Shown here: positions 1 through 29,562 of the stretch, piece after piece
Layout: each line of letters begins with the position of its first letter
Position numbering within the stretch: position 1 is the first letter of the stretch
Origin: a virus
DNA length: 29,562 bases
IMG/VR virus record: IMGVR_UViG_3300009705_001303
Location: 1 to 29,562 of that record
Reading direction: 5' to 3' (one strand)
Program-made: the position numbers and the translations under genes
The notes under the pieces: generated by a model
The model's database searches: none
Told to the model about the DNA's origin: nothing
Seen by the model: only the letters and a program-made list of their open reading frames with translations

Positions 1-339
1 AGGGAAGTTAAATTAGCAGGCGAAAGGATTTTTGATCCATGGACAATTACTATCATTAATGATACTAATCAGTCTTTGAGAGGGCCCTTTGAAAAATGGA
101 TGGAAATAATGAATGACAAGGTAGACAACGGTGCTGAAGCATTGACACCAGCTGAATATCAAGTGGACTTAACAGTCGAACATTTAGACAGAAATGATAA
201 ACCATTACCATTAGGAACGTATCTTTTACATGATGCATTTCCGATTAACATGTCTGAGATTGCATTACAATATGCACAAAACGATGTAATTGAAGAATTT
301 ACTGTTACTTTCCAGTACCAGCATTATACAAACACATAG
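1..339 (+). CDS. gp19: Tail tube protein gp19, C-terminal part
   Basis: The reading frame is open from the first base and ends at a TAA at 337-339, so the N-terminus lies outside the window. The visible 112 residues match the C-terminal half of T4 gp19, the protein that forms the inner tube of the contractile tail. Seen directly: a GERIFDPWTITIIND stretch, comparable to T4 GDRTFDDWTVTVMND, and the terminal NDVIEEFTVTFQYQHY, comparable to T4 NDAIEEFTVTFQYDDF. The next gene is the portal gp20, the order found in T4. An internal ATG at 76 is not the start, because homology runs upstream of it. Confidence 0.9.
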   Translation, partial: REVKLAGERIFDPWTITIINDTNQSLRGPFEKWMEIMNDKVDNGAEALTPAEYQVDLTVEHLDRNDKPLPLGTYLLHDAFPINMSEIALQYAQNDVIEEFTVTFQYQHYTNT

Positions 340-374
340 GTTGGCCCCAGTAATGGGAAACAGGATATAAAATT

Positions 375-1973
375 ATGGATTTATTTGGATTTGAGATTAA
401 GCGGAAAGAGGATAAGGCTTCAAACGAGAAATCGTTTGTTGCCCCTTCCGAAGACGGTGCTATTGAGAGTATACGCGCAGGCGGTTACTACGGTACCTAC
501 ATGGATTTGGAGGGCGTTGCCCAAACCGAGTCTGAATTAATTAAGAGGTATCGTGACATAGCCGGGATGGCAGACGTTGATACAGCTATTGAAGATATTA
601 TTAATGAGAGCATTGCTCAGTTGGAGAACGAGTCTCCAGTGGAACTTAACCTAGACAACGTCAAGTTGTCTTCGTCAGTTCGTAAGTCTATTATGAAGGA
701 ATTTGATGACATCAAAATGATGTTGGACTTTAAAGATAAAGCTCAAGATTATTTTAGACGTTGGTATATAGACGGTAAGTTATTCTTTCATAAAGTAATC
801 GATCTAGAGAATCCCAAGGCAGGGATTAAAGATGTAAGATACATTGACCCTAGAAAGATTAGAAAGGTACGAGAAGTTAAGAAGGAAAAGAATCCTTCAG
901 GCATATTGTTTATTAAAGAGATTGAGGAGTTCTTTATCTATAATGATAAAGGGGTTACCTCAAAACCAGGCGCATATGTTGCACCGGAAAATCAGCAAGG
1001 GCTGAAGATTACGAAGGACGCTATAGCATACGCACCAAGTGGTTTAGTAGATCACGATAAGAATATAGCGTTATCATATTTGCATAAGGCAATTAGGCCA
1101 GCAAACCAGTTAAGAATGATGGAGAACGCAGTTGTAATTTATAGGATTACAAGAGCTCCTGAAAGAAGAATATTTTATGTAGATGTTGGTAACCTTCCTA
1201 AGATGAAGGCTGAACAGTACATGAAAGACATCATGGATCGGTATAGAAACAAGTTAGTATACGATGCTAACACAGGCGAGATCCGAGATGATAAGAAGTT
1301 TATGTCCATGCTTGAAGACTTTTGGTTACCCAGAAGAGAAGGTGGAACAGGAACAAGTATTGATACATTGCCAGCAGGACAAAACCTAGGGCAGATTGAA
1401 GACGTAGTATATTTTCAACGTAAATTGTATCAGTCATTAAACATTCCTGTATCACGTTTAGAACAACAAGCAGGACTTAATTTTGGTAGAGCTGCTGAGA
1501 TAAACCGAGACGAGATGAAGTTTACAAAATTCATCATCAAGTTAAGGAGAAAGTTCTCAGTATTGTTAAGCGATCTTTTGCATACACAGCTCTTACTAAA
1601 AGGTGTTATTACAGAAGAAGATTGGACAGACATCAAAGATGATATAGAATTTGAGTTTGCCACAGATGCTTATTACACAGAGTCTAAAGAACAAGAGATT
1701 TTGAGAAGCAGAGTAGAAGTATTAAACGGACTAGCTGCTTATATAGGAACATTTTTTAGTAAGCGTTACATTCAAAAGAATGTGCTTAACTTAACAGATG
1801 AAGAGATTGATACAATAGAAACTGAGATTATGGCAGAGCCACAGTACAGTAGGCAGTATCAATGGAGTCCCTTACAACAAGTGCCGACGGATCAACCGGC
1901 ACCTGAAGGTGATATAAGTAATGATGTACCAGGCGGAGATACTCCTCCACCAGGCCCAGATAATGGAGAATAA
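375..1973 (+). CDS. gp20: Portal vertex protein gp20
   Basis: A protein of 532 residues, close to the usual T4 gp20 size (524). It forms the dodecameric ring at the capsid vertex through which DNA is packaged and where the neck attaches. Recognised from the central region with INRDEMKFTKFIIKLRRKFS, the stretch around the ARRE/LPRREGGTG segment, and its place between gp19 and the core genes. The C-terminus is a proline- and glycine-rich tail (QPAPEGDISNDVPGGDTPPP), probably disordered. The start ATG follows an AGGA sequence at about 10 bases. The start of the next gene lies one base after the stop, so the two are probably translated together. Confidence 0.93.
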   Translation: MDLFGFEIKRKEDKASNEKSFVAPSEDGAIESIRAGGYYGTYMDLEGVAQTESELIKRYRDIAGMADVDTAIEDIINESIAQLENESPVELNLDNVKLSSSVRKSIMKEFDDIKMMLDFKDKAQDYFRRWYIDGKLFFHKVIDLENPKAGIKDVRYIDPRKIRKVREVKKEKNPSGILFIKEIEEFFIYNDKGVTSKPGAYVAPENQQGLKITKDAIAYAPSGLVDHDKNIALSYLHKAIRPANQLRMMENAVVIYRITRAPERRIFYVDVGNLPKMKAEQYMKDIMDRYRNKLVYDANTGEIRDDKKFMSMLEDFWLPRREGGTGTSIDTLPAGQNLGQIEDVVYFQRKLYQSLNIPVSRLEQQAGLNFGRAAEINRDEMKFTKFIIKLRRKFSVLLSDLLHTQLLLKGVITEEDWTDIKDDIEFEFATDAYYTESKEQEILRSRVEVLNGLAAYIGTFFSKRYIQKNVLNLTDEEIDTIETEIMAEPQYSRQYQWSPLQQVPTDQPAPEGDISNDVPGGDTPPPGPDNGE

Positions 1974-1974
1974 A

Positions 1975-2256
1975 ATGACAGAAGAAACAACAACAGAACA
2001 AGAGGTTGAGGTAACTACAACAGATATGTTAAACAACATAATCTCAGGTAATTCAGCAGATGCACAGAGTCAGTTCGCTGATTTAATGCACTCTAGAACT
2101 ACTGATGCGTTAGATACTTTGAGACAAGAGAAAGCACAGGCTGTTTTCTCCAAGAGTGTAGATCCTAATATGGAACCTACTGGAGTCTCATTAGATGATG
2201 CGCTTGTGGATATTGATACAACTACAGGGAGACCAGTCGAAGATGAAAACACTTAA
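1975..2256 (+). CDS. gp67: Probable prohead core protein, gp67 position
   Basis: A 93-residue acidic protein. The start is placed at the ATG at 1975, one base after the portal stop. An in-frame ATG at 1921 lies inside the portal gene and has no ribosome site, so it is rejected. In T4 the small core protein gp67 follows gp20. Marine T4-like phages carry a similar short protein here with a DMLNNIISGN-type segment and a DALDTLRQEKAQAVF helix, both visible in this one. The role expected from T4 is part of the internal scaffold that shapes the prohead. The assignment rests on position and this short motif, so it is moderate. Confidence 0.6.
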   Translation: MTEETTTEQEVEVTTTDMLNNIISGNSADAQSQFADLMHSRTTDALDTLRQEKAQAVFSKSVDPNMEPTGVSLDDALVDIDTTTGRPVEDENT

Positions 2257-2533
2257 AGAATATAGAGAAAGAGTTATTGTAGAGACTCCAGTAGATGGAG
2301 TAGCAGCAGGCTCTTTAGAAGGAGACAAACATCTTTGTGCTTCAAAAATAATGCACAAAGAATGGAAAGAAGGTACACCAATACATGGTGAACATTCTGC
2401 ACCAGATGAATTTGGTAGAGTATCGAGTTATTCAGTAATGTTTGAACACGGTATAGAAACAGTTGATGTGAATGATTCCAATGTGGAGATCTTAGAAGAA
2501 GGCCCACACATGAACCACAAGAAAAAATATTAA
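2243..2533 (+). CDS. Small conserved protein, gp68 position, possible prohead core
   Basis: A 96-residue protein starting at the ATG at 2243, which overlaps the end of the gp67-position gene by 14 bases. Earlier in-frame ATGs lie deep in that gene. The N-terminus (MKTLKEYRERVI) is a basic helix of the kind often seen on T4 core proteins. The rest holds a GEHSAPDEFGRVSSYSVMFEHG block and ends in a His- and Lys-rich tail (HMNHKKKY). T4 has the core gene 68 at this place, so a scaffold or virion role is likely from context. I recognise the HAxPDxxG...YxVMFxHGIE pattern from marine phage proteins of unknown function, but cannot name the family. Confidence 0.6.
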   Translation: MKTLKEYRERVIVETPVDGVAAGSLEGDKHLCASKIMHKEWKEGTPIHGEHSAPDEFGRVSSYSVMFEHGIETVDVNDSNVEILEEGPHMNHKKKY

Positions 2534-2555
2534 ACAACTAACATAGGAAACAATC

Positions 2556-2981
2556 ATGGCAGTCACAGTAAATAATTTAAAACTAACCCAAGTACAGGGT
2601 GTAGTATCTGTAAGGGGGACTGCAGCTACCGGTACCATTGCTTTAGCAACAACACTAAAGAAATCATCAGAGTCACAGAACTCCCCTGCAGTTAACATTA
2701 AAGGCCTTAAATGGACACTATCATCCGGGGCATCCGCTAAGGTGCAACGTAACTCCGTCGTACTATACGAACTTACGGAGTCCGGTAACATAGATATGTA
2801 CGGATTTTCAGACAACTCAGAAGCAACATCAGATATAGAAGTAGTTATAGCCGGCGGAGCTGGCGGTACTGTTATAGTTGATTGTGCTAAAGTTTCTGGA
2901 TATGGTTCACAACAACACCAAGACGCACCATTAGACACCAACGATTCAGGTAGTGTTTATAACGGTGGAAGTCTAGGTTAA
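2556..2981 (+). CDS. Unassigned beta-rich protein in the head gene block
   Basis: A 141-residue protein with a good ribosome site (AGGAAA) ahead of its ATG. It is rich in Thr, Ser, Val and Gly in alternating patterns (TVIVDCAKVSGYG, SDIEVVIAGGAGG), which suggests a beta sandwich. It has no signal peptide and no membrane segment. It lies between the core genes and the gp21 protease, where T4 itself has no such gene. The composition and position suggest a virion surface or capsid decoration protein, but this is inference. No LxE-type gp21 cleavage site with small flanking residues is obvious. Confidence 0.7.
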   Translation: MAVTVNNLKLTQVQGVVSVRGTAATGTIALATTLKKSSESQNSPAVNIKGLKWTLSSGASAKVQRNSVVLYELTESGNIDMYGFSDNSEATSDIEVVIAGGAGGTVIVDCAKVSGYGSQQHQDAPLDTNDSGSVYNGGSLG

Positions 2982-2993
2982 CGGAGAGTCACA

Positions 2994-3653
2994 ATGAGAC
3001 TAATCAAAGAATTTAACGAAAGTATTAACTACCTCACAGAAGAGACTAAGGATCCTAAGAAACCTAATGTCTTTATAGAAGGTGTGTTTTTACAATCAGA
3101 TTTAACAAACAAAAACGGCCGTATGTATCCCAAGGATATTATGCGAACTGAAGTCAATCGTTACGTTAGAGAAAACGTAGATACTAAAAGAGCTTATGGA
3201 GAACTGGGACACCCAGAAGGACCTACAGTTAATTTAGATCGTGTATCACACATGATTGTCTCCCTTCGGGAAGACGGCAACAATTGGATCGGTAAGGCAA
3301 AAGTGATGGACACGCCTATGGGTCGTATTGTAAAAGAACTTATTAGCGAAGGCGCTCAGCTTGGAGTTAGCTCCAGAGGATTGGGCTCTTTGAAAGAGAG
3401 GAATGGCATTAATGAAGTACAGAACGACTTTATGCTTGCCACAGCAGCAGATATTGTTGCGGATCCTAGCGCTCCAGACGCTTTTGTTTCCGGTATAATG
3501 GAAGGAAGGGAATGGATCTTCATTAATAATAAGTGGACAGAACAAGACATCGAAGAATCGAAAGGGTTGATTCAGAGAACGTCTAGTGCTAATCTAGAGG
3601 AAGCTAAGTTACAAGTATTTAGCAATTTTTTAGATAAACTGTCTAAATTCTAA
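2994..3653 (+). CDS. gp21: Prohead core scaffold protease gp21
   Basis: A 219-residue prohead maturation protease of the T4 gp21 (S78/U9-like) family. It sits inside the prohead, cuts the core proteins and trims the major capsid protein before DNA packaging. Seen directly: ELGHP with the candidate catalytic His73, the LGVSSRGLG motif with the nucleophile Ser at 126 or 127, and an AADIVADPSAPDAF block typical of the family end. The N-terminus has the NGRMYP motif. The gene is followed after about 70 bases by a late promoter and the scaffold gene gp22. Length agrees with T4 gp21 (212). Confidence 0.95.
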   Translation: MRLIKEFNESINYLTEETKDPKKPNVFIEGVFLQSDLTNKNGRMYPKDIMRTEVNRYVRENVDTKRAYGELGHPEGPTVNLDRVSHMIVSLREDGNNWIGKAKVMDTPMGRIVKELISEGAQLGVSSRGLGSLKERNGINEVQNDFMLATAADIVADPSAPDAFVSGIMEGREWIFINNKWTEQDIEESKGLIQRTSSANLEEAKLQVFSNFLDKLSKF

Positions 3654-3663
3654 TAGAAATCTG

Positions 3664-3671
3664 TATAAATA
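3664..3671 (+). promoter_or_regulatory. T4-type late promoter ahead of gp22
   Basis: The word TATAAATA lies in the 72-base gap between gp21 and gp22, about 55 bases before the gp22 start. This is the exact core of T4 late promoters, which are read by host RNA polymerase with gp55. A gp55 homologue is encoded in this window. Confidence 0.85.
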
Positions 3672-3725
3672 TAAATAGTTTATTAGATTATATTAATTAA
3701 ACATAATCCTAAAAGGAGAAGTAAA

Positions 3726-4979
3726 ATGGGAGTAGAATCCAAAATCAGAGAACTTCTAGAAGGCAAGGTTAAATCCGAGTCTGTTGAAGTACTAGAAGAA
3801 GGAGCGGCAAATCGTCCTCTAGATAATTCTAGTAATGGTGATGCTACAAATCCCCTACAAGGCAACTCCAATCCAAATCCAGATCAGCAAGACCTTAGCG
3901 GTTCAGCGAACCCTGAAGGCGGATTGACTAGCGCGGTAGGAAAAGAAGCATCAGCAAAAGCTGGTAGTGCCCCTCGTCCTTCAAACTCAGGCGCCGGTAA
4001 GGCACCTAACTATAACGATAGTACACCAACACAATCTGTTGTTGCACAAGCATCGTCTAAAGGTAATGTAGCTCAAGAAGAAGTAGAGTCGGAAGATGAA
4101 GCTTTAGAAGAAGATACTTATGTAGATGGCGAAGAAATCGTTGACGGTGAAGAGAGTGAAGACGAAGTAATTACAGAAGACGAAGAGTCCGATGAAGAAG
4201 TAGTAGCAGAAGATGTTATTACAGACGAATCAGACGAAGAGTTAGAAGTAGATACTTTGTTCGAGGAAGACATTGCTAACTTATTTGCAGACGAAGAACA
4301 TCTTTCAGAAGAATTTAAAACACAAGCAGCATCATTATTTGAAGCTACAGTTGTGGCCAGAGTAAACCAACAAGTTTCAGGAATTGAAGCAGAGTTGGTA
4401 GAGGAAGCTAATAAAGCTTTCGACGAGGCAAAAGAAAAACTTGTTGAAAACATCGACAAATACCTCAGTTATGTAACTGAGCAGTGGATGGCTGAAAACG
4501 AGCTAGCTATTGAGAACGGACTACGCAACGAAATTACTGAGAGCTTTATACAAGGCCTTCAGCAAGTATTCACGGAACATTATATTGATGTACCTGAAGA
4601 CAAACTCGATGTGTTGACTAATCAACAGCAAGAGATTGAAGAGTTAAAATCTAAATTAGATGAAGAGATTAATAAATCAGTCGCAATCAGCGAAGACAGA
4701 GAACAACTACTTAAACAAACTATTTTTAGTTCTGTGGTTGACGATCTAGCTGAAACAGAGGTGGAAAAGTTTGCATCACTTATTGAAGACATTACGTTTG
4801 ACAGTAAGGAAATGTATACAAGGAAACTAAATGTTATCAAGGAAAATTACTTTCCTAAAGCGAAAGCAGATGATAGTGAAAAGCTAGAAGATAGCGTTGA
4901 TCAGGGAACATTAACTGAGAACACTGTAATGAGTAGATATGTACAAGGCATTACTCAAAGCAAAAAGTTCGGAAGTTAA
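3726..4979 (+). CDS. gp22: Major prohead scaffold protein gp22
   Basis: A 417-residue, very acidic protein in the T4 gp22 position between gp21 and gp23. It is the main core protein on which the capsid assembles and is later degraded by gp21. Residues about 30-110 are Asn/Ser/Pro/Gly-rich and probably disordered. Residues about 115-185 are dominated by Glu and Asp. The rest is long charged helix with coiled-coil character. Two LFE sites (LFEEDI and LFEATV) fit the gp21 cleavage rule. It is much longer than T4 gp22 (269), mainly through the disordered acidic N-terminal half. The ATG has an AAGGAG ribosome site. Confidence 0.9.
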   Translation: MGVESKIRELLEGKVKSESVEVLEEGAANRPLDNSSNGDATNPLQGNSNPNPDQQDLSGSANPEGGLTSAVGKEASAKAGSAPRPSNSGAGKAPNYNDSTPTQSVVAQASSKGNVAQEEVESEDEALEEDTYVDGEEIVDGEESEDEVITEDEESDEEVVAEDVITDESDEELEVDTLFEEDIANLFADEEHLSEEFKTQAASLFEATVVARVNQQVSGIEAELVEEANKAFDEAKEKLVENIDKYLSYVTEQWMAENELAIENGLRNEITESFIQGLQQVFTEHYIDVPEDKLDVLTNQQQEIEELKSKLDEEINKSVAISEDREQLLKQTIFSSVVDDLAETEVEKFASLIEDITFDSKEMYTRKLNVIKENYFPKAKADDSEKLEDSVDQGTLTENTVMSRYVQGITQSKKFGS

Positions 4980-4998
4980 GGTTATAAATTAACAATTT

Positions 4999-5006
4999 TA
5001 TAAATA
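4999..5006 (+). promoter_or_regulatory. T4-type late promoter ahead of gp23
   Basis: TATAAATA stands 50 bases upstream of the gp23 start, in the 76-base gap after gp22. A match to the T4 late promoter core at this place fits the very high late expression needed for the major capsid protein. Confidence 0.87.
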
Positions 5007-5055
5007 ATAGAGTTATTATAAAACATAATACAAACGTATAAACAAGGAGAAACTG

Positions 5056-6321
5056 ATGTATCTTTCAGAAGAACTACAAAAGAAGTGGCAACCAGTACTC
5101 GAGCATCCGGAATTACAAGAAATTTCAGATCCTTATAAGAGAGCTGTAACCACAGTAGTCCTAGAAAACCAAGAGAAAGCACTCCGCGAGGAAAAAGCAG
5201 CTCTTTTCGAGGCTACACACGCTAACCAAACTGGTTCAGGCGTCGACAACTACGATCCGATATTAATATCGCTCGTAAGACGTGCACTACCTAATTTGAT
5301 GGCATATGACGTATGCGGCGTACAACCAATGTCTGGTCCTACAGGACTTATTTTTGCAATGAAGTCTCATTACAGCACACAAGCTGGAACTGAAGCTTTA
5401 TTCAACGAAGCAGACACTGACTTCTCAGGCGCAGGTACACACGCTGGATCTAATCCAGTTGACGGTACTTACACCACGGGAAATGGCGTATCAACGGCAA
5501 CAGCAGAAGGATTTGGCGATTCGACTACACTACAAGAAATGGCATTCTCAATCGAGAAGACTACAGTTACGGCTAAGTCCAGAGCGTTAAAAGCTCAGTA
5601 CACCGTAGAGCTAGCTCAAGATTTGAAAGCTGTTCATGGTCTAGACGCAGAGTCAGAACTTTCAAACATCCTCTCTCAAGAAATCCTAGCGGAAATCAAC
5701 AGAGAAGTAATCAGAACAATCTATAAAGTAGCTAAAACTGGTTCTGCCAGCACAGCAACTGCCGGAACATTCGACTTAGATGTCGACAGTAACGGAAGAT
5801 GGTCTGTAGAAAGATTTAAAGGTCTTTTATTCAATATCGAACGTGACGCTAACGTGATCGCTCAAGACACAAGACGTGGCAAAGGTAACTTCATCATCTG
5901 TTCATCAGATGTTGCTAGTGCTTTGGCTATGGCCGGTGTTTTAGATTACGCTCCAGCTTTGAACACTAACCTAAATGTTGACGACACAGGCAACACTTTC
6001 GCTGGTGTACTTAACGGTAGATATAAAGTATATATTGACCCTTACTCAGCTAACAGTGGTTCTGCATCGCAGTTCTATGTAGCTGGTTATAAAGGCACAA
6101 GCCCTTATGACGCAGGTCTTTTCTACTGCCCTTACGTTCCATTACAGATGGTAAGAGCAATCGATCCTGCTACATTCCAACCAAAAATCGGATTTAAAAC
6201 TCGATATGGTATGATAGCTAACCCATTCGTAATGCAGGCTGACGGAACAACTGATGGTGATACATTCACCGCAGACCGTAACCAGTATTACAGAAGTGTT
6301 AAAGTTACAAACTTAATGTAA
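5056..6321 (+). CDS. gp23: Major capsid protein gp23
   Basis: A 421-residue HK97-fold major capsid protein. Seen directly: the N-terminal LYxxLxxWxPxL-like helix, the LVRRALPNLMAYDVCGVQPMSG segment typical of T4-like gp23, FAMKSHYS, and a C-terminal TRYGMIANPF block. An ALFE site at residues 49-52 followed by Ala53 fits the gp21 cleavage rule, so the mature protein would be about 369 residues. T4 gp23 is 521 long; this one is short, as in many marine T4-like phages, and probably lacks much of the insertion domain. The ribosome site is AAGGAG. It has its own late promoter and a strong terminator after it. Confidence 0.97.
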   Translation: MYLSEELQKKWQPVLEHPELQEISDPYKRAVTTVVLENQEKALREEKAALFEATHANQTGSGVDNYDPILISLVRRALPNLMAYDVCGVQPMSGPTGLIFAMKSHYSTQAGTEALFNEADTDFSGAGTHAGSNPVDGTYTTGNGVSTATAEGFGDSTTLQEMAFSIEKTTVTAKSRALKAQYTVELAQDLKAVHGLDAESELSNILSQEILAEINREVIRTIYKVAKTGSASTATAGTFDLDVDSNGRWSVERFKGLLFNIERDANVIAQDTRRGKGNFIICSSDVASALAMAGVLDYAPALNTNLNVDDTGNTFAGVLNGRYKVYIDPYSANSGSASQFYVAGYKGTSPYDAGLFYCPYVPLQMVRAIDPATFQPKIGFKTRYGMIANPFVMQADGTTDGDTFTADRNQYYRSVKVTNLM

Positions 6322-6346
6322 TTTAGGTTTCTAGGAATAGAATTAG

Positions 6347-6374
6347 AACGGGCTACTTAGTAGCCCGTTTTTTT
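6347..6374 (+). terminator. Rho-independent terminator after gp23
   Basis: A perfect 10-base-pair stem (AACGGGCTAC with GTAGCCCGTT) closes a three-base TTA loop and runs into seven T. It ends transcription of the capsid block. Confidence 0.93.
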
Positions 6375-6380
6375 GACTTT

Positions 6381-6388
6381 TATAAATA
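6381..6388 (+). promoter_or_regulatory. T4-type late promoter ahead of the lipoprotein gene
   Basis: TATAAATA begins seven bases after the gp23 terminator and 53 bases before the next start codon. The pair insulates the small gene from gp23 read-through and gives it its own late expression. Confidence 0.85.
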
Positions 6389-6433
6389 GTAGCGTCTTTA
6401 CAACAACGTTTAGACATTAACGAGGTATAATAT

Positions 6434-6709
6434 ATGAATAAGTTATTCACTATTATTGCAGTCCTCGGTTTTGTAGGATTCTTACCATCATGTGCTTCAA
6501 TTGGAGCCGTTATAGAAGGTGGGAAGGAAGTAACTACTAGCATTATAGACACATCTGTCAAAACAGCAGGTAACATTGGTAGTGCTGTTCTTAGAGATGC
6601 TTCAGACATTGTATCTACAGCAGCGGACGCAGCTGAAGGTGTTGTCGATACAGTAGTCACGGAGATTGATAAACAAACCGACGAACTTCAAGATCCTAAA
6701 CAGGACTGA
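6434..6709 (+). CDS. Small lipoprotein of unknown role
   Basis: A 91-residue protein with a lipoprotein signal: MNKLF, a hydrophobic core, then the lipobox FLPSC with the acylated Cys at residue 20. The mature part (about 72 residues) is a single amphipathic helix made of short repeats of Thr/Ala/Val/Asp (VKTAGNIGSAV, DIVSTAADAAEGVVDTVV) and ends in a charged tail. It would sit on the inner or outer membrane of the host, facing the periplasm. A late-expressed lipoprotein could act in superinfection exclusion or in lysis, but it lacks the proline-rich form of Rz1-type outer spanins. It is framed by a late promoter and two similar terminators. Confidence 0.85.
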   Translation: MNKLFTIIAVLGFVGFLPSCASIGAVIEGGKEVTTSIIDTSVKTAGNIGSAVLRDASDIVSTAADAAEGVVDTVVTEIDKQTDELQDPKQD

Positions 6710-6714
6710 ATAAA

Positions 6715-6740
6715 AAAAGGGCTACGAAAGTAGCCCTTTT
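6715..6740. terminator. Bidirectional terminator between converging genes
   Basis: A stem GGGCTAC/GTAGCCC with a GAAA tetraloop is flanked by seven A on the left and four T on the right, so it can work on both strands. It ends the lipoprotein gene on the plus strand and the 73-residue gene on the minus strand. Confidence 0.9.
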
Positions 6741-6756
6741 CTTTGACTATCAGAGT

Positions 6757-6978
6757 TTATTGTTGGGTAACAAACTCGTTAAGCTCTTTAGCAACAACTA
6801 CTATATCTCTAGCTAAAATTGGGCTAACTTTAAGCCCTTTTTTATCATTTGGATAACTGTCGTTGTGAGCATATATTTCATCAGCTTCTCTTTGATTGTT
6901 CTCACTTAACATGCGATGTGCTTGATTAAGTAATTCTGCTCTGATCTCAAAGCCTGATTTATTGGTTGTGTTTGTCAT
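6757..6978 (-). CDS. Small conserved phage protein on the minus strand
   Basis: A 73-residue protein, the only gene on the minus strand here. It is supported by an AGGAGAA ribosome site nine or so bases before the ATG, a minus-strand TATAAATA at 7027-7034, and the shared terminator behind it. The N-terminal SGFEIRAELLNQAHRML is a helix I associate with small unnamed proteins found in many T4-like phages near the capsid genes. It is soluble, without signal or membrane segment. The function is unknown; late expression and position suggest a virion or assembly role. Confidence 0.82.
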   Translation of the reverse strand: MTNTTNKSGFEIRAELLNQAHRMLSENNQREADEIYAHNDSYPNDKKGLKVSPILARDIVVVAKELNEFVTQQ

Positions 6979-6988
6979 ATTGTTCTCC

Positions 6989-7001
6989 TGTGTGTGTGTG
7001 T
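6989..7001. repeat. GT dinucleotide repeat in the minus-strand leader
   Basis: Thirteen bases of alternating T and G lie directly next to the ribosome site of the minus-strand gene, where they read as CA repeats. Such tracts can slip, but the present length is short. Confidence 0.7.
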
Positions 7002-7004
7002 ATG

Positions 7005-7023
7005 ACGTACCTTAATGGTACGT
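7005..7023. promoter_or_regulatory. Palindrome in the leader of the minus-strand gene
   Basis: ACGTACC and GGTACGT surround a five-base TTAAT centre. A transcript from the minus late promoter would start at about this place, so the palindrome could be a 5-prime hairpin that stabilises the mRNA, or a protein site. A related GTACC-AAAC-GGTAC palindrome occurs at 8491-8504. Confidence 0.45.
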
Positions 7024-7026
7024 TAT

Positions 7027-7034
7027 TATTTATA
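7027..7034 (-). promoter_or_regulatory. T4-type late promoter on the minus strand
   Basis: The plus strand reads TATTTATA, so the minus strand carries TATAAATA, 49 bases upstream of the 73-residue gene. It supports that gene as real and late. Confidence 0.78.
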
Positions 7035-7053
7035 CAAAAGGTATTTATCCCTA

Positions 7054-7087
7054 TTGACATCTGGTTACATATAAAGTATTATAAATA
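7054..7087 (+). promoter_or_regulatory. Composite sigma70-type and late promoter for the Fe-S genes
   Basis: TTGACA at 7054-7059 stands 17 bases before TATTAT at 7077-7082, a near-consensus host-type promoter. TATAAATA at 7080-7087 overlaps the -10 element. The same spot could thus be read early by the host sigma factor and late by gp55 polymerase. The start codon of the IscU gene follows 20 bases later. Confidence 0.75.
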
Positions 7088-7107
7088 CAGTATAAGAGGA
7101 AGTAAAA

Positions 7108-7557
7108 ATGGCATATTCAGATAAAGTAGTACAGAGATTTCAAGATGTTTTAGATAATCCAGCGGCACATGGCGTAGGTAGGTTCGATCCTAAAGACCCA
7201 AATGTAGCTACAGGCATGGCTGGAGCACCAGCATGCGGTGACGTTATGAAACTAGATTTAAAAGTAAATCCTGATACAGACATCATAGAGGATGTTAAAT
7301 TTAAAACTTACGGTTGTGGTTCAGCAATAGCTAGTTCTACAATGTTTGTTGAAATGCTTAAAGGCTTAACAATGACTGAGGCTCTATTAATTAAAGATAA
7401 AGATATAGCAGACGCATTAGAGTTACCGCCTATTAAGTTACATTGTTCTGTATTAGCAGAAGATAGTATTAAAAAAGCACTAACACATTGGGACGAAAAG
7501 AAAGCCCATAGATTACACAACGGAGGACCGGACCTTGACACAACCGAAAACGTTTGA
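7108..7557 (+). CDS. iscU: IscU-type Fe-S cluster scaffold protein
   Basis: A 149-residue protein of the IscU/NifU N-terminal family, on which [2Fe-2S] clusters are built before transfer. All three cluster cysteines are present: Cys43 in GAPACGDVMKL (with the adjacent conserved Asp45), Cys70 in TYGCGSAIASS, and Cys113 in KLHCSVLAED. The LPPIK motif at 106-110, which in bacterial IscU binds the chaperone HscA, is kept. Bacterial IscU is about 128 residues; this one has a short extra C-terminus. No cysteine desulfurase (IscS) is visible, so sulfur must come from the host. The gene overlaps the IscA-type gene by 23 bases. Confidence 0.95.
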   Translation: MAYSDKVVQRFQDVLDNPAAHGVGRFDPKDPNVATGMAGAPACGDVMKLDLKVNPDTDIIEDVKFKTYGCGSAIASSTMFVEMLKGLTMTEALLIKDKDIADALELPPIKLHCSVLAEDSIKKALTHWDEKKAHRLHNGGPDLDTTENV

Positions 7558-7909
7558 CCCAATGATGATAGCCACTTCACGTGGTCCTATTGTTGACTTT
7601 ACAGAAGACGCATTAGTAGAAGTCGTAAAGAAGATTAAGGACAAAGGAGTTGCAGGAGTTAGATTTGGTTTAACAGGTGGAGGTTGTGCTGGTTTTGCAT
7701 ACGAATTTAATTATGCAGAAAAAGGTGAAGATGCAGATATACCAATAGACTTTGGTGATTTTACTCTTTGGCTTGATCCTATGTCAGAAATGTATTTAGA
7801 AGGCACTACTATTGCTTGGAAGGTTGAAGGACTTAATGAGGGATTTGAATATAGGAATCCTCAACAGTCATCCTCATGTGGTTGTGGTATTAGTGTAGGG
7901 TTCAACTAG
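7535..7909 (+). CDS. iscA: IscA/ErpA-type Fe-S carrier protein
   Basis: A 124-residue A-type Fe-S carrier that would pass clusters from the scaffold to target proteins. The three conserved cysteines are Cys51 in GGGCAGF and Cys115 and Cys117 in the terminal SSCGCGI. The chosen start is a TTG at 7535, eight bases after a GGAGG ribosome site; the ATG at 7562 has no such site. The gene overlaps the IscU gene by 23 bases, so both are probably made in a coupled way. Host IscA/ErpA proteins have about 110 residues. The target could be phage enzymes with clusters, such as the radical SAM protein QueE encoded 4 kb downstream (inference). Confidence 0.93.
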   Translation: MTQPKTFDPMMIATSRGPIVDFTEDALVEVVKKIKDKGVAGVRFGLTGGGCAGFAYEFNYAEKGEDADIPIDFGDFTLWLDPMSEMYLEGTTIAWKVEGLNEGFEYRNPQQSSSCGCGISVGFN

Positions 7910-7918
7910 GAATAAGAA

Positions 7919-8491
7919 ATGACAACAACCAACATAACAAATGTAACAGAAGCATCGTGGTCCTCAAACAATCCTAACGAGCTAGATTACTTACGACCTA
8001 ATGGTTTTAAGTTCCAAGTCCACAATATTCCAAACGTTTCATATTTTTGCCAAGCAGCTAACATTCCAGAGATGAATATGATGCCTGCCGTACAATCAAC
8101 ACCACTAGTAGACATACCTCACCCAGGCGAGAAGATAGAATTTGGACAGTTAATGATTAGATTCCTTATACAAGAGGACATGATTAACTATAAAGAGCTA
8201 TACAATTGGATGGTTGGGTTGGGGTTTCCAGAAGATTCTAAACAACACGCAGCTTACGGACTATCACAAGGATATAGATTCCCAGACTCGGATGGAGGCT
8301 CTACATCATATAGTGATGCTACACTAATGATCTTAGATTCAAACAACAACCCAATACAAAAGATAAACTTTAAGGACGCGTTTCCTGTAAGTATTCAGGG
8401 ACTAGATTTTGAGATATCAACTGGTTCCACGGAGTATATGGTGGGAGTGGCTATGTTTAGATATACCTCTTTCACACTTGAAACTCCTTAG
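7919..8491 (+). CDS. Structural protein with tail-tube-like fold (gp19-like)
   Basis: A 190-residue protein with features in the same order as gp19: LRPNGFKFQV near the N-terminus, then FCQAANIPEM, then KIEFGQLMIRFLIQEDMINY followed by a Trp helix, and AFPVSIQGLDFEISTGSTEYMVGVAMFRYTSF at the end. The last part parallels the gp19 segment with FPINMSEIALQY...IEEFTVTFQY at the left edge of this window. I conclude that it is a tube-fold virion protein, possibly of the tail tip or baseplate hub, but the exact part cannot be fixed. It lies nine bases after the IscA gene and may be read with it from the promoter at 7054. Confidence 0.78.
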   Translation: MTTTNITNVTEASWSSNNPNELDYLRPNGFKFQVHNIPNVSYFCQAANIPEMNMMPAVQSTPLVDIPHPGEKIEFGQLMIRFLIQEDMINYKELYNWMVGLGFPEDSKQHAAYGLSQGYRFPDSDGGSTSYSDATLMILDSNNNPIQKINFKDAFPVSIQGLDFEISTGSTEYMVGVAMFRYTSFTLETP

Positions 8492-8513
8492 TACCAAACG
8501 GTACAATTAAACG

Positions 8514-8542
8514 TTGACATAAGCAGTCAATAGTCGTATAAT
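8514..8542 (+). promoter_or_regulatory. Consensus sigma70-type promoter ahead of uvsY
   Basis: TTGACA at 8514-8519 and TATAAT at 8537-8542 are both perfect matches with a 17-base spacer. The uvsY start is 25 bases downstream of the -10 element. A small GTACC/GGTAC palindrome lies at 8491-8504, ten bases before the -35 box. This suggests early expression of the recombination and gp55 block by unmodified host polymerase. Confidence 0.9.
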
Positions 8543-8567
8543 GTATATATTATAAAGAAGGTGATGT

Positions 8568-9011
8568 GTGAAAACGCTTAACGAAATACAAGATGAATGG
8601 AGTATAGACTGTAAGGTTAATGAACTTAACCTAGGACAGGAATCTACACGAATACCAGAACTACACTCAAAATACCTGAACCAATTAACAACATTTAAAT
8701 TACAACTTAGAAAGTCTCAATCAGATCTATTAAGTCTCAGGCGTGTGAAGTGGAAGTACTTTCGCGGTGAGTTGGACCAAAAAGAACTTAACAATTTAGG
8801 CTGGGATCAGTACTTAGGAAACGCTCCTTTGAATAATCAGATGAATGAGTACCTAGATACAGATGCAGATGTAATTAGACTAACAGATAAAGTTGAGTAC
8901 ATTAATACATGTCTTACACAATGCGATTATATAATGAAGTCTATTAATAGTAGATCATTCGATATTAAAAACGCCATTGAATGGACCAAGTTTACTAACG
9001 GAATTATATGA
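8568..9011 (+). CDS. uvsY: Recombination mediator UvsY
   Basis: A 147-residue protein starting at a GTG six bases after an AAGAAGG ribosome site. In T4, UvsY loads the UvsX recombinase on single-stranded DNA covered with gp32. Residues about 35-75 form a charged helix with an RKSQSDLLSLRRVKWKYFRG stretch. The C-terminus MKSINSRSFDIKNAIEWTKF matches the T4 UvsY end (IKSRGFAIKHIQDMRAF). Length agrees with T4 UvsY (137). It overlaps uvsW by the ATGA arrangement, the same neighbour as in T4. Confidence 0.88.
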   Translation: MKTLNEIQDEWSIDCKVNELNLGQESTRIPELHSKYLNQLTTFKLQLRKSQSDLLSLRRVKWKYFRGELDQKELNNLGWDQYLGNAPLNNQMNEYLDTDADVIRLTDKVEYINTCLTQCDYIMKSINSRSFDIKNAIEWTKFTNGII

Positions 9012-10474
9012 TAACAGTTACCAAGAAAGATGAGGTTTATCTACATGTTGATACTGATTTAAGTACCGACTCTGAGATAAACGACTTCTTTACATTCGAT
9101 GTACCGGGTGCCAAGTTTATGCCCATGTATAGAAACAGAATGTGGGACGGCAAGGCTAGATTATATAGTATGTACACCAAAGAATTGTACATTGGATTAC
9201 TACCTTACTTGAAAGAGTTTGCTCAAACATTAGAGTACCCAATAGAAGTTAACATGCCTGAAATAGGCGAAACACTTGACATAGAAAAATTTACTAAGGA
9301 GCTTAAATTACAAAGCGATGAAAAAGATATCGAGATTCGGGACTATCAAAAAGAAGCAGTCACCCACTCTATTAAAACTGGAAGGACTCTACTACTATCT
9401 CCTACTGCTAGTGGTAAGTCTCTTATCATTTACAGCCTCATTCGTTATCATCAGATAAAGGGTAGGAAACAATTAATTATTGTACCTACTACATCACTGG
9501 TAGAACAAATGTACGGTGACTTTGCAGACTATTCTACAGCAAATGGCTGGAAGGTACAAGACAACTGCCATAAAATATATGGCGGTAAAGAAAAGACTAA
9601 TGACTTCCCTGTTACAATAAGTACATGGCAATCTATCTACAAGTATCCTAAGAGTTGGTTTGCAGAATTTGATGTTATGTATGGAGACGAGGCACATTTA
9701 TTTAAGGCTAAATCCCTAACAACTCTTATGAACAAGTGTGTTAATACACCTTATAGAATAGGAACTACGGGTACTCTAGATGGCACAAAGACTCATAAAC
9801 TAGTATTAGAAGGTGTGTTTGGACAGACACATAAAGTTACAACAACTAAAAAGTTAATGGACGACAAACAACTAGCAGAGCTAAAGATTATATGTTGTAC
9901 AATAAACCATAAGGATGAGGATAAGAAAATACTCTCTAAGTCAACATACCAGGAAGAGATAGATTGGATCGTTAAATGTGAGGCAAGGAACAATATAATT
10001 AAGAACCTTACTTTGGCACAAGACGGTAATACTCTAGTGTTATTCCAGTATGTAGAAAAACATGGAAAGGTTATATACGATATGATTAAACAATCTGCTA
10101 AAGGTGATAGGAAAGTGTTCTTTGTCTATGGTGGTACTGACACGGAAACCAGAGAAGGAATTCGGGCATTGACAGAGAAGGAAAAAGATGCTATAATAGT
10201 TGCATCATACGGAACGTTTTCTACAGGTATAAATATAAGGAACTTACATAATATTGTTTTCGCTTCACCTAGTAAGAGCAGGATAAGAAATTTACAGAGT
10301 ATAGGTAGAGGACTCAGACGAGGTGGACAGAAGACTAGATGTAATTTGTTTGATATTGGTGATGATTTATCATGGAAGTCCAAAAAGAATTATACTTTGT
10401 ATCACTTAATTGAGAGGATCAAGATTTATAACGAAGAAGGTTTCGATTATAAACTGGTAAAATTAGATGTCTGA
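9008..10474 (+). CDS. uvsW: DNA/RNA helicase UvsW
   Basis: A 488-residue superfamily 2 helicase, close to T4 UvsW (503), which unwinds branched DNA and R-loops and switches origin use to recombination-driven replication. Residues 1-100 form the small N-terminal substrate domain with the YRNRMWDGKARLY motif typical of UvsW. Seen motifs: Walker A SPTASGKS at 131-138, DEAH at 227-230, TGTLDG, GTFSTGINI, and motif VI QSIGRGLRRGG. It is coupled by ATGA overlap to uvsY and overlaps the next gene by eight bases. Confidence 0.95.
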   Translation: MITVTKKDEVYLHVDTDLSTDSEINDFFTFDVPGAKFMPMYRNRMWDGKARLYSMYTKELYIGLLPYLKEFAQTLEYPIEVNMPEIGETLDIEKFTKELKLQSDEKDIEIRDYQKEAVTHSIKTGRTLLLSPTASGKSLIIYSLIRYHQIKGRKQLIIVPTTSLVEQMYGDFADYSTANGWKVQDNCHKIYGGKEKTNDFPVTISTWQSIYKYPKSWFAEFDVMYGDEAHLFKAKSLTTLMNKCVNTPYRIGTTGTLDGTKTHKLVLEGVFGQTHKVTTTKKLMDDKQLAELKIICCTINHKDEDKKILSKSTYQEEIDWIVKCEARNNIIKNLTLAQDGNTLVLFQYVEKHGKVIYDMIKQSAKGDRKVFFVYGGTDTETREGIRALTEKEKDAIIVASYGTFSTGINIRNLHNIVFASPSKSRIRNLQSIGRGLRRGGQKTRCNLFDIGDDLSWKSKKNYTLYHLIERIKIYNEEGFDYKLVKLDV

Positions 10475-10874
10475 ACCTATCATAGTTAAATTAGCAAACG
10501 GTACCACACTAGTAGGTAAGGTAGAGCTCGGCCCTGATTCTATAGAGATAACACACCCAATAGAATTAGTAAGCCATGTATCTAATATCCCTGGACTAAT
10601 AGGTGAACAGATTAATCTTAGGCCTTGGATAGCAATTGCCGAAGGACAAACATTTACAATAGATTCTCAGCATGTTATTACAACAGCAGAATTACAACTA
10701 AGTTTCCATGAAGGTTATCATAGAATGGTTGATCAGATTTATCTTGAATCAACAAACTGGACCGGTAGTTTTATCGGTGAAGAAGAAGAGGCTCCCCAAG
10801 AAGAAAATAGTTTTGAGGAGCTAGAAGAATTACTAGATTATGCAGAAGCAATAGATAAAAAACAAATACATTAA
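10467..10874 (+). CDS. Small protein with possible Sm-like N-terminus
   Basis: A 135-residue protein between uvsW and gp55. The N-terminal 70 residues (IIVKLANGTTLVGKVELGPDSIEITHPIELVS) show the strand pattern of Sm/LSm folds, where the first strands carry an LxNGxxxxGxV motif. The C-terminal part is acidic (GEEEEAPQEENSFEELEELLDYAEA) and probably partly disordered. Related short proteins are known to me in marine T4-like phages without assigned function. An RNA-binding role like Hfq is only a guess from the pattern. It overlaps the uvsW end by eight bases. Confidence 0.72.
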   Translation: MSEPIIVKLANGTTLVGKVELGPDSIEITHPIELVSHVSNIPGLIGEQINLRPWIAIAEGQTFTIDSQHVITTAELQLSFHEGYHRMVDQIYLESTNWTGSFIGEEEEAPQEENSFEELEELLDYAEAIDKKQIH

Positions 10875-10886
10875 GGAGTATATATT

Positions 10887-11552
10887 ATGGCTAAAAGACG
10901 TGACCCAAACTCGGCACATTACATTGACAACAAAGAATTCTTAGCAAGGATATCTGAGTACCGTACTTCCAGGTTGGAAGCAGAAGAGAGTGGTGAAGAA
11001 AAACCACGTGTAACAAACTACATCGGAGAATGTTTTGTTAAGATTGCAAACCATTTAGCTTACAAGGCAAACTTTGTAAACTATACATTCAGAGATGAAA
11101 TGATCCTAGACGGCATTGAAAACTGTCTTACATATATGCACAACTTTGATCCAGCAAAATCATCTAATCCCTTTGCTTACTTCACACAAATAACATACTA
11201 CGCATTCATTAGACGTATTCAGAAAGAGAAGCGTCAGATGGAAACAAAGTTCAAGTACATTAAATCGTTAGACATTGAACAGATTCTAGAGAATAGTGCA
11301 GACGGTACTGAACACACTAACGACTACTTAGGTTATATGAGAAATATTATTGAACAAGCTGAAGCAGATAATATTAAAGCAGACAAACAGAACGAAGGCA
11401 AGAAGATGCCTAAACGTAGACCTAAATACTTAGACGAAAAAATTAAAGCAGCAGAGGCTTTGGCAGCAGCAGAGGCAGAAGCAGAGGCACTTAACCCCAC
11501 CGAGAAAGTAATTGAAGAAAACGGTCAACCAAACGACGAATTTATGTCTTGA
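10887..11552 (+). CDS. gp55: Late-transcription sigma factor gp55
   Basis: A 221-residue homologue of T4 gp55 (185 residues), the divergent sigma subunit that directs host RNA polymerase to TATAAATA late promoters. Seen directly: the LAYKANFVNYTFRDEMILDGIENCLTYMHNFDP segment, comparable to sigma region 2, followed by NPFAYFTQITYYAFIRRIQKEKRQ, comparable to the region 2.3-2.4 helix. The C-terminus is an extended Ala/Glu-rich helix. Late promoters of exactly this type stand ahead of several genes in the window. The ribosome site is AAGGAG. The last codons overlap the -35 element of the next promoter. Confidence 0.93.
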   Translation: MAKRRDPNSAHYIDNKEFLARISEYRTSRLEAEESGEEKPRVTNYIGECFVKIANHLAYKANFVNYTFRDEMILDGIENCLTYMHNFDPAKSSNPFAYFTQITYYAFIRRIQKEKRQMETKFKYIKSLDIEQILENSADGTEHTNDYLGYMRNIIEQAEADNIKADKQNEGKKMPKRRPKYLDEKIKAAEALAAAEAEAEALNPTEKVIEENGQPNDEFMS

Positions 11553-11577
11553 CTTCTACCTAGGACTTATATATAAT
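11549..11577 (+). promoter_or_regulatory. Sigma70-type promoter leaving almost no leader before queE
   Basis: TTGACT at 11549-11554 overlaps the gp55 stop codon, and TATAAT at 11572-11577 follows after 17 bases. The queE ATG begins eight bases after the -10 element, so the transcript would begin within a few bases of the start codon. There is no ribosome site between. This promoter heads the 11.6-21.4 kb gene chain. Confidence 0.82.
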
Positions 11578-11585
11578 ACCATATT

Positions 11586-12473
11586 ATGAAACAATCAAAA
11601 CTTAGATACAGCGAAGCTTTTTATAGCATCCAAGGCGAAGGCAGATTCGTAGGAGTCCCTAGTGTATTCTTGAGAACTTTCGGTTGCAACTTTGAGTGTG
11701 CAGGCTTTGGACAGGAACGTGGCAACTACCTTGCTACAGATCAGATGCCCTACATGTTAGATCCTAAGGGCGATAAAAATCATCCAGACGCTTACAAAGA
11801 CATATCAGAACTTCCAGTTACACCTGTTGGATGTGATAGTTCTGCTTCATGGGCTATGAAATATAAGCATCTACAAATGACAAAGACTTCTGATGAGGTA
11901 TTTGAACATATCGTCAGCCTACTACCTAATGGGAAGTTTGATGAGAAGGAAGACATACATTTAGTTATTACAGGTGGTGAACCTTTGTTAGGCTGGCAGA
12001 GAGTATGGCCTGAGCTCATACAAATGTGTATGAACATAGGATTAAAGAATGTAACGTTTGAGACTAATGGCACACAAAAGGTTACACCAGCACTAGTAGA
12101 GTTTTTTAATGCGAACCACGATAAAGTACATGTAACATGGAGTACATCTCCTAAGCTAAGCCTTAGTGGTGAAAAGCAAGACGAGGCATGTATTCCAGAC
12201 GCACTGGTTACAATGAATCAGGTATATAACAGCTTTCTATATAACAAATTTGTTGTTCGTGATATAAAAGACTTTACTGAGGTAGACTATTTTGTTCTAC
12301 AGTATCAGAAAAGTGGGGTACAGATACATTCGGTATATTGTATGCCAGAAGGCGCAACAATGGAACAACAAGCACTAACAGCAAAAGACGTAGCAGAGGC
12401 ATGTATGAAGACTGGATATAAATTTAGTCCTCGATTACATATAGATCTCTTCGGCAACGCATGGGGGACATAA
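11586..12473 (+). CDS. queE: 7-carboxy-7-deazaguanine synthase, QueE type (radical SAM)
   Basis: A 295-residue radical SAM enzyme that would convert 6-carboxytetrahydropterin to 7-carboxy-7-deazaguanine. The family start YSIQGEGRFVGVPSVFLR is clear, and ITGGEPLL at 128-135 binds the SAM methionine part. The cluster cysteines appear to be Cys34 and Cys38 in RTFGCNFECAGFG and Cys83 in PVGCDSSASW, a CX3CX44C spacing instead of the standard CX3CX2C; some bacterial QueE have CX14CX2C. The insert brings the length above the usual 210-250. It starts right after a promoter, without ribosome site. FolE, QueD and a DpdA-like gene in the same chain fit a 7-deazaguanine pathway. Confidence 0.9.
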   Translation: MKQSKLRYSEAFYSIQGEGRFVGVPSVFLRTFGCNFECAGFGQERGNYLATDQMPYMLDPKGDKNHPDAYKDISELPVTPVGCDSSASWAMKYKHLQMTKTSDEVFEHIVSLLPNGKFDEKEDIHLVITGGEPLLGWQRVWPELIQMCMNIGLKNVTFETNGTQKVTPALVEFFNANHDKVHVTWSTSPKLSLSGEKQDEACIPDALVTMNQVYNSFLYNKFVVRDIKDFTEVDYFVLQYQKSGVQIHSVYCMPEGATMEQQALTAKDVAEACMKTGYKFSPRLHIDLFGNAWGT

Positions 12474-12474
12474 A

Positions 12475-12687
12475 ATGTGGAAACGATTTAAAGAAGTAAT
12501 GTGGGGAGGCACCTCACCGATAGCGATACCGAAGGAACAATGGCTAGATCCAGATCCAGCAGACGTATCAATAGATACAGCATATAAAACAAGATGGATA
12601 TGGTATCACACAATTTTAGCATTAGAGTTACTGTTGGTTATTATAATTCAGCTATGTATCCTAGTTGTACTGGCGGTAAAAATATGA
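12475..12687 (+). CDS. Small single-pass membrane protein
   Basis: A 70-residue protein starting one base after the queE stop. Residues 1-40 are soluble with several Trp (MWKRFKEVMWGG, RWIWYH), and residues about 46-68 form one hydrophobic helix (ILALELLLVIIIQLCILVVL). It would be held in the inner membrane. I do not recognise a family. A small Trp-rich membrane peptide in a replication-time operon could be a host-control factor, but nothing in the sequence shows this. Confidence 0.72.
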   Translation: MWKRFKEVMWGGTSPIAIPKEQWLDPDPADVSIDTAYKTRWIWYHTILALELLLVIIIQLCILVVLAVKI

Positions 12688-13106
12688 GTGAGCCTAAAAT
12701 GTATATCAACTGGAGTCAGATGGAAAAGATTGTCCAGTTGTTGGCATTACGAATAGGTGAGAGAGAATATAAAAGAGTAATAGGCATTAGTAGAGGTGGA
12801 CTTATACCAGGGGTTATGATATCTCAGATGTTAGACATACCTTTTACAGCTCTACAATGGCAGACAAGAGATGGTAGCGATAAAGATGTACCAACTCTAC
12901 TTAACTTAGAAGAGAACGTAGACGAGCTGATATTTGTAGATGATATATGTGACTCTGGGTTAACAATACAACAGATAAAAGAGTACATGCCTACTAGCCA
13001 ATGGGCGGTACTTTATGATAAAATTGGTACAATGGAGCTTGACTTTGTAGGTAAGACTCTGTATAATAACACACAATGGTTAGTATTTCCGTGGGAGAAA
13101 AAATAA
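12684..13106 (+). CDS. Purine-type phosphoribosyltransferase
   Basis: A 140-residue type I phosphoribosyltransferase. The start is the ATG at 12684, which overlaps the membrane peptide stop (ATGA); an in-frame ATG at 12594 lies inside that gene. The PRPP loop is LIFVDDICDSGLT at 82-94. The flow from YINWSQMEKIVQLLA through RVIGISRGGLIPGVMISQMLDI to the terminal VFPWEK resembles xanthine-guanine phosphoribosyltransferase (Gpt), which joins a purine base to ribose phosphate. Its place between queE and folE suggests a link to guanine or deazaguanine supply, but this is inference. Confidence 0.85.
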   Translation: MSEPKMYINWSQMEKIVQLLALRIGEREYKRVIGISRGGLIPGVMISQMLDIPFTALQWQTRDGSDKDVPTLLNLEENVDELIFVDDICDSGLTIQQIKEYMPTSQWAVLYDKIGTMELDFVGKTLYNNTQWLVFPWEKK

Positions 13107-13798
13107 TGACAGATTTAATGAGCGAGATAATTAAGACAAGACTAAAGGCAGACGGTAAACGTTACTTTGCCGCTGATAATATTTCAGAATATATATTAGA
13201 TGACTATGAGAGACAACAACTTATAGACGAGTTGGCAAGTAAGTTTCAAGGAGTATTAAGTAGTCTTATTATAGACACAGACAATGATCCAAATTCAGAA
13301 GGTACAGCTAATCGTTTGGCAAAGATGTATATTAATGAGATAATGAGTGGTAGGTATTTACCAGATCCTAGGATAGCTTCTTTCCCTAACGAAGGCCAGT
13401 ACGATCAACTAATTGTTGTACGAATGAATATTAAATCGATGTGTTCACATCATCACCAACCAGTGAGTGGTGTATGTTACATAGGGTGTTTGCCAGGTGA
13501 CTTTGTTATTGGTTTGTCCAAGTACACAAGAGTTGCTCAGCACTTATCAAATCGCGGACACTTACAAGAAGAGCTAACAGAAATGATAGCAGAACGTATT
13601 GAGAAACTTACACAAAGTAAGGGTGTAGCAGTTTACATTAGAGCGAGACATGGTTGCTGTGAGAACAGAGGCATAATGGCAAGTAATAGTTCTACACAAA
13701 CAACGGTTGTTAAAGGTGAGTTAAAAACTAACATACATCTTAAACAAGAATTTATGGACAATATTAAATTACAGGAAATAGGCAATGGACACATCTAA
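13106..13798 (+). CDS. folE: GTP cyclohydrolase I
   Basis: A 230-residue enzyme that opens GTP to 7,8-dihydroneopterin triphosphate, the first step toward folate and 7-deazaguanines. The start at 13106 overlaps the preceding stop (TAATG) and follows a GGGAG site; an upstream in-frame ATG at 13076 has none. Zinc ligands and catalytic residues are present: Cys113 and the His115-117 run in MCSHHHQP, the SKYTRVAQHLSNR helix, and Cys184/Cys185 in RHGCCENRG. Length agrees with bacterial FolE (about 222). In this operon it most likely feeds QueD and QueE rather than folate. Confidence 0.95.
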   Translation: MTDLMSEIIKTRLKADGKRYFAADNISEYILDDYERQQLIDELASKFQGVLSSLIIDTDNDPNSEGTANRLAKMYINEIMSGRYLPDPRIASFPNEGQYDQLIVVRMNIKSMCSHHHQPVSGVCYIGCLPGDFVIGLSKYTRVAQHLSNRGHLQEELTEMIAERIEKLTQSKGVAVYIRARHGCCENRGIMASNSSTQTTVVKGELKTNIHLKQEFMDNIKLQEIGNGHI

Positions 13799-14294
13799 AA
13801 AACATGTAGTAATTGACTTAGAAACTCTAAGTACAGAACCTAACGCATGTATTGTATCTATTGGGGCAGTACTAATTGACAACATGGAAATTGTAGATAC
13901 GTTTTATATTAATGTAGATGCTAAGTCATGTAAAGAGGCAGGACTACACATAGATCCTGGTACAATTAAGTGGTGGCAAGAACAAACTGTCGAGGCTAGA
14001 GAGGCTTGGCAAAAAGATCCTGTTGATCTACAAGAAGCACTAGACAAATTTGTGTCTTGGTACGGCACACAATCATTCCCAGCATGGGGTTACGGTGCCA
14101 ACTTTGATATTGTTATATTAGAGAGTGCAATGAAAGCAGTGAACGTAGACATACCCTGGAAGTTCTGGGACATATCTTGTTTACGAACTCTTATGAATGT
14201 ATTGAATAAAAGATTGCCCAAGGCAAATAACCACAATGCTTTAGACGATGCAACAGCAGAAGCTAAGGTGTTAATTGAGATTCTTAGATCATGA
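13785..14294 (+). CDS. DEDDh 3'-5' exonuclease, DexA/RNase T-like
   Basis: A 169-residue DnaQ-fold exonuclease. Catalytic residues are visible: Asp11 and Glu13 in VIDLETLS, Asp108 in GANFDIVIL, and His150 with Asp155 in HNALDDATAEA. T4 DexA (227 residues) is the closest functional parallel; a role in RNA or DNA trimming is possible. It overlaps folE by 14 bases and the next gene by four (ATGA), so it is translated inside the deazaguanine gene chain. Proofreading by the phage polymerase would not need it, as T4 polymerase has its own exonuclease. Confidence 0.88.
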   Translation: MDTSKKHVVIDLETLSTEPNACIVSIGAVLIDNMEIVDTFYINVDAKSCKEAGLHIDPGTIKWWQEQTVEAREAWQKDPVDLQEALDKFVSWYGTQSFPAWGYGANFDIVILESAMKAVNVDIPWKFWDISCLRTLMNVLNKRLPKANNHNALDDATAEAKVLIEILRS

Positions 14295-15565
14295 TTAAAA
14301 ATAGAAAACTAGACTATGTTGTTTCGGGTACTAGCTATATGAGATTTAGTAATCCTAGTGTAGCAAAAGACGAGACAAACTCCCAGATAATAAACATGCT
14401 TATAGACAAGTTAGTAACTGATGTACATAGCCACAAGTTTTCTATGCTTTACAACGCACATACAGAGTCAAGCTTTGGTGAAAGGTTCACAGTATATAAG
14501 CCTCATGTAAATGAGATCCACGCAGACTCAGGTGGACTACAGATTGTTACCCAAGGTATGGTAATTACAGATGAATTAAAAGATAAAGTATATGAGAACC
14601 AAGCCAAGTGGGCAGACGTTGGCATGTGCTTTGATGAGATACCTGTTATCCTTACAGGCGGTAAGTCAGATAGAAACGATACAAAGGCTAGGTTCTTTGA
14701 CTTTGAGAACTATGAAGAACTGGCTCGTAAGACAGGTAGAAATGTTAAAAGACAATTAGAAATATTTGATAAAGCAGGTAGTACATGTAAACCTTATATT
14801 ATCCTACAGGGTAACTGTATTGATACATACCTTAGATGGTATGAGCTTCTAATGGAAGAAGTACCATCAGAATGGCACGATAGAATTGGTGGTGTTGCAA
14901 TGGGAGCAGCGGCTCTAGGCACCGGCCCATTAGAAGATGTTAAAAGAGCCTTTATTGCCTCTGAGATTGCTAAGATATGGCCACAAGAGATCATGCACTT
15001 ACACGTCTTGGGAGTAGGTAGTATCAGACGTATGCTTCCTTACTTAGTCTTTTGTCAGAACGGTTTGTATGACAATGTAGAAATATCATATGACTCTACT
15101 ACACACAGCAGGGCGGTTGAGACGGGTTTATATTACATGGGTAAAGGCACAACTAAGTTCAATAGGAAAATGTCTAATTTGTATCGTGAAATGTACAATA
15201 ACGTGCAGGAAACAGTCCAATTGGGCGTAGATCTAGACGAATTTCACGAGCTTATGAACACACCTTCCTTAAAAGCTAAAGAGAAATATGGCAACTTAAA
15301 CACTTGGATCTATGTTAGGACAGCATTTATCCTAATGTCCATTAGAAACTTTATGGCACACTTAGAATCTATGATGTTAGACAAGGATACCTTATTGAAG
15401 TTTACGGGTAAGTTAAAACTTGACGGACAGTTCAGAAACTTGTACAATGTAACTAATCGTGAAGAATACGATGCCTGGGAAAACAACCAGTATTTAGGTG
15501 GCAGTATGAAGAGCATGGCTGTTGGTACGGAGGCACCTAGTAGTTTAGAGGATTTATTTGAATGA
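14291..15565 (+). CDS. dpdA: DpdA-like DNA 7-deazaguanine transglycosylase
   Basis: A 424-residue protein related to tRNA-guanine transglycosylase. Family marks in order: HADSGGLQIV at 78-86, with the catalytic-type Asp79 (TGT: DSGGFQ); CFDEIP at 113-118 (TGT: DECTP); GGVAMGAAALG at 200-210 (TGT: GGLAVGE); LHVLGVGSI; and EISYDSTTHSRA with the presumed nucleophile Asp268. It lacks the CxCxxC zinc motif that bacterial TGT carries near its end. The absence of that motif, the phage setting, and folE, queD and queE alongside favour DpdA, which exchanges guanine in DNA for a 7-deazaguanine. A tRNA target cannot be excluded from sequence alone. Confidence 0.85.
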   Translation: MIKNRKLDYVVSGTSYMRFSNPSVAKDETNSQIINMLIDKLVTDVHSHKFSMLYNAHTESSFGERFTVYKPHVNEIHADSGGLQIVTQGMVITDELKDKVYENQAKWADVGMCFDEIPVILTGGKSDRNDTKARFFDFENYEELARKTGRNVKRQLEIFDKAGSTCKPYIILQGNCIDTYLRWYELLMEEVPSEWHDRIGGVAMGAAALGTGPLEDVKRAFIASEIAKIWPQEIMHLHVLGVGSIRRMLPYLVFCQNGLYDNVEISYDSTTHSRAVETGLYYMGKGTTKFNRKMSNLYREMYNNVQETVQLGVDLDEFHELMNTPSLKAKEKYGNLNTWIYVRTAFILMSIRNFMAHLESMMLDKDTLLKFTGKLKLDGQFRNLYNVTNREEYDAWENNQYLGGSMKSMAVGTEAPSSLEDLFE

Positions 15566-16119
15566 ACATATTTTTACTTAATGAAAACCCACTACTATGT
15601 GCAGAACAACATTGTGATAAGCATGTTGTTAAAATGGTAATTGAATACGCACAACTAATGTCTACAGCACATAGAGTATTAGACGGAGATTTATATGGAG
15701 ACAAAACAAAAAACGGTAGAGCTATCAAGCGATGGAGACATAGTAATAACAATATGGAATCTACATTATATAAGGCAAGCCATGTTAACCACCCAGATGG
15801 TATCTGGGTTAGAAGTAGCTCTGCCAATTATAATTATCTATATGATCTATGGTATAAACTATCTAAAGAATATACTCACAGGTATGGGCGTACTCACTTA
15901 ACACAAGAAAAATTAGAACATCTTTTGAAGTACGCACCTAAAAATATTCCATTTGCTAGTGAGGCAGATGTAAAAGGATTACCGTTGGCAATGCCAGACG
16001 ATGTAAAAGGTGAGAGTGTAGTCAACTCTTATCGCAGGTATTACAACAAATACAAAATTGACTTTGCTAAATATACAAACAGAGAGGAACCAACATGGCT
16101 TATAAGAACCGCTTCATAA
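15562..16119 (+). CDS. Conserved unassigned protein with CDKHVVKMVIEYAQ motif
   Basis: A 185-residue protein coupled by ATGA overlap to the dpdA-like gene. The N-terminus MNIFLLNENP is followed by CAEQHCDKHVVKMVIEYAQL and STAHRVLDG, rich in His, Cys and Asp that could bind metal or serve catalysis. Later come HPDGIWVRSSSANYNYLYDLW and VVNSYRRYY. I know this pattern from unnamed proteins of marine phages and large algal viruses, but not its function. Its fixed place among DNA modification genes makes a DNA-related enzyme role plausible (inference). Confidence 0.82.
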   Translation: MNIFLLNENPLLCAEQHCDKHVVKMVIEYAQLMSTAHRVLDGDLYGDKTKNGRAIKRWRHSNNNMESTLYKASHVNHPDGIWVRSSSANYNYLYDLWYKLSKEYTHRYGRTHLTQEKLEHLLKYAPKNIPFASEADVKGLPLAMPDDVKGESVVNSYRRYYNKYKIDFAKYTNREEPTWLIRTAS

Positions 16120-16496
16120 AAGTAAGCTTCCAAAAAGAGGGAGTACATTTTTTCCCAGGAGCAGATACAAATCCTAAGTATGCTACAGGTGAATGGGACG
16201 ATGTTAGCTTTTTAGGATATCCTCACAGACACATGTTCCATTTCTATGTAACACTCGGTGTAGAACATAACGACAGAGATGTAGAGTTCATACAATTTAA
16301 ACGTGAACTAGAAAGACTTTATGACGAAGTAGACAGCTCTACCGCAGTCCTCGAACTAGACCACCAGTCTTGTGAAATGATAGGTGAAGCTCTTATAAAT
16401 TATATAGAAGAACAGTATCCTAACAGACCTGTTAGAGTTGAAGTATACGAGGATAATGAGAATGGAGGGATAATAGAAAATGATTTATTTAGTTGA
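16095..16496 (+). CDS. Unassigned protein, possibly T-fold
   Basis: A 133-residue protein overlapping the previous gene by 25 bases; the start is supported by a GAGAGG site. The order of features, LGYPHRHMFHFYVTLGVEHNDRDVEFIQFKRELERLY, then LELDHQSCEMIGEALINYIEEQYPNRPVRVEVYEDNENG, recalls the strand-helix-strand plan of the T-fold enzymes (QueD, FolE, QueF): a long helix pair followed by a strand with Glu near the end. The QueF motif and the QueD HGH motif are absent. I treat it as a conserved marine phage protein of unknown function that may belong to the pathway around it. Confidence 0.75.
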   Translation: MAYKNRFIKVSFQKEGVHFFPGADTNPKYATGEWDDVSFLGYPHRHMFHFYVTLGVEHNDRDVEFIQFKRELERLYDEVDSSTAVLELDHQSCEMIGEALINYIEEQYPNRPVRVEVYEDNENGGIIENDLFS

Positions 16497-17541
16497 TTTA
16501 GAATATGTAGAGACTAGATATACAGCTCAGTGGAAAGACGAGTTCCCCCAGTCAATATCTGATAGAACAGGACAGGACGTTACTGTTATAGAAGGACCAG
16601 AAGACATAGCAAATGGCACCACTCCCGGTGCCTTCTTAGACTTTGCAGGCACGAACATTTATAAGTCTGAACAAGTTAAAATTATAGCAGATCTTTTTCA
16701 GAAAGAAAAAGTAGAAGATGGAGATCACTTTGTCTTTGCAGATGCTTGGCACCCTGGTGTGTTACAACTTAAATACATGGCAGAGTTATTGAACGTTGAT
16801 ATAACTACACATGGTTTATGGCACGCAGGTAGTTACGATGCACATGACTTCTTAGGTAGACGTATAGGAAATAAGAAGTGGGTTAGACATACAGAGTATG
16901 CTATGTTTGATGCTTTCGATAGAAACTATTTTGCATCTCAATTTCACATTGGTATGTTTGCTACTGTAATGTTTGATGGACAACAAGATGAGGAATATTT
17001 AAGAAGTAAAATTGTAAGAACAGGATGGCCTATGGAGTATCTTAATACACATATAAATCCAGGTACAGAAAAGAAAGATATTATTCTATTCCCTCACAGA
17101 AACGCACCAGAAAAACAACTAGATATATTTCTAGATCTGGCAGAGGAATTACCTCAATACCAATTTATTAATTGTAATGATTACAATCTTACAAAACCAG
17201 AATACAACAGACTTATCGAAGAATCTAAAATGGTATTCTCAGCAAACAATCAAGAGACATTAGGCATCAGCTGTTATGAGATATTAAGAGGCGGTGGGAT
17301 TCCATTAGTTCCTAATAGACTTTCTTATATGGAAATGTATGATGACATATTTAAATACCCATCAGATTGGGCTGAAGATTGGAGGACATACCAGGACCAT
17401 AAGGAAGAGTTATGTCAGAAGATAACAGACTTGATGACAAACTTTGAACACCAGGCAGTACAAACGGCCATTGAAACAAACAGAGATAAGCTGGAAAAAG
17501 AATACTTTTCAGCTACTAATCTATATAAGGAGCTTACATAA
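16480..17541 (+). CDS. GT-B type glycosyltransferase in the deazaguanine operon
   Basis: A 353-residue protein whose second half has the form of GT-B glycosyltransferases: DIILFPHRNAPEKQLDIFLDLAEEL (the start of the nucleotide-sugar domain), QFINCNDYN, SKMVFSANNQETLGISCYEILRGGGIPLVPN (the Glu-rich donor-binding part). The first half (LWHAGSYDAHDFLGRR) would bind the acceptor. It starts ten bases after a GGAGGG site and overlaps its neighbours. T4 uses GT-B enzymes to glucosylate its modified DNA. The place between dpdA and queD suggests it could add sugar to a 7-deazaguanine in DNA; a role on host surface glycans is the other main option. Confidence 0.85.
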   Translation: MIYLVDLEYVETRYTAQWKDEFPQSISDRTGQDVTVIEGPEDIANGTTPGAFLDFAGTNIYKSEQVKIIADLFQKEKVEDGDHFVFADAWHPGVLQLKYMAELLNVDITTHGLWHAGSYDAHDFLGRRIGNKKWVRHTEYAMFDAFDRNYFASQFHIGMFATVMFDGQQDEEYLRSKIVRTGWPMEYLNTHINPGTEKKDIILFPHRNAPEKQLDIFLDLAEELPQYQFINCNDYNLTKPEYNRLIEESKMVFSANNQETLGISCYEILRGGGIPLVPNRLSYMEMYDDIFKYPSDWAEDWRTYQDHKEELCQKITDLMTNFEHQAVQTAIETNRDKLEKEYFSATNLYKELT

Positions 17542-17996
17542 TGAAAGAATTTAAATACTTATCAACTAAGACATACGGACACGAAGAAGGATTATCCTGT
17601 ATGTTTAGACAACCACTAGCATTACACAGCCATTGTAGTTTACTACACGGCTATGCTTTATCTTTTAAATTTACATTTGGTTGTAATATTTTAGATGACA
17701 AAAATTGGGTAGTCGACTTTGGAGACTTGAAAGAACTTAAAGCATGGCTAAAAGATAACTTTGATCACAAGCACGCAGTAGCAAAAGACGATCCTGAAAT
17801 GGAATTCTTTTTACAAACAGAAGCTAGAGGACTTTCAGAAGTGAGAGTTATGAATGGCGTAGGTTGTGAGAAGTTTGCTGAGCAGGCATTTCATTTTGCA
17901 GACAACTTGGTATCTGAAAAGAGTGGTGGTAGATGTTTCGCTACGTCTTGTGAGGTTCGTGAACACGGAGCTAACAGCGCGATATACGAGGCGTAA
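17541..17996 (+). CDS. queD: 6-carboxytetrahydropterin synthase, QueD family
   Basis: A 151-residue T-fold protein of the QueD/PTPS family, which makes 6-carboxytetrahydropterin from the FolE product. Seen directly: Cys32 and His36 in HSHCSLLHGYAL, VVDFGDLKELKAWL, the catalytic DH pair at 75-76 in FDHKHAV, and a C-terminal CEVREHG with the conserved Glu. The second zinc His of the usual HGH is Tyr here (HGY), and the first ligand would be His29 or His31. I recall HGY in a related group of longer homologues, so this may be normal for the branch. The start overlaps the glycosyltransferase stop by one base. Confidence 0.88.
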   Translation: MKEFKYLSTKTYGHEEGLSCMFRQPLALHSHCSLLHGYALSFKFTFGCNILDDKNWVVDFGDLKELKAWLKDNFDHKHAVAKDDPEMEFFLQTEARGLSEVRVMNGVGCEKFAEQAFHFADNLVSEKSGGRCFATSCEVREHGANSAIYEA

Positions 17997-17999
17997 TCT

Positions 18000-19061
18000 A
18001 TGAAGGTTGCTCTTGTAACAGACACACACTTTGGTGCACGCTCAGATAGCCTAGCTTTCGATGCTTACTTTGCCAAATTTTATGATGAATTTTTCTTTCC
18101 TCAATTAGTTGAGCAAGATATAAAAACAATTTGCCATCTTGGAGATGTGTTTGATAGACGTAAGTATATAAACTTTAATACATTACAGTCTTGTAAGAGA
18201 TACTTCTTTGATAAGGCATCATCGCTAGGCATTGATGTACATATGATTCCAGGCAATCATGATACATATTTTAAAAATACAAATGATGTAAACTCTCCTA
18301 ACTTATTGTTAGGGGGATACGATAACGTTACATTGTATCAGGAAGCAACTGAGATAATGTTAGATCGGGAGAAGGTATTATTTCTCCCATGGATATGTGG
18401 TGAAAATTATGATGAAACAATTAAAGCAATACAAGGAACCGATGCAAAGACTTGCTTCGGACATTTTGAGTTCGCGGGTTATGACATGCTTCCTGGAATG
18501 CCTAATCTTCATGGGATGGATCCTAGTTCTGTTAACATGTTTGATCTTGTCGTTAGTGGCCACTTCCATCACCGTCATAGTCGAGGCAACATTACATATA
18601 TGGGAAACCCTTATGAAATTACTTGGTCTGACTATAACGATCCCAGGGGATTTGCCGTTTTCGACACGGTTAAAAGAGATCTTACTTACAGCGACAACCC
18701 GTTTAGACTCTTCCACAAAATTTATTACAACGATAACGATTTCGAAGGTGTCAATGATATTAGCAATTTTGATTTTAACTCTATTGTCGGCGGTTGTGTT
18801 AAACTAATTGTAAGTAAGAAGACAGACTTCACAAGGTTTGATCATTTCGTAGACAAGCTATACGCATGTAACCTAATAGACTTAAAAATTATTGAAGACT
18901 TTTCAGAGTTTGAGGACGAGGCATTAGGTGAGGACATAGACTTGGAGGATACAATGACACTATTAAAAGATTATGTAGACCAAGTAGAGACAGACTTAGA
19001 TAAACATAGAGTTAAGAATCTATTACAGTCGTTATACATTGAGGCACAGGACACTCTATGA
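18000..19061 (+). CDS. gp47: Recombination nuclease subunit gp47 (Mre11-like)
   Basis: A 353-residue metallophosphoesterase close to T4 gp47 (339), which with gp46 resects DNA ends for recombination-dependent replication and degrades host DNA. The metal motifs are DTHFGAR at 8-14, HLGDVFDRR at about 46-54, PGNHD at about 84-88, and SGHFHHRHS near 180. The acidic C-terminus contains the part that in T4 binds gp46. A GAGG site precedes the start. It is coupled to gp46 by ATGA overlap. Confidence 0.96.
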   Translation: MKVALVTDTHFGARSDSLAFDAYFAKFYDEFFFPQLVEQDIKTICHLGDVFDRRKYINFNTLQSCKRYFFDKASSLGIDVHMIPGNHDTYFKNTNDVNSPNLLLGGYDNVTLYQEATEIMLDREKVLFLPWICGENYDETIKAIQGTDAKTCFGHFEFAGYDMLPGMPNLHGMDPSSVNMFDLVVSGHFHHRHSRGNITYMGNPYEITWSDYNDPRGFAVFDTVKRDLTYSDNPFRLFHKIYYNDNDFEGVNDISNFDFNSIVGGCVKLIVSKKTDFTRFDHFVDKLYACNLIDLKIIEDFSEFEDEALGEDIDLEDTMTLLKDYVDQVETDLDKHRVKNLLQSLYIEAQDTL

Positions 19062-20731
19062 TAATATTTAAAAATTTAAGATGGAAAAACTTTCTATCTA
19101 CTGGCAACGCATGGACAGAAATAAAGTTTGATCATTCACCTAGCACATTAATACTAGGAGAGAACGGCAGTGGTAAGAGTACAATGTTAGATGCATTAAC
19201 GTTCGCATTGTTTAACAAGCCATTTAGATCTGTATCCAAGCCCCAATTAATTAATTCTATAAATAAGAAGAAGCTGTTAGTAGAAATAGAATTTAGTATA
19301 GGCAGTAAGAATTATCTCATTAGGCGTGGCGAGATCCCAAAGATTTTCGACATCGAGATTAACGGCGATCAGTTAGATAAGAACGCTAACATAAGAGACT
19401 TCCAGAAGTATTTGGAAGAGTCTATTTTAAAACTTAACTATAAATCGTTTACTCAGATTGTTATGTTAGGTAGTGCATCATTCACTCCCTTCATGCAGTT
19501 ACACCTGGGTGCTCGACGTGAGATAATTGAGGACATATTAGACATTAGTATATTCTCATCTATGAACGATGTTTTAAAAACTAAACTAGCAGACTTGGAA
19601 AATAAGAAAAGAATAGTTGAAGGAGACTTGACTGTAGCCAAACAAAAAGCTACAATACAAGAACAGTATATCAAGACACTAGAAGACGATAAGTCCTCTA
19701 AGGTTAAAGCAATCGTAGAAACAATAAAGGAAACTGATAATGCGATCAAGACGGCTCAAGATGAGGTTCGACAGACAACAGAGGCAAAGCAGGCGATTGG
19801 TACTGTTTCAGAAAAGAAAAGACAACTTGAAGGATATAGAACAAAATTTGAAGGACAAATCAGTTCACACAGAAAGCAAATAGAATTCTTTGATTCAAAT
19901 GAAGAGTGTCCTACATGTCAGCAAGGCATAGAACACGAACACAAGGAGACTATAACTACAAGAGATAAGTCAAAGATCTCAGCTCTTGATAGTGCTCTTA
20001 CAGAATTGAATATAAAGTATGATGAGGTTGAAGTTCTTGTAGCAAAGGTTTCAGAGTTGGACAGTAAGATTATGGAGTCTAATAATGAGATCATTACACA
20101 ACAAAGAATACAACAGCGACTACAACTAGAATTAAATGATACTGAAACTAAAGTAGGTAACATTACAGACGAAAGAAAGAAATTAAAAACATTAGCTAAA
20201 GAAGCTATAACTAAAACAGTAAACAGAACAGAGCTAAGTGAAACAGGCCAGTACTACAGCGTCGCACAGTCTATGCTGAAGGATACCGGTATTAAAACAA
20301 AAATCATAAAAGCCTATCTACCTATAATAAATAAACTTGTAAACAAATATTTAGCAGCGATGGACTTCTTTGTGCAGTTTGATTTAGACGGCACATTTAA
20401 AGAGACTATTAAGTCTAGACACAGAGACAAATTTAGTTACGCATCTTTTAGTGAAGGTGAGAAACAAAGAATAGATTTAGCCCTAGTGTTTACATGGCGA
20501 ACGATTGCTAAGATGAAGAACAGCGCTAGTACAAACATACTACTATTAGATGAAGTGTTTGATAGTAGTTTAGATAACAATGGAACAGACTATGTGATGC
20601 AACTGTTGAACACTATAGGTGATGATACGAATGTATTTGTAATCTCACACAAGGGTGATCAGTTGTTTGATAAATTTAGATCTGTTATTAGGTTTGAGAA
20701 GAGACAGAACTATTCTGTTATTAGTAAGTGA
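19058..20731 (+). CDS. gp46: Recombination nuclease subunit gp46 (Rad50-like ATPase)
   Basis: A 557-residue SMC-type ATPase, the length of T4 gp46 (560). Walker A is GENGSGKST at 34-42. Long coiled coils flank a zinc hook CPTC at 284-287. The ABC signature SFSEGEKQR lies near 463-470 and Walker B LLLDEVFD near 498-505. With gp47 it forms the end-resection complex. The stop overlaps the GTG start of the next gene by four bases. Confidence 0.97.
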   Translation: MIIFKNLRWKNFLSTGNAWTEIKFDHSPSTLILGENGSGKSTMLDALTFALFNKPFRSVSKPQLINSINKKKLLVEIEFSIGSKNYLIRRGEIPKIFDIEINGDQLDKNANIRDFQKYLEESILKLNYKSFTQIVMLGSASFTPFMQLHLGARREIIEDILDISIFSSMNDVLKTKLADLENKKRIVEGDLTVAKQKATIQEQYIKTLEDDKSSKVKAIVETIKETDNAIKTAQDEVRQTTEAKQAIGTVSEKKRQLEGYRTKFEGQISSHRKQIEFFDSNEECPTCQQGIEHEHKETITTRDKSKISALDSALTELNIKYDEVEVLVAKVSELDSKIMESNNEIITQQRIQQRLQLELNDTETKVGNITDERKKLKTLAKEAITKTVNRTELSETGQYYSVAQSMLKDTGIKTKIIKAYLPIINKLVNKYLAAMDFFVQFDLDGTFKETIKSRHRDKFSYASFSEGEKQRIDLALVFTWRTIAKMKNSASTNILLLDEVFDSSLDNNGTDYVMQLLNTIGDDTNVFVISHKGDQLFDKFRSVIRFEKRQNYSVISK

Positions 20732-21057
20732 GCCAGTGGCACGGTGGTAAGGGTTCCAAAAGAAGGAACGCCAACGATAAGGCGTACTCAGATAATTGGG
20801 ATAAGATTTTTAAGAAGGAGATAAAAATGAAGGTAGAAATATATGGAAAGTCTAGATGCACATATTGTGATGCAGCTAAGAATATTTCCAAACAAAGAAA
20901 CATAGACCATGAATACTTCATGTTAGATGCAGACTATACTGAGGAAGAGTTTTTTGAGAAGTTTCCAACTGCTCGAACCTTCCCACAGATAATAGTAGAC
21001 GGAGAATCAATTGGTGGTTACCAACAATATATAGCTAAGTTGGATGATGAAAATTAA
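20728..21057 (+). CDS. Glutaredoxin with an N-terminal WHGGKGS module
   Basis: The frame opens at a GTG at 20728 that overlaps the gp46 stop, and runs 109 residues. The first 33 residues (SQWHGGKGSKRRNANDKAYS and an NWDKIF end) match a very short stand-alone protein I know from T4-like phages next to gp46. Residues 34-109 are a glutaredoxin: CTYC active site, TFPQIIVDGESIGGY substrate loop. A strong AAGGAGATAAAA site stands directly before the internal ATG at 20827, so a separate 76-residue glutaredoxin is probably also made, or is the main product. Glutaredoxin would reduce phage ribonucleotide reductase or disulfides, and some bind Fe-S clusters. Confidence 0.85.
   Translation: MSQWHGGKGSKRRNANDKAYSDNWDKIFKKEIKMKVEIYGKSRCTYCDAAKNISKQRNIDHEYFMLDADYTEEEFFEKFPTARTFPQIIVDGESIGGYQQYIAKLDDEN
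20813..20829 (+). promoter_or_regulatory. Internal ribosome site and start for the glutaredoxin
   Basis: AAGGAG followed by the ATG at 20827 with ideal spacing lies inside the longer frame. It supports translation of a 76-residue glutaredoxin independent of the 33-residue N-terminal module. Confidence 0.75.
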
Positions 21058-21403
21058 TACCAACGCAACATACAGACCACTTCCTATAGGGCTTACAATT
21101 AAGAAGAGTAAGATCGAAGGTTTAGGATTACATGCAGAGCAATCTTTTGATGCCGGTACGGTCTTTGGTGAGACCCATGTGTTAGTACACAGCAGAGACA
21201 GACATGAATGGATTAGAACGCCCCTCGGAGGTTTTATAAATCATAGTGAGAATCCAAACTGTTTTATTACTACTGATGCAGGTGACAGAACATTGTATGC
21301 TACTATGCCTATTAAGTCAGGCGAAGAGATAACAGTATACTATAGATTCAAAGGTTACGACGGAATAATTGAAGACGATAAACGACCAACAATAGGAAAT
21401 TAA
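21044..21403 (+). CDS. SET-domain protein
   Basis: A 119-residue protein that overlaps the glutaredoxin gene by 14 bases. It shows the SET methyltransferase core: SKIEGLGLHAEQSFDAGTVFGE, then GGFINHSENPNC with the NHSxNPN motif at 66-72, and PIKSGEEITVYY near the end, with the terminal Tyr of the active site. It would transfer methyl groups from SAM to a lysine of some protein. The length is that of a minimal SET domain without pre- or post-SET zinc parts. The target, host or phage, is not shown. Two ATGs (21044, 21047) are possible starts. Confidence 0.88.
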   Translation: MMKINTNATYRPLPIGLTIKKSKIEGLGLHAEQSFDAGTVFGETHVLVHSRDRHEWIRTPLGGFINHSENPNCFITTDAGDRTLYATMPIKSGEEITVYYRFKGYDGIIEDDKRPTIGN

Positions 21404-21405
21404 TT

Positions 21406-21975
21406 ATGGAAGAAATGGAATTGACAGAAGTACAAGAAGCAACGGAAGTAGATCCACTAGAGCTTATAAACTTTGCAGACCCTCAACTTAGAACACCTCC
21501 TACTCCTTATGTATTTGAAGGCAACGATGCACCTGCACTAAAGGCTCGTTTGTTAGAGAGAATGGCTGAACTAGGTGGAGTAGGATTGTCTGCTAACCAA
21601 GTTGGCATAGACGCCAAGGTGTTTGTAATTGGCGACGGACAACCTGATGGAATGCAAAAGGCATTCTTTAACCCAGAGATCATGGGTGTAGGTAAAGAGA
21701 CAGAAGCAATGAAAGAAGGATGCTTATCGTTCCCGGGACTGTGGTTAATGATTTCAAGACCTACAGTATGTATGATTAAGTATTGGGACGAGTTAGGTGA
21801 AGAAAAGATGGAGACGTATGAAGGTATTACATCAAGAGTAATACAACATGAATACGATCACATGCTCGGACAGAACTTTACTATGAGAGCGTCTAAAGAG
21901 AAAATTAAAAGAGCTCTTAAGTCTATAGATAAAAAGATTAAGAAATACCAAAGGCTATCTTCTCCTAAGAAGTAG
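21406..21975 (+). CDS. def: Peptide deformylase
   Basis: A 189-residue peptide deformylase that removes the formyl group from new proteins. The three family motifs are present: GVGLSANQ at 58-65, EGCLS at 104-108 with the metal Cys106, and QHEYDHMLG with the metal His148 and His152 and catalytic Glu149. The first 18 residues are acidic and extra; a second ATG at 21415 is a possible start. Phage deformylases are known from marine cyanophages, where fast turnover of short-lived host proteins is the proposed reason. The C-terminal Lys-rich tail is unusual. Confidence 0.94.
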   Translation: MEEMELTEVQEATEVDPLELINFADPQLRTPPTPYVFEGNDAPALKARLLERMAELGGVGLSANQVGIDAKVFVIGDGQPDGMQKAFFNPEIMGVGKETEAMKEGCLSFPGLWLMISRPTVCMIKYWDELGEEKMETYEGITSRVIQHEYDHMLGQNFTMRASKEKIKRALKSIDKKIKKYQRLSSPKK

Positions 21976-21976
21976 T

Positions 21977-21984
21977 TATAAATA
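21977..21984 (+). promoter_or_regulatory. T4-type late promoter
   Basis: TATAAATA starts right after the deformylase stop and 28 bases before the next start codon. It gives late expression to the 117-residue protein and probably to the ClpP gene. Confidence 0.83.
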
Positions 21985-22004
21985 ATATATAATAAGGAGA
22001 CATC

Positions 22005-22358
22005 ATGGCAGACGCTTTCGATTTTGGCTTTACAGCAGTAGACGAACCAGAGAATTTAAACCCTCAACAGGCTATTGCTCCTTCTATTGAAACAGATAAA
22101 TTACTAGATAAACTCACGCAGTTAGAAGCAAAAATTCTACAAGCTGATAACTCTGGAATGGTTAACGAACACAGAGCGTTAATTGAGTCCGACGTGGCAA
22201 CTAAACTTCGTGACGTAGAAGATCTTGTTCTTCCTCTACTTTACAATTTGCAAAAGAATCCTGAAAAGGAATATATACATTGGCCTAACAGAGTGGCTAT
22301 CATTGATACACAGATTGAAAAGATTAAGGCGGTAACGAGATATTATGAACGAGTCTAA
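22005..22358 (+). CDS. Conserved T4-like protein of unknown function
   Basis: A 117-residue protein with the start MADAFDFGFTAVDE, an acidic head, and a helical body (ETDKLLDKLTQLEAKILQ) that could form a coiled coil. The end LVLPLLYNLQKNPEKEYIHWPNR followed by IDTQIEKIKAV is a pattern I recognise from many T4-like marine phages, always unnamed. A late promoter and an AAGGAG site precede it. The ClpP-like gene begins 14 bases before its stop, so the two are coupled. A virion assembly role is likely from late expression only. Confidence 0.85.
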   Translation: MADAFDFGFTAVDEPENLNPQQAIAPSIETDKLLDKLTQLEAKILQADNSGMVNEHRALIESDVATKLRDVEDLVLPLLYNLQKNPEKEYIHWPNRVAIIDTQIEKIKAVTRYYERV

Positions 22359-22947
22359 CAATAAAGCCCTACAATTACAAAACGCATATGAACGTCCACT
22401 GGCACGAGTATACGACTTTTATCTAACAGGTACAATTACAGATGCTAAAGAGTATCAGGATTGGAACCAGTTAATGAGACAAGCCGGTGAGAACGATGCG
22501 GTTATTATTCACATCAATTCATCTGGTGGTGAAATATTTACAGCTATTCAGTTAATGAGATCTATATCCCAATGCCCAGCAACAGTAGTTGCCTCGGTAG
22601 AAGGCATGTGTATGTCAGCAGCCACTCTAATATTCTTATGTGCAGATGTATGTGAGATATCAGATCATTCTCACTTCATGTTCCATACTTACAGCTCAGG
22701 TAATTGGGGTAAAGGACATGAACAACTAGAGAGTGTAATGGCAGATAACAAATGGGCTACTCAACTCTTTAAACAAGTGTACAAGGACTTCCTTACAGAC
22801 AAAGAAATTGAAGAGATGATAAGAGGTAAGGATTATTGGATGACACCAGACCAAGTTACGAAGCGTTTAGAACTTAGAAACAAAGCTGCTAACAAGAAAA
22901 GTAAAGGACCAAAAACAACGAAGAGTACTTTACAAAAGGTTAAATAG
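22345..22947 (+). CDS. clpP: ClpP-like serine protease
   Basis: A 200-residue protein of the ClpP fold. INSSGGE at 58-63 forms the oxyanion part, GMCMSAATLIFLCAD carries the nucleophile Ser91, and HSHFMFHTYSSG the catalytic His114. The third residue would be an Asp near 165. It is close to full ClpP length but has a Lys-rich tail. No Clp ATPase is seen next to it. In T4-like marine phages such proteins are suspected to act in prohead processing or in host protein turnover; the late promoter ahead of the preceding gene favours a late role. Confidence 0.9.
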   Translation: MNESNNKALQLQNAYERPLARVYDFYLTGTITDAKEYQDWNQLMRQAGENDAVIIHINSSGGEIFTAIQLMRSISQCPATVVASVEGMCMSAATLIFLCADVCEISDHSHFMFHTYSSGNWGKGHEQLESVMADNKWATQLFKQVYKDFLTDKEIEEMIRGKDYWMTPDQVTKRLELRNKAANKKSKGPKTTKSTLQKVK

Positions 22948-22987
22948 ATAGTATACTTAGTCTTATAGTAAATAAAGGAGAGAATAT

Positions 22988-23125
22988 ATGGCTGATAAAG
23001 TAATAGAGTTTCCACAAAGGAGCGAAGTAGATAAAGAGTTCCTCACAATAATGCACCAAGCAGAAAAGATAAAGGAACAGCAAAGGAGAATTGAAAAACT
23101 CCTAAAAGATAAGGCGGATAAATAA
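22988..23125 (+). CDS. 45-residue charged helical protein
   Basis: A short gene with an AAAGGAG site, ATG at 22988 and stop TAA at 23123-23125 that overlaps the next start (TAATG). The product starts MADKVIEFPQRSEVDKEF and continues as one charged helix (KIKEQQRRIEKLLKDKADK). It is supported by the ribosome site, the coupling and the codon pattern. Function unknown; it could be a small adaptor or coiled-coil partner. Confidence 0.72.
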   Translation: MADKVIEFPQRSEVDKEFLTIMHQAEKIKEQQRRIEKLLKDKADK

Positions 23126-23574
23126 TGAGACTACGATACGGAACTTTTATTGCAGGCGCATTACTAGGACTACTAGTAGGTGTATTTTCGCAACCAGCAC
23201 AAGCAGATGCAGAATTTAATAACCTCATCATAGGATCTATTATTGGGGGTGTTCTTGTTAATGAATTTAAACAGGATAAAAGAGTCCCAAACCATGCAAC
23301 AATTATTTTGCCTGACGGGACAGTAATTATACCTCCCATCAGCCCAATAAACAAACCATCGAGAAAGACATCCTGGCCTACATACAACACATGTTTTTAT
23401 GTGGATGGAACAGGACAGTATTGTCAATGGATGGACCTCCCTAGGAAAAAGAGAAATCGAGGACTTACAGACAGGGAAGCTTATCTTAAGCATTATCCCT
23501 GCGGTGAAGCAGGTGCTTCTTTTGGTTACGGAATCAAAGGATGTAAAAAATGGATAGAATCTCTATCTAAATAA
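23125..23574 (+). CDS. Secreted glycine-zipper protein
   Basis: A 149-residue protein with a cleavable signal peptide: MRLRYG, a hydrophobic stretch GALLGLLVGVFS, and an AQA-DA cleavage site near residue 27. A short glycine zipper follows (LIIGSIIGGVLVNEF), which may insert in or pack on a membrane. The rest holds PDGTVIIPP and four Cys (CFYVDGTGQYC, PCGEAG, GCKKW) that could form disulfides in the periplasm. I do not recognise a family. It starts one base inside the 45-residue gene stop and stands just before the receptor-like gene, so the two exported proteins may act together. Confidence 0.83.
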   Translation: MRLRYGTFIAGALLGLLVGVFSQPAQADAEFNNLIIGSIIGGVLVNEFKQDKRVPNHATIILPDGTVIIPPISPINKPSRKTSWPTYNTCFYVDGTGQYCQWMDLPRKKRNRGLTDREAYLKHYPCGEAGASFGYGIKGCKKWIESLSK

Positions 23575-23597
23575 TAATAAAATAAATTAGGAGAAAA

Positions 23598-25151
23598 ATG
23601 AACGTTAATAACACTAAACTCCTACTTGCATTATTGCTTGTAGGATTTTTTACGACAACAGTATACGCCTCAGACATAGAAGAAGTAATAGTTGTAGGCG
23701 CAACGATATCTGTTACAGACTCAGATCCGGAAACGGATTCATCTGCAATAGAAGCACTACACCCTACGATGTTATACACCCCCGGTGGTGTTGGTGGCTT
23801 CATGGCACCAAAACTAAATGGCACAGACGCAAAACATACAGCAGTATATAGAAACGGGATCCCTGTAAACGATCCAGGTTCCGGTTGGTATAATATAGGA
23901 TTAGATATTCCTTTATTCCAATCGTATAAAATATACCAAGGACCAACAGCATTATATGGTAGCTCATCTATGGGAGGTGTAGTTCTTATTGAGGACAACT
24001 TCGATAGATCTGTTTTTTATAAAGGCGGTGATGGTTTAGTTAACCTAGTAGTAGGACATGAGAACTTTCAACTATCAGCATACAAAGGATCTAATGGTTC
24101 AGTAAGAACAGACAATGAAGAAGAAGACTTCTTTGAAACAATATCGTTTAAAACAAAACGAGAGTACAAAGACTGGACACTAGTTTCTAGTTACCAAGAA
24201 TACAAATATGATTATGATAATTGTTGGGTAGGGTGGACTCCCTCAAACGATTGTAGTCAAGAAGGATACAAAGTAGATACCTCATTAAGAAATGATATCT
24301 TTACATTCGGATATACCTTAGATGATTCCAAACATAATACGGGCTGGGAATCTAAATCAGATAGAATATATAGTGATGTAAACAAAGAGATAATGCCAGG
24401 ACTACTTGTAGGTATAACAGCACAAAGAGAGTCATACGATACAGCAACGCTAGGCTACTGGCGAGACACAGTAGCTGGTTACTTGAATTACGATTATAAT
24501 AATGTAGGGTTAGGTATTAGAACTGAGGAAGGAGATCACACAATTAGAGTTGGTACTAAGCTAGGTAAGTTTAATATATCATTAGGTAATAGTGTTAGGC
24601 GTCCTAGTCTTTACGAACGATACGGTGATGACTATGTTGTAGCAAGCCCCGATTTATCAAGTGAGGAAGCAATTGGACTAACAGTTGGTTGGGATCTTGT
24701 ATCAGTATTCTATTATGACTTCTCTGAAGGTATAGATTATGACAGCGCTAATCAGCAGTATGTTAATACAGGCAACTACATTTCTAGAGGTATGAACATT
24801 AGAAAAACATACATGACAGACGTTGGTGAGTTCTTTGCTTATGTTGGATTGATTGATACAGATGTATCCTCTCAGGCTAAGTATAGAACAATGTTTGCTT
24901 GGACAGTTACAAAGGCACCATATGGTGATGTGTCATTTGAGTACGCAGGCGAATTTGATAAGGGACTGGACTATATTGGCAGGCCAATTGATGATGTATC
25001 AGTATTCTCAATCAACTACGGTAATTGGATTAACCCAACAACACGCCTTGGCATACAGATTCAGGACCTTTTCGACAATGAATTCGAGATAATCCCTGGA
25101 TATGGAGCAGGTGGAAGGCAAATATCTATAACTTTTGACGTAAGTTACTGA
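23598..25151 (+). CDS. TonB-dependent-receptor-like outer membrane protein
   Basis: A 517-residue protein with an N-terminal signal peptide (NTKLLLALLLVGFFTTTVYA, cleavage near 24), then DIEEVIVVGA, the classic start of mature TonB-dependent receptors. The plug domain shows YRNGIPVNDPGSG and IYQGPTALYGSSSMGGVVLIE, the two best-known plug motifs. The rest is alternating strands of a beta barrel ending in RQISITFDVSY, with the terminal aromatic residue expected for outer membrane insertion. It is shorter than most such receptors (600-800), so the barrel is compact. It would sit in the host outer membrane. The substrate cannot be read from the sequence. It has an AGGAGA site and follows another secreted protein gene. 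Confidence 0.88.
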   Translation: MNVNNTKLLLALLLVGFFTTTVYASDIEEVIVVGATISVTDSDPETDSSAIEALHPTMLYTPGGVGGFMAPKLNGTDAKHTAVYRNGIPVNDPGSGWYNIGLDIPLFQSYKIYQGPTALYGSSSMGGVVLIEDNFDRSVFYKGGDGLVNLVVGHENFQLSAYKGSNGSVRTDNEEEDFFETISFKTKREYKDWTLVSSYQEYKYDYDNCWVGWTPSNDCSQEGYKVDTSLRNDIFTFGYTLDDSKHNTGWESKSDRIYSDVNKEIMPGLLVGITAQRESYDTATLGYWRDTVAGYLNYDYNNVGLGIRTEEGDHTIRVGTKLGKFNISLGNSVRRPSLYERYGDDYVVASPDLSSEEAIGLTVGWDLVSVFYYDFSEGIDYDSANQQYVNTGNYISRGMNIRKTYMTDVGEFFAYVGLIDTDVSSQAKYRTMFAWTVTKAPYGDVSFEYAGEFDKGLDYIGRPIDDVSVFSINYGNWINPTTRLGIQIQDLFDNEFEIIPGYGAGGRQISITFDVSY

Positions 25152-25181
25152 TATAACAGGAGAAAAGATTTCATAAAGTGC

Positions 25182-25210
25182 TTGACTTAAGCTTCTAAAG
25201 AGTGCATAAT
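25182..25210 (+). promoter_or_regulatory. Sigma70-type promoter of the CobT-like gene
   Basis: TTGACT at 25182-25187 and CATAAT at 25205-25210 are separated by 17 bases. The sequence from 25182 to 25230 matches 27933-27981 at 43 of 49 positions, so both genes carry copies of one control region. Confidence 0.85.
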
Positions 25211-25221
25211 AGTACTATAAA

Positions 25222-25254
25222 ATGAAGAAAACAAACAAAGTGAGGACTTTATGA
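25222..25254 (+). CDS. Mini leader ORF overlapping the CobT-like start
   Basis: ATG at 25222, ten codons (MKKTNKVRTL), and TGA at 25252-25254 that overlaps the start codon of the main gene (ATGA). The expected transcript start is only about five bases before this ATG. The GAGG ribosome site of the main gene lies within it. A similar mini-ORF stands ahead of the CobS-like gene. It may be a translational coupling or leader peptide, not a functional protein. Confidence 0.45.
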   Translation: MKKTNKVRTL

Positions 25255-27806
25255 ATCAAATCGAAACAAAGACAATACTAGCCAAGCTATTAGCTACTGA
25301 AGACATCAGTATTGTACATGATCCTAAGATGAGTACAGCGGCATTTGATGTCAAGGCTCGTACATTATATCTTCCAGTTTGGAAAGAGATGTCAAACGAT
25401 CTATATGATTTGTTTATTGGACATGAAGTTGGCCATGCTCGTAACACTCCTGAGGAAGGATGGCATGATGCGGTTTGTGATACTCCTAATCTTAAAGCCT
25501 TCTACAACATTATAGAAGACGCAAGGATTGAAAGAAAAATTAAAGCCCAATACCCTGGACTAACAAAGTCATTTCATAAAGGGTACCAAGAATTATTCGA
25601 CAAAGACTTTTTTGGTGTTAAAGGAAGAGACTTATCTAAACTCCCATTCGTAGACAGAGTTAACCTTCACTTTAAAATAGGCCACTTACTAGGTCTTAAA
25701 TTTACAGCTGACGAACAGAATTTTCTAGACAGAGTTGCAAAGACAGAAACTTGGGAAGATGTTAAAGTATTATCTCTCGAACTGGCTGACATGTCTAAAG
25801 CAGAATCAGAAGAAAGACAAGACGAGTTGGAGCCACTTCAACAAGAACTTCAAGATCTCCTAGATGAATTAAGCGAGGAACAACAAGGTGAACCTCAGCG
25901 TAGTGACTTTGGCGATCAATCTTCAGACGAAGAAGGTGAAGAAGAAGAGTCCGACGAAGCAGGTGAAGGCAACAGCTCATCTGAAGATACAGATGAAGAC
26001 GGAAACCCAAAACCAGGCACACCAGGCGGTGAGCAAGGCGAAGACGAGACAGACGATGAGTATTGGGATCGTAAAAATGAGGAGTATAAAGAAGAAAGAG
26101 CTAAACGTCAAGCAGAATACGAAAAGCAAAGAGCAAAGCAAGAAGCTGAGCAAAAAGCTAACAACGAATACCTCGAAGCGAGAGAAGAGGCTGAGAAGAA
26201 GCAGGCAAAGATAGAAGAAGAAATAAAAGAAACTAAAAAGATGCATGACTTCCTAAGCCAAGGTGGACAGAAGTCAATTACAGATGATGAGTTTAGACTT
26301 AATGAAGAAACATTGGTTCAACTTGATGCTCAGCCAATAGTTTACTTGACCCTCCCAAAAAGATTTAAAGGTGATGAACTAGTCATCTCAATGGACAACC
26401 TATATGACTGGGACAAGTCCATAGACCTACAGAAGGTTACTGGTACAGACTACTGGGACACACAAGACGTTCCAAAATCAGAGTACAAGGCTATTGCTAA
26501 TGGCATGTACCAAGAGTTCATAAGAAACTCCAATCCAATTATAGCTTCAATGGCTCAGCAATTTGAGATGAAGAAGGCAGCAGCATCTTCTAAGAAGAAT
26601 CAAACTTCTAAAACAGGTAAGTTGAATGAGGACAAGCTCTGGGCATACAAGTTGACAGAGGATTTATTCCACTCAACTACAATGGTTCCTAATGGTAAGA
26701 ACCACGGTATAATAATGTATGTAGACCTTTCAGGTAGTATGCAACGATCAATGGCAGGAACAATAGAACAGATGCTTAACATGGCATTGTTCTGCAGAAA
26801 AATAAACATACCATTTGATGTGTATGGATTTTCAGATAGACATTCAGATGGATTTTACAATGACTCAGGTGAGTGGGTAGAAGATACTTCAGGTCCATTC
26901 TCTCAGAACAAAGAAGTTGAGAAAAAGATTCTAGCAGACACACCTAATGGTGAGATGATTTTAACAAACGATGGTTTTAGGCTAGTACATTTACTTAGCT
27001 CTACTTGTAAGAAGTCAGAGTTTATAAATGCAGTTAGCTACCTACTACTAATGAAAGTAGGCTACAATAACTATTCCAGACAATGGGGTGGCAAAGATCA
27101 GAGTACTTATTTTGGACAGATCAGAAATAGATATTTAAGTCTAGGCGGTACTCCACTTACTAATTGTGTGTTGTCATCATTCTCAATGGCAGAAAGATTC
27201 CAAAAGAAATATAATGTTGAAGTTCTTACTACAATATTCCTAACAGACGGCGGCGCTACAGACCAAATAGTTTACAGAGATCACTCCAGAGATTCAGAAG
27301 AGACAGGTAAAAACGGTAGCAGTTATGTATACAACGATCAAATAGCAATTAAAGACGGACCGGTTGTAACTAAGCTCCCATCCAAAGAATCATTCAGCAG
27401 ATACGATGGTGTTTCAATCCATACGATGCTAGAACATTACAAAAGAATTACAGGTTCAACAGTAATAAACTTCCACATTGTAGACGGCAAGAAAGACGCA
27501 TTCCACAGAGAATGTTTTTCAGCAGCATGGATGGATGGTGAGAACTCTCCTAGATGGGTAACAAGAGACTGGGAGCAGACAACTTGGAAAGAGATTCTTA
27601 AAGACAAGTTTACCTTAGTAACACCTACTTTCGGTTACAATGCTCGGTTCCTTATTAAAGGTAACAAGGATTTAGACGTAGGGAATGAGGAGCTTATAGT
27701 GAAGTCAGCCAAGAAGGGAGACTTACTGAGGGGCTTTAGAAACTTCAATAAGACCAAGAAGAGTTCAAGGACTTTCCTCAATAAGATCATAGAGTTAGTA
27801 GCTTAG
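25251..27806 (+). CDS. CobT-like metalloprotease-VWA protein
   Basis: An 851-residue protein. The N-terminal part has a zinc protease motif HEVGH at 58-62 and NIIEDARIE at 86-94. A long, very acidic region with coiled-coil stretches follows (about 190-350). The C-terminal half has a VWA domain with the complete MIDAS metal site: DLSGS at 492-496, a GGTPLT loop near 630, and TDGG with Asp666. CobT, the VWA partner of cobalt chelatase, shows the same acid-rich linker and VWA plan, and marine T4-like phages carry related genes beside CobS. As CobN is missing, it more likely works with the CobS-like ATPase on another target; the HEXXH motif points to proteolysis. Confidence 0.9.
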   Translation: MNQIETKTILAKLLATEDISIVHDPKMSTAAFDVKARTLYLPVWKEMSNDLYDLFIGHEVGHARNTPEEGWHDAVCDTPNLKAFYNIIEDARIERKIKAQYPGLTKSFHKGYQELFDKDFFGVKGRDLSKLPFVDRVNLHFKIGHLLGLKFTADEQNFLDRVAKTETWEDVKVLSLELADMSKAESEERQDELEPLQQELQDLLDELSEEQQGEPQRSDFGDQSSDEEGEEEESDEAGEGNSSSEDTDEDGNPKPGTPGGEQGEDETDDEYWDRKNEEYKEERAKRQAEYEKQRAKQEAEQKANNEYLEAREEAEKKQAKIEEEIKETKKMHDFLSQGGQKSITDDEFRLNEETLVQLDAQPIVYLTLPKRFKGDELVISMDNLYDWDKSIDLQKVTGTDYWDTQDVPKSEYKAIANGMYQEFIRNSNPIIASMAQQFEMKKAAASSKKNQTSKTGKLNEDKLWAYKLTEDLFHSTTMVPNGKNHGIIMYVDLSGSMQRSMAGTIEQMLNMALFCRKINIPFDVYGFSDRHSDGFYNDSGEWVEDTSGPFSQNKEVEKKILADTPNGEMILTNDGFRLVHLLSSTCKKSEFINAVSYLLLMKVGYNNYSRQWGGKDQSTYFGQIRNRYLSLGGTPLTNCVLSSFSMAERFQKKYNVEVLTTIFLTDGGATDQIVYRDHSRDSEETGKNGSSYVYNDQIAIKDGPVVTKLPSKESFSRYDGVSIHTMLEHYKRITGSTVINFHIVDGKKDAFHRECFSAAWMDGENSPRWVTRDWEQTTWKEILKDKFTLVTPTFGYNARFLIKGNKDLDVGNEELIVKSAKKGDLLRGFRNFNKTKKSSRTFLNKIIELVA

Positions 27807-27839
27807 ATGATAAAAAGCACCAAAAACGGCTCTACTAGC

Positions 27840-27857
27840 ACCCCTCTAAGGGGTTTT
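27840..27857 (+). terminator. Possible terminator after the CobT-like gene
   Basis: ACCCCT and AGGGGT form a six-base stem with a CTA loop, followed by four T. The U tract is short, so the strength is uncertain. Confidence 0.55.
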
Positions 27858-27932
27858 AGTACCCAAGGGTATACTAAGGCATACCCTATAATAGCCCCTC
27901 TCATAGACCCTAAAAAGAATTCAAAAGAATGC

Positions 27933-27961
27933 TTGACAAAAGCTTCTAAAGAGTGCATAAT
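27933..27961 (+). promoter_or_regulatory. Sigma70-type promoter of the CobS-like gene
   Basis: TTGACA at 27933-27938 and CATAAT at 27956-27961 with 17 bases between. It shares a 23-base identical block (27940-27962 with 25189-25211) with the promoter of the CobT-like gene, and a 15-base block in the leader at the same offset. Confidence 0.87.
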
Positions 27962-27972
27962 ACATGTATAAA

Positions 27973-28011
27973 ATGAAGAAACAACATAAATTAGTGAGGA
28001 CTACAATATGA
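27973..28011 (+). CDS. Mini leader ORF overlapping the CobS-like start
   Basis: ATG at 27973, twelve codons (MKKQHKLVRTTI), and TGA at 28009-28011 that overlaps the main start codon (ATGA). It parallels the mini-ORF at 25222-25254 in start context, MKK...K.VRT residues, and stop overlap. The main gene ribosome site GTGAGGACT lies inside it. Confidence 0.45.
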   Translation: MKKQHKLVRTTI

Positions 28012-29186
28012 AAATGATAGACAGAGAAAACTTAATCCAGACACTGCAGTCACAAGACAACGGTACTGGTGTATTTACCCGTAAGGCAATCATCGAGGCA
28101 GCAGCGTCCATTGGACTTGGCTTCCCAGCGTGGTTGATAAACGGCAAACCTGAAGTCAAGGTTGAGCGTGGGATTTATAATCTTACTACAATGTTTGGTG
28201 GACAAGTTGCACAGGCTGTGCCCTTGGCAGTAGTCCAAACAAATCAATCAACGGTAGCTCCGGCTCCAGCGATTTTGACTCAGGCAATTTTGAATGTAAC
28301 TGTAGATAACTTGATCCCAAATAAAGATGAGACATTCGTCCCGTTTGGTTTCTACAAGGACTTAAAGACAGTTCTTTCTACAAGTATGTTCTACCCAATT
28401 TTCATTAGCGGATTATCAGGTAATGGTAAGACGACAATGGTTGAACAAGTATGTGCTAATCTTAAACGTGAAGCCATACGAGTTAATATAAGTATTGAAA
28501 CCGATGAGGACGATTTGATAGGTGGAAATACTCTAGTTGATGGTAACGTCGTGTATAGAGAAGGGCCCGTCCTCACCGCTATGAAGCGGGGCGCTGTTCT
28601 CATTCTTGATGAAGTAGATAGGGGTTCAAACAAGTTGATGTGCTTACAAGCCATCCTTGAGGGGAAGCCTTATTTCAACAAGAAGACAGGCGATACTATA
28701 ACTCCTGCTCCAGGGTTTAACTTAGTGGCTACGGCCAATACTAAGGGTCGAGGTTCAGATGACGGCAAATTTATTTCCGCCAACATCCTCGATGAGGCAT
28801 TCCTAGAAAGGTTTGCTATTACTGTGGAGCAAGAGTACCCTACAATGGCTACCGAGAAAAAGATTGTAATGAAGAAAATGGAAAGGGTGAACAACCTAGA
28901 CGAAGACTTTGCTACTCATCTTGTAACTTGGAGTGATGTTATTCGTAAGACATATTACGAAGGTGCCATAGACGAGTTGATTTCAACACGTAGACTCGAG
29001 CATATTGTTAACGCATACGCAGTTTTCAAAGACAAGACTAAAGCAGTCCAACTTTGTGTTAACAGGTTTGACGATGACACCAAAGAGGCGTTTATAGATT
29101 TATACGCCAAGGTAGATCCTTCAGTAGAATTAGCTGAAGGAGTTGATGAAACAACTGAACAGGAGATCCATACAGATGGCGAATAA
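28008..29186 (+). CDS. cobS: CobS-like MoxR-type AAA+ ATPase
   Basis: A 392-residue AAA+ protein. Walker A is GLSGNGKTT, Walker B LILDEVD, sensor 1 LVATANT, and a FLERFAI arginine-finger region follows, all as in the CobS/MoxR group. Residues 1-110 form an extra N-terminal domain, with a Pro/Ala/Val linker. MoxR-type ATPases act with VWA partners; the partner here is clearly the CobT-like gene upstream, which shares its promoter. Marine T4-like phages call this gene cobS, but cobalt chelation is unproved and CobN is absent. The GTGAGGACT site precedes the ATG; a second in-frame ATG lies at 28014. Confidence 0.93.
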   Translation: MKMIDRENLIQTLQSQDNGTGVFTRKAIIEAAASIGLGFPAWLINGKPEVKVERGIYNLTTMFGGQVAQAVPLAVVQTNQSTVAPAPAILTQAILNVTVDNLIPNKDETFVPFGFYKDLKTVLSTSMFYPIFISGLSGNGKTTMVEQVCANLKREAIRVNISIETDEDDLIGGNTLVDGNVVYREGPVLTAMKRGAVLILDEVDRGSNKLMCLQAILEGKPYFNKKTGDTITPAPGFNLVATANTKGRGSDDGKFISANILDEAFLERFAITVEQEYPTMATEKKIVMKKMERVNNLDEDFATHLVTWSDVIRKTYYEGAIDELISTRRLEHIVNAYAVFKDKTKAVQLCVNRFDDDTKEAFIDLYAKVDPSVELAEGVDETTEQEIHTDGE

Positions 29187-29496
29187 ATTAATGAAACAAT
29201 ATGACATTGATTATAAGTTTAACGAGGGAGCTCTAATAGAAGAGCTCCAAACTTATATTGATGGCACCTACTCTGGACATTACAGTAGGAATAAATTCCA
29301 GTCCACGGAATTCATTAGTGATTGTGGACACGGTGTTGGGTTTACTATAGGAAATATTCTAAAGTATGCACAGCGATATGGTAAAAAAGGTTCTACCGAC
29401 GATCATAGAAAAGACTTAATGAAAGTTTTACACTATGCTATTATAGCGCTCTCAGAGCATGATAATAATACCACAAAACATTATTTAGCAGACTAA
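29176..29496 (+). CDS. DUF3310-like small protein
   Basis: A 106-residue protein starting at the ATG at 29176 with a GGAGA site, overlapping the CobS-like stop by 11 bases. An in-frame ATG at 29143 lies deeper in that gene. The C-terminal half, FTIGNILKYAQRYGKKG...DDHRKDLMKVLHYAIIAL, has the GNxxKYxxRxGKK...DLxKxxxYL form of the phage DUF3310 (SaV-like) family. The function of that family is unknown. It is the last complete gene of the window. Confidence 0.8.
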   Translation: MANKLMKQYDIDYKFNEGALIEELQTYIDGTYSGHYSRNKFQSTEFISDCGHGVGFTIGNILKYAQRYGKKGSTDDHRKDLMKVLHYAIIALSEHDNNTTKHYLAD

Positions 29497-29501
29497 ACTC
29501 T

Positions 29502-29509
29502 TATAAATA
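29502..29509 (+). promoter_or_regulatory. T4-type late promoter at the right edge
   Basis: TATAAATA lies 45 bases before an ATG with an AAGGAC site, the arrangement seen ahead of the other late genes. Confidence 0.78.
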
Positions 29510-29546
29510 ATAACATTAGAACTACAAGAAACTAAGGACAAAACAA

Positions 29547-29562
29547 ATGGCTTATACTTTAA
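29547..29562 (+). CDS. Start of a late gene, cut by the window edge
   Basis: Only MAYTL is visible, after an AAGGAC ribosome site and a late promoter. The product cannot be identified from five codons. Confidence 0.5.

Follow-up and report, generated by a model that had tools for sequence, protein, structure and literature searches.

The window, i.e. the whole stretch of 29,562 nucleotides analysed here, carries a gene for a TonB-dependent receptor (TBDR) that is closest to the cobalamin receptors by profile, fold and tree. It is a genuine phage gene in a contig that is not chimeric, and it belongs to a viral family under purifying selection. We give a probability of about 0.6 to the reading that the protein is a BtuB-type transporter supplied by the phage, powered by host TonB and used for the uptake of corrinoid during infection. 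The fold and the family are known; the novelty lies, as far as our tools show, in a BtuB-like clade of T4-like phages that is specific to viruses. Since the receptor is found in hundreds of uncultured aquatic viruses, it suggests the scavenging of vitamin B12 (B12), or of a molecule like it, for the infected cell. TBDRs are known mainly as entry doors for phages, and here one has become the conserved own gene of a widespread T4-like lineage.

The receptor gene and its surroundings

A first-pass annotation made from the sequence letters had described a TBDR-like protein of a T4-like phage with a signal peptide, the segment DIEEVIVVGA, two plug motifs and a C-terminal tyrosine, and all of these were confirmed (Table 1). 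The N-terminus resembles a signal peptide ending in ...TTVYA before SDIEEVIVVGA, a hydrophobic N-terminal stretch is also present in the other aligned family members displayed, and the C-terminus reads ...DVSY. The protein scores 26.7 bits against the Pfam Plug model PF07715 (gathering score 23.9, E=8.2e-6), the model matches each of the 44 viral family members, and a confident barrel model was obtained by structure prediction. Of the two HMMs that the annotation had named as a check, PF07715 therefore matched above its gathering score and the barrel model PF00593 had no match in the window receptor (3/44 family members match, the best at 1.2e-11), so that the barrel is shown by fold and not by that HMM. 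The PHROG family phrog_5687 (function unknown) matches the plug weakly in 32 of the 44 members.

Table 1. Features of the window that bear on the receptor gene
Feature	Position	Strand	Basis
gp20 portal, T4-like marker	375..1973	+	PF07230 E=1e-173
gp23 major capsid, T4-like marker	5056..6321	+	PF07068 E=9e-143
TATAAATA late-promoter-like site, nearest one upstream of receptor gene	21977..21984	+	sequence
ClpP-like protease, phage context	22345..22947	+	PF00574, phrog_1827
Small secreted-type protein, 149 aa, 23 bases 5' of receptor gene	23125..23574	+	homologues in 40 loci
Shine-Dalgarno AGGAG, 4 bases 5' of receptor ATG	23589..23593	+	sequence
TonB-dependent-receptor gene, BtuB-like, 517 aa	23598..25151	+	ORF with ATG start; PF07715; AF2; PDB fold BtuB
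Receptor signal peptide, aa 1-24, cleavage between ...VYA and SD	23598..23669	+	by inspection
Receptor TonB-box-like segment DIEEVIVVGA, aa 26-35	23673..23702	+	sequence and conservation
Receptor plug domain, aa 36-132, with NGIPVNDPGSGWY and GPTALYGSSSMGGVVLIE	23703..23993	+	PF07715 at aa 61-128; conservation
Receptor 22-stranded beta-barrel, aa 138-516	24009..25145	+	DSSP of AF2 model; BtuB superposition
Receptor loop L2 N-E-E-E-D, aa 173-177	24114..24128	+	alignment with BtuB-type proteins
Receptor loop L3 YDNC...DC, aa 206-219	24213..24254	+	alignment; invariant residues
VWA protein with HEVGH metallopeptidase motif (often named CobT-like/peptidase)	25251..27806	+	phrog_459
CobS-like AAA+ ATPase	28008..29186	+	phrog_249; TIGR01650 E=2.5e-21, far below cutoff

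The window contig has T4-like character along its whole length, and five T4-like genes (gp20, gp22, gp23, UvsW and gp46) were recognized in it by Pfam and PHROG models. The gp23 product is 71% identical to that of Methylophilales phage Melnitz; its nearest kin are those of Melnitz and HTVC008M, both Kyanoviridae, and the hosts of the phages with gp23 kin are OM43 and SAR11. The receptor gene is flanked by the ClpP-like protease gene on one side and by the genes for the VWA/metallopeptidase protein and the CobS-like ATPase on the other, and the same order of ClpP, small secreted protein, receptor, VWA protein and CobS is found in independent 17 kb IMG/VR contigs with receptors 100% and 99% identical to that of the window. 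A wrong joining of phage and host DNA, which the first-pass annotation had raised against its own proposal, is contradicted by this repeated gene order and by relatives whose contigs, the longest of 170 kb, also encode gp23 or further T4-like genes.

The small secreted-type gene is probably co-transcribed with the receptor gene, and its homologues, which lie directly upstream of the receptor gene, belong to one lineage (e.g. L012:7495-7962). No Pfam or PHROG family was found for this protein; the family members are 100-199 aa in length, with the start ADTSDVIxGxxxGGxLGSEIQK and a C-terminal PCG..WGY. On the other side of the receptor gene, the VWA protein combines the zinc-protease-like HEVGH motif with a VWA (DLSGSM) domain and has no NCBIfam CobT match; "CobT" is a doubtful name for such phage VWA genes. 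In the window as a whole there are 10 TATAAATA sites compared to 3.7 expected (among them 3664, 3670, 4999, 6381, 7080, 21977 and 29502), several of them just 5' of gp22, gp23 and other genes in the manner of T4-type late promoters. A late promoter directly upstream of the receptor gene was ruled out, as no TATAAATA site beyond chance was detected within 150 bp of the gene in 56 loci.

Relationship to vitamin B12 receptors

When a profile of the 44 viral proteins was searched against the PDB, E. coli BtuB was matched over its whole length at E=2e-23, and the next chain other than BtuB followed at 9e-4. The B12 receptor model TIGR01779 matches 36 of the 44 viral members; the window receptor itself scores 35.6 bits against a curated equivalog cutoff of 599.7, and because this is far below the cutoff the protein is to be called BtuB-like and not BtuB. 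Cellular relatives were sought with the viral profile in 398 Pseudomonadota genomes, and the best were all cellular receptors of the BtuB type, about 600-740 aa in length. B12-receptor models came first for all of the ten best cellular relatives, four of which passed the BtuB cutoff. A cobalamin riboswitch adjoins the gene in 28 of the 30 nearest cellular homologues and is found beside none of 20 siderophore-receptor loci; the 30 loci were picked by similarity to the viral profile, and riboswitches of this kind are to be expected at BtuB-type genes. On the viral side, scans of the window and of 18 viral loci gave no cobalamin riboswitch, which counts against the corrinoid reading. In a quick tree of viral and cellular receptors, rooted on siderophore receptors, the sampled viral receptors form one clade (support 100) that groups with B12-type receptors (98) and stands next to true BtuB (82), although the viral stem is long and the exact sister group therefore unsure. 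The phylogeny that had been proposed as a check thus places the viral clade with the B12 receptors.

Among the uses suggested earlier for the protein, the supply of a scarce nutrient is the best supported, and profile, fold, tree and the riboswitch neighbours of the cellular kin make a corrinoid the most likely nutrient; we consider that the ligand is probably a corrinoid. The identity of the viral receptor to any cellular relative is 24% or less, and this together with the 35.6 bits means that ligand specificity could have shifted. The protein may be a BtuB-derived, TonB-dependent importer for some other scarce ligand needed by the phage (e.g. haem, chelated iron or a different tetrapyrrole or cofactor), such as one bringing in iron for a class I ribonucleotide reductase (RNR), the small subunit of which is encoded by the phages. 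Low identity to BtuB would agree with such an importer, as would the haem/transferrin receptor models that match 20 of the 44 viral members, more weakly than the B12 models; against it, B12 receptors come first by all three approaches and three of the five calcium-cage positions of BtuB are retained (see below), and we regard a different ligand as unlikely.

Predicted structure and conserved positions

An AlphaFold2 model of the window receptor, built with an alignment of 44 viral relatives as input (pLDDT 89, pTM 0.88), contains a plug and, after it, the 22 strands of a barrel, which DSSP assigns within residues 138-516. Its periplasmic turns are short and its outer loops do not exceed 21 residues, and the receptor is short for this reason. 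In a Foldseek search with the model the first 11 matches were BtuB (E=1.9e-20), and VIA-align superposed it on BtuB with Z of 36.9 and rmsd of 2.4 over 486 residues, compared to Z of 32-33 for Bacteroides BtuB and at most 31.4 for haem, iron and other receptors. The prediction of structure thus bore out a 22-stranded barrel with plug that superposes full length on BtuB. Loop L8, a cobalamin contact in BtuB, is reduced to about 4 residues in the viral receptor, a further point against the corrinoid reading.

Across the 44 viral receptors, conservation amounts to 3.34 bits in the TonB box, 2.9-3.6 in the plug apices and 2.75 in the outer loops, falling to 2.39 in the barrel strands and 1.69 in the periplasmic turns. 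Cellular relatives display the same order, more weakly, so the pattern is not peculiar to viruses. Within the TonB box, E28 is kept in 41/44, E29 in 43/44 and V32 in 43/44 proteins. Invariant in all 44 are N86, N91 and W97 of the plug, N173, E175 and D177 of loop L2, and Y206, D207, C209 and C219 of loop L3; the two cysteines flank L3 and likely form a disulfide. We take D179, D193, D195, D230 and D241 to be the cage aspartates of BtuB, of which D193, D195 and D230 align with viral E175, D177 and D207, the counterparts of D179 and D241 being not clear. In the cellular relatives the position of E175 is acidic in 27/30 and that of D177 in 28/30, and the position of D207 is D in 28/30. The five-aspartate cage of BtuB holds two Ca2+ near the cobalamin site (PMC7360065). 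Taken together, the conservation of loops, plug and TonB box, the calcium-cage positions and the dN/dS values given below would fit a working, ligand-specific importer driven by TonB.

The first-pass annotation had suspected a short barrel that was trimmed to a decoy. This idea was not upheld: all 22 strands are present in the model, and conservation is highest in the TonB box, the plug apices and the extracellular loops, which is contrary to the needs of a decoy. The receptor might still act in superinfection exclusion or competition, by engaging TonB or by trapping competing phages, colicin-like toxins or receptor-binding proteins for which receptors like BtuB are the target. TBDRs such as BtuB and FhuA are common phage receptors, the TonB box is retained, and the small secreted partner is encoded alongside in one lineage, all of which is compatible with such a device. 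We nevertheless judge it improbable, because conservation covers the entire transport path, from the TonB box to the plug apices, the full barrel is retained, and the outer loops are kept across viral receptors at about 30-50% identity, which would suit a ligand site and not the mimicry of diverse host receptors.

Distribution and selection of the viral family

Receptor relatives were detected by profile scan in at least 216 IMG/VR contigs, 80 of which were fetched. The fetched family includes gp23-bearing records of 170, 165 and 149 kb, and an additional receptor-bearing record of 161 kb was found via its gp23. The site of the gene differs by lineage: it may lie between ClpP and the VWA protein, upstream of gp47/gp46, immediately 5' of UvsW, or elsewhere. 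In other lineages a gene resembling pyrimidine-dimer glycosylase or nucleoside phosphorylase lies directly 5' of the receptor gene (L079:1817-2365, L040:7423-7974). Two receptor-bearing records, L079 and L080 (IMG 2786546798 and 2788500184), have IMG numbers that resemble those of single-genome projects and not of metagenomes. Only three of 20 T4-like records chosen by gp23 or gp46, irrespective of the receptor, carry the gene, which makes it an accessory gene of certain lineages; in pelagiphage HTVC008M the matching interval has no receptor gene.

Among 50,697 phage records there is no homologue covering 80% or more of the window receptor, and three diverse family members searched against phage records gave no relative, or only bacterial-looking btuB. 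These results are consistent with the earlier statement that no described T4-like phage carries such a receptor, and we know of none; the open-access literature contained no report of a T4-like TBDR, most subscription journals being outside the scope of that search. The btuB genes in Salmonella and "Acinetobacter phage MD-2021a" records were rejected as phage relatives since they look like bacterial DNA. Three records of the phage collection (AGRM01000004, AFYI01000005 and CAKLQH020000002) hold bacterial btuB, two of them together with 16S rRNA, and are probably bacterial contigs.

In a set of one genome for each of 84,980 species, the family had only three cellular matches, all weak, and no cellular member of the viral clade was found. 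Synonymous changes were present in 30 pairs of viral receptors, 29 of which have dN/dS ratios of 0.10-0.23; the 30th pair differs by only six changes. A recent, functionless pickup of a host gene or a chimeric contig, for which one might cite the failure to find the family in isolated T4-like phages, is refuted by the number of contigs with their several gene neighbourhoods, by the single viral clade on its long stem, by these dN/dS values and the lack of stop codons, and by the paucity of cellular matches.

Comparison with known receptors and phage genes

Likeness to E. coli BtuB (TIGR01779; PDB 1nqh, 2gsk) extends to the plug and 22-strand barrel, the TonB box, alignment from end to end and three of the five calcium-cage positions. 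The viral receptor differs in being 18% identical, about 95 residues shorter (517 vs the 614-aa precursor) and short in its loops, in the extra invariant C209/C219 of L3 and W97 of the plug, and in being phage-borne, free of a riboswitch and far below the equivalog cutoff. The nearest cellular sequences are BtuB-type receptors of Pseudomonadota controlled by cobalamin riboswitches. The nearest of them, L133/L165 (7758-9599), is under such a riboswitch and has the YDNC...NDC outer loop in common with the viral family, and L133 also shares the NTEDDGYEN motif. These cellular receptors differ from the viral ones in their low identity and larger size (both given above), and they are chromosomal and riboswitch-associated.

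The marine megaphage Mar_Mega_1 is reported to carry a SusC-like TBDR, for which a role in aiding metabolism was suggested (PMC9723777). This is the single earlier case of a phage-borne TBDR that our searches brought up; the Mar_Mega_1 protein is named as a SusC, i.e. the carbohydrate type, and comes from another phage group. The only phage TBDR model in BFVD, A0A8D9FQQ5 (named SusC, from an uncultured marine phage, 805 aa), which we do not equate with the Mar_Mega_1 protein, fits the receptor fold worse than BtuB does (TMq 0.58 vs 0.76). The neighbours of the window receptor include CobS/CobT-like genes, the "cobalamin" genes of marine T4-like phages, and cobS is a core gene of cyanophages (PMC3037559). 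Their products are AAA+ and VWA/metallopeptidase proteins of unproven role, which occur without the receptor (e.g. in HTVC008M), and the receptor occurs without CobS, as in the 149-kb record. The adjacency of CobS/CobT was ruled out as proof of a B12 role, given this separate occurrence, the several other places of the receptor gene and the identity of "CobT" as an HEVGH VWA protein lacking an NCBIfam match.

Proposed corrinoid uptake and its possible use in the infected cell

TBDRs are exported by Sec and inserted by Bam, draw energy from TonB-ExbB-ExbD, and release their ligand into the periplasm. Under the corrinoid-uptake reading, the phage receptor would be secreted via Sec and inserted by Bam in the outer membrane of the host, where it would be active and powered by host TonB-ExbB-ExbD. 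No phage-encoded TonB was found, hence the reliance on host TonB, and a host with TonB would be required. Its cargo would be a corrinoid, either vitamin B12 or a related compound, to be released into the periplasm, and host inner-membrane uptake of the BtuCDF-like kind would then be needed. The imported B12 could supply B12-dependent enzymes in the infected cell, perhaps including radical-SAM proteins encoded by related phages; we put forward this use tentatively, as the most economical one. A class II (B12-dependent) RNR was ruled out as the B12 user, since the RNR of the receptor-bearing phages is class I, so that no class II enzyme of the phage would call for B12.

When B12-binding domains were searched for, a family of proteins emerged, about 480-590 aa in length, that combine a radical-SAM core (CxxxCxxC, Radical_SAM over cutoff) with a B12-binding-like N-terminal domain. 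The B12-binding model PF02310 is below its gathering score in both proteins scanned and above it in 1/8 record matches; NCBIfam matches are mainly to B12-binding/radical-SAM families (6/6), and the best PDB match is the cobalamin-dependent methylase TokK (E=3e-7). This partner is encoded by 8 of 10 receptor-bearing records of at least 80 kb and, apart from one distant match at 2.5e-14, by none of six receptor-free T4-like records with a length of 90 kb or more (one-sided Fisher 0.0035, which ignores kinship, related phages not being independent observations). The partner profile was built from receptor-bearing records; G421 is independent of it. In L021 and L023 the radical-SAM gene lies 3' of the receptor gene with a gap of 11 bases, in L010 it follows CobS, and in 4/4 enzyme loci that reach the ClpP side the receptor is present. 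With 508 IMG/VR contigs the enzyme family is more widespread than the receptor, and no copy lies inside the 29.5-kb window, so the enzyme link is an extrapolation for the window's own phage.

It is conceivable, if somewhat doubtful, that the receptor forms part of a corrinoid module of two components in a large and old clade of uncultured T4-like phages, made up of a BtuB-like importer driven by host TonB and one or more cobalamin-dependent radical-SAM enzymes of the phage. Such a module would bring both cofactor supply and enzyme, e.g. for methylating a macromolecule of phage or host where seawater is poor in B12. If corrinoid import is true, viruses compete directly for a trace nutrient, B12, which many marine bacteria are unable to synthesize, and the uptake of infected cells would be altered; the role of the phage "cobalamin" genes and the remodelling of the host outer membrane by phages become testable. 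The L010 radical-SAM copy has no match in the 50,697 phage records. Partner genes were located at L010:13724-15283, L030:14101-15831 (minus strand), L021:9518-10966 and L023:5377-6840, with up to three copies per phage.
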